A stretch of DNA of 64,000 nt from Pseudofrankia sp. DC12 (GTDB taxonomy: Bacteria > Actinomycetota > Actinomycetes > Frankiales > Frankiaceae). The DNA lies in contig NZ_KQ031391.1 of the NCBI RefSeq assembly GCF_000966285.1, positions 616,978 through 680,977 on the forward strand. The letters are read 5' to 3'. How positions within the stretch are numbered: position 1 is the first letter of the stretch; each line of letters opens with the position of its first letter. This document shows positions 1-64,000 of this stretch, piece by piece. The notes beneath the pieces are model-generated. The model saw only the letters and a program-made list of their open reading frames with translations, ran no database searches and had not been told where the DNA came from. The position numbers and the translations under genes were made by a program.

Positions 1-122
1 ACCCGGGGGTACTCGACGAGATCCCCGCCGCCTACAAGGACATCGACGAGGTCATCGGATATAGCGACAGCCTTGTAGAAGTTGTGGCCCAGCTGCGCGC
101 GGTGCTCTGCGTGAAGGGCTGA
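1..122 (+). CDS. rtcB: RtcB-type RNA ligase, C-terminal end only
   Basis: Only the last 39 codons lie in the window, read in the frame that starts at base 3 and ends with TGA at 120-122. The peptide runs through IPAAYKDIDEVI and ends LRAVLCVKG. This matches the strongly conserved C-terminus of RtcB tRNA-splicing/RNA-repair ligases (AYKDID ... VEV ... LR.V.CVKG). RtcB joins 2',3'-cyclic phosphate and 5'-OH RNA ends in a GTP- and Mn-dependent reaction in the cytoplasm. The catalytic residues are outside the window, so integrity of the rest cannot be judged. Confidence 0.85.
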   Translation, partial: PGVLDEIPAAYKDIDEVIGYSDSLVEVVAQLRAVLCVKG

Positions 123-145
123 CCGGCCGCGCCAGCCAGCAGGCC

Positions 146-298
146 ATGAGGTACGGAGTCGACGACACTCCGGTTACCGACAATCCCCCGTCCAGGTCAT
201 TCGACTGGTTGGCCGGCACCCACGTGCCGGCCAACCTGGCAAGTGAGCCGCCGTTGCTGGACAAGACCACGGCCACAGTCGCGACCATGGTCGATTGA
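146..298 (+). CDS. Possible 50-aa small protein, unknown function
   Basis: ATG at 146 and TGA at 296-298 enclose 50 codons between rtcB and the STAS gene. About 41 of 50 third positions are G or C, which is lower than in neighbouring genes but higher than expected by chance. The peptide is acidic-neutral, begins MRYGVDDTPVTDNPPS and has no membrane segment or cysteine. The ribosome binding site is weak (AGCAGG). It could be a real small protein or chance; I recognise no family. Confidence 0.25.
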   Translation: MRYGVDDTPVTDNPPSRSFDWLAGTHVPANLASEPPLLDKTTATVATMVD

Positions 299-318
299 CG
301 GAGGACCTTCCCCATTTT

Positions 319-352
319 CGGATCTAACGGTGCTTCTAGTCCGTTAGATCCG
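319..352. terminator. Perfect 12-bp inverted repeat, probable terminator or operator
   Basis: CGGATCTAACGG at 319-330 is the exact reverse complement of CCGTTAGATCCG at 341-352, with a 10-nt loop. It lies about 200 bases after the rtcB stop and 60 bases before the STAS gene start. No T-run follows, as is usual for high-GC actinobacterial terminators. It could end the rtcB transcript or be a binding site for a dimeric regulator of the next gene. Confidence 0.5.
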
Positions 353-411
353 TTGGATAGGTTGTCCGGGGTTGTCCCGGCTTCTGGCGCTTAGCGGAGG
401 GAATGAGGCCC

Positions 412-867
412 ATGCCCGACGTCAGGGTGGAATCGGAGCGCGACGACCTCGCGGACCTCGCGGGGGACCAGCCGGATCAGGACCGGCCCGAGGAGGCCCT
501 GCCAGGCTTCGACGCGGAGCGGCTGGAGATCCAGACCGGCGCGATGCGGGTCGCCGCGACCTTCGAGCCGCCGGTCCTGTCGATCGACGGCGACATTGAC
601 ACGTCGGTGTTGCCCGCGCTCGTCGGCACGCTCGCCAAGGTCGCCCATCACGGCCGCGGCGACGTCCGGGTCGACCTGGGCCGGCTGCGCCGCGTGGACG
701 TCGGCGGCCTGCGCGCGCTGGTGGCGTCCGCCGGCAACCTGCACCGCGACGGCCGCGGCCTGGTGCTGCACGCCGTGGCGCCCTGGCTGCTCGGCCTGCT
801 GATCGTCACCGGCTGGGACGACGCACCCGGCCTTCGCCTCGTCCCGGGCCCGGTGCCAGCCGGCTGA
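412..867 (+). CDS. STAS-domain protein (anti-sigma-factor antagonist-like)
   Basis: The protein has a 40-residue acidic, disordered N-terminus followed by a STAS fold of about 95 residues (VLSIDGDIDTS, then DVRVDLGRLRRVDVGGLRAL). STAS proteins such as SpoIIAA bind anti-sigma kinases and are switched by phosphorylation of a Ser/Thr in the D-S-x-G loop. Here that loop reads VDVGGL, so the usual phosphorylated serine is missing; control by phosphorylation is therefore doubtful. GGAGGGA at 396-402 gives normal spacing to ATG 412; ATG 403 is too close to it. It stands alone, with no partner kinase gene next to it. Family assignment is fairly sure; partner unknown. Confidence 0.7.
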   Translation: MPDVRVESERDDLADLAGDQPDQDRPEEALPGFDAERLEIQTGAMRVAATFEPPVLSIDGDIDTSVLPALVGTLAKVAHHGRGDVRVDLGRLRRVDVGGLRALVASAGNLHRDGRGLVLHAVAPWLLGLLIVTGWDDAPGLRLVPGPVPAG

Positions 868-909
868 CCTCGGCGGCTCGCGCCAACGTCGTCCGTAGAC
901 TGGCCGCTC

Positions 910-2313
910 ATGGCGGGGGTTGACCGGGACAGGCTGGCACGGCTGCTGGACGTCGAGACCACGCGGTTCGTCGCCGCCCACCCGGCCGCGGGGAAGGTGT
1001 TCGAGCGCGCCCGTGCCTCCCAGCTCTCGGGTGTTCCGATGAACTGGATGACGCGCTGGCCCGGCAGCTACCCCGTGGTCGTCGCGACCGCCGCAGGCAG
1101 CCGGCTCACCGACGTCGACGGGCACCACTACGTCGACTTCTGCCTCGGTGACACCGGCGCGATGGCCGGCCACTGCCCGGCACCGACGGTCGCCGCGGTC
1201 ACCGCCCAGGCGGCCTCGGCGATCACCGCGATGCTGCCGTCGCCCGACGCCCCGGCGGTCTCCGAACTGCTCCGCGACCGGTTCGGGCTGCCGCTGTGGC
1301 AGTTCACCCTCACCGCCACGGACGCGAACCGGTTCGTGCTGCGGCTCGCCCGGCAGATCACCGGCCGACCGAAGGTGCTCGTCTTCGACCACTGCTACCA
1401 CGGCACCGTCGACGAGACGGCCGCGACGCTCGACGAGCACGGCGTCGTCGTCGCCCGGCCCGGCACCCTGGGGCCACAGGTCGACCCGGCGCGGACCACC
1501 CGGGTGGTCCAGTTCAACGATCTGGCGGCGTTGGAGCGCGAACTCGCGCGCGGCGACGTCGCCTGTGTCCTCACCGAGCCGGCGTTGACGAACATCGGCA
1601 TCGTGCTGCCCGACGAGGGATTCCACGCGGCGCTGCGGGCCCTGTGTGACGAGCACGGAACACTTCTGGTGATCGACGAGACGCATACGATCTGCGCCGG
1701 CCCGGGCGGATACACCGCGGCCCACGGGCTACGGCCGGATTTCCTGACGATCGGCAAGCCGATCGCGGGCGGCATTCCGATCGGCGCCTACGGGATGACG
1801 GCCGAGGTGGCCGCGAAGGTGCTCGAGCACGACATTCCGCAGCTTACCGATGTCAATGGTACCGGGGGCACTCTCGCCGCGAACCCGGTGTCGTTCGCCG
1901 CCGCGCGGGCCACCCTGGCCGAGGTGCTCACCCCGGCCGCGTTCGCCCGGATGATCAGCCTGGCCGAGCGGTTCGAGGCCGGCACGGCCGGGGCGTTCGC
2001 CGACGCCGGCCTCGGCTGGCAGACGGTCCGGCTGGGCTGCCGGGTCGAGTACATGACCCCGGTCCAGGACGCCCCCGAGGCGGGTGCGGCGACCGCGAAC
2101 GCGGCCGGCCCGCGGCGGGCGCGCGACGGCGCCGAGGCGGCGGCGGCGTTCGACGAGCAGCTGGACGCCTACCTGCACCTGGCCCTGCTCAACCGGGGCG
2201 TGCTGATGACCCCGTTCCACATGATGGCCCTGATGTCCCCGGCAACGACCGAGGCCGACGTCGACGCCCACACAGCGGCCCTGCGCGACGCCCTGGGCGC
2301 GCTGACCGGTTAG
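910..2313 (+). CDS. Class III PLP aminotransferase, glutamate-1-semialdehyde aminomutase-like
   Basis: A 467-residue fold-type I PLP enzyme of the class III aminotransferase family. Visible features are the PLP-ring aspartate in LLVIDETHT (D256) and the Schiff-base lysine in TIGKPIAGGIPIGAYG (K283), plus GGTLAANP at the dimer interface. The K-P-I-x-G-G-x-P-x-G-A-Y-G context resembles glutamate-1-semialdehyde 2,1-aminomutase-type proteins, but no heme genes are nearby. An Ala-rich insertion near residues 390-420 is unusual. It is more likely an amino-acid or amino-ketone transaminase of unknown substrate than the housekeeping HemL. It starts 42 bases after the STAS gene and may be co-transcribed with it. 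Confidence 0.8.
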   Translation: MAGVDRDRLARLLDVETTRFVAAHPAAGKVFERARASQLSGVPMNWMTRWPGSYPVVVATAAGSRLTDVDGHHYVDFCLGDTGAMAGHCPAPTVAAVTAQAASAITAMLPSPDAPAVSELLRDRFGLPLWQFTLTATDANRFVLRLARQITGRPKVLVFDHCYHGTVDETAATLDEHGVVVARPGTLGPQVDPARTTRVVQFNDLAALERELARGDVACVLTEPALTNIGIVLPDEGFHAALRALCDEHGTLLVIDETHTICAGPGGYTAAHGLRPDFLTIGKPIAGGIPIGAYGMTAEVAAKVLEHDIPQLTDVNGTGGTLAANPVSFAAARATLAEVLTPAAFARMISLAERFEAGTAGAFADAGLGWQTVRLGCRVEYMTPVQDAPEAGAATANAAGPRRARDGAEAAAAFDEQLDAYLHLALLNRGVLMTPFHMMALMSPATTEADVDAHTAALRDALGALTG

Positions 2314-2426
2314 AAGGCCCAGTCCCCTCGGGCCCGCCGAGAAGGCCGAGCCTGTCCCGGAGTCCCAGAGACGCGGCGCGCCGGCCAGGGCAAGCCCCGG
2401 CCGGCGCGCGCGAACCTACCGGCTGA

Positions 2427-2783
2427 CTAACGCATGTCCGAGTGCGAGCGGTCGCGATCGCGGCTGTACTTGTGGCCGCGGCCGGAGCCGGCGAACATGT
2501 TCGGCCCGGTGCCACCGCCGCCACCGCGCCGGCCACGCATCGCGAACGGCCCGACGAGAGCAACCAGGGCGCAGGCGACACCGATCTGCAGGATGTGGCG
2601 GATCCAGTCGACCCCGCCGGTGTGCCGCACCCCGATGGCGCCCGCGATGACGTTTCCGATGAGCGCGCCGAGAATACCCAGACAGACAGTCGCCCACAAC
2701 GGGACGCCCCCTCGGCGCATCAGCGCACGGGCGATCAGACCAATGATCGCCCCGCCGATCACGATCCACAGGATTTGGAACAC
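2427..2783 (-). CDS. GlsB/YeaQ/YmgE family membrane protein
   Basis: 118 residues. The first 80 residues contain three hydrophobic segments with the glycine-rich pattern of the 'transglycosylase-associated protein' family (IVIGGAIIGLIARALM, LGILGALIGNVIAGAIG), a stress-linked small integral membrane family. The C-terminal 35 residues are a Gly/Arg/Asp-rich cytoplasmic tail (RGRRGGGGG then DRDRSHSD) longer than in the short E. coli members. The biochemical role of the family is unknown; members are often induced by stress. It is monocistronic on this strand. Confidence 0.8.
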   Translation of the reverse strand: MFQILWIVIGGAIIGLIARALMRRGGVPLWATVCLGILGALIGNVIAGAIGVRHTGGVDWIRHILQIGVACALVALVGPFAMRGRRGGGGGTGPNMFAGSGRGHKYSRDRDRSHSDMR

Positions 2784-3019
2784 CGCAGCCTCCGACGTGC
2801 TCGACGGTAAGGCAGGGAAAATACCCTCGCCCGCTGCGAGGAAACGCCAGCGCCGACGCCCCAGAAGAAGCTGGCGGAATCCATCCGGAAATCGTCGTGG
2901 GATTCCGGCAAATCTGGCGCATCGCGCCTGAACTCAAGTCATACGGAGCGGTCGGGAAAAGCGGCTCTGGCCAGCCGTCGGGGCGCCCTCGAAACTGCCA
3001 CCCGCCGCCGAGGCGGGAC

Positions 3020-3060
3020 GCGCATCGCCCCGCCGGCCTGAGGCCGGCGGGGCGATGCGC
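3020..3060. terminator. Perfect 19-bp hairpin behind rpsA
   Basis: The arm 3020-3038 is the exact reverse complement of 3042-3060, with a loop of only three bases (TGA). It lies 55 bases beyond the rpsA stop and has no T-run, typical of strong high-GC terminators. The rest of the 331-base interval 2784-3114 shows no gene; it should hold the promoter for the GlsB-like gene. Confidence 0.75.
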
Positions 3061-3114
3061 GGATCTGGCTCACCGCACCCGAAGGGAGCGGGCGGGGCCG
3101 AAGCCCAGCTCGGA

Positions 3115-4596
3115 CTAGCCGCGACCGAACTGCTCGCGCAGGCGGCGCAGGGCCTCCTCGTCGATCGCCGACGCGGCCGGCTGCTGCGACTCCGAGGAGT
3201 ACGACGACGGCGCGACCGCGGCGGCCTCGGCCTCGCGGGCGGCCCGGATCTGCGCCTGGTGCGCCTCGAAGCGGGTCTGGGCCTCGGCGTACTGCCGCTC
3301 CCACTCGGCCTGCTGGGTCTCGAAGCCGGGCAGCCACTCGCCTGTCTCGGGGTCGAAACCCTCGGGGTAGACGTAGTTGCCCTGCTCGTCGTACTTGGCT
3401 TCCATGCCGTACTGGCTCGGGTCGAAGGTCTCGCCGTCGCCGGCCAGCCCGGACGCCTCGTTCGCCTGCTTGAGCGAGAGGCTGATCCGGCGCCGGTCGA
3501 GGTCGATGTCGATGACCTTGACCAGGATCTCGTCGCCGACGTTGACGACCTGCTCCGGGATCTCCACGTGACGCTCGGCCAGCTCGGAGATGTGGACCAG
3601 GCCCTCGATCCCCTCGTCCACCCGGACGAAGGCACCGAACGGCACGAGCTTGGTGACGCGACCCGGGACGACCTGGCCGATGGCGTGCGTCCGGGCGAAC
3701 TGGCGCCACGGGTCCTCCTGCGTCGCCTTCAGCGACAGCGAGACCCGCTCGCGGTCCAGGTCGACGTCGAGGACCTCGACCGTGACCTCCTGGCCGACCT
3801 CGACAACCTCGGACGGGTGGTCGATATGCTTCCAGGACAGCTCGGAGACGTGCACCAGGCCGTCGACCCCACCGAGGTCGACGAAGGCGCCGAAGTTGAC
3901 GATGGAGCTGACGACACCCTTGCGGATCTGCCCCTTGGCCAGCTGCGAGAGGAACTCGGAGCGGACCTCGCTCTGCGTCTGCTCCAGCCACGCCCGCCGC
4001 GACAGGACCACGTTGTTGCGGTTCTTGTCCAGCTCGATGATCTTGGCTTCGAGCTCGCGACCGACATAGGGCTGGAGGTCGCGGACACGGCGCATCTCGA
4101 CCAGCGACGCGGGCAGGAAGCCACGCAGGCCGATGTCGAGGATCAGACCGCCCTTGACGACCTCGATGACGGTGCCCGTGACGACGCCGTCCTCTTCCTT
4201 GAGCTTCTCGATCGTGCCCCAGGCGCGCTCGTACTGGGCGCGCTTCTTGGACAGGATCAGCCGACCCTCCTTGTCCTCCTTCTGGAGGACGAGAGCCTCG
4301 ACGTGGTCACCAACCGCGACGACCTCATGCGGGTCCACGTCGTGCTTGATCGACAGCTCGCGGGACGGGATGACACCCTCGGTCTTGTAACCGATGTCCA
4401 GCAGCACCTCGTCACGATCCACCTTGACGATGGTGCCGTCGACGATGTCACCGTCGTTGAAAAACTTGATCGTCTTGTCGACGGCGGCGAGGAAGTCCTC
4501 GGCCGAGCCGATGTCGTTGACCGCGACCTGTGGTGTGGTCGGGCTTTGCGGGCTGGTCACGGTCTCCACGGGTCGAACGTCGGTGGTGCTCGTCAA
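3115..4596 (-). CDS. rpsA: 30S ribosomal protein S1
   Basis: 493 residues with four S1/OB RNA-binding repeats at about 48-116, 133-198, 219-287 and 304-373, as in actinobacterial S1 (E. coli S1 has six). Key blocks are IKFFNDGDIVDGTIVKVD, NFGAFVDLGGVDGLVHVSEL and PFGAFVRVDEGIEGLVHISE. The C-terminus is an extended Gln/Glu/Ala-rich tail. S1 binds mRNA leaders and helps the 30S subunit start translation. The start is TTG at 4596: an in-frame TGA lies just upstream, and the peptide from TTG (MTSTT) matches known actinobacterial S1 N-termini. No Shine-Dalgarno sequence is visible; E. coli rpsA also lacks a good one and is autoregulated, so the same may apply here (inference). Confidence 0.97.
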   Translation of the reverse strand: MTSTTDVRPVETVTSPQSPTTPQVAVNDIGSAEDFLAAVDKTIKFFNDGDIVDGTIVKVDRDEVLLDIGYKTEGVIPSRELSIKHDVDPHEVVAVGDHVEALVLQKEDKEGRLILSKKRAQYERAWGTIEKLKEEDGVVTGTVIEVVKGGLILDIGLRGFLPASLVEMRRVRDLQPYVGRELEAKIIELDKNRNNVVLSRRAWLEQTQSEVRSEFLSQLAKGQIRKGVVSSIVNFGAFVDLGGVDGLVHVSELSWKHIDHPSEVVEVGQEVTVEVLDVDLDRERVSLSLKATQEDPWRQFARTHAIGQVVPGRVTKLVPFGAFVRVDEGIEGLVHISELAERHVEIPEQVVNVGDEILVKVIDIDLDRRRISLSLKQANEASGLAGDGETFDPSQYGMEAKYDEQGNYVYPEGFDPETGEWLPGFETQQAEWERQYAEAQTRFEAHQAQIRAAREAEAAAVAPSSYSSESQQPAASAIDEEALRRLREQFGRG

Positions 4597-4981
4597 GGGG
4601 TCGGCTCCGACTAGGGGTTGACGTCAGCGCGAGAGCCGGGTCGAACCGCCGGGACGGAGGGACAGAAGACGCGCTACAACGACATTGCGCTGACAACGAC
4701 ACTGTCAGAACCGATAACGACTGCTCGAGTGGATCCGCTCGGTCTGAGACCCACAGACCCTCGTGCCGACCCCAGTCTAGGGAAGCCCCTCCGGTGAGGT
4801 CAACGGGAGGGCATGGGCAGGCTCACGCGTGCCGCGCCTCGCACCACCGCGCGAAACGGCGGGAGCAGCGACCACGACGCCAGTCGGGCCGCCGTACCGG
4901 GCACCCGACCGGACGCGTCCGACCAGGATGGATGCTGGAGCCGGTGATGCTGGAGCAGGTGATGCTGGAGCAGGCTCCGGC
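4597..4981. other. Intergenic region upstream of rpsA
   Basis: 385 bases between the starts of the rpsA transcript and the end of the acyltransferase gene (both reverse strand). The part near 4680-4740 is less GC-rich and is the likely rpsA promoter and leader. I see no convincing ORF, since small reading frames here lack good starts. The only clear structure is the 15-bp tandem repeat at 4931-4975, listed separately. Confidence 0.5.
4931..4975. repeat. Three tandem 15-bp repeats
   Basis: Three consecutive copies of GATGCTGGAGC(C/A)GG(T/C) fill 4931-4945, 4946-4960 and 4961-4975, directly after the acyltransferase stop codon. Copies 2 and 3 differ by one base at the end. It is a multiple of three, so it may be decayed or alternative coding sequence for an Ala/Pro/Ser linker on the reverse strand, or a variable tandem repeat. 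Confidence 0.8.
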
Positions 4982-6598
4982 CTAGCCACCGTCGCGCGTC
5001 ATCCTATCCGGGGTGTCCACCTCCGCGAGCACCGGGACAGTTGTCTGGTCAAACAGGCCCGCCGAAGGGCCAGTGACCTCGACGGCCACCCGTGGCCCGG
5101 TGCCGTCGGCCGGTCCCGCCGGGCCGCCCACGGGCGATCCGGCCGGGCCGCGCGCTCCCGGCAGGTCGACGTCGGCTGGCCCTGGGGCCGTGACCGGCGC
5201 GAGCGGCTGAGCCGGCACGGCGTGGTCGGGCTCGGCGGCCCGCGGCCGGGCCAGCCGGCCCAGCTGGACGGCCGCCTCGGCGAGCGGCCGGCGCCGGGCC
5301 CGGTTCTTCCACTGCCGGGCCCAGCCCCGCGCCAGGTTCTGGCAGGGGCGTTCGACCAGGTAGTAGGTGAGGCTCGCCAGCGCCACCGTCCCGACGAACA
5401 CCACGCAGAACAACGGCGCGAAGCTGACCTGCCAGAGCTTCCAGCCGCTGCGTTCCATCACCACGTCGATGACGGTCTGGTGCCACAGGTAGATGCCGTA
5501 GGAGATCGAGCCGAGGAAGGTCATCACCCGGCTGGCGAGGAACCGGCGCACGACACCCCGCCGCTGCGGCCCGAACACGGCCGGCAGCAGCAGGAAGAAC
5601 CCGAACAACCCGTAGAAGAGGTGCTTGCCCAGGTCGATCCGTACCGTCGCCTGGTAGATCGGCCAGAGCGGCAACCCGATCTTGTTGCTCGCGATCCAGT
5701 AGCAGACGGCCGCGAGCAACCAGCAGACCGTCCCCGAGCCAGGCAGCGTCGACCAGCGCGGATGGCGCCCCTGCCGGCCGTACCAGGCCGAGACCACGGC
5801 CAGGAACATCCCGAGCGAGAACAGGTCCCACCAGACTGGCAGCCACGCTGGCCAGCCGGCGGTCCAGCCGTGCTCGTGGCCGATCATTCGCCAGTGCACC
5901 AGCGTGCCGACCAGGTAGAGCGCCGCGACACCGGTCAGCTCCCGCAGCAGCTGGATCCGTGGCGGCCGCACGCGCCGGCCCAGCAGCCAGGCGAAAAGCG
6001 GTACGAACAGGTAGAAGGCGACCTCGACGTCAAGCGTCCACGCCTGGGTCAGCCCCTGCAGGGCCCACGACGGCTGGTAGCCCTGCAGGAACAGCAGGCA
6101 CTCGGCGAGACCCGCGACGTTCGCGACGATCATCTTGTCGGTGATGACGACCAGGCTGATCACGAAGACCAGCCAGTAGAGCGGGACGATCCGCATGAAC
6201 CGGCGGATCCAGAACCCGCCCGCGTCCGGGATGTCCTCGCCGCCGCCTCGGTCGGCCAGCGCGAAGTGGCGGGCGGCGAACGGCCGGTAGAGCAGGAACC
6301 CGGAGATCAGGAAGAAGACCGCGACGCCGATCTCGGCCCGGGCGACGTAGGGGCCGAACTTCGTCTGCAGCGTCAGCGTGGTCATGAAGCCGGTGTGCAC
6401 GACCAGCACGAGGACCGCGGCGATGGCGCGCAGGCCGTCGAACCCGGGGAAGATGGTGGTGTCCCGGCGCGGCGGAGCGCTCGGCTCCGCGGCCGCGGCC
6501 GGGCCGGTCGTCGCCCCGATGACCGTGGTTCCGCCGTCGACCGCGATGGTGGTCGGATCGTCGGATCGGGCCAGCTGGCGGATGCCCAGGCCGCTCAC
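4982..6598 (-). CDS. Acyltransferase 3 family membrane protein (OafA/YrhL type)
   Basis: 538 residues. After a 50-residue disordered N-terminus, the acyltransferase-3 domain begins at FPGFDGLRAIAAVLVLVVH (catalytic-type histidine at the end of TM1) and shows about ten membrane segments, with GVAVFFLISGFLLYRPF and ISYGIYLWHQ as family hallmarks. These inner-membrane enzymes transfer acyl groups (often acetyl or succinyl) to sugars, peptidoglycan or secondary metabolites. The last 100 residues are a Pro/Ala/Gly-rich cytoplasmic tail. It sits at the edge of the polysaccharide gene region, so an O-acylation role on a surface glycan is plausible. The substrate is not visible from sequence. Confidence 0.85.
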   Translation of the reverse strand: MSGLGIRQLARSDDPTTIAVDGGTTVIGATTGPAAAAEPSAPPRRDTTIFPGFDGLRAIAAVLVLVVHTGFMTTLTLQTKFGPYVARAEIGVAVFFLISGFLLYRPFAARHFALADRGGGEDIPDAGGFWIRRFMRIVPLYWLVFVISLVVITDKMIVANVAGLAECLLFLQGYQPSWALQGLTQAWTLDVEVAFYLFVPLFAWLLGRRVRPPRIQLLRELTGVAALYLVGTLVHWRMIGHEHGWTAGWPAWLPVWWDLFSLGMFLAVVSAWYGRQGRHPRWSTLPGSGTVCWLLAAVCYWIASNKIGLPLWPIYQATVRIDLGKHLFYGLFGFFLLLPAVFGPQRRGVVRRFLASRVMTFLGSISYGIYLWHQTVIDVVMERSGWKLWQVSFAPLFCVVFVGTVALASLTYYLVERPCQNLARGWARQWKNRARRRPLAEAAVQLGRLARPRAAEPDHAVPAQPLAPVTAPGPADVDLPGARGPAGSPVGGPAGPADGTGPRVAVEVTGPSAGLFDQTTVPVLAEVDTPDRMTRDGG

Positions 6599-6728
6599 GG
6601 CGCGAGTCCCGGGAAGCTGCGGACCGACACGGAACGTAAGGTACCAGGGCTGTTCCAGGCTGCCCGGTGGACGCCGGATCTGTCACGGCGCAGCGTCATC
6701 TCCGGACGCATCGTCACGTCATCGCCAC

Positions 6729-8261
6729 CTATGTCACCTCTGCTGGCAGCTGTGCCGCGCCGCCGTCGGGAGCGGGCCCGGTGGAAGCCGACGGCGACCC
6801 GTCGCCGGCCCCGGCCGGGAGACCCAGCCGGCCGGGACGAAGCGGCACCGTCAGGTCGCCGACCGGCGATGGCATCGCTGGCTCGGCGGTCGGGGCGAGT
6901 TCGGGCCTGGCCAGCGGAATCGCCGGCGGCCGGGCGCCGCTGTGCCGGCCGCGCGGGACGAACCGGCCGCGGACGGCGGCGAAGGCGACGGCGGCGAGCA
7001 GCACGACCGCCGGCTCGGCCACGGCCCGAAACCTGCTGGTGCCGTAGACCATGGTCGACGCGATCGTCAGCGCGCCCGGCAGCGCCACGAGCGGCAGCAG
7101 CAGCGACCGGCGCCGGCGCAGCACCACCGCGCCGGCGCCGCCGGCCGCCATCAGCACCCACAGTGAGCCGAGGCCGACCTGGCTGACGCGGATCGGCCGC
7201 AGCTCGATCGTGTCGAGCTGGAGCTGTTGGAAGGGGTGGAACAGGCCCCAGGTGCGGCCGGCCCTGGCCAGCGCCACCTTCGGCAGCTCGCGCTCGTGCG
7301 CGCCGAGGTAGGCGTAGGCCGCCTTCCGGTAGAAGACGTCCCGGTCGGACCGCTCGGTGGGCGGGTTCGGGATCTCCAGGACGCAGTCGAAGTCCCAGAA
7401 GCCCAGCGCGGGGCCCGAGTAGGTCTGGTCACAGGTCGTGACCGCCAGTGTGGTGCCGAGCCCGGTGGAGAGGTACTCGGGCTGGTGGAACCTGGTCAGG
7501 TTGTAGACCGCCCAGGGCGCGATCGCGAGCACGCAGGCGGCAGCCGCCGTCACCAGCAGTGCGACGGCCCGCCGCCAGGACGCCAGCCGGCCGCCCGGCC
7601 CAGCTCGCGGCCGGGCCAGCAGGATCAGCGGGGTGACCAGGAAGAGCGCGAGCAGGAGCAGCTCCGCCCTGGCGAGCGCGGCCGCGGCGGCGGAGGCGCC
7701 GAGCAGCGCGGCGTCCAGGTACCCGCGCCGCTCCCAGTACCGGTAGGCAAGCCACAGCAGCACCGAGCACGCCAGGATGCCGGTCGTCTCCGACATCACC
7801 AGCGGGTCGTTGATCCACATCCCTGGGTAGACCGCGGCGATCGCCGCCGCGACCAGCCCGGCGGCCGGCCCGGCGGCCCGCCGCCCGGTCAGCGCCACGA
7901 AGAAGATCGCCAGGGTGCCGAGCAGGCACTCGGAGATCTGGTGGTCGAGGAACGAGGTCAGCCCGACCAGCGACGGCAGCGCGAGCAGGGCGCTCGTCAG
8001 CGGTGGATGCTGCGCGTCCGCCACGTACCGGTGGTTGATGTTCAGCTCGTAGGGGTCCGGCCAGCCGCGCCCGCTGGCGAAGAGGTTCGCCGCCTGGTGG
8101 TAGTACAGCGGGTCGCCGATGACCTTCGCGGGATGCAGGCAGGCGAACAGGTACCACAGGCGTATGCCGAGGCCGACGGCCAGGAACAGCGCCAGCAGCA
8201 GCCACCAGCGCCGGGCCGGGCGGTCGCGCGCCGTCGTGCCAGCGTCGGACATGCCCCCCAT
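6729..8261 (-). CDS. GT-C type membrane glycosyltransferase (PMT/ArnT-like)
   Basis: About 510 residues with roughly ten hydrophobic segments. The pattern near the N-terminus (WYLFACLHPAKVIGDPLYYH, then NHRYVADAQHPPLTSALLALPS) fits GT-C enzymes of the dolichol/polyprenyl-phosphate-mannose transferase (GT39/ArnT-like) superfamily: an acidic residue after TM1 and an H-P-P-L-x-x motif. Such proteins use lipid-phosphate sugars and act on the outer face of the membrane. The reading frame stays open upstream to 9062, but that part is Arg-rich antisense to another gene; ATG 8261, ATG 8252 or GTG 8289 are the realistic starts, none with a strong ribosome site. The C-terminus is a Pro/Ala-rich tail. 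Confidence 0.8.
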   Translation of the reverse strand: MGGMSDAGTTARDRPARRWWLLLALFLAVGLGIRLWYLFACLHPAKVIGDPLYYHQAANLFASGRGWPDPYELNINHRYVADAQHPPLTSALLALPSLVGLTSFLDHQISECLLGTLAIFFVALTGRRAAGPAAGLVAAAIAAVYPGMWINDPLVMSETTGILACSVLLWLAYRYWERRGYLDAALLGASAAAAALARAELLLLALFLVTPLILLARPRAGPGGRLASWRRAVALLVTAAAACVLAIAPWAVYNLTRFHQPEYLSTGLGTTLAVTTCDQTYSGPALGFWDFDCVLEIPNPPTERSDRDVFYRKAAYAYLGAHERELPKVALARAGRTWGLFHPFQQLQLDTIELRPIRVSQVGLGSLWVLMAAGGAGAVVLRRRRSLLLPLVALPGALTIASTMVYGTSRFRAVAEPAVVLLAAVAFAAVRGRFVPRGRHSGARPPAIPLARPELAPTAEPAMPSPVGDLTVPLRPGRLGLPAGAGDGSPSASTGPAPDGGAAQLPAEVT

Positions 8262-8486
8262 TGCTGGCACGACAGCGGCTTCGGTCACGGCGGGACGGTA
8301 CCAAGCGCGGTCCCACCCCCCGTGAGCGATGGGTGTGATGATTGGTCTTCTTGTGCGGGCGACGCGATCCGGCGCCCGCCCGTCGGTGGTGCCCTGGACT
8401 CGGGCGAGCAACTCGCCAGGGACTACCGCATACTTCGCAGAGCGGTCACCGGACACCGGGCCGCCCGTCATCGTAGGCGGACGAGC

Positions 8487-8503
8487 GGGAGGAGGCCCGG
8501 CTG
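8487..8503 (+). promoter_or_regulatory. Strong ribosome binding site before a CTG codon
   Basis: GGGAGGAGG at 8487-8495 is the best Shine-Dalgarno sequence around this gene, and it is followed after five bases by CTG at 8501, in frame with the downstream acyltransferase. The in-frame TAG at 8474 rules out any start further upstream, and no ATG, GTG or TTG lies in frame between 8477 and 8626. This suggests a rare CTG start adding 42 residues to the N-terminus. Confidence 0.45.
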
Positions 8504-8626
8504 AGCGGCAAAGACGCTGACACGGTCCGGATCTCCGACGCGAACCGGTTCCGGCCGCCCGCCCCCAACCGCCCGGGCCACCCCGACGACGAGACCGCGG
8601 ACGGCCACGACGACCGGCGGGACGCC

Positions 8627-11329
8627 GTGGGCGAGCGGCTCGAGGGCCCGGACGGCGAGGCCGACCGCGAGGGCCGGTTCGCCGGTCGCGGGAACGGGCC
8701 GGGCCGTGATGAAGGCGGCCTGACCGGTCCGGACCGGCGCGGCGCCGCGGGTGTGCGCGATCGCGCCGACAGCACCCGCCCGGGACGGGCGGGACGCGGC
8801 CCCGGCGACCGTGAGCACGCGGGGCCCGGCCCCGCCGCCCGCTCCGGTCGCGACCAGTGGGACGGTGCGCGCGACGACCCGTCCCGCCGGCGGTCTCCGG
8901 GCGGGGATGACGACGACCGGCGCGACCCGCGCCGCATCGGCGTCGCCCGGCGAGCGAACGGCCGTCACGGCGACGACCGGCCAGCCGCCCGGCGCCCCGA
9001 CGGCGAGCGGCGGCCGGTGCGCTGGTCGGACGAGCCCGAGGAAGACGACGCGATCTCGCCACCCACGACCCCGGTACCGCGAGGCACGCGCCCGCGGACC
9101 GGGCCGAACGAACGGTCCGAGCCGATCACCCGGCGCCCGGACCCGACCTACACGAGGCGGTCGGTAGCGGCGCTGCCGCCCGGCCCGGTGGCCGAGCCCA
9201 GGGCCCGCGAGGCCGCCGCCGGGGCGAGGACCGGCGGGCTGGCGCTGCTCGACCCGAACGCGGCCGCGCCGGCCAGCTACGCGATCGGGCCCGGGGACGC
9301 GGACACGACCGGGACGTTCCTCGCGCCGATCGTGCACTCCCCCGGCCTCGACGGGCTGCGCGCTCTCGCGGTCCTCGCGGTGATCGCCTACCACGCCGGC
9401 ATCCCGTGGGTCCGCGGCGGACTGCTGGGCGTCGACACGTTCTTCGTGCTGTCCGGGTTCCTGATCACCGGCCTGCTGGTGGCCGAGTACCGGGCGACCC
9501 GGCGCATCGACCTGAAGGACTTCTGGGTCCGCCGGTTCCGCCGGCTGCTGCCCGCGGTGCTGCTGTTGGTGCTCGCCGTGGCGGCGTATGCCCGCTGGAT
9601 GGCGGCGCCGAGCGACGTCGGCAAGATCCGCCTCGACATCCTGGCGACGTTGTTCTACGTGGCGAACTGGCGGTTCGCCCTGTCCGGCCAGAGCTACTTC
9701 GACCATTTCTCGGCCCCGTCGCCACTGCTGCACACCTGGTCGCTGGCGGTCGAGGAGCAGTTCTACGTGCTCTGGCCGCTGATCGTCTTCCTGCTGATGC
9801 GGCACAGCGCCCGGACCGCCGACAAGTGGAAGCAGCAGCGGCGGAAGGCCCAGTCGGCGGCCCTCTCGGTGGCGGTGCTGGGCGCCGAGGCGAGCTCGCT
9901 GGCCGGCCTGTGCCTGCTGCTCGCCGGCGTCGACGCCTCGAAGATCTACTACGGCACCGAGGTCCGCGTACAGGCGCTGCTGACCGGCGCGGCACTCGCC
10001 GTGTGGCGGGCGCAGCGCAAGGCCGGGTTCACCCCGCGGGGCAAGAAGGTGCTCGGCCACGCCGGCGGGTTGGCACTGCTGACCATGATCGCACTGTGGG
10101 CCACCGTCGACGGCCAGGCCCGGGGCCTATACGCCGGGGGCTTCCTCGGGGTCGCCGTCATCGTCGGCGTGCTGGTCGCGGCGATCGTCGAGGTGCCGAC
10201 CTCGTTGGTCGCCAAGGTGCTCTCGGCCCGGCCGCTGACCTACATCGGCAAGATCTCCTACGGCCTCTACCTGTGGCACTGGCCGATCCTGCAGGCGCTC
10301 ACCGCGTCCCGGACGGGGCTGCACGGGCCGGCCCTGCTCGGCGCCCGGATGGGCGCGACGGCGGCGTGCGCGCTGGCGTCGTTCTACCTGGTCGAGAACC
10401 CGATCCGGCGCCGCCAGATCCGCTTCCCGAAGCCGAGGCTCACCGTGCCGGCGATCGTCGCCGCCGTGGTGACCGTCGCGGTGCTGGCGACCAGCACCAC
10501 CGCGTCCACCGCCCGCAGCCCCAACGACCTGGACAAGCTGGCGGCCCAGGTCGAGGGCAGCAACGGCTCGGTCCCGACCGGGGCGCAGGGCGCCGCCGAC
10601 GGGCCTCCGCTGAAGATGCTGGTCGCCGGGGACTCGCTGGCCACCACGCTGGTCGGCAGCCAGTTCACCACCGTGGCGGCGACGATGAACGTACAGGTCG
10701 CCGACGCGTCGATGCTCGGCTGCGGCGTCGCCCGGCTGCCGACCCGCAAGCTCAACGGCATCGCCGGGCCGACGACAGCCGGGTGCGACCAGTGGCCGGC
10801 CCGGTTCACCACCCGGGTGAACCAGATCGACCCGGACGTCGCGGTGCTCCTCGTCGGCCGCTGGGAGGTCACCGACCAGCTGCTCGACGGGGTGTGGACG
10901 CACGTCGGCGAGCCGGCGTTCGACGCCTACCTGGCCGGCCAGCTCGACCTGGCGATCACCACGCTGTCCGCGCGCGGCGCCAAGGTCGTGCTGTTCACGA
11001 CCCCGGCGGTCGCGGCCCGGGAGGGGCCTGACGGGACGCAGTTCCCGGAGACCAAGCCCGAACGAGTGGCGCAGTTCAACAAGCTGTTGCGGGAGGCCGC
11101 CGGCCGTCATCCAGGGATCGCGAGCATCGCGGATCTCAACGCGGTGCTGACGCCAGGCAACCGGTTCACGGACCACATCGACGGGGTCCTCACCCGGGAC
11201 GACGGCGTGCACATTACCGCCGCGGGTGGCCACATCGTCGGCGAGGCGCTGCTGCCAGCGATTGTTCAGCTGGTTCGCCCGACACGCACGGATCGTACTC
11301 CCGTGGTGACAACCACATCCCCCGGCTGA
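8627..11329 (+). CDS. Acyltransferase 3 / SGNH hydrolase fusion (OafA-like O-acyltransferase)
   Basis: 900 residues from GTG 8627 (942 if the CTG at 8501 is used). The first ~230 residues are charged and disordered (Asp/Arg/Pro/Gly). The acyltransferase-3 domain follows with HSPGLDGLRALAVLAVIAYH, GVDTFFVLSGFLITGLL, LLHTWSLAVEEQFYVLWP and ISYGLYLWHWP. A final membrane span near residue 625 is followed by an extracellular SGNH domain with the catalytic GDSLA block (S at about 670) and the DGVHIT Asp-His pair near the end. This architecture is that of peptidoglycan/polysaccharide O-acetyltransferases: the membrane part carries the acyl group outward and the SGNH part transfers it. It is divergent from the GT-C gene and lies just upstream of gmd. 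Confidence 0.9.
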   Translation: MGERLEGPDGEADREGRFAGRGNGPGRDEGGLTGPDRRGAAGVRDRADSTRPGRAGRGPGDREHAGPGPAARSGRDQWDGARDDPSRRRSPGGDDDDRRDPRRIGVARRANGRHGDDRPAARRPDGERRPVRWSDEPEEDDAISPPTTPVPRGTRPRTGPNERSEPITRRPDPTYTRRSVAALPPGPVAEPRAREAAAGARTGGLALLDPNAAAPASYAIGPGDADTTGTFLAPIVHSPGLDGLRALAVLAVIAYHAGIPWVRGGLLGVDTFFVLSGFLITGLLVAEYRATRRIDLKDFWVRRFRRLLPAVLLLVLAVAAYARWMAAPSDVGKIRLDILATLFYVANWRFALSGQSYFDHFSAPSPLLHTWSLAVEEQFYVLWPLIVFLLMRHSARTADKWKQQRRKAQSAALSVAVLGAEASSLAGLCLLLAGVDASKIYYGTEVRVQALLTGAALAVWRAQRKAGFTPRGKKVLGHAGGLALLTMIALWATVDGQARGLYAGGFLGVAVIVGVLVAAIVEVPTSLVAKVLSARPLTYIGKISYGLYLWHWPILQALTASRTGLHGPALLGARMGATAACALASFYLVENPIRRRQIRFPKPRLTVPAIVAAVVTVAVLATSTTASTARSPNDLDKLAAQVEGSNGSVPTGAQGAADGPPLKMLVAGDSLATTLVGSQFTTVAATMNVQVADASMLGCGVARLPTRKLNGIAGPTTAGCDQWPARFTTRVNQIDPDVAVLLVGRWEVTDQLLDGVWTHVGEPAFDAYLAGQLDLAITTLSARGAKVVLFTTPAVAAREGPDGTQFPETKPERVAQFNKLLREAAGRHPGIASIADLNAVLTPGNRFTDHIDGVLTRDDGVHITAAGGHIVGEALLPAIVQLVRPTRTDRTPVVTTTSPG

Positions 11330-11395
11330 CCTGCATGCTTTACCGAACGCTAATCTCACGACCGGCGGCATGCCGACTCAGACGGGAGAGTGATC

Positions 11396-12393
<998 letters not shown>

Positions 12394-12397
<4 letters not shown>

Positions 12398-14094
12398 CCG
12401 GTCCACCGCTGCGGCCCGGCGGGCGAGCCGCGCGCCGGGCCGACCGCCTACCGCCGTCGGCCCGCGGCCCCTCGGGGGCCTACCGCGCGCCGGCCGCCCG
12501 AGCCCGCCCGGCCGGCCACGCCGCGCCCGACGGCGACCCGGCCGCCGCCGACGGCCCGGCCACGACCGGCGCGACGCCGTCAGCCGGTTCGGCCGAGCTC
12601 GCCTGGCATGTCCCGAGGGCCCGGTACGTCACGTTGGAAGCGCCCGCGGAGCCTTCCGCCAGGGCGCGAGCGACCACACTGCGTGACAGTAGCAGCGTGC
12701 CACGGCGACAGGGTGCCACCGACGACGTGCCGCCGGGGTCCCGGCTGCGCGGCGCGCTGCGCGGCGCGACCCCGCTGGCACTCGCCGGGATGCTGGCGAA
12801 CGTCGCGAACCTCGGCGTCACCCTCGTCATCGCGCGGGCGATGAGCACCCGCTCGTACGGCGCCACCGCGGTGCTCTTCGCCCTGTTCATGGTCGTCTCG
12901 ATGCCGGGCAGCGCGCTGCTCGTCGGGGTGGTCCGCCGGGTCACGACGTGGACCAGGACCGGTCGCGCGGATCTGGTCGCCGGCTGGGCGGCCCGGGTGC
13001 GCTCGGTCGGGCTGCGCACGGTGGCCGTCGTCGCCCTGGTCGCGCTCGCGGTGCGCGGGCCACTCGCCCACGAGCTCTCGCTGCCGGGGGCCGGCGGGGT
13101 CGCGCAGACGCTGACCGCCGGCGCGGCCTGGTGCCTGCTGTGCGTCGACAGGGGCCTGCTGCAGGCCACCCGCCGCTACCGGGAGCTGGCCACGAACCTG
13201 CTGGTCGACGCCGCGGTGAAGGGGTGCGCGACCGTCGGCCTGGTGCTCGCCGGGCTGGGCCAGGCCGGCGCCGCGACCGCCGTGCTGTGCGGCGTGCTGG
13301 CCGCCCTGGTCCACACCCGTCTCGCGCTGCGCCGCCTGGCGCCGAGCCCCGTGGGCGCACCGGCCGCGCTCACGGCCGCTCCCGGCACTCTCGCCCCCGC
13401 CTGCGCCGAGCCGGCCGTGACGGCCGGCGGCGGCCCGGGAGCCGCCGGCGAACGGCGGCTTGCCGTCGAGCTGGGAGCCGCGCTGGCCGCGCTGGGGTTC
13501 CTGGCCCTGCTGCAGAACATCGACGTGCTGATCCAGGGCCGGCTCGCGCCGGCCGAGTCGGGCCAGTACGCCGCGGTCTCCGTCACCAGCAAGGTCCTGA
13601 TGTTCGGGGCCGTCGTGCTGGCCGGGTTCCTGTTGCCCGAGGCGGCCGATCGGCGCCACCTGGGCGAGCACGCCCTGCACCAGCTCGGCGCGACGCTCGC
13701 GATCCTCGTGGCGCCGGCGACCGTGCTGCTGGCCGTCGCGGCCGCCGCGCCCGCCACCCTGTTGTCCCTGGCCTTCGGGCCTCGATTCACCGACGCGTCC
13801 GGCGCCCTCCTCCCGCTGGCCGGAGCGATGACCTGTCTCGGAGCAACTGTGCTGTTCACCCACTACCTGCTGGCCCTGGGCTCGCGCGCCGTGCTGGTCG
13901 CGCTCGGGATCACGGCCACCGCCGCCGCCGGGCTGATCACCCTGGCCGGCGGGTCCCCGGTCGCCACCGCGCGGCTGGACCTCGCGGTCCAGGCCGTGCT
14001 CGCCGTGGTCACCGGGCTGCTCGTCGTCGGCGCGGCCCGCCGCACGACCGTCGCCGCGGCCGCGAGCGCGCCTGCCACGGAGGTGACCGCATGA
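12394..14094 (+). CDS. Polysaccharide flippase-like membrane protein (MATE/Wzx-like)
   Basis: About 566 residues if translation starts at GTG 12394, which overlaps the gmd stop as GTGA; GTG 12697 is an alternative that would remove a 100-residue Pro/Ala-rich N-terminus. From about residue 120 the protein has 11-13 hydrophobic segments with the oligosaccharidyl-lipid flippase pattern ([22 protein letters not shown], then [19 protein letters not shown], later [20 protein letters not shown]). That last block is typical of MATE-like polysaccharide exporters. It probably flips lipid-linked glycan units made with the GDP-sugar from Gmd and the next glycosyltransferase. A Gly/Ala linker splits the transmembrane region near residue 340. 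Confidence 0.8.
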
Positions 14095-15440
14095 GTCAGA
14101 CCTCCCATCTCGGTTCAGCGGAGCCAGCCGGGACCCCGGGAACGGGCGGCGACGCGACGGCGCTAGCCCAGGGCGGCCTGCGGCCAGTCCCGGCCGGCGG
14201 CGGGGTCGGCCTGGCCGAGACGCCGCGCGCCGCGCGGATCGAGGTCCGCGAACCGACCCTCGAGGAGCTGGTCGAGCGCTCCGGGCTGCGCCGGGTGCAC
14301 ATGCTCGCCTGGCGGGACCTGGACGACCCCGAGGCCGGCGGCTCCGAGCTGCACGCCGACAAGGTCGCCGCCGCCTGGGCCGCGGCCGGCGTGGACGTCA
14401 GCATGCGCACCGCGCACGCCCCGGGCCACCTGCCGCAGGCGACCCGCAACGGCTACTCGGTGGTCCGCAAGGCCGGCCGGTACGCCGTGTTCCCGCGCTC
14501 CGCGATGTCCGGCGCGCTCGGCCACGGCGGCCCCTGGGACGGCCTGGTCGAGATCTGGAACGGCATGCCGTTCTTCTCGCCGGTCTGGGCACCGTGCCCG
14601 CGGGTCGTCTTCCTGCACCACGTCCACGGTGAGATGTGGCGGATGGTGCTCAAGCCGCCGCTGTCCCAGGTCGGCGAGGCGCTGGAGAGCACGATCGCGC
14701 CTCCGTTCTACCGGCGGACCAGGGTGCTGACCCTGTCCGAGTCGTCCCGTAGCGAGATCATCGAGATGCTGCGGCTGCCACCGGCGAACATCTCGGTGAT
14801 CCCACCGGGCATCGACGAGCACTACGCCCCGCTGGGTGAGCGCTCGGGGCACCCGATGGTGCTGGCGGTCGGCCGGCTGGTCCCGGTGAAGCGATTCGAC
14901 GTGCTCATCGACGCCCTCGTCCGGCTGCGCGAGCAGCACCCGACGCTGGAAGCGGTCATCGTCGGCGAGGGCTACGAGCGCCCGGCACTGGAGGCGCGGA
15001 TCCGGGCCGCCGGGGCGGCCGAGTGGCTGAAGCTGCCCGGCCGGGTCGACGACGAGGGGCTGCTGGCGTACTACCGCCAGGCCTGGGTCCTGACGAGCGC
15101 GTCCGCCCGCGAGGGCTGGGGCATGACGATCACCGAGGCGGCCGCCTGCGGCACGCCGTCGGTCGTGTCGAACATCGCCGGGCACACCGACGCCGTCGCC
15201 GACGGGCTGTCCGGCCTGCTGGTCGAGCCGTGCGACCTGGCCGGCGCCCTCGGCAGGGTGATCGGCGACCAGGGCCTGCGCGACCGGCTCACCGCCGGCG
15301 CGCTCGCCCACGCCGCCACGTTCACCTGGGCGAACACCGCCCGCCGGACGTTCGCGGCGCTGGCCCAGGAGGCGGCGAAGCACCGCCGCCGCGCGCCGCG
15401 CCCGGGCGGGCTGGACCGGCTGCACGGGCCGCTGCGGTGA
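14091..15440 (+). CDS. GT4 family glycosyltransferase
   Basis: 449 residues of GT-B fold. GGAGGTGA ends six bases before the ATG, and the start overlaps the flippase stop (ATGA). The N-terminal domain contains WRDLDDPEAGGSELHADKVA, characteristic of a GT4 subgroup; the C-terminal donor-binding domain has VLAVGRLVPVKRFDVLIDAL and the E-x7-E motif in EGWGMTITEA followed by ACGTPSVVSNIAGH. There is no signal or membrane segment, so it should act on the cytoplasmic face on a lipid-linked acceptor. It is translationally coupled with the flippase and with the AftD-like gene, a good indication that they work on one glycan. Donor sugar cannot be read from the sequence; GDP-sugars are likely given gmd. 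Confidence 0.9.
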   Translation: MSQTSHLGSAEPAGTPGTGGDATALAQGGLRPVPAGGGVGLAETPRAARIEVREPTLEELVERSGLRRVHMLAWRDLDDPEAGGSELHADKVAAAWAAAGVDVSMRTAHAPGHLPQATRNGYSVVRKAGRYAVFPRSAMSGALGHGGPWDGLVEIWNGMPFFSPVWAPCPRVVFLHHVHGEMWRMVLKPPLSQVGEALESTIAPPFYRRTRVLTLSESSRSEIIEMLRLPPANISVIPPGIDEHYAPLGERSGHPMVLAVGRLVPVKRFDVLIDALVRLREQHPTLEAVIVGEGYERPALEARIRAAGAAEWLKLPGRVDDEGLLAYYRQAWVLTSASAREGWGMTITEAAACGTPSVVSNIAGHTDAVADGLSGLLVEPCDLAGALGRVIGDQGLRDRLTAGALAHAATFTWANTARRTFAALAQEAAKHRRRAPRPGGLDRLHGPLR

Positions 15441-18400
15441 CCTTGACGACCCAGGACCCGACGGGGCCCACCGGCCCCGGAACCGGGACCTTGCCGTCCG
15501 TCCAGCCCGTCGAGGACGTGCCGGGGGCCGCCGGGCCGGATGACGGGACCGAGCGCCGCCGGTGGCGGCTGTGGCGGCCGAGCTGGGCCGCGCTGGTGCT
15601 GGCGGCGGTGGCCTACCTGCCGCTCCTGCGCACCTCGCCCGGCGAGATCGGCGCCGACACCAAGGCCTACCTCTACCTCGACCCGGGCCGGCTGCTCAGC
15701 CGGGCGGTGTCGATGTGGGACCCCGACGTCGGCATGGGCACGGTCACCCACCAGAACATCGGCTACCTGTTCCCGCAGGGCCTCTGGTACTTCCTGCTGC
15801 ACGAGCTCGGCTTCCCGATGTGGGTCGCGCAGCGGCTGTGGACCGGCAGCATCCTTTTCGTCGCCGGCGTGGGCGTGCTGTTCCTGCTGCGGTCGTTCGG
15901 CTGGCGGGACCGGTACTCGATCGTCGCGGCGTTCGGCTACATGCTGACGCCGTACTCACTGGAGTACGAGGCGCGGATCTCGGCGATCCTGCTGCCCTAC
16001 GCCGGTCTCGGCTGGTTCATCGGGATCACCGTCCGCGGCCTGCGCGAGGCCGAGCAGGGCAAGGGCAGCTGGCGCGGCGCCGAGGCCTGGCGCTGGCCCG
16101 CGGCGTTCGCCCTGGTCGTCACCGCGGTCGGCAGCATCAACGCCTCCAGCCTCATACTGATCATGCTGGCGCCGGTGCTGTGGGTGCCGTTCGCGATCTG
16201 GGGCACCCGCGAGGCCACCCTGCGGGCCGCGATGGGGATGATCACCCGCGCGGTGATCCTCACCTTCGTCGTCAACCTCTGGTGGATCTCCGGTCTCTAC
16301 ACCCAGGCCGGCTACGGCCTGAACGTGTTGGCGTTCACCGAGACGGTCCAGACGGTGGCCAGCAGCTCCCAGGCGTCCGAGGTGCTGCGCGGGCTCGGGA
16401 ACTGGTTCTTCTACGGCCAGGACGCGCTCGGCCCCTGGATCACCCCGGCCGTCAGCTACACCCAGTCGCTGTGGCTGCTGGTCGTCAGCTTCCTGGTGCC
16501 GCTGATGGGGCTGTTCGCCGCGACCGTCATCAAGTGGGGCCACCGGGCCTACTTCGTCGCCCTGGTCGTGCTGGGCACCACGGTCTCCGTCGGCGTGTAC
16601 CCGTACACCCATCCGTCGCCGCTCGGCTACCTGTTCAAGACCTTCGCGGAGGACTCGACGGCCGGCCTCGCGCTACGGTCGCTGCCGCGCGCGGCGCCTC
16701 TGGTCGTGCTGGGCCTGGCCGTCATGCTCGCGGGCGCGCTCGGCGCCTGGACCGAGCGCCGGGCCGCCCGGGCCGCCGACGCCGACGCCGACGCGGCGGC
16801 CGCCCGTGGCCAGACGCTGGCTCCCGGCCGGATCGGCGGGCGCCACAGCGACGGTCAGCGCCGTCGCCAGCTCGTCTTCAAGCCGCGGCCCGGCGCCCTG
16901 CTGCCGACGGCGGTCACGCTGGTCGTGCTCGCGCTGCTGGCGATCGACCTTGCCCCGCTGTTCCGCGGCCAGCTCATGGAGCAGAGCCTGACCCGGCCGG
17001 AGAACGTCCCGGACTACGAGGTCGCGCTCGCGAACGCGCTCGGCGCGAAGGGGAACGACACCCGCGTCCTCGAGCTGCCCGGCGCCGACTTCGCCCACTA
17101 CCGCTGGGGCACGACGCTCGACACGGTCACCACCGGGCTGACCGACCGCCCGACCGTCCAGCGCGAGCTGATCCCCTACGGTGAGGCCGGCAGCGTCGAC
17201 CTGATCCGCTCGCTGGACCGGCGGCTGCAGGAGGGCGTCTTCGAGACGTCGTCCATCAACGACATCGCCAAGCTGATGGGCGTCGGCGACGTCGTGCTGC
17301 GCAACAACAACGCCTACGAGGAGTTCCGCGGGCCGCGGCCGCGCGCCGACTGGCAGCTGTTCACGTCGCCGGTCCCGAACGGCCTGGGCAAGCCGACGAC
17401 CTACGGCCCGCCGGTGTCCGAGGACACGAAGATCCCGTACGTTGACGAGATCACGCTCGGCACCGACCCGACCGTGCCGGAGCCGCCGCAGCTCGCCGAC
17501 TTCCCGGTCACCGACCCGTCGCCGATCGTGCGCACCGCCACCACACAGGGGCCGCTGCTGGTCAGCGGCAACGGCGAGGCGCTGGTCGACGCGGCGGCGA
17601 CCGGGCTGCTCGGCCCGGTCGTCGACAACAACCGGGCCGTCCTGTACACGGCGGCGCTCGCCAAGGACCCGGCCGGGCTCAAGCAGGCGCTGGACGACGG
17701 CGCAGAGCTGCTCGTCAGCGACTCCGACCAGCTGCGCGCCGAGCGCTGGACCGGCATCCGGGAGAACTTCGGCTACGTCGAGCAGCCCGGCATCGGCCCG
17801 CTGGTCAAGGACCCGAACGACAACCGGCTGCCACTGTTCCCGGGCCAGACCACCGCCGACCAGACCGTCGAGGTGCTGACCGCCCCCGGCCAGGCGCCGC
17901 AGGTCGCGTCGGTCACCGCGTCCAGCTACGGCAACACGTTCGCGTACGGCCCGGCCGACCGCCCGGTGCACGGCATCGACGGTGACCTGACGACGGCGTG
18001 GCGGGTCGGCGCGTTCACCGACCCGGCCGGCGAGCGCTGGCAGGCGACGCTCGCGGCGCCCACCACCACCGACCACGTCACTCTCACGCAGCCGCTGACC
18101 GGGCCGCGCAACCGGTGGATCACCAAGGCCACGCTGACGTTCGACGGCGGCTCGCCGGTGACCGTGGACCTCGGCGACGTCTCCCGGACCTCGCAGGGCC
18201 AGGTCGTGACGTTCCCGTCCCGGACGTTCAAGACCCTGACTATCCGGATCGACGCGACGAACTACGGCCGGCTCCCGAACTACAGCGGCCTGTCCGCCGT
18301 CGGCCTGGCCGACGTGAGGATCCCGATGGCGAATGGCCAGCCGGCCGTCGCGCAGGACCTGCTGCGGATGCCGACGGACCTGCTCGCCACCGCCGGCGCC

Positions 18401-20230
18401 GGCTCGCTGGACCACCAGCTGGTGCTGACGATGACCCGGGACCGGGCGAACCCGGCCGAGCCGTTCAAGGAGGACACCGAGTCGACGATCGACCGGGTGT
18501 TCACCCTGCCGACGGCGCGGACGTTCAGCCTCACCGGCACGGCCCGGATCTCCTCCTACATCCCGGACACCACGGTCGACACGCTGCTCGGCCGGCCCGC
18601 GCAGGCGCCGGCGATCCTCTCGTCGGGCCGGCTGCCTGGTGACCTGGGCTCCCGGGCCGCGGCCGCCTTCGACGGCGACCCGGACACGGCCTGGCAGCCG
18701 GGCTTCGGCCAGCAGGAGGGCAGCTGGATCCAGCTGACCACCCAGCAGGGCCAGGCACCCGTCAAGCTGTCGACCGGGCAGTTCACGTTCGTGACCGACG
18801 GGCAGCACTCGGTGCCGACCCAGCTGGGTGTCCTCGTCGACGGCCAGAAGGTCGGCGAGGTGGCCGTGCCCCCGATGGCCGACACCGCGAAGCACGGCGC
18901 CACCAGCACGGTGACCCTGCAGCTGCCGGCCGCCACCGGCAGGACCGTGCGGTTCGTCGTCGACGGCGTCCGGCAGGTGACCACCAAGGACACGATCTCC
19001 GAAGGCGTCTCGATCATGCCGGTGGGGATCGCGGAGGTCGACCTGCCCGGCGTCCTCGGCACCGGCGGCACCGCGGGGATGGCCGCGCCGCAGGGCCTGG
19101 ACTCGAACACCTGCCACACCGACCTGCTCACGGTCGACGGCAAGCCGGTCGGCCTGCGCGTCGTCGGGACGTCCGGCGACGCGGCCAACCGGCTCGGCCT
19201 GGACGTCGTCACCTGCGGCACCCCGGTGCGCCTCGGTGCCGGTGACCACCTGCTGCGGACCGCGAACGGGGCGAAGACCGGGTTCGACCTCGACCGGCTG
19301 GTGCTCGCCTCCGACGTCGGCGGGACCACCTGGCCGGACGCGACGTCGTTCAACGCCCTGGACACCTCCCAGGCCCAGCGGCAGACCGACCTCGCGAGCC
19401 GGCCCGCCAGCGCCACGACCGCGAGCACCGCGGCGCCGAAGGTCCACGTGGACCTCGCCGGGCCGACGACGTTCGTCCTGAGCGTCACGGGGGCGAAGCC
19501 CGGCCAGCCTTTCTGGCTCGTACTCGGGCAGAGCCTGTCCGCCGGCTGGCACGGCAAGATCGACGACAACACCGACCTGGCGGCCCCGCAGCTGATCGAC
19601 GGCTACGCGAACGGCTGGCGGGTGAACCCGACCTCGGACAGCTTCAAGGTCCAGCTCAGCTGGACCCCGCAGCGGGTCGTCTACGCGTCGCTGACCGTCT
19701 CCGTGGTCTCGGCGGTGCTGTGCCTGGCCCTGCTCGGGGTGACGGGCCGGCGGCGGCGCAGGGCCAGCCGGCCGCGCACACCCGTCGACCTGCCCCGGCT
19801 GGACTCGCCGCTCGCGGCCACCCAGCGGGTCGGCCTCGTCCAGGTCGGGCTGTTGGTCGTCGCCATCCTGGCGGTCGGGACGTTCATCGTGAACCCGCTG
19901 GCGGGCGCGGTCACGGCGACGGTCACCCTCGTCGCCGCGCTGGCCCCGCGCGGGCGGGTGCTGCTGCGGGCCGGCGCGGTCGGGGCGCTGCTGGTCAGCG
20001 TCGCCTACGTGCTGGAGGTGCAGGCCCGGTACCACCTGCCGGTGAACGGCGACTGGGTGTCCCAGTTCTCCAAGGTCGCGACGCTGTCGTGGCTCGCGGT
20101 GCTGTTCCTCGGCGCCGATGGCGCACTGGCGGTGCTGCAGGGCCGCGCCGCCGGCCGGCTCGCCGCGGCGGCCGAGGCCGGGCCGCAGGCACCGCCAGCG
20201 GATGGCACGGACACCAGACCGACCAGCTAG
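15437..20230 (+). CDS. aftD: AftD-like alpha-(1->3)-arabinofuranosyltransferase family protein
   Basis: 1597 residues from GTG 15437 (GTGA overlap with the GT4 gene). The N-terminal half is a GT-C multi-span region starting at SWAALVLAAVAYLPLL, with an acidic loop after TM1 (SPGEIGADTKAYLYLDPGR) and the block QNIGYLFPQGLWYFLLHE, typical of DUF3367/AftD (GT53). A large extracytoplasmic region follows with at least two discoidin-like carbohydrate-binding modules (around 830-950, HGIDGDLTTAWRVG, and 1050-1180, AAFDGDPDTAWQPG). The C-terminus has four more spans. AftD in mycobacteria adds arabinofuranose to arabinogalactan and lipoarabinomannan; length here is close to the mycobacterial protein. 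In a non-mycolate organism the acceptor may be a different surface glycan. It ends the coupled polysaccharide operon. Confidence 0.85.
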   Translation: MTLTTQDPTGPTGPGTGTLPSVQPVEDVPGAAGPDDGTERRRWRLWRPSWAALVLAAVAYLPLLRTSPGEIGADTKAYLYLDPGRLLSRAVSMWDPDVGMGTVTHQNIGYLFPQGLWYFLLHELGFPMWVAQRLWTGSILFVAGVGVLFLLRSFGWRDRYSIVAAFGYMLTPYSLEYEARISAILLPYAGLGWFIGITVRGLREAEQGKGSWRGAEAWRWPAAFALVVTAVGSINASSLILIMLAPVLWVPFAIWGTREATLRAAMGMITRAVILTFVVNLWWISGLYTQAGYGLNVLAFTETVQTVASSSQASEVLRGLGNWFFYGQDALGPWITPAVSYTQSLWLLVVSFLVPLMGLFAATVIKWGHRAYFVALVVLGTTVSVGVYPYTHPSPLGYLFKTFAEDSTAGLALRSLPRAAPLVVLGLAVMLAGALGAWTERRAARAADADADAAAARGQTLAPGRIGGRHSDGQRRRQLVFKPRPGALLPTAVTLVVLALLAIDLAPLFRGQLMEQSLTRPENVPDYEVALANALGAKGNDTRVLELPGADFAHYRWGTTLDTVTTGLTDRPTVQRELIPYGEAGSVDLIRSLDRRLQEGVFETSSINDIAKLMGVGDVVLRNNNAYEEFRGPRPRADWQLFTSPVPNGLGKPTTYGPPVSEDTKIPYVDEITLGTDPTVPEPPQLADFPVTDPSPIVRTATTQGPLLVSGNGEALVDAAATGLLGPVVDNNRAVLYTAALAKDPAGLKQALDDGAELLVSDSDQLRAERWTGIRENFGYVEQPGIGPLVKDPNDNRLPLFPGQTTADQTVEVLTAPGQAPQVASVTASSYGNTFAYGPADRPVHGIDGDLTTAWRVGAFTDPAGERWQATLAAPTTTDHVTLTQPLTGPRNRWITKATLTFDGGSPVTVDLGDVSRTSQGQVVTFPSRTFKTLTIRIDATNYGRLPNYSGLSAVGLADVRIPMANGQPAVAQDLLRMPTDLLATAGAGSLDHQLVLTMTRDRANPAEPFKEDTESTIDRVFTLPTARTFSLTGTARISSYIPDTTVDTLLGRPAQAPAILSSGRLPGDLGSRAAAAFDGDPDTAWQPGFGQQEGSWIQLTTQQGQAPVKLSTGQFTFVTDGQHSVPTQLGVLVDGQKVGEVAVPPMADTAKHGATSTVTLQLPAATGRTVRFVVDGVRQVTTKDTISEGVSIMPVGIAEVDLPGVLGTGGTAGMAAPQGLDSNTCHTDLLTVDGKPVGLRVVGTSGDAANRLGLDVVTCGTPVRLGAGDHLLRTANGAKTGFDLDRLVLASDVGGTTWPDATSFNALDTSQAQRQTDLASRPASATTASTAAPKVHVDLAGPTTFVLSVTGAKPGQPFWLVLGQSLSAGWHGKIDDNTDLAAPQLIDGYANGWRVNPTSDSFKVQLSWTPQRVVYASLTVSVVSAVLCLALLGVTGRRRRRASRPRTPVDLPRLDSPLAATQRVGLVQVGLLVVAILAVGTFIVNPLAGAVTATVTLVAALAPRGRVLLRAGAVGALLVSVAYVLEVQARYHLPVNGDWVSQFSKVATLSWLAVLFLGADGALAVLQGRAAGRLAAAAEAGPQAPPADGTDTRPTS

Positions 20231-20270
20231 GCAGCAGCGACCACCCGGCCGCCAAGGGGTGGATGGGAGA

Positions 20271-23200
20271 TCAGCGGGCCCGGTGGGCGGTGTCGGCTGG
20301 GCGGGTGCGGCGGTCGGACCGGCCGTCGTGGTCGCCGCCTGCGCGGCCGTCGCCTCGCGTCGAGCCGATGTCGCCCAGGGACCGGGCGTCGTCCCCGGGC
20401 GAGTCCGCGACGGCCGAGCACGGCCGGGCGGACGGGCCCGAGGCGCTGGCCGGGTCGGCGCGGTTGCCGAGTACGGTGGCGCTGCCACGGCCCGAGCCAC
20501 GTCGCCCGCCACGGCCGTTGGGCGAGGCGGGGCCGGTGTGAGGGGCGGGGCCGGCGGGCCTGCCTGCGGCGGTTAGCAGCCGTTCGAGGGTGTGCCGGCC
20601 CTGCCCGGTGAACAGCGTGACCGCGCGGAGCACGGCCGGGTCGAGCTTGGGCATCGGCCGGACCCAGCGGACCGCGACCAGGCCCTGCGCGCCGCCCTCG
20701 CCCAGCAGCGGCACCATCAACGCGGACGCGACCTCCATCTTGCGTGCCATCGACGGCGAGAGCACGGTGCTCGCCGAGGCGTCTGGGACGAACACCGGCC
20801 GGCGTGATCCCGCCACCTTGCGCACGACCTCCTCGGCCTCGAGCGTGGTGCGCATCCCGACTGTGGAGACCGGCCGGGCGCCTTTGGCGACGGACAGCCC
20901 GGTGACCCGGAAGACGGACGAGCCAGGAAGGTCGGGCAGCATGACGGCCGCCGTGTCCGCGCCACAGAGCGACCGGACCGTGTCTGTGAACACGGCGGCC
21001 GCGGCCGCAAGGTCGCGGCGGTGCCAGAACCGGTCCAGCCGGTCCAGGCCCTCCTCGACCTCTTCGAGCAGCAGCCGTTCCAGCCGGGCGTCGAGCAGCC
21101 GCATGGTGTGCGCGGCCAGTTCCTGAAGCGCGATTCGCTGGGCGCTGGTGAGGCGGCGCGGCACCCGGTCGGAGACGCTGAGCGCGCCCAGGATCCGGCC
21201 CTCCGCGGTCCGCAGCGGCGCGCCGGCCACGAAGATCACGTGGGCCGGCTCGATCCGGGCGAGGTGGGCATATCGCAGGTCGCGGGTGGTGTCGGCGATC
21301 TCGAGGTACTCGCCGGAGGCCACGATGTACGACCCGGGGCCGACCCGGGCGCCGAGATCGGTCACCTCCACGCCGTGGACCGCCTTGAACCACTCCCGGT
21401 TGGCGTCGATGAAGACCAGGTAGCCGTAGCGGCAGTCGGTGACCTGTGCCGCCAGCGTGGCCAGGGCGTCGAACTGGGGCTCCGGCGGCGTGTCGAGGAT
21501 GCGGTAACGGCGCAGCGCCACGAGCCGTTCGGCCTCGTCCGGCGGGTTGGGCGCGGCCATCCCGGTCCGGACCCACAGCTCGGTGGTCTTCTCCGGCACC
21601 ACGAGCCGGGCCGCCTTGTGTGCGGCGACGGTGGGGCTCTCGTCCGCCTCCACGGCCGCGGGACGATCAGCGTCCGGCGGTGCCGGGGCGGTCTCCGGCG
21701 CCGCGGCGGCGGGCACGGTCGCCCCGGCTGCCGGCTCGGCGGCCTCGGCGGCCTCGGCGGCCTCGGCGGAGGCAGCGACGGGCTGGTAGCCGCCCCTCAG
21801 CAGCGCGGCCAGCTGGTCGGCCGGCACCGGCGGCGAGAGGGCGTCACCCTGGAGCAGATCGACGCCGAGCTCGATGAGCATCCGGGCGGATTCCTCGTCC
21901 TCGACCCCCTCGCCGACGACGCGCAGGCCGAGCCGGTGGCCGAGGTCGACGACCGACCGGACGATCGCGACGTCCGGCAGGCTGCCGCGGGCGTCCGCGA
22001 CGAAGCCCTTGTCGATCTTCATCTCGTCGAACGGGAGCGCCTTGAGGATCTCCATCGAGCTGTAGCCGGTGCCGAAGTCGTCGAGCGCGAGCTTCACCCC
22101 GGCGGTCCGCAGCTCCCCCAGCATGGCCGCGGCCCTGGCCGGCTGGGAGATGAGCGCGCTCTCGGTGATCTCCAGGGTGAGCATGTCGGGGGGCAGGTCG
22201 TAGGCCTCGAGCCGGCGGGTGATCAGCCGGGGCAGGTCGTCGACGATCAGCATGCGGGCGGACAGGTTCGCGGACACCGGGATCTCCAGGCCCTCGCGCA
22301 TCCAGGCGGCGCACTGGCCGAGCGCCTCGTCCAGCTCCCACCAGGTCAGGTCGATGATCAGGGTGGAGCGTTCGGCCATCGGCAGGAACGAGCCCGGCGG
22401 CAGCAGGCCACGCTCCGGATGGCACCAGCGCACCAGCGCCTCGACGCCGGCGACCTGGCCGGTCGCCGCATCCTGCAGCGGCTGGTAGTAGAGGACCAGC
22501 TCGCGGTTGGCGATCGCCCGGCGCAGCTGGGCGTGGAGCGCCAGCTCCCAGGAGCGGACGCCGACCGTCCCGGCCATCCCACTGGTCCAGACCCCGACCC
22601 GGGCACCGTCGCGTTTGGCGTTGGCGAGCGCCGCGTCGGCGCACGGCAACAGCGCGGAAAGCCGTTCGCCGTTGCGCGGCGCGACCGCCAGGCCCGCGGT
22701 CGACTCGAGCTCGACGTCGATGCCACGGATACGGACCAACCCGTCGAGCTGGTCGAGCACGTTTCGCCCGACGCGCCCGAGCCGGTCGCGGCGTTCGTCG
22801 TCGTCCTCGGCGGCCAGCTCCGGGCCAGGCAGGACCAGGACGAACTCGTCGCCGCCGAGCCGGCCCGCGAACAGCGGCGTCGGTTTCACCCCGCGCAGCA
22901 GGTTGGCGAACTCCCGCAGCGCCTCGTCGCCGGCCTGGTGGCCGAGCGCGGTGTTGATCTCCCGGAAGCGGTTCACGTCGAGCACCATCAGGATCGCCGA
23001 GCGGCCGGCGAGCAGCATCTCGGCGATCGCCGGCTCGGCGGCGTGGATCAGGCCGGCGCGGTTCGTCAGCCCGGTCAGCGGGTCGTTGAACGCCTGGCCA
23101 CGGCCCCAGCCGAGGAAGCCGGAGGCGAAAGCCGCGGCGCCGATCGTGCTCAGCAGGCACGACACGTAGGTCAGCGGAATGGCGGTCAGGCCGCCGCGGA

Positions 23201-23594
23201 CGCCCATGGCGACGGTGAGGGCAGCAGCGATCGCGCCGGTCACCGCGGCCGCCGGGGCGCGCCGGGGGGAGACCAGGCCGGCGTAGCTGCCCGCCCACGG
23301 GAACCAGAGCAGGAAGGCCAGCGGCGCGCGGGAGCCGTCGCCGCCGAGGATCGCGGTCGTCATGGCGGCCGTCATCGCCAGCGACACCACGAGCGCCTGC
23401 CGGCGCACGTCGTGGCGCCGGTCGAGCAGCAGGTAGGCGAGGGTGGCGGCCGAGACCGTGAGGGCCGCGATCGTCGAGGGGAGCATCTGGACCTCGGACG
23501 GCGCCACGAGCATGACGACGAGGAACAGCGTGCCGACCAGCGGGAGCGCGATCAGGTAGCCGCTCCGCTGGACCGCCGCGCGCATCGCTCGCAT
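20271..23594 (-). CDS. Membrane GGDEF-EAL protein with C-terminal GAF domains (c-di-GMP turnover)
   Basis: 1107 residues. GGGGAGGG six bases before ATG 23594 fixes the start. About five membrane segments fill residues 8-165, then a GGDEF domain with an intact GGDEF motif (247-251), an EAL domain with intact EALVRW (385) and DDFGTGYSS, ending near residue 610 (LLQGDALSPPVPADQL). A linker with tandem 9-bp repeats coding EAAEAAEAAE precedes two GAF-like domains (about 710-860 and 880-1040). Both cyclase and phosphodiesterase sites look usable, so the output may be switched by the sensors. GAF domains after the EAL domain are unusual; they mostly sit before GGDEF. The last 80 residues are disordered. 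It lies 41 bases from the AftD-like stop, convergent. Confidence 0.9.
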   Translation of the reverse strand: MRAMRAAVQRSGYLIALPLVGTLFLVVMLVAPSEVQMLPSTIAALTVSAATLAYLLLDRRHDVRRQALVVSLAMTAAMTTAILGGDGSRAPLAFLLWFPWAGSYAGLVSPRRAPAAAVTGAIAAALTVAMGVRGGLTAIPLTYVSCLLSTIGAAAFASGFLGWGRGQAFNDPLTGLTNRAGLIHAAEPAIAEMLLAGRSAILMVLDVNRFREINTALGHQAGDEALREFANLLRGVKPTPLFAGRLGGDEFVLVLPGPELAAEDDDERRDRLGRVGRNVLDQLDGLVRIRGIDVELESTAGLAVAPRNGERLSALLPCADAALANAKRDGARVGVWTSGMAGTVGVRSWELALHAQLRRAIANRELVLYYQPLQDAATGQVAGVEALVRWCHPERGLLPPGSFLPMAERSTLIIDLTWWELDEALGQCAAWMREGLEIPVSANLSARMLIVDDLPRLITRRLEAYDLPPDMLTLEITESALISQPARAAAMLGELRTAGVKLALDDFGTGYSSMEILKALPFDEMKIDKGFVADARGSLPDVAIVRSVVDLGHRLGLRVVGEGVEDEESARMLIELGVDLLQGDALSPPVPADQLAALLRGGYQPVAASAEAAEAAEAAEPAAGATVPAAAAPETAPAPPDADRPAAVEADESPTVAAHKAARLVVPEKTTELWVRTGMAAPNPPDEAERLVALRRYRILDTPPEPQFDALATLAAQVTDCRYGYLVFIDANREWFKAVHGVEVTDLGARVGPGSYIVASGEYLEIADTTRDLRYAHLARIEPAHVIFVAGAPLRTAEGRILGALSVSDRVPRRLTSAQRIALQELAAHTMRLLDARLERLLLEEVEEGLDRLDRFWHRRDLAAAAAVFTDTVRSLCGADTAAVMLPDLPGSSVFRVTGLSVAKGARPVSTVGMRTTLEAEEVVRKVAGSRRPVFVPDASASTVLSPSMARKMEVASALMVPLLGEGGAQGLVAVRWVRPMPKLDPAVLRAVTLFTGQGRHTLERLLTAAGRPAGPAPHTGPASPNGRGGRRGSGRGSATVLGNRADPASASGPSARPCSAVADSPGDDARSLGDIGSTRGDGRAGGDHDGRSDRRTRPADTAHRAR

Positions 23595-23981
23595 CGCCAG
23601 CCCTCCCCGTGCCCGGACGCGCGAGTGCCGGACGCCGCTGTGGCGTCGGGGAGCACCCGTGCGCGCCGTGCCGCCGGCCCAGGGCAAACCCACCCGTCAT
23701 GGGGCGAGGTGCCGAACCGGACCGTCACCCCGGACCACTCCTCCTACACGGCCCGTACCCAGCCAGTCACACCATCTCCCGCGCGGACCGCGGGGTAACC
23801 CTCCCCAACCATCCACCCTGCGCCCGCGTCCAATATCTGTCCACTCCTCGGATCGACCCCCTCACGCTCAGCGTCCAGCGCGAGGCGAGATGGCCGTTCC
23901 GCTCCCGCAAGATACGGAATGAACCGTACGGTCGGGACCGTTTCCGCGACGCCGATGCCACGGGGCCCGGCGGGGCGCGGC
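23595..23981. other. Intergenic region between polA end and the GGDEF-EAL gene
   Basis: 387 bases with clearly lower GC between about 23740 and 23930. On the reverse strand this must hold the promoter of the GGDEF-EAL gene and the end of the polA transcript. A 10-bp palindrome ACCGTACGGT sits at 23923-23932. No supported ORF is seen. Confidence 0.5.
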
Positions 23982-26906
23982 CTAGTGGGCGGCGTCGTCC
24001 CAGGTGTGGCCGGAGCCGGCCGAGACCTCCAGCGGTACCGACATGGTGTACGCGTTCGCCATCTCGGCCCGGACCAGGCTCTCGGCCTGCTCACGCTCGC
24101 CCGGGGCGATCTCCAGGACAAGCTCGTCGTGGACCTGGAGGAGCAGCCGGGACCGCAGCCCGGCGTCGCGCAGGCCACGGTCGACGCCCAGCATCGCGAT
24201 CTTGATGATGTCCGCGGCGGAGCCCTGGATCGGCGCGTTGAGCGCCATGCGCTCGGCCATCTGGCGACGCTGGGAGTTGTCGCTGGTCAGGTCGGGCAGG
24301 TAGCGGCGGCGCCCGAGAATGGTCTCGGTGTAGCCGTCCTTGCGGGCCTGGTCGACGACGCCGCGCAGGAAGTCGCGGACGCCGCCGAACCGGGCGAAGT
24401 AGGCCTCCATGTGTTCCCGGGCCTCGTCCGGGTGGATGCCGAGCTGGGTGGCGAGCCCGTAGGCGGACAGGCCGTAGGCCAGCCCGTACGACATCGCCTT
24501 GATCCGGCGGCGCAGCTCCGGGTCGACCTCGGCGACCGGCAGGTTGAACGCCTGGGCCGCGACGAAGGTGTGCAGGTCCTCGCCGGAGGCGAACGCCTCG
24601 ATCAGGCCGGCGTCCCTCGAGAGGTGCGCCATGATCCGCATCTCGATCTGCGAGTAGTCGGCCGTCAGCAGCGTCTCGTAGCCGGGGCCGACCACGAAGG
24701 CGCGGCGGATCTGGCGGCCCTCGGCGGTCCGGATCGGGATGTTCTGCAGGTTCGGGTCGGTCGAGCTCAGCCGGCCGGTGGCCGCGATCATCTGGTTGAA
24801 CGTGGTGTGGATGCGGCCCGCGTCGTCGATCATCGGGAGCAGCGACTCGACGACCGTCTTGAGCCGGGCGACGTCGCGGTGGCGCAGCAGGGTCGGGATG
24901 AGCGGGTGCTCGGACTGGGTGGCCAGCCACGCGAGCGCGTCCGCGTCGGTGGTGTAGCCGGTCTTGATCTTCTTCGTCTTGGGCAGACCCAGCTCGTCGA
25001 ACAGGATCTGCTGGAGCTGCTTGGGTGAGCCAAGGTTGAACGGCCGGCCGACGATCTCGTGGGCGGCCTCGACGACCTTGGTGACCTCGGCGCCGTACTG
25101 GGACTGCAGGTCGGCCAGGTACTCGGCGTCGGCGGCGATGCCGGCCCGCTCCATGCCGGCGAGGACTGTCAGCAACGGCAGCTCGATGTCGCGCAGCAGC
25201 GTGGCGGCGGAGCGGCGCTCCAGGTCGCCGTCGAGCGCGTCGGCGAGCTCCGCGACGGCCCTGGCCCGCACCACGTCCACCTCGGCCTCGGCCGGCTCCT
25301 CGACGCCCTCGACCTCGACGTCCAGGGTCAGCTGGCCGTCGGACGGGGCCTCGTCGGCCTTCAGCTCCCGGTGCAGGTACCGCAAAACCAGGTCGCCCAG
25401 GTCGAATGAGCGCTGGCCGGGCAGCGCCAGGTAGGCGGCCAGCGCGGTGTCGCTGGTGACGCCGGCCAGGCCGAAGCCCAGCTCAGCCAAAGCGAGCATC
25501 GGGCCCTTCACGTCATGGGCGGCCTTGGGCTTCGCCGGGTCGGCGAGCCAGGCGCCGAGGCCCTGCTCGTCGGCCGGCGTGAGCTGGGTCGGGTCGATCC
25601 AGGCGGCCTTGCCGTCGGACGCGGCCAGCGCCACCCCCGCGACGGTCCCGGTGCCCCGGCCCCAGCCGCCGCGCAGGTGCAGACCCGTCCGGGCGCCGCC
25701 CGTCGTGTGCTCGGCGAGCCACTCGGTGACGTCGCCGGCCGCGAGCAGCTCGAGCTCGACCGCGAAGCCACCGTCGCCGGCGGCCGGCTCGACGATCGCG
25801 AGCGCCTGGTAGAGCCGCTCGCGCAGCACCCGGAACTGCAGCGTGTCGAACAGTGTGTGCACGGCCTCCCGGTCCCACGGCACCAGCCGCAGGTCGGCGG
25901 GGGCGCGGCCGAGCGGGACGTCGCGCGCGAGCTCGGTCAGGCTCCGGTTGCGGATGACGTTGCCGAGGTGGTCCCGCAGCGACTGGCCGGCCTTGCCGCT
26001 GACCTCGTCGGCCCGGTCGACCAGCTCCGCCAGGCTGCCGAACTGCTGGATCCACTTGGTGGCGGTCTTCTCGCCGACCCCGGGGACGGACGGCAGGTTG
26101 TCGGACGGGTCGCCGCGCAGCGCCGCGAAGTCCGGGTACTGCGCCGGGGTCAGGCCGTACTTGGCCTCAACCTCCTCCGGGGTGTACCGGACCATGTCGC
26201 TGATGCCCTTGCGCGTCATCAGGACGGTGACCTGGCCTGTGACGAGCTGGAGGGCGTCCCGGTCGCCGGTGACGATGAGGACGTCCATGCCGTCGAACTC
26301 GCCCTGGGTCGCCAGGGTCGCGATGACGTCGTCGGCCTCGTAGCTCGCGGCCGACAGGCTCGGCACCGCGAGCGCGTCGCAGACCTGGTGGATCAGGCTG
26401 ATCTGGCCGACGAAGTCGCTCGGCGTCTCGGCGCGGCCGGCCTTGTACTCGGCGTACTGGGCGTGCCGGAAAGTGGGCGCGGGCAGGTCCCAGGCGACGG
26501 CGACGTGGGTCGGCTGCTCGTCTCGCAGCGCGTTGATCAGCATCGAGGTGAAGCCGTAGACGGCGTTCGTCGGCTGCCCGGTCGTGGTCGAGAAGTTCTC
26601 CACCGGCAGCGCGAAGAAGGCCCGGTAGGCCAGCGAGTTCCCGTCGAGCAGCAGGAGCCGGGGCACGCCGGGCCTGGGCGCGGACCTGGCGGCCGACGCG
26701 GCCGGCCGCGTGGCGGGCCTGGCCGCAGCCCGCGATCCTGACGCCCGTGCGGCACGCCGCGCCGGCGCCCTGGCGGGCGCGGCGTCGGCAGGTGGCGCGT
26801 CGGCGGCGTCGACCGGGCTCTCGGGCGCCCCGGCCTGAGACGCTGCGAGGCGGGACCCGGTGATCTCGGACCCCGTACCACCTCGCTGGGCGACGTCGGG
26901 CTGCAT
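23982..26906 (-). CDS. polA: DNA polymerase I
   Basis: 974 residues from ATG 26906; GTG 26954 would add 16 residues with TQPE repeats. After an Ala/Arg/Pro-rich extension of ~75 residues comes the 5'-nuclease domain (LLLLDGNSLAYRAFFALP, YEADDVIATLA, VTGDRDALQLV, GDPSDNLPSVPGVGEKTA). The middle 3'-exonuclease-like domain lacks the catalytic D-x-E residues, so proofreading is absent, as in other actinobacterial Pol I. The polymerase domain is complete: motif A LLTADYSQIEMR, motif B RRIKAMSYGLAYG and motif C QVHDELVLE. Tyr807 stands where E. coli and Taq have Phe; mycobacterial Pol I shares this Tyr, which lowers discrimination against dideoxynucleotides. It serves Okazaki-fragment processing and repair. 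The disordered N-terminus is unusual; a GTG just before the first conserved Arg-Leu is an alternative start. Confidence 0.97.
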   Translation of the reverse strand: MQPDVAQRGGTGSEITGSRLAASQAGAPESPVDAADAPPADAAPARAPARRAARASGSRAAARPATRPAASAARSAPRPGVPRLLLLDGNSLAYRAFFALPVENFSTTTGQPTNAVYGFTSMLINALRDEQPTHVAVAWDLPAPTFRHAQYAEYKAGRAETPSDFVGQISLIHQVCDALAVPSLSAASYEADDVIATLATQGEFDGMDVLIVTGDRDALQLVTGQVTVLMTRKGISDMVRYTPEEVEAKYGLTPAQYPDFAALRGDPSDNLPSVPGVGEKTATKWIQQFGSLAELVDRADEVSGKAGQSLRDHLGNVIRNRSLTELARDVPLGRAPADLRLVPWDREAVHTLFDTLQFRVLRERLYQALAIVEPAAGDGGFAVELELLAAGDVTEWLAEHTTGGARTGLHLRGGWGRGTGTVAGVALAASDGKAAWIDPTQLTPADEQGLGAWLADPAKPKAAHDVKGPMLALAELGFGLAGVTSDTALAAYLALPGQRSFDLGDLVLRYLHRELKADEAPSDGQLTLDVEVEGVEEPAEAEVDVVRARAVAELADALDGDLERRSAATLLRDIELPLLTVLAGMERAGIAADAEYLADLQSQYGAEVTKVVEAAHEIVGRPFNLGSPKQLQQILFDELGLPKTKKIKTGYTTDADALAWLATQSEHPLIPTLLRHRDVARLKTVVESLLPMIDDAGRIHTTFNQMIAATGRLSSTDPNLQNIPIRTAEGRQIRRAFVVGPGYETLLTADYSQIEMRIMAHLSRDAGLIEAFASGEDLHTFVAAQAFNLPVAEVDPELRRRIKAMSYGLAYGLSAYGLATQLGIHPDEAREHMEAYFARFGGVRDFLRGVVDQARKDGYTETILGRRRYLPDLTSDNSQRRQMAERMALNAPIQGSAADIIKIAMLGVDRGLRDAGLRSRLLLQVHDELVLEIAPGEREQAESLVRAEMANAYTMSVPLEVSAGSGHTWDDAAH

Positions 26907-27073
26907 GATCTCGGGTTGCGTCGTCTCGGGTTGTGTGATCGTCGAACCGGACACCCAGCGAAGTCTAGGCGCCCCTGCCGACAATCCCGGACAGCGCCCG
27001 ACCGCCTGATCTCGGGACACCGTGGTCCCCCTTACGGCGACGGCCGGTCGACGGGAAGCCATAGGCTCGCAGG

Positions 27074-27550
27074 ATGACTGTGGAGACCGAGCCGGCGGAC
27101 ACGGTCGGGCCGCGCCAGCAGGCCGAGCTGCTCGCACAGCTGAACGCCCACCGGGGCGAGCTCGCCGAGAGGCTCGGCATCGAGCTGATCGCGGCCACCC
27201 CGGAACGCGTGGTCGGCCAGATGCCGGTCGAGGGCAACCGCCAGCCCTACGGGCTGCTGCACGGGGGCGCCTCGGTGGCACTCGCCGAGACCGTCGGCTC
27301 GATCGCCGCGATGCTCAACGCGGGCCCGAGCCGGGCGGCCGTCGGCCTGGACATCAACGCCACCCACCATCGGGCGATGACGTCGGGCACCGTCACGGCC
27401 GTGGCGACCCGGATTCACGCCGGCCGCTCGGCCGCGATGTTCGACATCCGCATCACCGACGAGCAGGGCCGCCCGGTCTGCACCAGCCGCCTGACCTGCA
27501 TGCTGCGCGACCAGCCGCCAGCCGGCGGGACAGTCCCCGGCCGCGGCTGA
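27074..27550 (+). CDS. Hotdog-fold thioesterase (PaaI/YbdB-like)
   Basis: 158 residues with one hotdog domain. The signature GNRQPYGLLHGGASVALAETVGS contains the N-x-x-G-x-x-H-G-G-x-x-x-x-L-x-E pattern in which the His-Gly-Gly and the downstream Glu form the active site of PaaI/EntH-type acyl-CoA thioesterases. These enzymes hydrolyse aryl- or acyl-CoA, often as housekeeping or proofreading functions. It is divergent from polA with a 167-base gap. No catabolic genes adjoin, so the substrate is open. Confidence 0.9.
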   Translation: MTVETEPADTVGPRQQAELLAQLNAHRGELAERLGIELIAATPERVVGQMPVEGNRQPYGLLHGGASVALAETVGSIAAMLNAGPSRAAVGLDINATHHRAMTSGTVTAVATRIHAGRSAAMFDIRITDEQGRPVCTSRLTCMLRDQPPAGGTVPGRG

Positions 27551-27886
27551 GCCGGCCAGCACACCCGCGACCGGCGCCGGCTCGTCGACCTGCCGGGCCG
27601 GGCCGCCGTCGCACGCTCCCAGCCTGGCCACGCGAGCGTCGCGTCGTCGCGCCAGCGGTGACACCCGGGGACGGTCTTTGGTGCCGTCCGGACCTTCCCC
27701 GCGCCCGGACGTTTTCTACTCGTCCGACCCCCGGGTCCACCACCGGAAGAGACGGTATGAGCGTTGAGTAACCAGGTCAACACGGCCCGCGCGGACCCGA
27801 CGACTGTTGTGACTTCTCCGGCAACGCCTGCCTTCCGCTAACCGCTTGCGCTTCGCTACCGGCGGATGCCGACCGGAGGCGACCGG
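27551..27886. other. Intergenic region with no supported gene
   Basis: 336 bases between the convergent thioesterase and livG genes. The position behind livG is where livF often lies, but no ABC ATPase fragment is found here in any frame. Only short, biased frames occur. The segment 27700-27860 is somewhat less GC-rich; I see no clear hairpin with long arms. Confidence 0.5.
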
Positions 27887-29011
27887 TCACGGCGCCGTCA
27901 CCGCGGTACCCAGGTAGGCCTCCACCACGGCCGGGTCGGCGCGGACCTCGTCGGGGGTGCCGGTGGCGATCACCTTGCCGAAGGTCATCGCCAGGACCGT
28001 GTCGGCGACGGCGGCGACGAGCCGGATGTCGTGCTCGATGAGCAGGATGCTGACGCCGCGCGCCCGGATCTGACCGATCAGCTCGACGAGGTCGCGCCGC
28101 TCGGCTGCCGTCGCGCCGGCGGCCGGCTCGTCCAGCAGCAGCAGCGTCGGGCGAGTGCCCAGAGCCCGGGCGATCTCCAGCCGGCGCTGGGCGCCGTAGG
28201 GCAGGCTCGCCGCGGGCTGCCCGGCCCGGTCGGCCAGACCGGCGAAGTCCAGCAGCTCCCAGCTGGCCGCCTCGACCGCGCGGGCCTCCCGGCGCACGAA
28301 CGGCAGCGGCAGCAGCGCCCGGCCGGCACCGACGCGAGCCCGCACCTCGACGCCGACCCGGACGTTGTCGAGGGCCGTCAGGTCGCCGAACAGCCGGATG
28401 TTCTGGAACGTGCGGGCGATCCCCAGCCGAGCCACCCGATGGGCGGAGCGGCCGAGCAGCTCGACCGGCTTGCGCGCGACGTCCGGTTCGTCCACCGGAG
28501 CGGCCCGTCCCAGGCGGACCTCCCCCGGTTCCGCCGGGTCGTCGGTGCGCTCGCCGTCCGATGGCTGCCGCGCGCCGGCCGGCCCGGGGCCGAGCGACGC
28601 CCAGGAGCCGAGTCCCGGGTCACGGGTCGGCCAGAAGTGGGCACTGCCCCGGCGGGGCTTGTAGGTGCCGGTGAGGCAGTTGAACAGGGAGGTCTTGCCG
28701 GCTCCGTTCGGGCCGATCACGGCCAGCACCGTGCCGCGCGGCTGGCGCAGCGAGACGTCGTCGAGGCTGGTCAGCCCGCCGAACCGCAGGGTCAGGCCCG
28801 CGACGTCGAGGATCGGCCGCGACTGCGGCAACGAGCCAGGCGACGGCACCGTCGTGGCGTCCGGCGCCCAGCCGAAGCGCGGCCCTGGCCGGGCCGGCAC
28901 CACCGGCACCGGCAGCGACGCGCGCCCACGCGCCCACGGGATCGCCGCGCCCGCACCAGTGGACGGACCGGGGACCCCGGCCTCGGGGACAGGCGGTTCG
29001 GGATCGGTCAT
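27887..29011 (-). CDS. livG: Branched-chain amino-acid-type ABC transporter ATPase LivG
   Basis: 374 residues, about 100 more than usual LivG. A 65-residue Pro-rich N-terminus precedes the ATPase: Walker A GPNGAGKTS (100-108), Q-loop in ARTFQNIRLF, signature LPYGAQRRLE in place of LSGGQ (normal for LivG), Walker B LLLLDEPAAG and switch His in LLIEHDIRL. The extra length includes a ~55-residue Gly/Asp/Pro-rich insertion between Walker A and the Q-loop (after YKPRRGSAHF), a place where insertions are rare. It powers import by the LivH-LivM pair. The start overlaps the livM stop by four bases. No livF follows. Confidence 0.92.
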   Translation of the reverse strand: MTDPEPPVPEAGVPGPSTGAGAAIPWARGRASLPVPVVPARPGPRFGWAPDATTVPSPGSLPQSRPILDVAGLTLRFGGLTSLDDVSLRQPRGTVLAVIGPNGAGKTSLFNCLTGTYKPRRGSAHFWPTRDPGLGSWASLGPGPAGARQPSDGERTDDPAEPGEVRLGRAAPVDEPDVARKPVELLGRSAHRVARLGIARTFQNIRLFGDLTALDNVRVGVEVRARVGAGRALLPLPFVRREARAVEAASWELLDFAGLADRAGQPAASLPYGAQRRLEIARALGTRPTLLLLDEPAAGATAAERRDLVELIGQIRARGVSILLIEHDIRLVAAVADTVLAMTFGKVIATGTPDEVRADPAVVEAYLGTAVTAP

Positions 29012-31185
29012 GCCCTGCCTTCCCGGGGAACGGTCGGAACCTCGTCGCCGGCCGCCTCGCCACCCGCCGCGTCGGCGGTCCGGGCGTCACCGTCGCCGGT
29101 ACCTGGCGGGACGGCCCCGACCGGCACCGACTCCTCGGGCGGGCCGCCCCCGGCCGGCACCTGCCGCCGCGCCTGGGCGGGCTCGGCGAGACCCGTCGCG
29201 CGCGGTGGGACCGGGCTAGTCCCGAGCGGGCGTGGCGGGAGCAGGCCCTGCGGCCGGAACACCATCATGATCATGACGATGGCGCCGAAGTAGATGAAGC
29301 GGTCGGCCGCCGGCACCCGGTCGCGCAGGAAGAACGCCAGGCCCTGCAGCACGACGGCGCCGACGACGACGCCGAGCCGCGAGCCCATCCCGCCGAAGAT
29401 GACGACCGTGAGCACCAGCAGGGAGGCCTGCAGGCTGAACGTCTGCGGGTTGAAGAACTGCTTCGTGGCCAGCACCACCCCGGCGAAGCCGGACACCGAC
29501 GCGCCGATCGCGAACGCCAGCAGCTTCATCCGCATGGTCCGCACCCCGGTGGCCTCGGCGGCGACCTCGTCCTGGCGGATCGCGGCCCAGGCCCGCCCGG
29601 TCCGCGACCGCTCCCAGACGCCGAGCACGGCCATCACGAGGATCACCAGGACCAGCAGCAGGTAGTAGTACGGCAGCGGCGCGAGCCCCCAGGCGTAGTG
29701 CAGCCCGCCGGCGTGCACCGACAGCGGCGGCACACCGAAGACCCCGCGGGCGCCACCGGTGATCCCGTCGGCGTTGTTCGCGAGCAGCTGGACGATCTCG
29801 CCGAAGCCCAGCGTGACAATCGCCAGGTAGTCGCCGCGCAGCCGAAGCGTCGGCGCACCCAGCGCGATCCCGGCGAGTGCGGCGACGGCCACCGCGACGG
29901 GCATCGCCAGGAACGGGTTGATCCGGACCGGCGCGTGCCAGGGCATCGCGGCCGCGGAGCACAGGTAGGCGGCCGTGTAGGCGCCGATCGCGAAGAAGGC
30001 GATGTAGCCGAGGTCCAGCAGCCCCGCGTAGCCCACGACCACGTTGAGGCCCAGGGCCAGCAGCGCGTAGAGCCCGATGTCGTTGACCATCGACTGCTGC
30101 GCGGCGGTCGACACGGCAAGCGGGGCGGCCACGGCCGCCGCGAGCGCCACCGCGTGGCCCACCGTCCGGCTCCGGCGGTGCGCCCAGCGCCGGCCGGCAA
30201 CCTCAGCCGCCGCGGCCGGGGCCCCACCGTTCGCGGTCCGGGCGGGGCCACCCTGGGACGGGACCGCCCACTTCGACCGGGCCGCCCAGGTCCGGTGCCA
30301 CGGCGCCACCTCTGGCGCCACCTCGCGCTCCCGCGCCGAGGCTGGCGGCGCGGCCTCGCGCCCGTCCGCCGGTTCCGGCGGTGGCGCCACGGCCTCGGCC
30401 GCCTGCCTGCTCGGCCGGGACAGCGCGTCCGCGAGCGACTGCCGCCTGGGCGGCCCCGCGGCCGGCCGACCGCCCAGCCGCGCCCGCCGGCGCTGGCCCG
30501 ACGGCGGCAGCGCGAGCCGCGCGCCATGGCGTGCCGCGCCGGCCACGTCCCGCAGCGCCTGGGCCAGCCGGCTCAGCCGGCGGCGGCGACGGCGGTGGCG
30601 CAGGCGCGCCCGGTCGCGTACCCCGGCGGCATGTTCACGGGCCCGCTCGGCCGCGCCGCGCGGTGGGCCGGCGAGCCACCCGCGCAGCCAGGGCAGCCAG
30701 GTCACCACCAGCCAGGCCAGGACGGCCGCGGCCAGGAAAAGGCCCCCGCGGGCGCCCGCCAGCGAGCCACGGGCCCCGGCCAGTGGCCGGTCGCCGTCGC
30801 CGGACGGCCCGGTCGCCAGCGCCGCGACCGCGGCGAGCACCAGGCAGCCGCCGAACGTGCGCCACCGGCTGGGCCGGCCTTCGCCACCCCGGTCGCGGAC
30901 GGCCTGCGCCGGCTCGGCGCCGCGGGAGGCCGCGCCCGCCTCAGCGGGTGGCCAGGCCGGCGGCTGGTCGGACGGCCGCGCCCCGCCGGCGCCGAGCCGC
31001 TCCACCAGCGCCCGCACGTCCGGCAACGCGAGGCCGTCCCGCGCGGCGCTCGGCTCGGCGCCGGCCGGTGGCACGCGCGGCGGTGGCGGGCCGGCGAGCG
31101 GTGGGTCAGCAGGGCTGGCGCCGTCGCTCGGACCCACCCACGGCCGGTCCGGCGGACCGTCGGGCCCAGGCTCAGCCGGGGTCAC
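29008..31185 (-). CDS. livM: Branched-chain amino-acid-type ABC permease LivM with long N-terminal extension
   Basis: 725 residues, roughly twice the usual LivM. The permease core is at about 345-650 (QQSMVNDIGLYALLALGLNVVVGYAGLLDLGYIAFFAIGAY is its first part, read in two pieces; later TLRLRGDYLAIVTLGFGEI and GVFGVPPL). Ahead of it is a ~340-residue extension: a Pro-rich part, two hydrophobic segments near 110-175, and an Arg-rich, Ala-rich disordered stretch. The C-terminal 70 residues are also disordered. GTG 31185 overlaps the livH stop as GTGA, so the extension is probably translated. It forms the membrane channel with LivH. The extension has no function I recognise. Confidence 0.9.
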   Translation of the reverse strand: MTPAEPGPDGPPDRPWVGPSDGASPADPPLAGPPPPRVPPAGAEPSAARDGLALPDVRALVERLGAGGARPSDQPPAWPPAEAGAASRGAEPAQAVRDRGGEGRPSRWRTFGGCLVLAAVAALATGPSGDGDRPLAGARGSLAGARGGLFLAAAVLAWLVVTWLPWLRGWLAGPPRGAAERAREHAAGVRDRARLRHRRRRRRLSRLAQALRDVAGAARHGARLALPPSGQRRRARLGGRPAAGPPRRQSLADALSRPSRQAAEAVAPPPEPADGREAAPPASAREREVAPEVAPWHRTWAARSKWAVPSQGGPARTANGGAPAAAAEVAGRRWAHRRSRTVGHAVALAAAVAAPLAVSTAAQQSMVNDIGLYALLALGLNVVVGYAGLLDLGYIAFFAIGAYTAAYLCSAAAMPWHAPVRINPFLAMPVAVAVAALAGIALGAPTLRLRGDYLAIVTLGFGEIVQLLANNADGITGGARGVFGVPPLSVHAGGLHYAWGLAPLPYYYLLLVLVILVMAVLGVWERSRTGRAWAAIRQDEVAAEATGVRTMRMKLLAFAIGASVSGFAGVVLATKQFFNPQTFSLQASLLVLTVVIFGGMGSRLGVVVGAVVLQGLAFFLRDRVPAADRFIYFGAIVMIMMVFRPQGLLPPRPLGTSPVPPRATGLAEPAQARRQVPAGGGPPEESVPVGAVPPGTGDGDARTADAAGGEAAGDEVPTVPREGRA

Positions 31186-32126
31186 GCGGGCCGCCCGAGC
31201 CGCGCGCCGAGCAGGCCGGACGGGCGCAGCAGCAGCACGCCGACCAGGACGACGAAGGCGATGACGTCCTTGTAGGAGGCCTCCAGCAGGTAACCGCCGA
31301 AGCTCTCGACCACGCCCAGCAGCAGACCGCCGAGCACCGCGCCGCGCACGTTGCCGATGCCGCCCAGCACGGCGGCGGTGAAGGCCTTGATCCCCGGGAC
31401 GAACCCCATGGTGTACGAGGCGTTGAAGGTCATCGCGTACAGGAAGCCGCCGGCGCCGGCCAGCAGCCCGCCGAGCACGAACGTCGCCACGATCACCCGG
31501 TCGACGTCGACGCCGAGAAGCGTGGCGGTCTCGGCGTCCTCGGCGACCGCGCGGATCGACTGGCCCAGCCGGGTCGCGCGGACGAGCCGGTCGACGAGGA
31601 GCAGCATCGCGAGCGCGGCCGCGCCGATCACCAGCGTCAGAGTCGAGACCTTCGCGCCCGCGACGCGCATGACCGTCCCGTCCCGGAACAGCGACGGCAC
31701 CGGCACGTTCTGGCGACCGAACTCCTTGCCGGCCAGGTTCAACGCGAACATCGAGGCTCCGATCGCGCTGATCAGGTACGCGAGCCGAGGAGCGCCGCGC
31801 CGCCGCAGCGGCCGGTAGGCGGCCCGCTCCAGCCCGAGCGCCGCGAGTGCCCCGGCGAGCCCGCCGGCGACGAGGCCGATCGCGACGAGGCCGACGGCGG
31901 CCAGCCCGCCGGGCGGGGCGCCGGCGCCGCCCGCTCCCCCGGGCACGAAGGCACGGGCCGCGTACAGGCCGCCGAACGCACCCAGCATGAACACCTCGCT
32001 GTGCGCGAAGTTGATCAGCTGCAGCACCCCGTAGACGAGCGTGTACCCGAGGGCGATCACCGCGTACAGCGCGCCGACGGTCAGGCCGTCGACCGCGAGC
32101 TGCGCGATCGGCTCGCCGCTACTCAC
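31182..32126 (-). CDS. livH: Branched-chain amino-acid-type ABC permease LivH
   Basis: 314 residues with about eight membrane spans. The start region VDGLTVGALYAVIALGYTLVYGVLQLIN and FAHSEVFMLGAF are LivH hallmarks, as is the EAA-like loop RAVAEDAETATLLGVDVDRV. GTG 32126 is chosen because the upstream part of the frame is Pro/Arg-rich and not permease-like. It lies in the order livK - small ORF - livH - livM - livG on the reverse strand. Substrate could be branched-chain amino acids, amides or urea; the family does not separate these by sequence alone. Confidence 0.93.
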   Translation of the reverse strand: MSSGEPIAQLAVDGLTVGALYAVIALGYTLVYGVLQLINFAHSEVFMLGAFGGLYAARAFVPGGAGGAGAPPGGLAAVGLVAIGLVAGGLAGALAALGLERAAYRPLRRRGAPRLAYLISAIGASMFALNLAGKEFGRQNVPVPSLFRDGTVMRVAGAKVSTLTLVIGAAALAMLLLVDRLVRATRLGQSIRAVAEDAETATLLGVDVDRVIVATFVLGGLLAGAGGFLYAMTFNASYTMGFVPGIKAFTAAVLGGIGNVRGAVLGGLLLGVVESFGGYLLEASYKDVIAFVVLVGVLLLRPSGLLGARLGRPA

Positions 32127-32385
32127 GGCCCGGCCCCGGCAACGGGCGCGGCCGGGCACCGCCGGCGCCCCAGCGGGCCGACCGCACCCGCCCCTCCCAG
32201 CTGGCGGCGAGGTCGGTAAGTCCGGGCTCGGCGGCGGCCTCCGGGGCGGGATCGGCGGGTGCCGGCTGGGCCGAGACAACCGGCGCCCCCGCCGCGCCCG
32301 CGGGTGCGGGCGCGACGGGGGCAGGTCCGGCCGGCTGGCGGCCGACGTCGCCAGGTCTGCGCGCGGTGACGTCGGCAGCGATCAC
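32119..32385 (-). CDS. Possible 88-aa Ala/Pro-rich protein between livK and livH
   Basis: GTG 32385 overlaps the livK stop (GTGA) and the frame ends at 32119, just inside the start of livH. It fills the 255-base gap between the two transporter genes exactly. The peptide is Ala/Pro-rich without a membrane segment or known motif. Its role might simply be to couple translation from livK to livH. It may also be chance in a GC-rich leader. Confidence 0.3.
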   Translation of the reverse strand: MIAADVTARRPGDVGRQPAGPAPVAPAPAGAAGAPVVSAQPAPADPAPEAAAEPGLTDLAASWEGRVRSARWGAGGARPRPLPGPGRE

Positions 32386-33566
32386 GGCTTGGTCAGCTGG
32401 TCCGTCGGGCCGAGCACGACGCGGTGCCCGTTGCGGACCTCGTAGACGTAGACCGTCGAGCCCTGGACCTCACCCCGCCCGTCGAAACGGATCTGCTTCG
32501 TGACGCCCGGGATGTTCACACTGCGGAAGTCGTCGCGGACGGAGGTCCTGGTGGCCTTCGTGCCCTCGTTGGTGAGCACCGAGATGATCGCCTCGGTGGC
32601 GTCGTAGGCCTCGCCCGAGTACGTGCCGGGCTTCGCGCCGCTGTTGACGTCCTTGAACTGAGAGACGAACCTGGCCGCCTTCGGGTCGGAGTTGGCGTCA
32701 CCGCAGGCGCAGGTCAGCAGGGTGCCCTCGGCGGTGGCGGCGCCGGCCTGCGCGATGAACTGGTCGTCGTTCGCGCCGTCACCAGCCATGATCTTGCCGG
32801 TGTAGCCCTTGCCGCGCAGTGCCTTCACCAGCAGCGCGAACTCGGCGTAGTAGCCCGAGTAGTAGACGGCGTCCGGGTGATCCGCGATGATCTTCGTCGC
32901 CTCGGAGGTGTAGTCCTTCGTCGGGTTGATGCCGTCGTGCGTCACGGTGACCGCGTCGGCGCGCAGGCCCTTCTCGAGCGCCGTCGACAGGCCGGTGCCG
33001 TAGTCGCTGCGGTCGTCCAGCGAGAACACCCGCTTGGCCTTCAGCGCCTTCGCCAGGTAGTTCGCGGCGGCCGAGCCCTGGACCGTGTCCGGCGCGATCA
33101 CCCGGTAGAAGGTCTTGAAGCCGAGGTCGGTGAGCTGCGGGTTCGTCGCGGACGGGCTGACCGACAGCAGCCCGGCCTGGCTGAACAGGGGCTCGCTGGA
33201 CTTCGTCGCGCCGGAGAAGACCGGCCCGACGACCGCGACGACGTCCTTGTTGTCGACCAGCTTCTGCGCCGCCGTCGGCCCCTGCTCGGGGGTGCCCTGG
33301 TCGTCCGAGGCCACGATCCGCAGCGTGAAGGGCAGCCTGGTGTTCCGGTTGGCCTCGTCGATCGCGGTGAGCACGCCGTTGTAGGCGTTGATCCCCAGTT
33401 GCTGGTTCTCACCGGACAGTGGTCCCTGGAACCCGATCGCGTACTCCTTCTTCCCTCCGTTCGACGAGTCGGAGCCGCTACCGCCGCAGCCGGCGGCCGC
33501 GGCCGTCACGGCGGCAACCGCCGCGACGGTTCCGATGAGCCGATGCCGCCGCGCCAGACCATCCAT
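32382..33566 (-). CDS. livK: Branched-chain amino-acid-type ABC substrate-binding lipoprotein LivK
   Basis: 394 residues. AGAGGGA before ATG 33566 gives a good start. Residues 1-27 are a lipoprotein signal peptide with lipobox AAGC (C27), so the protein is anchored to the outer face of the membrane. The periplasmic-binding-protein type 1 domain follows: YAIGFQGPLSGENQQLGIN, VVAVVGPVFSGATKSSEPLF, FKTFYRVIAPDTVQGSAAA and YDATEAI. It captures the amino acid or related ligand for LivHMG. It is the first gene of the reverse-strand operon. Confidence 0.95.
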   Translation of the reverse strand: MDGLARRHRLIGTVAAVAAVTAAAAGCGGSGSDSSNGGKKEYAIGFQGPLSGENQQLGINAYNGVLTAIDEANRNTRLPFTLRIVASDDQGTPEQGPTAAQKLVDNKDVVAVVGPVFSGATKSSEPLFSQAGLLSVSPSATNPQLTDLGFKTFYRVIAPDTVQGSAAANYLAKALKAKRVFSLDDRSDYGTGLSTALEKGLRADAVTVTHDGINPTKDYTSEATKIIADHPDAVYYSGYYAEFALLVKALRGKGYTGKIMAGDGANDDQFIAQAGAATAEGTLLTCACGDANSDPKAARFVSQFKDVNSGAKPGTYSGEAYDATEAIISVLTNEGTKATRTSVRDDFRSVNIPGVTKQIRFDGRGEVQGSTVYVYEVRNGHRVVLGPTDQLTKP

Positions 33567-34041
33567 GGACTGTCCCTCTTTCGCCAGCGATTGCCCGCCG
33601 GTGGCGGCCCGGCCTGTCCGGGCTCGCCACACGGGTCCGACGATCGCCGGACGGCCGCGAAACTAGCTGTTTGTCGCGCCATCCCAAAGCACAACGTGAG
33701 AGTGTCGTCACTTTTTGTAGTCTCATTGGCGGCAGCGGGACCGGTTGGTGACTCAAGGTGGCTATTGGTCGACTGTTCGGTCGAGGCTGCTCTGGGCTGT
33801 TCCGGATTCCATACCCGGCCGGCGATCACCGGTGGTCGGCAGCGCCCTCAGGCGTGATGATCGTCAGCCTGGTGCCGAATCCGGCACCCGCCTAGCGCAT
33901 GATCGCCATCTTGGCCCTGCGGTGGCTGCGATCGAGGCCCGGCTACAACCGTTGGAGGGCCGGAACAGCGATCACGCAGGTCGAGCCAGGTTCACGGCAG
34001 CGGGGATCTTGAGCGCGATCGAGGTTCGAAAGAGATCAATC
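33567..34041. other. Promoter and leader region of the liv operon
   Basis: 475 bases between livK and the tRNA gene, both reverse strand. The part 33660-33780 is distinctly AT-richer than its surroundings and contains AAAAAGTGACGACACTC on the reverse strand, so the livK promoter is most likely here. No convincing ORF or long inverted repeat is seen. The 3' flank of the tRNA (34000-34041) shows no clear terminator. Confidence 0.45.
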
Positions 34042-34117
34042 TGGTAGCCCGGGTGGGATTCGAACCCACACTGTCGGTGGTTTGAGCACCGTCTCTCTGC
34101 CGTTGGAGTACCGGGCC
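34042..34117 (-). tRNA. tRNA with anticodon CAA (Leu by code) but class I shape
   Basis: The reverse strand folds into a full cloverleaf with encoded CCA. Acceptor GGCCCGG/CCGGGCT (G1 faces U72), D arm CTC/GAG with A14 and GG in the loop, anticodon stem CGGTG/CACCG around loop CTCAAAC, a five-base variable loop ACAGT, and T arm GTGGG-TTCGAAT-CCCAC; discriminator A73. Anticodon CAA reads UUG (Leu), but bacterial leucine tRNAs have a long variable arm, which is missing here. It may be a specialised or divergent tRNA, or charged with something else. The arms are intact, so it does not look decayed. Confidence 0.85.
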
Positions 34118-34541
34118 TTGCGTCGGCGTGGACCGGGGGCGTCTCCGGCATGAACATCCGCGGCGGCTGCGCGGAGGATAAGGCGTTGGAGGTGCTCCCC
34201 GTGACGACTCTAGCCGGGTAGGGTGCGATTCGACCTCTCGCCCCGCCCGTTTGGGGCCTGTGCGGTGGCTCGGGTGCGCCGGGTACGGCGCGCGCCGGTC
34301 GTCGTCGGCGGGCCCCGGGACGCCAGCCGCGTCACCGCGGGCGGAGCACGGAGTTCGAGGACGACCGCGCAGGCAGCCGGCGCCTGGGTGACCGACCTGG
34401 TCGCCGGGCGTCACCGTCAACCATGGCGGTGGGCTGCCGCCAACCGGCCGTTGAGCGCGGCACCGACGCGTCAACTGCCGGCACAATGGCTGCCGACGCC
34501 GACCAGCCACTATCGACGCCGACCCCAGGAGATCAGACTCG
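34118..34541. other. Intergenic region between the tRNA and pdtaR
   Basis: 424 bases holding the divergent promoters of the tRNA and of pdtaR. The 60 bases before pdtaR contain a repeated GACGCCGACC (about 34496-34505 and 34515-34524) and the ribosome site AGGAG. Open frames that run through here enter pdtaR in the wrong frame and are rejected. Confidence 0.45.
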
Positions 34542-35141
34542 ATGAGCCAGCCATCCTCGACGCCGCGCCGGGTGCTGATCGCCGAGGACGAGGCGCTGAT
34601 CCGTCTCGACCTGCGCGAGATGCTGCAGGAAGAGGGCTACGAGGTCGTCGGCGAGGCCGGCGACGGGGAGATGGCAGTGACGCTGGCGACCAAGCTGCGC
34701 CCGGATCTGGTCATCCTCGACGTGAAGATGCCGAAGATGGACGGCATCGAGGCCGGCGCGAAGATCGCCAAGGAGCGGATCGCCCCGGTCGTCATCCTCA
34801 CCGCGTTCAGCCAGCGTGACCTGGTCGAGCGGGCCCGGGAGGCCGGCGCGATGGCCTACGTCGTCAAGCCGTTCCAGAAGAAGGACCTGCTGCCGACGAT
34901 CGAGATGGCGATGAGCCGGTTCACCGAGATCGTCAGCCTGGAGGCCGAGGTCGAGGACCTGCAGGGCCGGCTGGAGGCTCGCAAGATCATCGAGCGGGCC
35001 AAGGGTGTGCTGCAGACCGAGCACAAGATGACCGAGCCGGACGCCTTCCGCTGGATTCAGCGCACCTCGATGAACCAGCGCCGGACGATGCGCGCGGTCG
35101 CCGAGGCGGTCCTGTCGGGGGAGGCCCTTCCCGGGCAGTGA
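34542..35141 (+). CDS. pdtaR: ANTAR-domain response regulator PdtaR
   Basis: 199 residues. The receiver domain (12-130) has the acidic pair AEDEAL, phosphorylation site D60 in LVILDVKMPK, the Thr in VVILTAFSQ and Lys in YVVKPF. After a coiled coil (SLEAEVEDLQGRLEARK) comes an ANTAR domain (IIERAKGVLQTEHKMTEPDAFRWIQ, read in two parts, then RTMRAVAEAVL). ANTAR proteins bind twin-hexaloop RNA in mRNA leaders and prevent termination when phosphorylated. In mycobacteria PdtaS is the sensor kinase; no kinase gene is adjacent here, as is usual. AGGAG lies ten bases before ATG. Confidence 0.93.
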   Translation: MSQPSSTPRRVLIAEDEALIRLDLREMLQEEGYEVVGEAGDGEMAVTLATKLRPDLVILDVKMPKMDGIEAGAKIAKERIAPVVILTAFSQRDLVERAREAGAMAYVVKPFQKKDLLPTIEMAMSRFTEIVSLEAEVEDLQGRLEARKIIERAKGVLQTEHKMTEPDAFRWIQRTSMNQRRTMRAVAEAVLSGEALPGQ

Positions 35142-35208
35142 CCTCCCTGCTGCGCACCCCCCAGCCGCCCGTGGCCGTCCTGCCCGCGATGGCCGCCGCG
35201 ATCCGCCG

Positions 35209-37050
35209 ATGACGCCCGACGAGGAGCGTCCCGGCTCCGACGCGCCCGCGGCACCCCCCGCCGAGCCCCGCAACGCCGGGCTCGGCGATCCTGGAGCCGC
35301 GCCCGTACCCGCCTCAGCCCCGGGCGACGAACATCCCGGCTACGTCGCGACTGGCGACACCGCGCTGGGCGGCGAGGTGACGAACGTCGAGGCTCCGGCC
35401 GGGTCCGCGCCACTGCGCCGGCTGGGCCGCTGGCTGTCCGGCGGGCCGGACAGCCAGCGCGCCGGCTCCGAGCTGGTCGTCGCCGGCGGCGCCGACGGCC
35501 CGCTGGTGCCCGGCTGGGAGATCGCCGTCGCCGGCCTGCGCCAGATGGCCCGCTGGACGCGCCGCGCGGCCCGGGCGACGGCCGGCTGGGTCGGCCGGCG
35601 GCGCGGGACCGGCCGCGGCCGGGCGTTGCTGGCCGCGCTGGTCGCGCTGCTGGCCGCGGTCCCGACCGGCCTGACGATCGCCCTCGTCGAGCTGGCCCAG
35701 GACCACGGCGGTGACGGTGTGCCCGGGGCAGCCGACCCCCAGGTGCTGCGGCTCGGGGTGATGGCGCCGCTGTCCGGCGACCTCGGCAACATCGGCATCG
35801 CCGTGCGCGACGCGGTGACGCTCGCCGTCGACGAAGTGAACAAGACCGACGCGATCCCCGGCTGGAAGGTCGAGCTGGTCGCCAAGGACGACCTGTCACG
35901 CCCGGACGGCGGGGCCGCCGCCGCCGAGGCCTTCGCCGGCGACGCGGCGCTGATCGGCGTCGTCGGGCCGCTGAGCTCGACCGTCGCCCGGGTGGCGCTG
36001 CCGGTGCTGAACACCGCCGGGGTCCCGGTGGTCTCGCCGTCGAACAGCGCGCCCGACCTGACCGCGCAGGACGAGCCGGCGAGCAGCCGCAGGCGGCCGT
36101 ACAGCCGCTACTTCCGGCTGGCCGGCACCGACGCGCTGCAGGCGAGGACCGGCGCCGACTACGCGGTCGGCACGCGGCACCGGACCAGGATCCTCGTCAT
36201 CGACGGCGGCCCGTCCTATGGCGAGTCGCTCGCCGAGCGGTTCACCCGGGACGTGACGGCGGCCGGGGCCGACGTGGTGGCCAGCTACCAGGTCGTCGGC
36301 GACGCCGCCGCCGCCGCGGACGTCCAGCAGGTGGCCGACGGCATCCAGGCGCTGAGCCCGGACCTCATCTACACGACGACCGGCTACCTGTTCGCGAGCG
36401 CGCTGCGCAAGCGGATGGCGGCGGCCGGGCTGTCCGTCCCGCTGCTGGGCACGGACGCCATGGTCAGCGCCCGCTACCTCGACTCGACCGGCGACACGGC
36501 CGAGGGCGACCTCGCCACCGACCTCACAGTCCCGATCTCCAGGCTGCCGGCCGCCGGCGCGTTCGCGGCCGAGTTCCTCAAGCGGTGGGGCCCGGTCGTC
36601 GGCGGCCCGGAGCAGCCCGCCACCCCGGACAAGGACACCGGCGCCGCGGCCACGCCGGCGACGGGAGCCGACGGGCCGGACTCGACGCCGACCGGGCAGC
36701 CGGCGGCCACCAGCTCGGCCGCGCAGCTGGGCCCGGACGTCGGCGTCACCACCGCGTCCGAGCCGCCGACGCTGGCCGAGCAGCGGGCCGAGATGATCCC
36801 GGCGCTCGCGGCCTACGCCTACGACTCGGCCCGGGCACTGCTGCGCGCCGCCGCGGTCGTACTGCCGGGCCGGCTCGCCGTCGACGACGCCGCCCGCGCC
36901 GCGATCGCCACGCAGGTGGGCCGTGGGTCCTTCGCCGGCATCACCGGCCAGGTCTCCTTCGACGCCTTCGGCGACCGGCGCGACCCCTCGTCGGTCGTCT
37001 ACGCCGTGCTGGCCGGGCGCTTCGTGCCCCTCGTCATCGACGAGCCCTAG
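35209..37050 (+). CDS. Membrane-tethered periplasmic-binding-type protein
   Basis: 613 residues. A ~140-residue cytoplasmic N-terminus (acidic, then Arg-rich) leads into one membrane span (LLAALVALLAAVPTGLTIAL, about 145-165). The outer part is a type 1 periplasmic-binding (Leu/Ile/Val-binding-like) domain: VLRLGVMAPLSGDLGNIGI, LIGVVGPLSSTVARVALPVL, VVSPSNSAPDLT, RILVIDGGPSYGES. A Pro/Thr/Gly-rich insertion lies near 465-520. It is neither a lipoprotein nor secreted, unlike ordinary transporter-binding proteins, and has no permease partner. It may act as a ligand sensor or tethered binding protein. A short coupling to pdtaR (67 bases) suggests co-transcription. Confidence 0.75.
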   Translation: MTPDEERPGSDAPAAPPAEPRNAGLGDPGAAPVPASAPGDEHPGYVATGDTALGGEVTNVEAPAGSAPLRRLGRWLSGGPDSQRAGSELVVAGGADGPLVPGWEIAVAGLRQMARWTRRAARATAGWVGRRRGTGRGRALLAALVALLAAVPTGLTIALVELAQDHGGDGVPGAADPQVLRLGVMAPLSGDLGNIGIAVRDAVTLAVDEVNKTDAIPGWKVELVAKDDLSRPDGGAAAAEAFAGDAALIGVVGPLSSTVARVALPVLNTAGVPVVSPSNSAPDLTAQDEPASSRRRPYSRYFRLAGTDALQARTGADYAVGTRHRTRILVIDGGPSYGESLAERFTRDVTAAGADVVASYQVVGDAAAAADVQQVADGIQALSPDLIYTTTGYLFASALRKRMAAAGLSVPLLGTDAMVSARYLDSTGDTAEGDLATDLTVPISRLPAAGAFAAEFLKRWGPVVGGPEQPATPDKDTGAAATPATGADGPDSTPTGQPAATSSAAQLGPDVGVTTASEPPTLAEQRAEMIPALAAYAYDSARALLRAAAVVLPGRLAVDDAARAAIATQVGRGSFAGITGQVSFDAFGDRRDPSSVVYAVLAGRFVPLVIDEP

Positions 37051-37249
37051 CCGCGCGGTCGGCTCCACGCTCGCCGATCGGGCCCGGCGGGGCCCGGAGC
37101 TGAGAAGCCGCAGGCGTGGGGCGACGGTGGCGCGTCCGCAGCCGCAACGACAGGTCTGTACGCTGAGGCGTGCCGTCGGCGGGTCGCGGGTCAGGTCGCC
37201 CGCCCGCGGCACAGCCAGCCGACGGGGCAACTGGAAGGGTGACGAGACC

Positions 37250-38638
37250 GTGACGGCGCCGCCCCGGCCTGGCCCGGCCCTGCGAGTGAGCATCCCGGTC
37301 CCCGCACCGGCCGTCCGTGAGTTCCTCGCCACCGAGGCGGGCAGCGCGGTCCTGCTGCTCGTCACCACCGTCGTCGCCCTGCTCTGGGCCAACTCGCCCT
37401 GGTCGAGCAGCTACGACGACCTGTGGAACACGCACGCGGCGCTGCGGGTCGGCGGCGCCTCGCTGGACCTCTCGCTGCACCACTGGGTGAACGACGGCGC
37501 CATGGCGATCTTCTTCCTGGTCGTCGGGCTGGAGATCAGCCGGGAGGCGACCACCGGCGAGCTGCGCGACCGCAGGGCCGTCGCGGTGCCGGCCCTCGGC
37601 GCCCTCGGCGGCCTGGCGACCCCGGCGCTGATCTACTGGCTGATCAACCGGTCCGGCACCGGGGCGTCCGGCTGGGGCATCGCGATGTCGACCGACACCG
37701 CCTTCGTCCTCGGCATGCTGGCGCTGTTCGGCCCGCGCTGCCCGGACCGCCTGCGGCTGTTCATGCTGACCCTCGCCATCGTCGACGACATCGGCGCCAT
37801 CACCGTCGTCGCGGTCTTCTACACGAAGCACGTCGACGTCGTCGCCCTCGTCCTCGCCGGGGTCGCGGTGATCGCCATCCTGGTGCTGCGCTGGATGGGC
37901 GTCTGGCAGCTCACGCCGTACCTGGTCGCCGCGCTGCTGCTGTGGCTCGCGGTGCACGCGTCCGGCGTGCACGCCACGCTCGCCGGGGTTCTGATCGGGC
38001 TGCTGGTCCCGGCCACGCCGCCGCGCCGGGAGCAGATCGAGACCGTGCCGGTGTTCGTGCGCGCGCTGCAGGAGGACTCGACGGCGTCGCGCTCGGCGCT
38101 CGCCGTGTCGGCCGCGCGGGCCGCCGTCACCCCGAACGAGCGCCTGCAGCACCTGCTGCACCCGGTCAGCGCGTTCGTCGTCGTGCCGCTGTTCGGCCTG
38201 GCGAACGCCGGCGTGAGCCTCGACGCGCACACGCTGCGGACGGCGGCGGCGTCGCCGGTGACGCATGGCGTCACGGCCGCGCTGGTGCTCGGCAACGCGG
38301 TCGGCATCACCGTGGCCGCGACCTGCGCGGTCCGCGGCGGGCTGGGCGTGCTGCCCGGCCGGGTCCGCTACGGGCACCTGCTCGGCGCCGCGGTGCTCGC
38401 CGGGATCGGCTTCACGATCTCACTGTTCATCACCGAGCTGGCGTTCGACAGCGAGGAGCTGCGCGACCAGGCCAAGATCGGCATCCTGGTCGGCTCCCTG
38501 ATCGCAGCGACCCTCGGCAGCCTGCTGCTGCGCTTCCTGGGCGACCGCATGCCGCTCTGCTCCCCCGAGAGCGACGGCCTTCCTCCACCGCTACCGCCCC
38601 AGCCCTGGCTTGCACCGGGGATCCCGGTGCATCACTAG
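37250..38638 (+). CDS. nhaA: Na+/H+ antiporter NhaA
   Basis: 462 residues with about eleven to twelve spans. The ion-binding pair is present in AIVDDIGAI (D179, D180), as is STDTAFVLGMLALFG with its conserved Asp, and FFLVVGLEISRE and HWVNDGAMAIFFL are NhaA signatures. The enzyme exchanges cytoplasmic Na+ or Li+ for two protons and helps pH and salt balance. GAAGGGTGA seven bases before GTG 37250 sets the start. The C-terminus adds a short Pro-rich tail. It converges with the DsbA-like gene with only five bases between stops. Confidence 0.95.
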   Translation: MTAPPRPGPALRVSIPVPAPAVREFLATEAGSAVLLLVTTVVALLWANSPWSSSYDDLWNTHAALRVGGASLDLSLHHWVNDGAMAIFFLVVGLEISREATTGELRDRRAVAVPALGALGGLATPALIYWLINRSGTGASGWGIAMSTDTAFVLGMLALFGPRCPDRLRLFMLTLAIVDDIGAITVVAVFYTKHVDVVALVLAGVAVIAILVLRWMGVWQLTPYLVAALLLWLAVHASGVHATLAGVLIGLLVPATPPRREQIETVPVFVRALQEDSTASRSALAVSAARAAVTPNERLQHLLHPVSAFVVVPLFGLANAGVSLDAHTLRTAAASPVTHGVTAALVLGNAVGITVAATCAVRGGLGVLPGRVRYGHLLGAAVLAGIGFTISLFITELAFDSEELRDQAKIGILVGSLIAATLGSLLLRFLGDRMPLCSPESDGLPPPLPPQPWLAPGIPVHH

Positions 38639-38643
38639 GGCGG

Positions 38644-39732
38644 TCAGTGCCGAGACCAGGGCAGCCGGCGAAAGCGGCCGCGTCCAGAGGGCTCAGCGGG
38701 CGGGTCTCCGCCAGGCCGCGAGAGGGCGTCCGGGTCTGGAGCACCGGCCGGGCCCGCAGTGCCGTGTGAGGCTGGGGCAATGGCTGTTCCGAGGTCGCCG
38801 TCCGGCCGGGGGCCGCCGCCGGTCAGCGGGACGCTTTCGAGGGCGGCGGCGCCGTTCGGGCCGGCCACCCCGGCGACCAGGATCGGCGGGCCGTCCGGCA
38901 CCACCAGCAGGGGCAGCGGCGGGCTCACCACGATCGCGGAGCTGGCCGCCAGGTGCACGGCTCGGCGCAGCGCGGGCAGCTCGGTCCGGCCCCGGTAGGC
39001 CTGGCCGTTGATGAAGATCGTCGGAGTTCCCCGCACCCCGGCCGCGACCCCGTGCTCGTAGTCGGCCTCGACCGCGGTCCCGTAGGGCTGGGCGGCGGCG
39101 CCGACGACGAGGTCCGGGTCCAGGCCGAGGCGCTCGGCCCGCATCCGAAGGTCGATGTCCTTCAGCCGGGCCTGGTACGCGAACAGCTGATCGTGCATCG
39201 GCCAGAACTGGTCGTGCGCGTGGGCCACCTCGGCCGCGAGGGCCGCCGTCAGCGCGTACGGGTGCACCTCGAACAGCGGGAAGTGCCGGAAGACGTGCCG
39301 GACCAGTCCCCCGCACGACTCGACCAGCTCATGCAGCACCGGCGCCGCCTGGGCGCAGTACGGGCACTCGAAGTCCCCATACTCGACGAGCACGACCGGC
39401 GCCGTCAGGTCCCCCCGCGATGGCCGGTCATCCAGTCGAACCGGCGCGGCCAGCCCGCTTGCCCCGTCTCGATCGGCAGGGGCGGCACCATCGCGGAACG
39501 TGGCGGCGCGGGACGTGACGGCGATCGACGCCGCTGGGCTGGGCTGGGGCTCGCTTGCCGGCGGCCTGGTCACCACCCGGTCGTCGGCCGGACCCGGCCG
39601 CCGCGCGTCGTCGATCAAGCACGCCGCAGCGGCCTCCTCTGGATCGGCGGCCTCCGTCGTCCCGGCGGCGGGACCGCCCGTCGAGCCAGGAACCGCGGGC
39701 CTGTCCACATCCGACACCGATGGCAGCTCCAT
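38644..39732 (-). CDS. DsbA-like thioredoxin-fold oxidoreductase
   Basis: 362 residues. The redox motif CPYC is at 123-126 in VEYGDFECPYCAQAAPVL, and the cis-proline loop reads GVRGTPTIFINGQAYRG; the helical insertion between them fits the DsbA/Na+:H+-antiporter-associated group. Such domains are often found next to or fused with NhaA in actinobacteria. The first 100 residues are Ala/Pro-rich, with no signal peptide or membrane segment, so it may work in the cytoplasm. A 110-residue C-terminal Gly/Pro/Ala tail ends with FRRLPWSRH. Convergent overlap with nhaA suggests a shared terminator zone or antisense effect. Confidence 0.85.
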   Translation of the reverse strand: MELPSVSDVDRPAVPGSTGGPAAGTTEAADPEEAAAACLIDDARRPGPADDRVVTRPPASEPQPSPAASIAVTSRAATFRDGAAPADRDGASGLAAPVRLDDRPSRGDLTAPVVLVEYGDFECPYCAQAAPVLHELVESCGGLVRHVFRHFPLFEVHPYALTAALAAEVAHAHDQFWPMHDQLFAYQARLKDIDLRMRAERLGLDPDLVVGAAAQPYGTAVEADYEHGVAAGVRGTPTIFINGQAYRGRTELPALRRAVHLAASSAIVVSPPLPLLVVPDGPPILVAGVAGPNGAAALESVPLTGGGPRPDGDLGTAIAPASHGTAGPAGAPDPDALSRPGGDPPAEPSGRGRFRRLPWSRH

Positions 39733-39840
39733 ACGACAAGTATCGCCTCGGCCACCCGCTCTATCGCCGCAGAGCAGATCAGGCCTGCCTCACACCGGGA
39801 CCGACTGCGACCCGACCAGTCTCGCGCTGTTCACGCCGTC

Positions 39841-40013
39841 GGGCGCCCCAGCAAACGATCTCCGCGTTCCCCGGAACGCGCTGACTGCACGTGACGGCCC
39901 TACCGCCCGACGGGCGCCACAAGTGATCTCCGCGTTCCGCGGAACGCGCTGGCGGGGCGTGTCGGCTACACCCCCGACGGGCGCCACAAACAGTCTCCGC
40001 GTTCCGCGGAACG
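39841..40013. repeat. Three ~67-bp tandem repeats centred on a perfect palindrome
   Basis: Units begin near 39841, 39911 and 39978. Each carries GGGCGCC-rich sequence, then TCTCCGCGTTCC(G/C)CGGAACG. The core GCGTTCCGCGGAACGC is a perfect 16-bp palindrome in unit 2. Core-to-core spacing is 68 and 67 bases. The intervening ~25 bases are also partly conserved (CGTG-CGGC-TAC pattern), which argues for tandem duplication rather than CRISPR spacers. A fourth, partial copy is at 40686. Confidence 0.8.
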
Positions 40014-40149
40014 GACCGGGCCAGACGCGACGGTCACACCGGCCCAGTCTGCTGTTGGCCCGGTGCTGACACGCCCTCGCCATCCCGCGGAGCCGTCGAC
40101 TACTGACTGGATCCGGAGGCGAGCGTCGCCTTCGCGCCAACGCGACGAA

Positions 40150-40430
40150 ATGGGCGCCCGGTTCGTTACAGTCCGCGCAAGGAAAACACTGCGGGCGCTC
40201 GGCGACGACCTGGCCGCCCGGCGAGGCAAGGCCGTCGAGCTGCGGGCCTTGCACTACGGCGTGACGCCGGACCGATCGCCGCCGCGCTCGAGGACGGCGA
40301 CGGCTGGGACAGCGTCCACCTAGCCGGCCGCTTCGAGCGCCCTGGGGACGCCGACCCGCTGGGACTCGGCGTGGGCCTCGCCGCTTTGCTCCGCCCGACT
40401 CGCCATCAGCTGAAGCTCCGCTGCCGTCCG
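40150..40430 (+). pseudogene. CHAT-domain protein remnant, frameshifted
   Basis: In one frame the sequence reads LRALGDDLAARRGKAVELRA then LHYGVTPD; the match then continues one base out of frame at about 40272 with IAAALEDGDGWDSVHLAG and later LLRPTRHQLKL. Together these match the core of actinobacterial CHAT (caspase-like) domain proteins (ALxxGDGWDVVHFSGHG), but His of the expected SGHG motif is lost (AGRF) and no N-terminal or C-terminal parts remain. It is a decayed fragment. The following 40431-40685 shows no gene that I can support. Confidence 0.5.
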
Positions 40431-40685
40431 CTGATCAGGCGCGAGTCATGCCTGGTGGTCGGCCGCGGGCGGGATTTGCCACCACCATGTAGGACCCGCT
40501 CCGACTCAAGGCCCGAACAGGCCAGCAGGATCGTTGAGAGGCAAAATCCCGGCGAGGGTGCCACCCGGTGTCACCCGGACCACGGCGGCCACCAGCGGAC
40601 CGGCGAACGGACCGCCCACCTGAGTGCCCCGCGACCGGAGCAGGTGCAGTCCCGTGACAGCAGCCGCGCCGCCCCTCCCGGACGG

Positions 40686-40713
40686 ATGATCTCCGCGTTC
40701 CGCGGCGCGCCTG
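40686..40713. repeat. Dispersed fourth copy of the palindromic repeat core
   Basis: GATGATCTCCGCGTTCCGCGG is shared with the array 670 bases upstream, but the right arm is changed to CGCGCC. It ends one base before the LCP gene stop codon at 40715. This separates the element from the tandem block and suggests it was once mobile or formerly bracketed the CHAT remnant. Confidence 0.7.
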
Positions 40714-40714
40714 G

Positions 40715-42253
40715 CTAAGGCGTGCAGGAGATGTCAGCCGGCGCGGGAACCGCGGGCGGAAACGTCACGGCCGGCGGCGGGGCCGGCGGGCCCCCGGTCG
40801 CCAGGCTGGTGAAGGACGCGCCGAGGGTGACGACCAGGCCGTGGCGAGCAGCCGGGTCCGGGACCAGCTTGGCGCCGGGGATGAGGGCGGCCAAGGTACG
40901 GGCAGCGGCCGCGCCGGCGCCGAGGTCCGGGCCGGCGGGGCCGTAGTGGATCTCGGTCGTCGCCTGGGTGCCGTGCGCGTCGGCCGCGGTCATCCGGCCG
41001 GTGAAGCCACGTTCGCGCAGGTAGGCGGCCGTCTGGGCGGCCAGGCCGTTGCGGCCGGCGGCATTGCGCACCACGGCGATCGTCACCGCGCTGGGGGCCA
41101 GCGTCGGGCCGACGGCAGCCGCTGCTGCGCCGGACGCGCCGCCGGTCGTAGCAGGATGCGCGGGCACGGACGACCGCCGGGCCGCATCGGTCCGCATCGG
41201 GGCGATCAGGCGCTCGAACGCGTCCTGGTCGACAAGCAGCACCTGCTGGTGCGCGGGGATCGTGCCCTTGTCGTCGACCGCTCCTTCGGCTCGGGTCGGC
41301 ACATGCGTCGGGACGGTCGTGAAGGTCAGCTTGCCGGGCCCGAGGGTGGCCAGCCGGTTCGCCAGCGCGACAAGCTGCTGCTCGCCGAGGGCCTTGTCGA
41401 CGGTCAGCGAGCCGCCCACGGCGCCGAGCAGGGAGGCGAGCCGGGCCGGGTTCGTCAGTACCCCGAGGCTCGTCGCCTTCGCCAGCAGGCGGGCGAGGAA
41501 CTGCTGCTGGCGCAGGATGCGCAGCCGCTCGTCGCCGAGCGCGTGCCGGGTCCGGACGAACGCGAGGGCCTGGCCGCCGTTCAGCTGGTTCTCCCCCAGG
41601 TGGCCGTGCCACTGGGACCAGGCGTCGTTGAGGTTGCCGGTGCCGCCGCCGGGAAGCAGCCGGACGCAGACGGTGACGCCACCGACGGCGTCTGTCATCG
41701 ACTTGAAGCCGGCGAGGTCGATGGAGATCGTATGGTCGATCTTCAGCCCGGTCAGCGCCTGGAGTGTCGCGATCAGCCCGGGGACGCCGGCCAGGTTCAG
41801 CACGTCGGTGAGCTTCGTCCTCCCGTCCGCTGGCACCCCTCGGACCCGGGGAACGACCGACACCAGCGTGTCCCGCGGGATCGACAGCAGCGTCACCGAA
41901 CCGTCCGCGCCGAAATGAGCGATGATCGTCGTGTCCGACCGGTCTCCGTCGACCTGGCCGTACTCGCCGCCCGTGCCGGCCCGGCTGTCGCTGCCGAGCA
42001 GCAGCACGTTCATCGTTCCGGACGGGTCGCTCGCGCCGGCCAGGTTCCAGCCGCTCTCCCTGGTCAGGGCGCTGTCGAAGCGGTGGTAGCCGACCCAGCC
42101 GACCGTGCTGACGACCAGCACCGAGAACGACAGGACAGCGAGCACCGACAACATCGGACGTCGGAACGGGGACCGCGCGCCGGGATGCAGCGGCTCGATG
42201 TCGGGCGGTGGCAGCAGCCGGCGCGGCCCCGTCCGCGCGTCCTGTCCCGCCAT
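40715..42253 (-). CDS. LytR-CpsA-Psr (LCP) family glycopolymer ligase
   Basis: 512 residues. After a short cytoplasmic tail, one membrane span (LSVLAVLSFSVLVVSTVGWV, about 35-55) is followed by the LCP domain: NVLLLGSDSRAG, DRSDTTIIAHF, SIPRDTLVSV, and AFVRTRHALGD. These Arg/Asp residues bind the polyprenyl-pyrophosphate group. The C-terminal LytR_C domain (about 385-480, VRNAAGRNGLAAQTAAYL) is typical of actinobacterial members. LCP enzymes attach surface glycopolymers to peptidoglycan outside the cell. GGAGG precedes ATG 42253. It may attach the polymer made by the gene cluster at 5-20 kb (inference). Confidence 0.93.
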   Translation of the reverse strand: MAGQDARTGPRRLLPPPDIEPLHPGARSPFRRPMLSVLAVLSFSVLVVSTVGWVGYHRFDSALTRESGWNLAGASDPSGTMNVLLLGSDSRAGTGGEYGQVDGDRSDTTIIAHFGADGSVTLLSIPRDTLVSVVPRVRGVPADGRTKLTDVLNLAGVPGLIATLQALTGLKIDHTISIDLAGFKSMTDAVGGVTVCVRLLPGGGTGNLNDAWSQWHGHLGENQLNGGQALAFVRTRHALGDERLRILRQQQFLARLLAKATSLGVLTNPARLASLLGAVGGSLTVDKALGEQQLVALANRLATLGPGKLTFTTVPTHVPTRAEGAVDDKGTIPAHQQVLLVDQDAFERLIAPMRTDAARRSSVPAHPATTGGASGAAAAAVGPTLAPSAVTIAVVRNAAGRNGLAAQTAAYLRERGFTGRMTAADAHGTQATTEIHYGPAGPDLGAGAAAARTLAALIPGAKLVPDPAARHGLVVTLGASFTSLATGGPPAPPPAVTFPPAVPAPADISCTP

Positions 42254-42721
42254 CACGCCTCCAGCCCTCACAGGCCCCGACCCCATTTGACCCAGGCCCC
42301 CCACTGACTCCGGCCCCGCCGACTCGGTGCCGCTCGCGTGGCTGGGCCGACCGGCCGCCACGGACCGCGGTCGCGGCCTGTCTCGGCCAACCTCGGGCCA
42401 AAGACGATCCGAAACGCTACATTTGCCCAGCGTCGCCGCAGCCGCAGCGTTCGGCCCGCGCGGCCAGGTCCGGCGGTCGGCGGCGCACAACCGAACGGCG
42501 AACCGGCCCGAAGCACACCCGGGGCACCGCGAGCGAGCACTGCCGTCGGCCAGGCTGTCATCCCGGCGGAACCTTCGGGCGCCCACGCCTGTCCGGCGAA
42601 GGATTCAGGCCGGGCTGGCCACAGGCTGCGCCGCGGCGGGCCGGTGCCGGTCGGGCGCGGTTTCCCGCGGTCGGTCCGGGTACCCCGCCAGTCGGTGGAA
42701 CCGACTCAACCGGGGTGGGCA
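42254..42721. other. Divergent promoter region between the LCP and phosphatase genes
   Basis: 468 bases. Frames are open through the region on both strands but give Arg/Pro-rich peptides with poor codon quality. The segment 42400-42430 (ACGCTACATTTGCC) is locally AT-richer and may hold a promoter. No long inverted repeat is seen. Confidence 0.45.
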
Positions 42722-44278
42722 GTGGGACGAGCAGCGACGAAGGTCCACAGGGACCGGAGCAACGACGCGGATCGGCTGACCGCGACGTCGGCCGGGCTGG
42801 CGACGAAGCCCGACGCACGGTCCGACAGGGCCAACGACAGGGCCAACGACAGGGCCAACGACAAGGCCAACGACAAGGCCAAGAAGGCGCGCGGCGGGAA
42901 GGGCCCCGGCGCGAAGGCCGCCAAGGCCGAGCTGAAGAAGGCCGGCGCGGGCAAGGCCGAGAAGAAGTCCCGTGAGCCTTCGCCCCAGGCCGTCGGCACC
43001 CCGGGCGCGGCGACGAACAGCGTGGTGGACGCGATCATCGCCGCAGCGCTGGGCGAGGCGGTGGCCGAGTCGCTGACCTCGTCGCTGGCCGAGTCGATCA
43101 ACGACTCGTTCACGGAGATGATGGCCGGCGGCCTGGCGGGCGCCCTGGAGGAGGCACTGGTCGAAGCGGTTTCCACCGCTGTCGCGCGCGACCTGCCCGG
43201 CGCGTTCGCGACCGTCGCTGCCACGAGCCTGATCGGCGGCCCGGCCGCGGGCCAGACCGGTCACCCCGCCACGGAGCGGGAACGGGAGCAGGGCGAGGAC
43301 GCCCGAACGGCGCCAGGCCTGGCCGCGGCACTGACCGCCGACCGGAGCCCGGAGCCGGCCACCGGCCCGGGGGCGCCGGCCCGCACGGCGTCGCGGCGCG
43401 CCAGCACGTCGGACGAGCACGCGGTCGAGCTCGCCGTGGCCCGGTCGCTGTGGGAGACGCTGCCTCCGAGGCGGCTGCCGGTCCTGCCGAGCCTCGACCT
43501 GGCCGCCCGGCGGCTGGCCGCGAGCGACCCGGACCGGATCGGCGGCGACTGGTACGACGCCGTCGCCCTCGACGCGGACGCGGTCGTGCTCGGCGTCGGT
43601 GACGTCGCCGGCCACGGCCCGGGCATGGCGGCGCAGATGGCGGAGCTGTGCCACGCGGCCCGCGCCTACGCGCTGCTGGACCTGCCGCCGGCGCAGATCA
43701 CCGGCCGGCTCACCGAGGTGCTGCGCGCGGGCGGGCACCGATCGCTGGCGTCGGCATGCACGGCGCGCCTCGACATCCCGACCGGCCGGTTGACCTGGTG
43801 CAACGCCGGCCATCCGCCGCCGGTCCTGATCACCGCGCAGGGCGACGTGTCCTTCCTCGGCGACGTGCACGGCCCGCTGCTGGGCGCGGCGCCCGGCGTT
43901 GGTCCCGGCACAGGCCTGGCCGGTGGTCCCGGGACGCACGGCGGCACCGAGTACGGGCAGAGCACCGTCACGATCGCCTCCGGCGCGACCGTGCTCTTCT
44001 ACGCCGCCGGCCTCGTCGACCAGCCGGACGCACCGATCGCGCACCGCCTCGACGCCCTGGCGACCGCGGCGTCCAAGGCCTTCGGCGCGGGTCCGAGCTC
44101 GTCCGGTGCTGGCGGCGGGGCCCAGTCCGGTACCGACGTCCGCCCGCTGGCGGCGGCCTGTGAGGCGCTGCTGGCCGAGCTCTCGACCGCCAAGGTGACC
44201 GCCGCGAACCAGCCCGGCAGCACCCGGCCGCCGCGCCGCGACAGCGACTCCGTCCTGCTGGCGGCCCGGCTGCGCTGA
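42722..44278 (+). CDS. SpoIIE/PP2C-type Ser/Thr phosphatase with RAND-repeat N-terminus
   Basis: 518 residues from GTG 42722. The N-terminus holds four 12-bp repeats coding (R/K)AND, then a Lys/Ala-rich stretch and an amphipathic Ala-rich helix region (90-170). The C-terminal SpoIIE-type phosphatase domain (about 240-515) shows DRIGGDWYDAVAL, VLGVGDVAGHG, and RLTWCNAGHPPPVL. The later metal-binding block that normally reads TDGL(V/I)E is YAAGLVD, so one Asp is missing, while the final RDSDSVLL keeps its Asp. Such phosphatases usually reset anti-sigma antagonists like the STAS protein. Activity may be reduced or altered. It has no sensory PAS or GAF domain. Confidence 0.8.
   Translation: MGRAATKVHRDRSNDADRLTATSAGLATKPDARSDRANDRANDRANDKANDKAKKARGGKGPGAKAAKAELKKAGAGKAEKKSREPSPQAVGTPGAATNSVVDAIIAAALGEAVAESLTSSLAESINDSFTEMMAGGLAGALEEALVEAVSTAVARDLPGAFATVAATSLIGGPAAGQTGHPATEREREQGEDARTAPGLAAALTADRSPEPATGPGAPARTASRRASTSDEHAVELAVARSLWETLPPRRLPVLPSLDLAARRLAASDPDRIGGDWYDAVALDADAVVLGVGDVAGHGPGMAAQMAELCHAARAYALLDLPPAQITGRLTEVLRAGGHRSLASACTARLDIPTGRLTWCNAGHPPPVLITAQGDVSFLGDVHGPLLGAAPGVGPGTGLAGGPGTHGGTEYGQSTVTIASGATVLFYAAGLVDQPDAPIAHRLDALATAASKAFGAGPSSSGAGGGAQSGTDVRPLAAACEALLAELSTAKVTAANQPGSTRPPRRDSDSVLLAARLR
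42827..42874 (+). repeat. Four 12-bp tandem repeats coding (R/K)AND
   Basis: AGGGCCAACGAC occurs three times from 42827 and then as AAGGCCAACGAC, followed by a partial AAGGCCAAG. The repeats sit in frame in the N-terminus of the SpoIIE-type phosphatase and give a charged, probably disordered stretch. Such simple repeats can change number by slippage without a frame change. Confidence 0.9.
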
Positions 44279-44860
44279 GGAGATACCCGGCCCGGCCGCC
44301 GGCGGGCGCCCCGTCATGTTCCGTCAGCCGTCACTCTGATGGCTCGCTGGTTCGGCTCCATCTCGTCCCACCGATCGGTCTGGCGGCCAGCGCCGCCGCT
44401 GGTGGCAGCGCTAGTAGACCAGCGGCCAGGCCCCCAGATGTGGTCGAAATACGAGAGCCGCCCGATTCGGACGAACAGCGCCCCACCGCGCCCGGGGCCG
44501 CACCGCGCCCACGACGACGCGGCGGCCCCGTCCCCCGGCGCCGCCGCGCCGAGGAGAGGGTCGAGTGGCCTCCGGGGTGTCCATCTTCTGTCCAGTTTCC
44601 GGCGACAAACGCCCAGGTGGCCGCCTTAGCGCCTAGTTGTCCACCGCCATGTCTCACGGGCCGGTGAGCTAAGGACGCATTCTCGGTTACGCGACCACGC
44701 GGGCCGGTCGGCGCCGGGTACGGGGAGGCGTCGGCCACAAGCCCCACGCTGGGCTCGACGGGCAGGAGCTCGCGCCTTGCCTCCAGCGGGAAAGCGTGGC
44801 GTGACGTTGAGCCCGGCCGACAGGTCGTCGGTCGGGGCATCGCGATCGGGGGAACGCGAT
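44279..44860. other. Intergenic region, no supported gene
   Basis: 582 bases after the phosphatase. Reverse-strand frames are open but give Arg/Ser/Gly-rich peptides with no family resemblance. The GC content is lower near 44600-44700 (TTAGCGCCTAGTTGTCC), probably a regulatory region for the following small ORF or a transcript end. Confidence 0.4.
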
Positions 44861-45019
44861 ATGGCCGTAGAGAGCCAGTGCCCGAGCTCCACATTGCCCA
44901 GCTGCGAACCGGGCGGCTGCAGCTGCGACGGCACGGCCGGCGAGGACGAGGAGAAAGCCCAGGGCGGCCCGGACCGCCCGCTTAAGGCACCACCGCGCCG
45001 CGCCCTGGGACCGGCCTGA
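44861..45019 (+). CDS. Possible 52-aa cysteine-containing small protein
   Basis: ATG 44861 lies eight bases after GGGGGA, and TGA is at 45017-45019. About 85 percent of third positions are G or C. The N-terminal half has four cysteines in CPSSTLPSCEPGGCSCDG; the C-terminal half is acidic then basic. I recognise no family. The Ser/Thr/Cys-rich stretch is at the start, not at the end as in most peptide-natural-product precursors, and no modification enzyme is nearby. Confidence 0.3.
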   Translation: MAVESQCPSSTLPSCEPGGCSCDGTAGEDEEKAQGGPDRPLKAPPRRALGPA

Positions 45020-45141
45020 CGCACCGAACGCGGGCGCGGGCCGGTCTCCCGGTTCTCGCCACGGGGCCGCGCTCAGCCACGCGCAGGCCGCGCCCGCCCG
45101 AACAGTGGCCCGGCGCCGCGCCGTCACCGGCCGGCGGCGGG

Positions 45142-46167
45142 TCACGACCACCGAAGGCCGTAGCACAGGCCCGACGCCAGCCGGTTGAACTGCGCGAACG
45201 CCTCGCTGACTCCGTCGAGCTCGACCGCCGGCAGGTCGACGGCGAGGTCCTCGACGGAGCGCAGCGGCAGGCCGTCCACCAGCTCGACCTTCGGGTCGGC
45301 GTCCTCGGGGAACCGGACCCGCAGGTCGAGCGCGTCGCACCGGATCGTCGGGTTGAGGGCGTAGCGGGGCGCCATCGGCTGCCCGGGCGGCACCCGCCAC
45401 ACGCAGCCGAAGTCGTGCCGCTCGTAGCGGCCCAGCGCCCGCGGCAGCCGCAGCACCAGCGAGTAATGCGTGTCGCCGTGGCGGTCGACCCGGACCATCC
45501 GGCCGCCGAAGAGCACATCGACGCCCAGGTCACGTGGCTTGGCGGGGGCGCCCGGCGGGCGTGGCAGGCTCATCGAGAGGGCCACCTCGCGCAGGCCGTC
45601 CTCCAGGGCAACGACCCGCCGGGTCTCCAGCAGCTCGGGCGTCGGCCCGTCGAGCCGCAGCACCGCCCAGACGCGTTCCACGTACCAGGCTCCGGATGCC
45701 GGGCCGGCGGCGGCGGGCAGCCGGGCCGGCGGCGGGGTGACCAGGCCGGCGGCCGTGCCGTCCCCGGAGCCGGGCCGGGCGTCCGGGACAGCGGGACCGG
45801 TGGCCGCGGCCGTCTCGGCGAGCAGCCGGAAGGCCTCCTCGCAACGGCGGCGGACCGTGCGCGGGTCGCGGTCGAGCTCGACCGCGAGCCAGCTGAGCCG
45901 GTCGGTCAGCAGGCGCTGGTCGGCACGCGGGTCAAGCGCGACGGCGACGGCGACGACGGTCCGCAGGTCGGCGGGCAGCGCGGCGAGGCGGCCGCGCAGC
46001 CACGCGACGAGGCGGGCCCGCAGCTCGATGCCGGCGGAGTCGCTCAGCTCGGCGTGCGAGCGCAGCGCCGGACCGACCCGCGCGCCCAGGTTCGCGGCGC
46101 GAAGCCCGCGGCCTCGCGCGAGCGAGCGCAGCTCGTCGTGAAGGGCAGCGGCATCAGAAGCGATCAT
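45142..46167 (-). CDS. Uncharacterised protein with helix-turn-helix-like segment
   Basis: 341 residues, soluble. The first 130 residues are helical: ELRARLVAWLRGRLAALPAD, DPRADQRLLTDRLSWLAVEL and DRDPRTVRRRCEEAFRLLAE. The last segment looks like a DNA-binding helix-turn-helix that reads consecutive Arg residues. The C-terminal 180 residues form a mixed alpha/beta domain with WYVERVWAVLRLDGPTPELLE and GGRMVRVDRHGDTHYSLVL. The family is not known to me. It is divergent from the two coupled genes that follow, so it may regulate them. Start could be ATG 46167. Confidence 0.6.
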   Translation of the reverse strand: MIASDAAALHDELRSLARGRGLRAANLGARVGPALRSHAELSDSAGIELRARLVAWLRGRLAALPADLRTVVAVAVALDPRADQRLLTDRLSWLAVELDRDPRTVRRRCEEAFRLLAETAAATGPAVPDARPGSGDGTAAGLVTPPPARLPAAAGPASGAWYVERVWAVLRLDGPTPELLETRRVVALEDGLREVALSMSLPRPPGAPAKPRDLGVDVLFGGRMVRVDRHGDTHYSLVLRLPRALGRYERHDFGCVWRVPPGQPMAPRYALNPTIRCDALDLRVRFPEDADPKVELVDGLPLRSVEDLAVDLPAVELDGVSEAFAQFNRLASGLCYGLRWS

Positions 46168-46503
46168 TGGTCATCTCGGATGGGGCTGGCGGCCGGACAC
46201 CGTAAGTCGGCCAGACCCCGTCAGGTCGAGGTATCTGAGCGTCACCGGACGTATCGGACAACAGTAGCGAAGCGCGGCAGCGACGGCGGGCCGAAACGCC
46301 CCGAAGCCGACCCACTGCGGTTCCTCCCTCCCCGAGTTCGCCGGCACGTCCGCCGAGCGGAGCCAGCCTTCGACGTCCCCCACCAGGCCTGCGCCCCGAT
46401 GGTGCTGCCTGTGGCCTGCAAATTTCACTATGCTGGCATTCGCCCGCAGCCGCACGGTTTCGGCGGGCGACTGGCTGCCATGGTGGGACACGGGGGATCC
46501 GTC
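46168..46503. other. Divergent promoter region between two uncharacterised genes
   Basis: 336 bases. The segment 46415-46445 (AAATTTCACTATGCTGGC) is the AT-richest stretch within several kilobases and contains a good -10-like TATGCT pattern for the forward gene. Similarly, 46245-46275 could serve the reverse gene. No ORF is supported. Confidence 0.5.
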
Positions 46504-47646
46504 GTGCGACTGACGGGGGAACTGGACGAGACGGCAGTGGCCGGCTGGTACCGGTCCGCGCGTTTCCGGCCCGGTCCCGCCCCACGCGAGTCGGGCGGGC
46601 TGGTGCAACGCCTGAACTGGCAAACCAGGACCAGGTACTACGAGACCCTGGTCGACCAGCTCGAGGCCACCGGCGGAACGACCAAAGGCCTCGCGCGCGA
46701 CGAGCTGGCCGCCGCGGCCGGCCAGCGCCGGCCGTCGACGCTCTACTACCTGGTGAGCCCACGCAGCCCCGGATCGCTGGCGGGCGCGCTGGTCGCCGCG
46801 TCGCCGCGCCGCCTCTACGAGAAGCAGCGCGGCGAGCGGGTGCTCGACCTCCTGATCACCGAGACCAAGGTGTGGAGCTACTGGCCACACCGCGAGGGCT
46901 GGCTCACCGCGCTGGACGACCTGACCGTCACCGACCGCTGGCTGGCGGCGGCGAGCCTGGTCCGGGTCGTCGCCGACTGGGCGATGGACTGCCGCGCCCT
47001 GGCCACGACCGCCGGCTTCGCGCCACCGGTCGCGGCCGTCGAGGACCTTCTCATGCTCGCCGACGGCGGACGGGACTGCGCCCCGGGTGGGAGGCCAGGC
47101 CATCCCGATCCGGCCGACCCGGCTGGCGGCCCCGCCGGCCCGGCCACGGCTGGCGCCGGCCGAGCGGGTGCCGGGGAGGCGCCACGGGCCGCCGGCCGCA
47201 AGCCGGGCACACCGGTCGACCCGCGTCTGGCCGAGGTGACCGATCTGCTCACGACCGTGGTGCGCATGGCGGTCGGCTCAACCGGGATCGGCCCGGCGTT
47301 CGTCCTCGCCGCGGTGCATCCCGCCCTCACGAGCCTGGTCTCCGTCGCCGGCCCCGCGACCGAGAAGGTCACCGCGGAGGTCGCCGACGTGATGACCCAG
47401 CTGGAGCACCAGCTGCCCCGGCTGTCCCCGGACGAGCGCGCCCGGATCGCCGACGAGCTGACCCCGCGGCTGCGTGCCATCCTCGCCCTGCTGGCGGACG
47501 CGGCCACCGGCTCGCCCCCGGCGGACACCTCGCAGGCCGCGGGCGAGCCTGGCCCGGCGGCCCGGCGGCCGGACGTCCCGCGGCCCGGCGACCCGGACCG
47601 GGCCGGCCCGGAGGCCGAGGAGCCCGGCGTGGGGGCGGGCCAGTGA
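46504..47646 (+). CDS. Uncharacterised helical protein, first of a coupled pair
   Basis: 380 residues from GTG 46504, which follows GGGGGAT with normal spacing; ATG 46480 is a weaker alternative. The N-terminus (WQTRTRYYETLVDQLEATGG, TKGLARDELAAAAGQRRPST) resembles a winged-helix-like unit. Blocks LYEKQRGERVLDLLITETKVW and WLTALDDLTVTDRWLAAASL follow. The middle is a Gly/Pro/Ala linker, and the C-terminal third is a helical domain (VTDLLTTVVRMAVGS, VADVMTQLEHQLP). No enzyme motif is visible. It is translationally coupled to the next gene. Confidence 0.6.
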   Translation: MRLTGELDETAVAGWYRSARFRPGPAPRESGGLVQRLNWQTRTRYYETLVDQLEATGGTTKGLARDELAAAAGQRRPSTLYYLVSPRSPGSLAGALVAASPRRLYEKQRGERVLDLLITETKVWSYWPHREGWLTALDDLTVTDRWLAAASLVRVVADWAMDCRALATTAGFAPPVAAVEDLLMLADGGRDCAPGGRPGHPDPADPAGGPAGPATAGAGRAGAGEAPRAAGRKPGTPVDPRLAEVTDLLTTVVRMAVGSTGIGPAFVLAAVHPALTSLVSVAGPATEKVTAEVADVMTQLEHQLPRLSPDERARIADELTPRLRAILALLADAATGSPPADTSQAAGEPGPAARRPDVPRPGDPDRAGPEAEEPGVGAGQ

Positions 47647-49025
47647 GCCGCTCCCCCGCCACCGGCGGCGCCGACGACCGCGGCGAGCTCGCCCGCCGCC
47701 TGCGCGGCCGGGCCCAGATGATGCTCACCTACGCCGACCACGCCGCCGACCCGCGGCCGCTCGTCGGGCTGATGGAGGAGGTCACCGACGTGCTCGGGGC
47801 GGACAGCCCGCTCGCGCTGCTGGTCGAGTACACCGTCGAGGAGCTGCGCAGCCGGACCCGTTCGGTGGTCGAGTCGGCCAGGGCCTGGGACGACCTGCAC
47901 GTCCGGGCCGACTCGTCGCTCGACCGCCGGGACACGACGCTGATGAGCATCAAGGCGCTGCACGCCCGGTATGTCCGGCTGTCCTGCGACGCGGTGGAAC
48001 AGGACGCGGCCGTCCAGAGCTACGAGGTCGAATGGCGCCGGCGGCTGGCCATCCTCGGCCCCTGGGCGCACCGGACGAGCACCGCGCACGGGAACCTGGC
48101 CACCGCGCTGCGCGAACGTGGTGGCGCCGAGGATCTGCGTCGCGCGTGCGTGATCGCCCGGCAGGAGATCTCGGTCCGGCTGGCCGTCTGGGGCCCGGAG
48201 CACTCGTTCACCTGGATCCCGCAGATCATCCTGGCCCAGTGCCTGCTCAAGGCGGCCGAGCGCGCCGTCCCGCGCCAGGCCGACGGCGCCGAGCCGGCCG
48301 GTCCCGCGGCCACTGGTTCCCAGGCCACCGGCCCCGAGGCCACCGAATCGGACTCCGACAGCGAGGCCAGGGCGGCTGACCCGGTCCCGGGGGTCACCGA
48401 TGCCGACGACGGCGGCGCGGGTGGCAGCTCGACCGGGAGCGGCGGGCCTGGCGAGTACCCACGGACGGCCCAGGACGACCTGGGCAGGCTGAAGGCCGAC
48501 CTCGTCGCCGAGGGCCGAGCGCTCGCGGAGGCGGTCGTGGCGGCGCGCCAGGACCGGTTCGGTCCCTCGTCGGGCGCGACGCTGCGTGCCCAGCTGGTTC
48601 GCGCCCACGCGCTGCTGCTCGGCGGGGAGCCGGCCGCCGCGGTGGCCGAGATCCGTTACGTTCTGGCGACCAGCCGCCGGGTCGGGGCGAACCTCGACCC
48701 AGGATGGCCGGAGCTGCTGCTCGCCCGGGCGCTGCTCGCCGCCGGTCTCGCCAGCGGCGACGACAGACTGGACGACGCGGTGCGCCAGGCCCGGGCGGCC
48801 GTCGAGGCCCGGCTGGGCCGCTACCCGGCCGGCACCGAACGGGTCGCCGAAGCGGAGCGGTTCGAGCAAAAGGCCAGGCTGCTGGCGAGCCAGGCGCAGC
48901 GCCAGCCCAACACGGCCGAGGCCGTGCCCGCGCCGGATGCCACGCCGCCCGCGGCCGGCCCGACAGTGCCGGACGAGGCCGGCTACGGCGGTGATCATAG
49001 TCCGGGCGCCGAGGTGCCCGGATAG
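47643..49025 (+). CDS. Uncharacterised TPR-like helical protein
   Basis: 460 residues from GTG 47643, overlapping the previous stop as GTGA. It has helical hairpins with tetratricopeptide-like spacing, e.g. HGNLATALRERGGAEDLRRA, IARQEISVRLAVWGPEHSFT, and later AQLVRAHALLLGGEPAAAVA then LARALLAAGLASGDDRLDD. The pattern resembles FxSxx-COOH-type or Tpr regulators, but no such neighbour exists. A 95-residue Ala/Gly/Glu-rich linker interrupts it at 215-300. Likely a protein-protein interaction scaffold for the upstream gene product. Confidence 0.6.
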   Translation: MSRSPATGGADDRGELARRLRGRAQMMLTYADHAADPRPLVGLMEEVTDVLGADSPLALLVEYTVEELRSRTRSVVESARAWDDLHVRADSSLDRRDTTLMSIKALHARYVRLSCDAVEQDAAVQSYEVEWRRRLAILGPWAHRTSTAHGNLATALRERGGAEDLRRACVIARQEISVRLAVWGPEHSFTWIPQIILAQCLLKAAERAVPRQADGAEPAGPAATGSQATGPEATESDSDSEARAADPVPGVTDADDGGAGGSSTGSGGPGEYPRTAQDDLGRLKADLVAEGRALAEAVVAARQDRFGPSSGATLRAQLVRAHALLLGGEPAAAVAEIRYVLATSRRVGANLDPGWPELLLARALLAAGLASGDDRLDDAVRQARAAVEARLGRYPAGTERVAEAERFEQKARLLASQAQRQPNTAEAVPAPDATPPAAGPTVPDEAGYGGDHSPGAEVPG

Positions 49026-49199
49026 GTTCAGGAGGTTCGCAGACCAGGACGCGGCCGTCCGCGCGGCCTCGGGCCCGACCGTGGCTGGCCCGGCCCGGCG
49101 TGTGCCGGCGCGGCGCCGGGCGGCGCCCCTGCCGCTCGGGGGCATCCTGGCCCGGGAGCAGGATGTGAACCCGGGCTGGCGACGCGCCGGAGCGCGCAG

Positions 49200-50156
49200 A
49201 TGACGGAGGTGGCGGTGGACACCGCGGCGACCGGCGAGGTCGGCTCGTTCCTGAGCCTGTTGGCACTTGAGGAGCCGGAGCCGGACCTCTTCCGCGGGGT
49301 CAGCCACGAGGGCGCGCCGCTGCGGGCGTTCGGCGGCCAGGTCGCCGCCCACGCGCTCGCCGCGGCCACGTCGACGGTCGAGCCGGGCCGCCCGGTCCAC
49401 TCGCTGCACAGCTACTTCGTCCGGGGTGGCGACACGACCATCCCGATCGACTACCAGGTCGAGCGGATTCGCGACGGCCGGTCGTTCACCACCCGCCGGA
49501 TCACAGCGGTCCAGCACGACGAGGCGATCTTCGTCCTGTCGGCGTCGTTCCACCGGCACGAGGAGAGCCCGGTCAACCACCAGCGTCCGGCGCCCAAGGC
49601 CGCGCCGCCGCCGGACGGCATGGCGCTGTTCGACGGCCGCCGGCGGCCGGACGACGAAGCCGGTGCCGCCGCGTCCCGGGAGGACCCTCGCGCCGACGAG
49701 CGCATCGAGGCCTGGGCCCGGCGCGGCTTCGAGGTCAGGGTGGTCGCCGGGTTCGGCATGGCGGGCAACGCGTCGAACGAGCCGTACACCGGTGGCTCCG
49801 GCACGGCGCCGGCCCGGCTTCGGGCCTGGCTTCGGGTCACCGAGAAGCTGCCGGATGACCAGCACACGCACGCCTGCGCGCTGGTCTACATCTCCGACCT
49901 GACGCTGTCGCACTCGATCATGGGGCCGCACGGCGGCCTGGCCGGTGGCATGACGCTCACCTCGCTCGACCACGCCGTCTGGTTCCACCGCCCGTTCCGG
50001 GCCGACGAGTGGCTGCTGTTCGACCAGGGCAGCCCGACCGCCTCGAACGGCCGCGGCCTGGCCTTCGGCGAGTTCTTCGACACCGACGGCATCCTGGTGG
50101 CCACGGTTGTCCAGGAGGCCCTGGTCCGCCCAATCCGACGGCCAACCGCGGGCTGA
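49200..50156 (+). CDS. tesB: Acyl-CoA thioesterase II
   Basis: 318 residues with two hotdog domains. FGGQVAAHALAAA and HSLHSYFVRGGDTTIPIDYQ are in the first domain. The second has YISDLTLSHSIM (D233), MTLTSLDHAVWFHRPF and VVQEALVR, supplying the Asp-Thr-Gln triad of E. coli TesB. It hydrolyses medium- and long-chain acyl-CoA in the cytoplasm. The middle Arg/Asp/Ala-rich insertion (about 145-175) is larger than in E. coli. A GGAG ribosome site lies eight bases before ATG. The interval before it (49026-49199) shows no gene. Confidence 0.95.
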   Translation: MTEVAVDTAATGEVGSFLSLLALEEPEPDLFRGVSHEGAPLRAFGGQVAAHALAAATSTVEPGRPVHSLHSYFVRGGDTTIPIDYQVERIRDGRSFTTRRITAVQHDEAIFVLSASFHRHEESPVNHQRPAPKAAPPPDGMALFDGRRRPDDEAGAAASREDPRADERIEAWARRGFEVRVVAGFGMAGNASNEPYTGGSGTAPARLRAWLRVTEKLPDDQHTHACALVYISDLTLSHSIMGPHGGLAGGMTLTSLDHAVWFHRPFRADEWLLFDQGSPTASNGRGLAFGEFFDTDGILVATVVQEALVRPIRRPTAG

Positions 50157-50217
50157 GGACCCCGGCTTCGCCGATCCAGGCCGCGTCAGAGCACCCGCGC
50201 GCCGCAGACACACAACA

Positions 50218-50247
50218 GGCCCGGCACAGGAATTCCTGCGCCGGGCC
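50218..50247. terminator. Near-perfect palindrome behind tesB
   Basis: GGCCCGGC at 50218-50225 pairs with GCCGGGCC at 50240-50247, and the middle CAGGAATTCCTG is itself a perfect palindrome; a single A/C mismatch separates the parts. It lies 62 bases after the tesB stop, where two convergent genes meet, so it could work on both strands. Confidence 0.7.
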
Positions 50248-50308
50248 CGTTGAGCGCTAACGGTAGTCACGTGGGGGTCCGGGGCTCGGCCCCGGAGCAA
50301 CATCACGA

Positions 50309-50349
50309 GGGAGCCTGGGAGCGCGCCGAAGGCGCGCGAACAGGCTCCC
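50309..50349. terminator. Long interrupted hairpin behind the FAD oxidoreductase gene
   Basis: Outer arms GGGAGCCTG (50309-50317) and CAGGCTCCC (50341-50349) and inner arms GCGCGCC (50321-50327) and GGCGCGC (50331-50337) are perfect, with three-base internal bulges and a GAA loop. It ends 30 bases after the reverse-strand stop. This is a likely terminator for that gene. Confidence 0.7.
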
Positions 50350-50380
50350 GCCGGTCGCGGCTCCCGCCGGTCGCGGCTCC
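50349..50380. repeat. Two 16-bp tandem repeats
   Basis: CGCCGGTCGCGGCTCC occurs at 50349-50364 and again at 50365-50380, running into the stop codon of the reverse-strand gene. Confidence 0.85.
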
Positions 50381-51918
50381 TAGCGGGAGCCGGCCACGCG
50401 GCTGCGGGCCGCGTCGAGGACCTTGCGGGGAAGAACCGGCGCGTCGCGGCCGGTGCCCAGCGAGCCAGCCGGCTTCGCGGACCCCGTCGAGCCGTCGGCC
50501 TTCTCCTCGTGGTACTCCTCCTCGACGTTGACCGACCAGACGTCGTGGGCGGTGCCCTTGACGATGTTCTCGGCGGTCAGCATCGCGGTGTACATCGAGT
50601 GGTCGGCGTTGTTGTAACGGAACATGCCGTTACGGCCGACCGGGTGGACGTTGCTCGCGTAGTCCGTCAGCCAGCCCCGGATCACGTCGACGTTCGCCTG
50701 GTACCGGTCGTCGTAGATCGGGTACGCCTTCGGCTGGCGGACGACGTAGCCGGCCTCGATGTCCCCGTAGCCGACCAGGCCGAGCTTCTCGAGCTCCTTC
50801 TTGCCTTTCTCGATGAGCTCCTCGTCGGGCGCCGTCCACTCGGCGTCGTTCTCGAACACCGTGTACTCGAGGCCCAGGACGTTGCGACCGTCCTTGACCA
50901 GGAACGGCGACCAGGACGCGAAGTTCTGGATGCGCATCGTGCGGACCGACGGGTCGTGAATGTAGATCCAGTTGTCGGTCCAGGAGACCGCGCTCGACGG
51001 CACGACCAGGGCCACGGTGAGGAAGTCGCGGTAGCGCAGGTCCTGCGCGGCCTTGAGCACCCGCGGCGGCACGGCCGGGCTCATGATCTCGATGAGCTGC
51101 GAGATCGGCATCGACGAGATCACGTCGGTCGCCGGGTAGGCGGTGACGCCGCCGTTGGCGTCCTCGGCGACGACCTCGAAGGCCTTGCCGTCCTCGTGCC
51201 GGATCTCGACGACCTTCGTCTCCATGTGGACCTTCGAGCCCTGCGCGACGACCTTGTCGCGGCAGATCTCCCACATCATCCCGGGGCCGTACTTGGGGTA
51301 CTCGAACTCCTCGATGAGCGAGGTGATCTCTTTCTGGTTCGTGCTCGGCTTGACCGCGTTGAGGATCGCGTTGCCGAGGTTCAGGCTCTTGATCCGCTGC
51401 GCGGCCCAGTCGGCCGGCATCTCGCTGACCGGAACGCCCCAGACCTTCTCGGTGTAGGTCTTGAAGAACGTGCGGTAGAGCCGCCAGCCGAACCGGGCGA
51501 CGAGCCAGCTCTCGTAGTCCGACTGGTCCTTCGGCGGGCTGATCCGGGCGCGCAGGTAGGAGGCGATGCAGATCGCGGCCTCCTGCGGGCCGAGGTTCTG
51601 CAGCGCGTTGACCGCCTTGATCGGGTAGTCGTAGTACTTGCCCTGGTAGAAGATCCGGCTCTTCCGGGGCCGCAGCAGGAAGTCCTCCTGGGGCAGGATC
51701 TCGTGCCAGAAGTCCTCGACCCGCTGGACCTTCGAGAAGAACCGGTGGCCGCCGATGTCGAACCGCCAGCCGTCCCGCTCGACGGTGCGCGAGATGCCGC
51801 CCACCTGGGTGTCGGCCTCGAGGATCGTCGACGGGATCCCGTACCGATGCAGCTCGTAGGAGGCCGTGAGGCCCGCCGGCCCGGCGCCGATGACGACGAC
51901 GTCCACGTTTTCCGACAT
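50380..51918 (-). CDS. NAD(P)/FAD-dependent oxidoreductase, UDP-galactopyranose-mutase-like
   Basis: 512 residues from ATG 51918. The FAD-binding motif GAGPAG is at 11-16, followed by [20 protein letters not shown] and [20 protein letters not shown], a block typical of the UDP-galactopyranose mutase/protoporphyrinogen-oxidase-like group. Other family features are [15 protein letters not shown] and [20 protein letters not shown], then KVWGVP. Such proteins often work in surface polysaccharide synthesis; true Glf is shorter (~390 residues), so the reaction is uncertain. GC usage is moderate with Lys-rich charged C-terminus. Its transcription probably begins in the 740-base region upstream. Confidence 0.82.
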
Positions 51919-52658
51919 CAAGACTCAGCCGTTCCTTGGGGTGTAAGACGAGAGCGACGACGCCGTCCGCGCCGTCGGTGCACCCGCGGGCCCCGTACCT
52001 GGCACGGGGTGCGCCCCGAGTGATCCGCTTTGGTCACTCAACGCAACGGCACCGACGGCAGTGTCCCTCGCGGCGTACACGGAATGCCACCGGTGGGGGC
52101 GCGTCGCCCAGTGACGGGCGATCGGCTCACGCATCGTTGGCTCCGCTTCTGGTTCCAGGGATCGCGCGCGGGACGGACTGGTGCGGAAGCGGCCGGGGTT
52201 ATCCGCTTCGCGCACACTGTAACGGCCCGAACCGACGACGAATCGCACGGGTCCCGCTCCCAGCGCCCGGCCCGGCCCGGCCGGTGGAGCACGCCACGGC
52301 CCGACCGCGGGCCGCCCCACCACGCGGGTCCGGCGCTTGGCGCGCGGCTGGCCGCCCCCGCCGCGACCCACCGTCGACCGGATTGACCTCCGATACCGGT
52401 CACGAAATGTGACGAAGGAGGACTCCCCTGGCCGCGGATCCGCGGGCTGCCGGAACACCCGGTTTGCCGCATTTCTCGAACAGATTCCGCCCCCGACAGG
52501 CACCGCGCGACGCCGTGCCAGCGTTCGGACGGCCCGGCGTCCTCAACGCGGTGGGTAACGAATGCCACCATCGTGCCGCCGGGCCGCGCACCGCGACGGA
52601 GCCCGTCCTGGCACCCCGCCCGTGGCCGCCCGCGGCGGGGCCAGCCCGGCACCCGAGG
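51919..52658. other. Long upstream region of the FAD oxidoreductase gene
   Basis: 740 bases without a supported gene; open frames give biased peptides only. Two sites stand out: CACACTGTAAC at 52213-52223, which recurs with one change upstream of the next reverse-strand gene (55231-55241), and the inverted repeat GTCAC-GAAAT-GTGAC at 52399-52413, followed by an orphan ribosome-site-like GGAGGA. These mark a regulatory zone rather than a gene. Confidence 0.5.
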
Positions 52659-55193
52659 TCAGCCGAAGGCGAGGGTGAGCGCGGCGGCGAGCACGACCGC
52701 GGCGCCCACCGTCGCCCGCAGCCGGCGACCGGTTCGTGGCGTCGCCCACTGCAGGGCACAGGCCGCCGCGACCGCCTCGGCGGTGACGAGCAGCACGGCG
52801 CCCGCCCAGACCAACGCGGCGAGATGGCCCCGGTCCGGGCGCACGGCAGCGACGAGAACCGACGCGGCCAGCACCACGGCCGGCAGCGACACCACCAGCA
52901 GCGACGGCGTCCACCGGTCCGGCACGAGCCCGCCGAGCGCCGCGCCCGAGCGCGCCGCCAGCTCAGCGGGCCAGGCCGCCATCTTTCGGCTCCAGGCGCC
53001 CTTGGCGAACCCGGCCCGGCCCGAGGCCGGCTGCCGCGTGGCGCGTCTGTCCGAAGCCCTCGCGGGCAGCGCCTCTGCCGCGGCGGCCTCTGGCCTGGCA
53101 GCTGCGGCCGCCGGCACCGGAGCGGCCTTCGCGCCCTCGGCCTTGGCGGTCGTCGCCGCGGCCGCGGCGGCCGACACGGGAGCGGCCTCGGCTGGAGCGG
53201 TCTCGCGCGCCGCGCCGGCCTGCTCGGCCCCGCGCCACGCGGCTTGCGTGGGCACCGTCTTGACCAGAGCGGCCTTCGACGCCGCGGCCTTCCCCTCGAT
53301 GGCCTTCTTGGGCCCGGCCTTCACGGACCCGGCCTTTCCCACGGCAGGTTTCGCGGGCGCGGCCTTGACCATCGACGCCTGGGCGGGCACGGCCTTGAGC
53401 TCGTCGGACTCGACCGGCGCGACCGCGGAGCCTCGAGGCGAGCCTGGGTCGGCGGGGGCCGAGTGCAGGGCGCGCCGCGCGACATCCGGGGCGGCGCCGG
53501 ACCGGCCACCGAGCAGGGCGATGCGGACCAGCGCCAGCAACGACAGCGGGATCGCCGCCAGCCAGCCGGCCAGCGCCGATGCCAGGCCACGCCCGACCAG
53601 GCCGCCCTCGGTGGTGACCACCGCCGCGAACAGCCCGGCGGCCGCCAGGTAGGGCAGGCCGAAGGCGAGCCACTGGACGGCGTCGGTCCCGGAGCTGAGC
53701 CGGCCGCCCGCGAGGACGATCAGCGCCGGGGCCAGCCAGAGCCCGACCTGCGCGGCAGTCAGTAGAGGCAGCGCCGCGTCGGCCAGGTGGTGCGCCCGCT
53801 GCCCCGCGGTCAGACCCTTCTTGGCCAGCGGGTTGTCGAACAGCAGCATCCGCAGCCGGTCGAGTGCGCGGGCCAGGGTGAGCCGCGCGGCAACCGCCGG
53901 CGGCCGGGCCGCGCGGGAGGTGAGGGCGTCCGGGTGGTGGACGCTCGCCCACCCGGCAGAGTGCAGCTCGTAGGAGGTCCGCGGCTCCTCGGTAGCGGCC
54001 CGGACGCAGAACCCGCCGACGGTCTCGAGCGCGGCCCGCCGGTACAGGGTGCCGCTGCCCACGCCGGTGGCCACACCGTCGCGGTCCCGGGCCGTGGCGA
54101 CCAGCCGGGCCAGCGCCGGATCGGCCCGGTCGGGCAGCGGCCCCGGCGCAGGCGCCGCCGGCCGCCAGGCCGAGGAGACGAGCCCGACCTGAGGGTCGCG
54201 CAGGTAGCCGAGCACCCGGTGGGCGGCGTCGGCGCAGACGGCGTCACCGGCGTCGAGCAGCAGGACCGCGTCACCATCCGTGACCGTCAGCGCCGCGTTG
54301 AGCAGGCCGGTACGGCTCGGCGGCCCGTCGTCCCGGCCCAGGCAGGTGACGTCGAGCCGGTCCGCCAGCGCCGCGGCGGCCCAGGCGCCACCGCGGCCAC
54401 CCGGCTTCGCCGCGTGGTCAATCCGGGTGTCGACCAGCAGATAGGTGCGGTGCGGGTAGGTGAGCGCCCGGGCCGCGCGCAGGGTGCGGTCGACGTCGGC
54501 GATCGGCTCGCCGCGGCTGACGACGAAGACATCCAGTGTCCCGGCCGGGGCCGGCGCGCGGCGGACGAACCCGCGGTTCACCCGGGCGGCGCAGACCGCG
54601 AGGCCGGCCAGGACGAGGTAGAGGGCCAGCTCGGCGGCGAACGCGAGGCCGCCGGTGAGCCCGGTGCCGCCGAGGTGGCCGGCCCGCCAGCCGAGATAGA
54701 CGCCGCCGGCGGCGACGGCGACGGCCCCGGCGGCGGCGGTTGCCACCGCCGCGAGCCCGGTCGAGCCCGCGGCCAGGTGCCACCCCACCCGCGTCGGCCC
54801 CGCCGTCCCCGGATCGGCCGGCAGGCCCGCGTCCGCCGCGCCGCCAGGATCGACGACGGAACCGGCAGGGTCAGCCGGCCCAGCCGCGCCCGTGTGGTCA
54901 GCAGTCCCGGCGTGGTCCGGGCCGGCGTCCTCGCGCGTTGGCTTGCCGTCTGCTGGCCGGCCGGACCGGGGCTGGCCGGACCAAGGCTTGCCCGGCTGGG
55001 GCTGGCCGGACCAAGGCCTGCCCGGCTGCCGGCGTGGCTGCTCGCCCCTGGCCGGGTCCTGGCGCGAGGGCTGCGGCGAGGCCGCCTCGGCGCCGGGCTT
55101 GCGGCGGGACGGCTCGCCCTGCCTCGGGGCAGGCACGACGGCGCGGTGGGCGGACCCGTCTCGGCGCGATCCCCGGGACCCTCGGCCCGCCAT
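52659..55193 (-). CDS. GT2-type membrane glycosyltransferase-like protein with Lys/Ala-rich tail
   Basis: 844 residues from ATG 55193 (GGGGG before it). Residues 1-130 are disordered, with repeated KPWSGQP. Two spans (about 135-200) precede a GT2 domain: DVFVVSRGEPIADVDRTLRA, AVLLLDAGDAV in place of the D-x-D motif, GSGTLYRRAALETVGGF, and TEEPRTSYELHSAGW where cellulose-synthase-type enzymes have TED. The Q-x-x-R-W motif is not found. Three to four spans follow, then a ~150-residue tail of Lys/Ala/Pro repeats (KAAPAKPAVGKAGSVKAG), and two final spans. The catalytic set is incomplete, so processive synthesis is uncertain. The inside position of the tail, if the topology holds, could bind acidic polymers. 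Confidence 0.7.
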   Translation of the reverse strand: MAGRGSRGSRRDGSAHRAVVPAPRQGEPSRRKPGAEAASPQPSRQDPARGEQPRRQPGRPWSGQPQPGKPWSGQPRSGRPADGKPTREDAGPDHAGTADHTGAAGPADPAGSVVDPGGAADAGLPADPGTAGPTRVGWHLAAGSTGLAAVATAAAGAVAVAAGGVYLGWRAGHLGGTGLTGGLAFAAELALYLVLAGLAVCAARVNRGFVRRAPAPAGTLDVFVVSRGEPIADVDRTLRAARALTYPHRTYLLVDTRIDHAAKPGGRGGAWAAAALADRLDVTCLGRDDGPPSRTGLLNAALTVTDGDAVLLLDAGDAVCADAAHRVLGYLRDPQVGLVSSAWRPAAPAPGPLPDRADPALARLVATARDRDGVATGVGSGTLYRRAALETVGGFCVRAATEEPRTSYELHSAGWASVHHPDALTSRAARPPAVAARLTLARALDRLRMLLFDNPLAKKGLTAGQRAHHLADAALPLLTAAQVGLWLAPALIVLAGGRLSSGTDAVQWLAFGLPYLAAAGLFAAVVTTEGGLVGRGLASALAGWLAAIPLSLLALVRIALLGGRSGAAPDVARRALHSAPADPGSPRGSAVAPVESDELKAVPAQASMVKAAPAKPAVGKAGSVKAGPKKAIEGKAAASKAALVKTVPTQAAWRGAEQAGAARETAPAEAAPVSAAAAAATTAKAEGAKAAPVPAAAAARPEAAAAEALPARASDRRATRQPASGRAGFAKGAWSRKMAAWPAELAARSGAALGGLVPDRWTPSLLVVSLPAVVLAASVLVAAVRPDRGHLAALVWAGAVLLVTAEAVAAACALQWATPRTGRRLRATVGAAVVLAAALTLAFG

Positions 55194-55566
55194 GCCTACC
55201 CCCTTTGAGCGATCAGTTTCAGCTCCGTTACACACAGTAACAGTGACCTCGATCGACGGAAGGCATCCCATCGCTCCGCCACACTGGGACCAGGGCCCAC
55301 GCGCAACGGGCCGGGCGGCCGCGCTGTCGCGGCGGCGCCGGTCTCGGCGGGCGGGGGCCAGGCAGGCTCCAGCGCGGCGCAACGCCACCGGCCGCACGCC
55401 CGGCCGGCGCGCCACTGGTGATGTGTCATGCGTTGGACCAGGCCGGCCGGGGAAGCCCGATGCGCCGGCAACAGACGACGACGGAAGGGATCATGAACGA
55501 CTCGGGCGGTACCGGTTGTAGTCCGAACCGATCCACGCGTGTGGGAGCGCCCGTGGGGGTCGACCG
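55194..55566. other. Divergent promoter region of the GT2-like and CNNM genes
   Basis: 373 bases. CACACAGTAAC at 55231-55241 is inside the inverted repeat GTTAC-ACACA-GTAAC (55227-55241), about 35-50 bases before the GT2-like start. This is the same motif seen upstream of the FAD oxidoreductase gene. The remainder holds the promoter of the forward CNNM gene. No ORF is supported. Confidence 0.5.
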
Positions 55567-57192
55567 GTGACCCAGGCGCTCCTTCTCATCGCGGGAGTCA
55601 TCCTGCTGGCGGGTTGCGGCCTGTTCGTGGCCGCCGAGTTCGCCCTCGTCACGGTCGACCGCGCCAGCGTGGAGCGCGCGGCGCACGACGGTGACCGGGC
55701 CGCCCACGGCACCCTCCAGGCGCTGCGCACCCTGTCCACCCAGCTCTCCGGCGCCCAGCTCGGCATCACGCTGACCAACCTGGGCATCGGCTACCTGGCC
55801 GAGCCGGCGATCGCGAAGCTGCTGTCCGGCCCACTCGGCCGGCTCGGCGCGCCCGCGCAGCTCGCGGACGACCTGGCCGTGACGCTCGCCCTGGTGATCG
55901 CCACTGTGTTGACCATGGTGTTCGGCGAGCTGGTCCCGAAGAACGTCGCGCTGGCCCGGCCGCTCGCGACCGCGAACGGCGCCCAGCGCTTCCAGCGCGG
56001 CTTCACCGCCGCCGCGCTGCCGCTGATCCGGTTCCTCAACGGCGCAGCCAACCTCCTGCTGCGCCGGTTCGGGATCACCCCGCGGGAGGAGCTGGCCTCG
56101 GCCCGCTCGGCCCAGGAGCTGTTCTCACTGGTCGGCCGGTCGGCGGAGCACGGCGCGCTGGCCCGGGAGACCGCGACGCTGGTGCAGCGCTCGCTGCTGT
56201 TCGGGGACCGGACCGCCCAGGACGTGATGACGCCCCGGGTGCGGATGCGCTCGATCAGCGCCGACGAGCCGGTCGCAGCCGTGATCACGCTGACGAGACG
56301 GACCGGGCACTCGCGGTTCCCGGTGCTCGGCGAGGACAGCGACGACGTGGTGGGCCTCATCCACATCAAGCGGGCAGTCGCGGTGCCCGAGGAGGACCGC
56401 GCGACCACCCCGGTCCGCGCGGTGATGGGGCCGACAGTCACCGTCCCGTCGACGGCCCCGCTGGAACCGCTGCTGGAGACGCTGCGCGCCGGCGGGCTGC
56501 AGATGGCGATCGTCGTCGACGAGTTCGGCGGCACCGACGGCCTGGTCACGGCCGAGGACCTGATCGAGGAGATCGTCGGCGACGTCGTCGACGAGCACGA
56601 CCGGGTGAGCCCGCGCGCCGTGCGCCACCGCGACGGGAGCTGGGCGCTGTCCGGGCTGCTGCGTCCCGAGGAGGCCGAGGAGCTGACCGGGGTGCCCGTG
56701 CCGACCGACGACGCCTACCAGACCCTCGGCGGCCTGATGGCCGCGGCGCTGGGGCGCATCCCGGCCGCCGGCGACTCGGTCGAGGTGGCCGGCGTCGGCT
56801 ACACCGTGGAAAGGATGGACGGCCGCCGGGTCGACCGGATCCGGCTGGACCCGCCGGCGTCCGGCCCTCCGCCTAGGCGTCACCGCAGGCAGGAAGACGC
56901 CGAGCGCGGCCCGGGCGCGGGTCCCGCTCGGGACGACGCGGACCGCCCGGGTCCAGGAGGTCAGGGCACCCCGCCGGGCGGCGGCTCCGAGCTGGCCGAC
57001 GGCGACGTCGTCGTCGACCCGCGCCGCGCGCTGCCGCCGGCCCATCCACCCCGTGGCAGCGGTCGTGCGGCCGGGCCGGACCACCATCGGTCGGCTTTCT
57101 CCGGCCCGGCCGGCACCGACGCGCCGCGCCCGGGCTGGAACGGCCGCCCGGGCTGGAGCGCCGGTGGCCCGCGGCGGGACGGTGGCCGGTGA
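55567..57192 (+). CDS. CNNM/CorC-type membrane protein (DUF21-CBS pair-CorC_HlyC)
   Basis: 541 residues. DUF21 spans lie at 1-180 (AGCGLFVAAEFALVTVDRAS, LSGAQLGITLTNLGIGYLAE, MVFGELVPKNVALARP), the CBS pair at about 210-330 (DVMTPRVRMRSISADEP, ...VVDEFGGTDGLVTAEDLIEE), and the CorC_HlyC domain at 345-430 (WALSGLLRPEEAEELTGVPV). The C-terminal 110 residues are disordered. Older annotations call these hemolysins; members transport or regulate Mg2+ and other cations. GGGGGT lies before GTG 55567. It is coupled with the next paralog. Confidence 0.92.
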   Translation: MTQALLLIAGVILLAGCGLFVAAEFALVTVDRASVERAAHDGDRAAHGTLQALRTLSTQLSGAQLGITLTNLGIGYLAEPAIAKLLSGPLGRLGAPAQLADDLAVTLALVIATVLTMVFGELVPKNVALARPLATANGAQRFQRGFTAAALPLIRFLNGAANLLLRRFGITPREELASARSAQELFSLVGRSAEHGALARETATLVQRSLLFGDRTAQDVMTPRVRMRSISADEPVAAVITLTRRTGHSRFPVLGEDSDDVVGLIHIKRAVAVPEEDRATTPVRAVMGPTVTVPSTAPLEPLLETLRAGGLQMAIVVDEFGGTDGLVTAEDLIEEIVGDVVDEHDRVSPRAVRHRDGSWALSGLLRPEEAEELTGVPVPTDDAYQTLGGLMAAALGRIPAAGDSVEVAGVGYTVERMDGRRVDRIRLDPPASGPPPRRHRRQEDAERGPGAGPARDDADRPGPGGQGTPPGGGSELADGDVVVDPRRALPPAHPPRGSGRAAGPDHHRSAFSGPAGTDAPRPGWNGRPGWSAGGPRRDGGR

Positions 57193-58265
57193 GCGACGTA
57201 CTGAAGCTGGTGTTCGTCGCGGCGCTGCTGCTGGGCAACGCGCTGTTCGTCGGCGCGGAGTTCGCGCTGATCTCGGCGCGCCGCACGACGATCGAGCCGC
57301 GTGCGCAGGCCGGGTCGTGGTCGGCGCGGATCACGCTGCGGGCGATGGAGCACGTGTCGCTGATGCTGGCCGGCTCTCAGCTCGGGGTCACCGTCTGCAC
57401 CCTGGGGCTCGGCGCGCTCGCCGAGCCGACGATCGCCCACCTCGTCGAGCGCCCGTTCGAGGCCGTCGGCCTGCCCGAAGCAGCGGTCCACCCGATCGCG
57501 TTCGTGCTGGCCCTGGTGCTGGTCACCGTCCTGCACGTGGTGATCGGCGAGACCGTGCCCAAGAACATCGCGCTCGGCGAGCCGGACCGGGCGGCACTGG
57601 TGCTGACCCCGCCGCTGGCCGGCCTGGTGCTGGTGCTGCGCCCGGTGATCGTCGCGCTGAACTGGGTCGCGAACACCAGCCTGCGGCTTGTCCGGATCGA
57701 GCCGAAGGACGAGGTCGCGAGCGTCTTCACCCGTGACGAGGTGGCCGGCCTGGTCGACGAGTCGCGGCGCGAGGGGCTGCTGGAGGCGGACGAGCACGAG
57801 CTGGTCAGTGGCGCGCTGGCCTTCGACGAGCGCGCCGCCCGCGACGTGCTGCTGCCCCGGGAGGGCCTGGTCACCGTCCCGACGGAGATCACCCCCAGGG
57901 AGCTCGAGCAGCTGGCGGCGAGCACGGGCTACACCCGGTTCCCGGTGCACGACTTCGCGGGCCGGCTGATCGGCTACCTGCACCTCAAGGACATCCTGGA
58001 GACCCGGCCGGAGCGGCGGGCGTCTCCGGTGGCAGCCAAGTGGCTGCGCCCGCTGGTGCACGTGGCCGCGGACGCGACGCTGCGCCAGGCGCTGACGGTC
58101 ATGCAGCGCTCCGGCGCGCACCTGGGCCAGGTCGTCGACGCGGGGGGCGAGTCGCTCGGCCTGGTCGCGCTGGAGGACATCCTCGAGGAGCTGGTCGGCG
58201 AGATCCGCGACGAGGCCGCTCGCCGGCCCGGCCGCCAGGCCACGCCGGCGGGCCGGCCCGGCTGA
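57189..58265 (+). CDS. CNNM/CorC-type membrane protein, second paralog
   Basis: 358 residues from GTG 57189, overlapping the previous stop (GTGA). It repeats the DUF21 domain (GNALFVGAEFALISARRTTI, LAGSQLGVTVCTLGLGALAE, VIGETVPKNIALGEPDR) and the CBS pair (RDVLLPREGLVTVPTEITP, SLGLVALEDILEELVGEIRD) but ends there, lacking the CorC_HlyC domain. The two coupled paralogs are common in actinobacteria and probably form a heteromer in the membrane (inference). Confidence 0.92.
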   Translation: MSDVLKLVFVAALLLGNALFVGAEFALISARRTTIEPRAQAGSWSARITLRAMEHVSLMLAGSQLGVTVCTLGLGALAEPTIAHLVERPFEAVGLPEAAVHPIAFVLALVLVTVLHVVIGETVPKNIALGEPDRAALVLTPPLAGLVLVLRPVIVALNWVANTSLRLVRIEPKDEVASVFTRDEVAGLVDESRREGLLEADEHELVSGALAFDERAARDVLLPREGLVTVPTEITPRELEQLAASTGYTRFPVHDFAGRLIGYLHLKDILETRPERRASPVAAKWLRPLVHVAADATLRQALTVMQRSGAHLGQVVDAGGESLGLVALEDILEELVGEIRDEAARRPGRQATPAGRPG

Positions 58266-58278
58266 CAATGGTCCAGCA

Positions 58279-58295
58279 CCGGCCCGCCGGGCCGG
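58279..58295. terminator. GC-rich hairpin behind the CNNM operon
   Basis: CCGGCCC (58279-58285) and GGGCCGG (58289-58295) are separated by three bases and sit 14 bases after the stop codon. No T-run follows. Confidence 0.55.
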
Positions 58296-58453
58296 CGGGC
58301 GGACCCGGATTGACGGCCCGAACGCCAGCATCGAGCACCCCGAGGGAGGGTGCGTCCGGGCTTTGGTGTCGGCTGGGCGTCACTTAGGGCGATATCCGCG
58401 CAATCGCTGTGCTCGGCGTCGACCATGCGGCGTAGCCTGTGGTCGCATGCCGG

Positions 58454-58501
58454 GCCAGTTCCCCGGTATCGGCGCAGGAACTGGCGTGGCCTGCGCCGAT
58501 A
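58454..58501 (+). promoter_or_regulatory. Two mutually exclusive hairpins in the kinase leader (attenuator-like)
   Basis: Hairpin 1 pairs GCCAGTTCC (58454-58462) with GGAACTGGC (58477-58485). Hairpin 2 pairs TATCGGCGCAGG (58467-58478) with CCTGCGCCGATA (58490-58501). Both stems are perfect and they share bases 58477-58478 and sit interleaved, so only one can form. Hairpin 2 is followed by GTCAATATCTTTACTTG, an AU-rich stretch. This is the layout of an antiterminator/terminator switch about 87 bases ahead of the kinase start. Confidence 0.5.
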
Positions 58502-58587
58502 GTCAATATCTTTACTTGCGGACGCGGTCTCCCGTGTCAGGATCGACAATCGAAAAGCTGTAACTCGTCACGAGGGGGAGGGGACCG

Positions 58588-61332
58588 GTGGCGGGATCGA
58601 CACCACCCCCGGTATCCGGCAATGCCCCGGCCCCGCTGAACGCGGCGGATCCACGCAAGCTGGGCAAGTACGTGATCACCGGGCGGCTCGGCCAGGGCGG
58701 AATGGGAACTGTCTTCCTTGGTCACAGTCCCGACGGCGACGCCGTCGCGATCAAGGTAATCAAGCCTGAGCTCGCCGAGCGCCCGGAGTTCCGGGCCCGG
58801 TTCCGCCGGGAGGCCGAAAGCGCCCGCCGGGTCCGGCGGTTCACGACGGCGGCGGTTCTCGACGCCGACCCGGACGGCCCGTGGCCGTACCTGGTGACCG
58901 AGTACGTCGAGGGCCCGACGCTGTCGAAGATGGTCGGCCGCCGCGGCCCGCTGCGCCCGGCCGACCTGGAGCAGATGGCGCTCTCGGTGGCGACCGCGCT
59001 CTCCGCGATCCACGCCGCCGGGATCGTGCACCGGGACCTGACCCCGGCCAACGTCCTGCTGTCCCCGGTCGGCCCGAAGGTGATCGACTTCGGGCTGGCC
59101 CGCGACTTCGAGGGATCCGGCGAGTTCTCCCGGACCGCCAAGCACGCGATCGGCACCCCCGGCTACATGGCCCCCGAGCAGATCATGGACTCGCCCGTCA
59201 CGTCGGCCGCCGACGTCTTCGCCTGGGGAGCCATCACCGTCTTCGCCGCGACCGGCCGCCAGCCCTTCGGCGAGGGCCGCATCGAGGCGCTGCTCTACCG
59301 GATCCTCTACGAGCCCGCCAACATCGAAGGCGTCCCCGCCGAGCTCGCGCCGCTGGTCGACGCCGCGCTGCGCAAGAACCCGGCGGAGCGACCGACGGCC
59401 GAAGAGCTGCGGATCTCCCTGATGAGCGGCGCCGCGCTGCCCGCGGCCCGGCTGGCGGCCTCCGGGCCGGCGGCGCAGGAGGCGACCTCCACCGGCGGCA
59501 AGGACAGCGCCCGCCGCCGACGCGGCCACCTGTTCGGCCGCGGCCGCCACCAGGACGGCGACGAGGCCGTGTCCGGTGCGCCCCTGTCCGGCGCGACCAC
59601 TGGTCTGCTCACCCCGGCTCCGGCCACGACCGGTGCCCCGATCTCGGCCCCGCCGACCTCCGTCACTCCGGTCGCGCCAGCGCCGCGGCCGGTCCCGGCG
59701 CCGTCGGCCGCCCCCGGCTCGACCGGTGGACCGGTCGCCCGGTCCGCCGGGCCTCAGCCGCCGACGCTCGCGCCGCGTCCGACGACCCCGGCGCCGCCCA
59801 CGACCCGGACGCCGCCGCCGCGCACACCGGTACCGCGCACACCGGTACCGCACCCCTCGGCACCGCCGGCCACCACGCCCTCCCCCGCGCACGTCTCGCC
59901 GGCGCCAGCCGTGCAGGCCCGCCCGCAGGCCGCGCCCGGGGACGAGCGAGCCGCCGCCGCGGCGACGGCCCACGTCGCGCCGCCCACCGGGACCGTTGAC
60001 GAGGCGCGGCCGGCGCGCGCCGGGCGCGGCCGGCGCACGGTCGTGCTGGTAGCCGCCGGGCTGGTGCTGCTTGCCGCCGCGGTAGGCATCCCACTGGTGG
60101 TCGCGAACGGGTCCGGTGGCGGCAGCGGGCCGTCGTCGGTGTCCCCGGCGCGGGCCGCCGAGCTGTCCAACACCCTCGCGAAAGCCGCCGACGCGGCCCG
60201 CCCGACCAACCAGGCCCGCGCGGCCCGGCTCAGCCTCGCCGCCTACCGGATCGCGCCGACCCAGGCCGCGTCTAGCGCCATGGTCGCGTCCTTCGCGGCC
60301 AGCTCCCAGGTGAGCCTGCCTGGTTCGCCCGCCGCCTACACCGGCGTAGCGCTGACCACCGACGGCCGCCTCGCCGCGGCCACCGACGAGGCCGGCCGGG
60401 TCCGGCTGTGGGACCTGGCCTCGGCGACGCCGGCGCTGCTCGCGGACATCGCCACCGGGGACAGCGGTGCGCCGTCGGCCCCGGTGTTCCTGCCGGGCGG
60501 TGACCTGCTGACCGGAGGCGAGATCGGCCACGCGTGGGCCCTCGCCGACCCGCACGCGCCGCGGGCGATCTCCGACGTGAAGCCGCAGGCCAGCCAGCCG
60601 CAGCGGCTGGCGCTGTCCGGCGACGGGAGGCTGCTGGTCACCGCCGGCCAGGACCGGTTCGTCGAGCTGTGGGACCTGGCCGATCCGGCGAACCCGAAGT
60701 GGCTGGGCCTGAAGGTGACCTCGGGGATCATCACGGATATCGCGCTCAGCCAGGACGGGCACACGCTCGCCGTCGCCGGCGTCGACGGCACGGTGTCCCT
60801 GTGGGACCTCGCCGACCCGCGCAACCCCGTCCAGCGGGGATCCGCCATCGGGCACCTCGGCCAGGTCACCTCGGTCGCATTCCTGCCGGGTGGCAAGCGC
60901 ATCGTCACCGGGGGAAGCGACAAGACGGTCCGGCTTTGGAACATCACGGACCTCAACGCGCCGCGACAGATCGGCCAGGTGACCCAAGGCAGCGCACCGG
61001 TGGTGGACGTGGCGGCGCTCGGGCCGGGCCTGGTCGTCAGCAGCGACGCGAGTGGCGGCCTGCTCGGCTGGAGCGTCGACGCGGCGAACACCCCCAGCTC
61101 CTTCTCGCTGGGCAAGGGCACCGCCGGCCTCGACCTGGCCGTTGGCGGGGCCGGGAAGATGCTGCTGACGGCGCCCGCGAGCGGCACCCCCGGCGCCGCG
61201 TCGCTGATCTCCACCGACCCGGCCCGCCTGGCGGCCCTCGCCTGCGCGAATCCGGCAAACAGGATCGGCGCGTCGGAATGGAAATCCCTCATCTCCGACC
61301 TCGCCTACTCCGACCCGTGCGCCGGGCGATAA
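58588..61332 (+). CDS. Transmembrane Ser/Thr protein kinase with outer WD40-like domain
   Basis: 914 residues from GTG 58588 (GAGGGGGAGGGG before it). Kinase domain 27-285: GQGGMG loop (35), catalytic Lys56 in VAIKVI, HRD 148-150 in HRDLTPANVLL, DFG at 167, and APEQ. The usual Lys two places after HRD is Thr. A 195-residue Pro/Thr/Ala linker leads to one membrane span (484-508, VVLVAAGLVLLAAAVGIPLV). Outside lies a WD40-like propeller (about 585-890) with RLWDLA, ELWDLA, SLWDLA and RLWNIT repeat ends. Hanks-type kinases with outer sensor domains control cell wall and development. The propeller could sense a surface ligand. It lies directly upstream of the Hsp70-like fusion. Confidence 0.93.
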   Translation: MAGSTPPPVSGNAPAPLNAADPRKLGKYVITGRLGQGGMGTVFLGHSPDGDAVAIKVIKPELAERPEFRARFRREAESARRVRRFTTAAVLDADPDGPWPYLVTEYVEGPTLSKMVGRRGPLRPADLEQMALSVATALSAIHAAGIVHRDLTPANVLLSPVGPKVIDFGLARDFEGSGEFSRTAKHAIGTPGYMAPEQIMDSPVTSAADVFAWGAITVFAATGRQPFGEGRIEALLYRILYEPANIEGVPAELAPLVDAALRKNPAERPTAEELRISLMSGAALPAARLAASGPAAQEATSTGGKDSARRRRGHLFGRGRHQDGDEAVSGAPLSGATTGLLTPAPATTGAPISAPPTSVTPVAPAPRPVPAPSAAPGSTGGPVARSAGPQPPTLAPRPTTPAPPTTRTPPPRTPVPRTPVPHPSAPPATTPSPAHVSPAPAVQARPQAAPGDERAAAAATAHVAPPTGTVDEARPARAGRGRRTVVLVAAGLVLLAAAVGIPLVVANGSGGGSGPSSVSPARAAELSNTLAKAADAARPTNQARAARLSLAAYRIAPTQAASSAMVASFAASSQVSLPGSPAAYTGVALTTDGRLAAATDEAGRVRLWDLASATPALLADIATGDSGAPSAPVFLPGGDLLTGGEIGHAWALADPHAPRAISDVKPQASQPQRLALSGDGRLLVTAGQDRFVELWDLADPANPKWLGLKVTSGIITDIALSQDGHTLAVAGVDGTVSLWDLADPRNPVQRGSAIGHLGQVTSVAFLPGGKRIVTGGSDKTVRLWNITDLNAPRQIGQVTQGSAPVVDVAALGPGLVVSSDASGGLLGWSVDAANTPSSFSLGKGTAGLDLAVGGAGKMLLTAPASGTPGAASLISTDPARLAALACANPANRIGASEWKSLISDLAYSDPCAGR

Positions 61333-61361
61333 GGCGTTCCCGATGGAAACCGCGCCCGCCC

Positions 61362-61386
61362 CGGTCCGACAGGTTCACCTGTACCG
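61362..61386. terminator. Inverted repeat between the kinase and the Hsp70-like gene
   Basis: ACAGGT-TC-ACCTGT (61369-61382) is a perfect palindrome with a two-base centre, flanked by CGGT and ACCG that can extend it past a three-base bulge. It lies 30 bases after the kinase stop. It may terminate or be a regulator site for the next gene. Confidence 0.5.
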
Positions 61387-61495
61387 AGGCGGCGCGCCTC
61401 ATACCCAGCCTGGTGCGATGGTAGTTCGGTGATCGAGAAGTCGGGCCGGCCGCGTCGCGCCCGTGTGACAGCAAAAGGGCACAGGTGACAAAGCG

Positions 61496-63982
61496 ATGGG
61501 CTACCAGCTTGGTATCGACATCGGAACGGCGAACACCACCGTCGCGGTCGCCTCGGGCGACTGGCCCCAGATTCTGACGGTCGCCGGCGGTCCGTCGATT
61601 CCGACGGTTCTCTATTTCCCGGCCGGTGCCCCGGTGGTGTTCGGCCGCGCCGCCGCCCGGCGCGCGCTCGCCGAGCCGTCGCGGGCGGCACACGGGTTCC
61701 TGCGCCGGATCGGCGACTCCGCCCCGGTCATGGCCGGCGGGTCCGCCTACACACCCGAGGGCCTGGTCACCCGGTTCCTCGACCGCGTGCTCGCGTCCGT
61801 CACCGAGAACCGGGGCGAGGCGCCGGACCAGGTCGTCGTGACCTACCCGACCAGCTGGACCTCGCGGCGCCGCGAGCTGTTCACGGAGGCGCTGGAGCGC
61901 CTGGACGTGGACGTCCCGGTGCGGGCGGTGCCGGCGGCCGACGCGCTCGGCGCCGTGTTGGCCCGGCGCGCGGCGGCCAGGACGCCCGGCCGCGGCGCGG
62001 ACCTGATCGCGGTCTACGACTTCGGGGCCGGCGCGTGCGAGGCCGCCGTGCTGTCCGTCTCCGACTACGGCGCCGAGGTCGCCGGCACGCCGGCCGGGAT
62101 GGCCGGTGTCGAGATCGACGATTTGTTGCTGGAGCACGTGCTGGCCGCGAGCGGGGTGGACGTCGCCCTGCTGGACCGGACCGAGCCGGCCACGGCCGCG
62201 GCGCTCGGCCGGCTGCGCGCCGAGGTCGTCGCGGCCAAGGAGACGCTCGCGGCCGACGACGAGGCGTCGGTCCCGGTCACCCTGCCCGGGGCGTTCGCCT
62301 GGGTGACGCTGCGCCGCGAGGACCTGGAGAGGCTGGTCACGCCCGCGGTCGAGGACAGCGTCCGGGTGCTGGCCAGGACGGTCCGCTCGGTTCCCACGAC
62401 CGCGGGCGGCCTGTCGTCGGTGCTGCTGTACGGCGGTCTCGCGCGGATGCCGCTGGTCGGCCAGCTGGTCCGGGCCGCGCTGCCCGGCGCGCGCCGGTTC
62501 GAGGAGCCGCCCGCGGAGGATCTGGCGATCGGGGCCGCGCTGCTGGCGATCGGCCTCGCCGAGCAGGCCGAGCCGCCGGCCGGTGGTGAGACCGCGGTGA
62601 TCGGCGGCGCCACGCTGGAGCCGCCGGAGCTCTCGTCGTTCCCGGGGGTGTCGCTGCCGCCGTCGGGCGCGCTCGCCGGCGCGGGAGCGGCCGTGCCGTT
62701 CGCCGCCGCGAGCGGGCCGGACGACGCGGACGCGACCGCCTTGATCACCGCGGCCTACGAGTCGTTCCCGGCCGGGGCCGCCGCGACCGCCGGCGGGACA
62801 CAGCCGACGGGGCTCGCGGCGTGGAGCACCGGCGCCGCTGCGGCAGCGCCGCCCAGCGGCGGAGCGGCCGGGCCCGCAGCGGCCAGCGGCGGAGCGGCCG
62901 GCGGCCGCAACCGCCGGCGCCGCGGCGGCCTCGGGGCCCTGCGCTCCGCGGGCGGGATCGCGGCGCTGGTCGCGGCCGTCGTCTTCATCGCCGGCGGCAC
63001 GACGCTCGGAGTCGTGCTCACCCAGGGCGGCGGCAACGACACCGCCGCCGTGCAGGCGACGACCGCGCCGGCCGTCGCACCCGCGACGGTCACCGCGCCC
63101 ACCACCGCGGCGGCGGCACCCTCGCGAAACGTGGTGCGGGTCGCGGACTCCGACGAGGTGGCCCCGATCCTGGAGAAGGCGTCCCAGGAGCTGGCGTCGA
63201 GCCAGCCGAACGTCACCGTCGCCTTCGACTCGACCGTCACCGACACCACCACGGCGTTCGCCAAGCTCTGCTCCGGTGAGGCCGCGATCGCCGGCGCCTC
63301 GTTCGAGCTGGACCCGAAGTTCGCGCCCGACCCGAGCTGCAAGGACAAGGTCGTCGGGTTCGAGATCGCCCACCACACCCTGCCGATCATCGTGAACCCG
63401 GCGAACACCTGGCTGGGCTGCCTGAACCTGACGCAGCTGAAGTCGATCTGGGCCCCCGGCTCGACGATCACCCGGTGGAACCAGATCAACAAGTCCTACC
63501 CGGACGAGCCGATCAACTTCGTCGGCCCGGCGAAGAACACCGTCCAGGCCGAGGTGTTCAACTCCAGCATCAACGGGGACAGCACGAAGTCGCGGGACTA
63601 CACCGTGAGGGACCTGGGCGGCGTCGCGCAGACCGTGCTGTCCGACAAGGACGCGATCGGCTTCCTGGACTTCCCGACGTTCGAGACGCTCGGCGCCCAG
63701 CTGCGCGGCGTGCTGGTCAACGGGGGTTCGGGCTGCGAGCCGCCGAACGCGATCACGGCCGGCACCGGCGTCTACACACCGCTGTGCAAGCCGCTCTACG
63801 TCTACGTGCGGACCGACGCGCTGCGCGACCCCGCGACGGCGGCTTACATGAAGTTCTTCCTGGAGAACGAGCAGTCGATCGCGCAGGTCTCGCACTACGT
63901 CCCCCGCGACGACGCCACCGTGAAGGAGAACATCGACAAGGTCAACAGCCTGACCCAGGGGGTCGGGCCAGTCCCAGCCTGA
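61496..63982 (+). CDS. Hsp70-like ATPase fused through a membrane span to a PstS-like binding domain
   Basis: 828 residues; AGGTGA lies eight bases before ATG 61496. Residues 1-360 form an actin/Hsp70-like nucleotide-binding fold: GIDIGTANTTVAV (phosphate 1), VVTYPTSWTSRRRELF, VYDFGAGACEAAVL (phosphate 2) and VLLYGGLARMPLVGQLV (adenosine motif). The usual substrate-binding domain and lid are absent. A Gly/Ala/Pro linker (360-480) with Arg-rich end leads to one membrane span (about 486-508, ALVAAVVFIAGGTTLGVVLT). Outside, residues 543-828 are a PstS/phosphate-binding-like domain: RVADSDEVAPILEKASQELA, LPIIVNPANTWLGCLNLTQL, IGFLDFPTFETLGAQL and YTPLCKPLYVYVRTDAL. Five cysteines lie in this part, fitting an oxidising exterior. 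The architecture joins a cytosolic ATPase to an extracellular ligand domain. I know of no described function. Confidence 0.9.
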   Translation: MGYQLGIDIGTANTTVAVASGDWPQILTVAGGPSIPTVLYFPAGAPVVFGRAAARRALAEPSRAAHGFLRRIGDSAPVMAGGSAYTPEGLVTRFLDRVLASVTENRGEAPDQVVVTYPTSWTSRRRELFTEALERLDVDVPVRAVPAADALGAVLARRAAARTPGRGADLIAVYDFGAGACEAAVLSVSDYGAEVAGTPAGMAGVEIDDLLLEHVLAASGVDVALLDRTEPATAAALGRLRAEVVAAKETLAADDEASVPVTLPGAFAWVTLRREDLERLVTPAVEDSVRVLARTVRSVPTTAGGLSSVLLYGGLARMPLVGQLVRAALPGARRFEEPPAEDLAIGAALLAIGLAEQAEPPAGGETAVIGGATLEPPELSSFPGVSLPPSGALAGAGAAVPFAAASGPDDADATALITAAYESFPAGAAATAGGTQPTGLAAWSTGAAAAAPPSGGAAGPAAASGGAAGGRNRRRRGGLGALRSAGGIAALVAAVVFIAGGTTLGVVLTQGGGNDTAAVQATTAPAVAPATVTAPTTAAAAPSRNVVRVADSDEVAPILEKASQELASSQPNVTVAFDSTVTDTTTAFAKLCSGEAAIAGASFELDPKFAPDPSCKDKVVGFEIAHHTLPIIVNPANTWLGCLNLTQLKSIWAPGSTITRWNQINKSYPDEPINFVGPAKNTVQAEVFNSSINGDSTKSRDYTVRDLGGVAQTVLSDKDAIGFLDFPTFETLGAQLRGVLVNGGSGCEPPNAITAGTGVYTPLCKPLYVYVRTDALRDPATAAYMKFFLENEQSIAQVSHYVPRDDATVKENIDKVNSLTQGVGPVPA

Positions 63983-64000
63983 CCGGTCCCCGCGTCGGAG

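Follow-up and report, generated by a model that had tools for sequence, protein, structure and literature searches.

A membrane-spanning fusion of a degenerate Hsp70-type nucleotide-binding domain and a PstS-derived domain in Frankiaceae, a candidate partner of a WD40 receptor kinase

Hsp70 proteins are textbook soluble chaperone machinery. Hspa13/STCH is an Hsp70 nucleotide-binding domain (NBD) without a peptide-binding domain, as is the inner half of the protein described here, and receptor Ser/Thr kinases of the PknB/PknD type consist of a cytoplasmic module, a linker, one membrane span and a variable outer part. HSP70-domain proteins "sans" peptide-binding domain, likewise reduced to the NBD, appear in conflict systems, according to the available text of PMC7159879. 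Among the matches listed in the open-licence literature, the accessible passages describe no membrane Hsp70 family of the kind reported below; the portions available of PMC5587647, PMC4389566, PMC11093716 and PMC5760070 hold nothing on the fusion protein, and the last mentions a dnaK-like gene in the Mycobacterium smegmatis iniR-iniBAC locus, which is a candidate relative only.

The fusion is encoded in what we call the window, the whole stretch of DNA analysed (64,000 nucleotides of Pseudofrankia sp. DC12, contig NZ_KQ031391.1, positions 616,978 to 680,977); positions below are those of the window, and all features lie on the + strand. Its 828-aa reading frame (61496..63982) starts with ATG, runs without interruption, occupies G000:C1:678473-680959 within a single 6.88 Mb contig and encodes, in order, a pseudo-Hsp70 NBD, a linker, a transmembrane (TM) segment and a PstS-derived outer domain. 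Pfam matches the protein to HSP70 (2.7e-24, best stretch residues 79-351) and PBP_like_2 (1.5e-14, residues 537-792) and finds no kinase domain in it; matches in the PDB include the phosphate-binding protein 4jwo (6.1e-36) and DnaK 2v7y (5.2e-18), and NCBIfam ptsS_2 scores 128.2 bits, below its cut-off of 206.6. The HSP70 match covers profile positions 102-372 of 599, so the protein has no peptide-binding domain. The NBD (residues 1-356; 61496..62563; Pfam and PDB matches) is followed by a low-complexity linker (residues 357-482; 62564..62941), a single span at about residues 483-511 (62942..63028) and the outer domain (residues 544-828; 63125..63979). In KD-19 hydropathy, windows above 1.6 start at residues 478-492, peak at 490 and mark the sole hydrophobic segment; the Arg-rich stretch that precedes it would, by the positive-inside tendency, place the NBD in the cytoplasm. 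An AlphaFold model of the full-length protein, made with 8 sequences, was set aside for its low mean pLDDT of 43.1. The first-pass annotation had proposed this anatomy, namely an Hsp70-type core without a peptide-binding domain, one membrane span and a PstS-like outer domain with five cysteines (here at 592, 615, 642, 747 and 764), and all of it is borne out, whereas its functional inference, ligand binding outside controlling ATPase state inside, fails for both halves at the sequence level.

A frameshift or assembly join, which that annotation had raised as a possible origin of the fusion, is contradicted by full-length fusions in seven other Frankiaceae records (an eighth copy is cut by a contig end). 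The fusion forms one ORF in 26 of 35 genomes sampled from the order, and a 296-genome sample of the class showed no example beyond the family. Broken or shortened copies in G005 (second copy), G013 and G018 (second copy) speak for an artefact of gene fusion or assembly, or for a pseudogene in decay; the conserved single-ORF fusions rule out the artefact, and dN/dS near 0.1 for both domains against close relatives reduces this reading as a whole to a negligible probability. Against the two closest relatives, dN/dS is 0.09-0.11 for the NBD, 0.08 for the TM segment, 0.11-0.13 for the outer (PBP) domain and 0.36-0.52 for the linker; against four more distant relatives it is 0.30-0.39 for the NBD and 0.44-0.75 for the PBP domain, and the linker spans 0.36-0.95 across the six comparisons. 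On these ratios, purifying selection evidently acts on both halves. In a 64-row tree that includes 31 fusions, with 13 duplicated or truncated loci and L178-L192 set aside, the fusions form one clade with support 100/99, which establishes a single origin as far as sequence can and means that the motifs and losses common to them cannot be counted as separate events; long branches are flagged for L127 and for the second copies of L105, L106 and L107.

The fusions are nested in a broader group of Hsp70-NBD proteins, the majority with a single membrane span. The window protein falls within a 57-row NBD clade that includes Pseudonocardia members (support 100/100), and it has one span after a low-complexity linker, as in the Hsp70-NBD-with-span clade; weak spans (KD <1.6) occur in L185, L189, L191 and one L188 ORF, among L178-L192. 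Outer parts in the group vary between ricin-B lectin, propeller and disordered. The ricin-B stretches give matches to the CDtoxinA lectin-like family as well, presumably because of a shared lectin fold and not as toxins; for L124 and L128 the BNR-type propeller matches lie below the Pfam cut-off, and L121, L122 and L129 show none above it. The catalytic signature is kept, depending on the position, in 42 to 46 of the 46 members without a PBP domain and is lost in all fusions. The exceptions without a PBP domain are L188_10909 and L189_11335, in which K70 is Val and the phosphate-2 motif reads DLGGRTFD, and L192, in which several sites differ and no span was seen; in L020 the T11 position is Ala.

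None of the catalytic residues K70, E171 and T199 (DnaK numbering) is present in the window protein. In the alignment, Leu69 (61700..61702) replaces the catalytic Lys K70, and VPAAD (residues 145-149; 61928..61942) replaces the E171 motif (NEPTA/AEPQA); the E171 column falls at residue 145 in one alignment and 147 in another and is acidic at neither. Close to the lost E171, position 149 is acidic in 33 of 34 fusion-lineage NBDs, and this residue might compensate in part. The phosphate-2 motif reads DFGAGACE (residues 175-182; 62018..62041) against DLGGGTFD in DnaK, with G197 and T199 changed to Ala, D201 to Glu and D194 kept, and the adenosine-type motif GGLARMPLV (residues 313-321; 62432..62458) is largely kept, with a Ser common to 45 of 46 relatives replaced. 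Across the 34 NBDs, counting those of L015, L112 and L118, which are broken or truncated at contig ends, and the NBD fragment from the disrupted second copy of L107, none has Lys at the K70 position, and none retains E171 or G197, as against 43, 45 and 46 of the 46 relatives without a PstS domain for K70, E171 and G197; T199 is absent from 31 and kept in 3, and D201 is kept in 20. Seven positions are conserved in 43 or more of 46 relatives and retained by no more than 4 of 34 fusions; five of these fall within the K70, E171 and phosphate-2 motifs. These losses make ATPase state an unlikely output, and the fusion NBD has probably given up ATP hydrolysis; it may still hold nucleotide.

The available passages of PMC5561102 and PMC9691929 report that in DnaK K70A and T199A block hydrolysis and spare ATP binding, and those of PMC5561102 that K70A also blocks ATP-driven opening. 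The ATP binding spared in these variants, together with the retention of D8, G196 and D194 in 30, 34 and 30 of 34 NBDs, would suit a non-hydrolysing nucleotide sensor whose NBD reads the ATP/ADP energy state and whose outer domain is the output, acting inside-out on wall or surface proteins. We consider such a sensor improbable: K70 loss in DnaK abolishes the very ATP-induced conformational change (PMC5561102, same passages), D8 and D194 are both gone from three second copies, and a further NBD is without D8 and another without D194.

A predicted PstS-type fold for the outer domain is supported by the best of five AF2 models (pLDDT 82.4; the others 65.7, 57.1, 52.9 and 40.8), whose best Foldseek match is 4jwo (E 6.2e-25, TM 0.61, rmsd 6.2), and by a profile match to the same structure at 9.5e-56. 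Glu554 (63155..63157) is invariant in 32 of 32 fusions and replaces the Thr of the GSST phosphate loop found in 16 of 16 free relatives; Phe603 (63302..63304; Phe or Tyr in 32/32 fusions) replaces the Arg of the free relatives' ASR motif, and residues 677-688, GPAKNTVQAEVF (63524..63559), replace a DSGTFDYF-type phosphate loop. In all, four phosphate-loop segments, whose contact roles we take from E. coli PstS, are altered in every one of the 32 fusions and retained in the 16 free relatives examined, which makes phosphate or a similar anion unlikely as the ligand; phosphate binding has probably been lost. The fifth cysteine, Cys764 (63785..63787), is specific to the fusions (32/32, against 0/16 free PstS relatives), and those at 592, 615, 642 and 747 are present in 16/16 free relatives and in 32, 32, 31 and 32 of 32 fusions. 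The set of 32 outer domains excludes seven duplicate loci, L177 (second copy of L107), the partial or contig-end pieces L175, L176, G006 and G010 and a further copy, G011:C29; the 16 free relatives were taken from 39 free-standing matches (37 outside the family, 2 inside). Of 89 pattern stretches considered as viral relatives of the outer domain, none was confirmed.

That an anion outside, phosphate or another, switches the Hsp70 ATPase inside, with the protein as receptor, was the first-pass proposal, and the domain order, the single span and the PstS-type fold agree with it. We nevertheless judge it very unlikely, with K70, E171 and G197 lost in 34/34 NBDs, the phosphate segments changed in 32/32 outer domains and separate PstS-C-A-B genes in the genome. 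That set (L058) is an ordinary one, all members scoring over their family cut-offs; its PstS is of another subtype (TIGR00975), in which the four phosphate-loop segments do not occur in the same form. Membership of the fusion in a Pst operon was rejected, as PstS-C-A-B lies at L058 and the neighbours of the fusion are kinase, CNNM and methylmalonyl-CoA mutase genes.

The neighbouring kinase gene (58588..61332) encodes a Ser/Thr kinase domain (residues 28-274) with HRD and DFG motifs retained, a span at about residues 485-505 and WD40 repeats (Pfam, KD), and 27 of 32 fusions have a kinase-WD40 gene no more than 2.8 kb away. Several fusions also have CNNM-type and methylmalonyl-CoA mutase genes nearby (judged by eye; those in the window confirmed), so linkage alone is weak. 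The full outer domain of the WD40 kinase is matched at 155-234 bits in 7/7 fusion-bearing genomes and in 0/5 fusion-lacking genomes tested; presence and absence of the two genes thus agree in 12/12, the five lacking genomes comprising three that are 81-88% complete, one at 63% and one of 3.0 Mb. In G015, the kinase outer domain finds its best match on a contig other than that of the fusion, whose adjacent copy is a poorer match. The WD40 kinase is probably the partner of the fusion. The linker carries T366-A-V-I (62591..62602), and T-[AVS]-[VILM]-[IL] follows the NBD by at most 45 residues in 29 of 30 fusion ORFs and in both NBD pieces of broken copies, while 0 of 25 other relatives have it there; L109 has it only further on. 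T-x-x-[ILV] is in excess (102 against 58.7) over 56 linkers, a set that mixes fusions with others and has a few mis-sliced rows. The T366 motif is a possible kinase site.

Signature-intact relatives in Pseudonocardia and other families adjoin dynamin-type GTPase (Dynamin_N) genes, and the fifth Cys could cross-link dimers; both would fit an envelope scaffold akin to dynamin-linked Hsp70 NBD proteins, tethering wall or membrane machinery and carrying no signal. This we regard as rather doubtful, since it is a kinase gene that the fusion is linked to, and Dynamin_N has no match in the window's genome or in five other fusion-bearing genomes, though six others have one. We posit, with a probability of about 0.45, that the fusion is a single-pass membrane pseudoenzyme, an adaptor or co-receptor working with the WD40 receptor kinase: being conserved and travelling with that kinase, it resembles a pairing of a retired enzyme with a retired binder, put to new use together in signalling. 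The inner half would be an Hsp70 NBD that lost its hydrolytic residues and possibly still holds nucleotide, and the outer half a PstS-type domain minus the phosphate site, plus an invariant Glu and a fifth Cys, that could bind a protein, a wall component, another non-phosphate partner or a second copy. The NBD and disordered linker would offer the WD40-bearing kinase a platform for docking and phosphorylation; a receptor-like role of the fusion protein is possible.

More tentatively still, the fusion may belong to an undescribed actinobacterial one-span class that combines an Hsp70 NBD with interchangeable outer sensors (lectin, beta-propeller, PstS-like), an Hsp70 counterpart of receptor kinases whose Frankiaceae branch would be a doubly dead WD40-kinase co-receptor, capable of neither hydrolysis nor phosphate binding. 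A conserved membrane Hsp70 branch with varied outer domains would mean a new use of the fold, and the loss of catalytic residues inside and ligand residues outside the membrane, with selection maintained, would be a clean natural case for work on pseudoenzyme signalling. For the Frankiaceae WD40 receptor kinase, the fusion would also be a candidate partner or substrate that is genetically linked to it.

Unlike the fusion, conflict-system HSP70 proteins and Hspa13/STCH have no membrane receptor architecture or PstS domain described in the available parts of PMC7159879 and PMC9691929. The fusion NBD is homologous to DnaK/Hsp70 (PF00012) over residues 1-356, with phosphate-1 and adenosine motifs present, but the fusion lacks the peptide-binding domain, has a membrane span and has lost K70, E171 and G197 in all members and T199 in most. 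It shares an MGYQLGID-type start, a linker and usually one span with the Pseudonocardia-type Hsp70-NBD-with-span proteins, which differ in that nearly all keep the catalytic signature and carry other outer parts and no PstS domain. Free PstS of the TIGR02136 (ptsS_2) type, exemplified by 4jwo, has the fold of the outer domain; four cysteines are common to the fusions and the 16 free relatives, and 4jwo has three of them, whereas the changed phosphate loops, fifth Cys, attached NBD and score below the cut-off set the fusion apart. Finally, receptor kinases of the PknB/PknD type share the overall layout of the fusion, in which the cytoplasmic module is an Hsp70 NBD and not a kinase.

The fusion gene (61496-63982, + strand) is open throughout its 828 codons on a single contig of 6.88 Mb, and its anatomy is as the first-pass annotation described it: an Hsp70-type core lacking a substrate-binding domain, one membrane span, and a PstS-like outer domain. 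The core, whose nearest solved chain over residues 4-351 is DnaK, matches Pfam HSP70 (2.7e-24) up to profile position 372 of 599; the protein therefore has no peptide-binding domain. Hydropathy reveals a single membrane segment at residues ~483-511, preceded by an Arg-rich stretch. The outer part matches PBP_like_2 (1.5e-14), and the phosphate-binding protein 4jwo is the nearest solved chain for residues 533-802 (6.1e-36). The last residues, GVGPVPA (63959-63979), are unexplained for an outer tail; G822, V823, P825, and V826 are invariant across an eight-sequence alignment.

The same annotation proposed that phosphate or another anion bound outside controls the Hsp70 ATPase inside. Such a phosphate-gated ATPase is unlikely, given the loss of catalytic residues in the NBD and the changed phosphate segments in the outer domain. 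On a single alignment with DnaK of the same genome as the reference, the catalytic letter at K70, E171, G197, and T199 (DnaK numbering) is found in 0, 0, 0, and 3 of 34 fusion-lineage NBDs and in 43, 45, 46, and 45 of 46 relatives that lack the PstS domain; among the latter, those that deviate are L188_10909, L189_11335, and L192 (L, loci read out from genomes). Seven positions in total, the K70, E171, P172, G197, and T199 sites and two serines, are conserved in 43 or more of the 46 relatives yet in no more than 4 of the 34 fusions; D8, G196, and D194 are retained in 30, 34, and 30 of the 34. The inner half has thus lost catalytic residues, with the caveat that residue 149 is acidic in 33 of 34 fusion-lineage NBDs. 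Passages of two studies describe DnaK K70A and T199A as binding ATP with hydrolysis absent (PMC5561102, PMC9691929), K70A being additionally unable to open (PMC5561102). A further K70 loss, to Val, occurs with DLGGRTFD in Hsp70 NBD proteins lacking the PstS domain (L188:10909-12642 and L189:11335-12993).

The outer half was compared with 16 of the 39 free-standing outer-domain matches from our class survey. All 16 carry DGSSTV, SGTGGGF, ASR, and a DSGT-type loop, as does 4jwo, but with TASGT. All four segments are altered in each of 32 fused domains, where Thr is replaced by an invariant Glu554, Arg by Phe/Tyr603, and the SGT loop by forms such as NTVQA or STVHA; at the sequence level the outer domain lacks anion-binding residues, a finding that the annotation had named as refuting its proposal, and the phosphate site has probably been lost. 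Four cysteines are common to fusions and free relatives (one is absent in 1 of 32 fusions), and Cys764 is present in 32/32 fusions versus 0/16 free relatives. An AF2 model of the outer domain (best of five, pLDDT 82.4) finds 4jwo as its best Foldseek match with E 6.2e-25, TM 0.61, and rmsd 6.2, which makes the predicted PstS-type fold secure, though not the arrangement of its lobes. The genome encodes PstS, PstC, PstA, and PstB above NCBIfam cut-offs elsewhere (L058).

By a simple counting method, which at this G+C probably yields too low a dS, dN/dS against the two closest relatives is 0.09-0.11 in the NBD, 0.08 in the membrane span, 0.11-0.13 in the outer domain, 0.36-0.52 in the linker, and 0.59-0.84 in the stalk that follows the span; comparison with four more distant relatives gives 0.30-0.39 in the NBD and 0.44-0.75 in the outer domain. 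These values point to a fusion still under selection. The fusion is conserved: a survey of actinobacteria, as the annotation had suggested, found it in one ORF in 26 of 35 genomes of the order (NBD-profile search, then regions read out) and restricted to the family among 296 genomes of the class searched with the outer-domain profile. The NBD search found no fusion in five of the 35 genomes (G014, G016, G023, G024, and G027), and in four (G006, G010, G013, and G032) both domain kinds are present but do not share one ORF, lying at contig ends or in broken frames, the NBD detected in G010 being of the second-copy type. Outer-domain matches outside the family are read as free PstS because their frames are 323-474 aa, except for one of 717 aa (G187) that has an internal stop and a separate ORF of 394 aa. 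A genome_contigs scan returned 26 loci: seven full-length fusions, in records titled Frankia, Pseudofrankia, and Parafrankia, one truncated where its contig ends, and 18 matches to the N-terminal part only (16 titled Pseudonocardia, two other actinobacterial MAGs).

We posit, with moderate confidence in the mechanism, that Frankiaceae have conserved the fusion as a pseudoenzyme, either a receptor or a scaffold, with a putative partner and ligand. The product of the neighboring gene (58588-61332) has a kinase domain, a single strong hydrophobic segment, and WD40 repeats, and the HRD and DFG motifs are intact in the kinase copies examined. Of 32 fusions, 27 have a WD40 match above 120 bits no more than 2.8 kb away, arranged in tandem in this genus and tail-to-tail in most others; L032, L034, L111, L118 (on a 5.9 kb contig), and L123 have no such neighbor. 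The full kinase outer domain is matched at 155-234 bits in all seven fusion-bearing genomes tested (G006, G007, G010, G013, G015, G025, and G026; 7 of 30, chosen mainly where the neighbor was unseen) and in none of five fusion-lacking genomes, where WD40 matches are either partial, not exceeding 92 bits, or absent. This match and the fusion are on different contigs in G007, G013, and G025, and in G015 the best match differs from the copy beside the fusion. Other genes of the region likewise recur near fusions, making the kinase linkage supportive only. Of 30 fusion ORFs, 29 carry the motif T-[AVS]-[VILM]-[IL], which could be a kinase site, directly after the NBD, as do both NBD pieces that come from broken copies; 0 of 25 other relatives have it there. 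At L105, L106, and L107, two fusion paralogues flank one shared kinase-WD40 gene; the second copy also lacks the D8 and D194 positions and, in L107, is broken between frames.

In a 64-row NBD tree, all 31 fusion rows form one clade (support 100/99) nested within a 57-row clade (100/100) that also includes Pseudonocardia NBDs and further ones from Frankiales; the fusions appear to be a single branch within a wider membrane group of Hsp70-NBD proteins, of which a literature search found no description. Beyond the order, 12 of 295 class genomes sampled yield profile matches at E 1e-75 or better, and a clear span is present in some but not all of their 18 NBD ORFs. In several actinobacterial families, Hsp70 NBD proteins with an intact catalytic signature are encoded next to genes for dynamin-type GTPases, IniB-type proteins, or both: Dynamin_N proteins adjoin L016, L017, L025, and L031 (Pseudonocardia), L180, and L191 (Pfam), dynamin-type neighbors similar to the L025 protein adjoin L178, L185, L186, L187, and L190, and IniB-type proteins adjoin L016 and L030 (above the NCBIfam cut-off) and L025 (slightly below). 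These loci possibly encode an Hsp70-dynamin envelope module. Among 14 genomes searched, Dynamin_N is present in eight (six other fusion-bearing, two outside the order) and has no match in the present genome, G001, G003, G015, G017, or G031. The M. smegmatis iniR-iniBAC locus, in a passage of PMC5760070, includes a "dnaK-like gene," which may be a member of the group. Elsewhere in the present genome, at L054:6380-13626 (~1.413-1.421 Mb), a divergent Hsp70-like gene adjoins one for a protein of 1743 aa whose TIR domain and TPR repeats score above Pfam cut-offs, possibly a conflict or defence locus, and a single frame of 1019 aa (L055:4969-8025, ~3.825-3.828 Mb) encodes an Hsp70 NBD and, after it, WD40-like repeats. 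NBD relatives other than the fusions bear ricin-B lectin domains (L113, L115, and L119), propeller-like tails with weak, below-cut-off BNR matches (L124 and L128), a Vgb/YNCE-type propeller above cut-off (L178:5437-7899, from one of the 12 genomes outside the order), or tails without Pfam domains. The outer domains of these proteins differ widely, as do those of receptor kinases.
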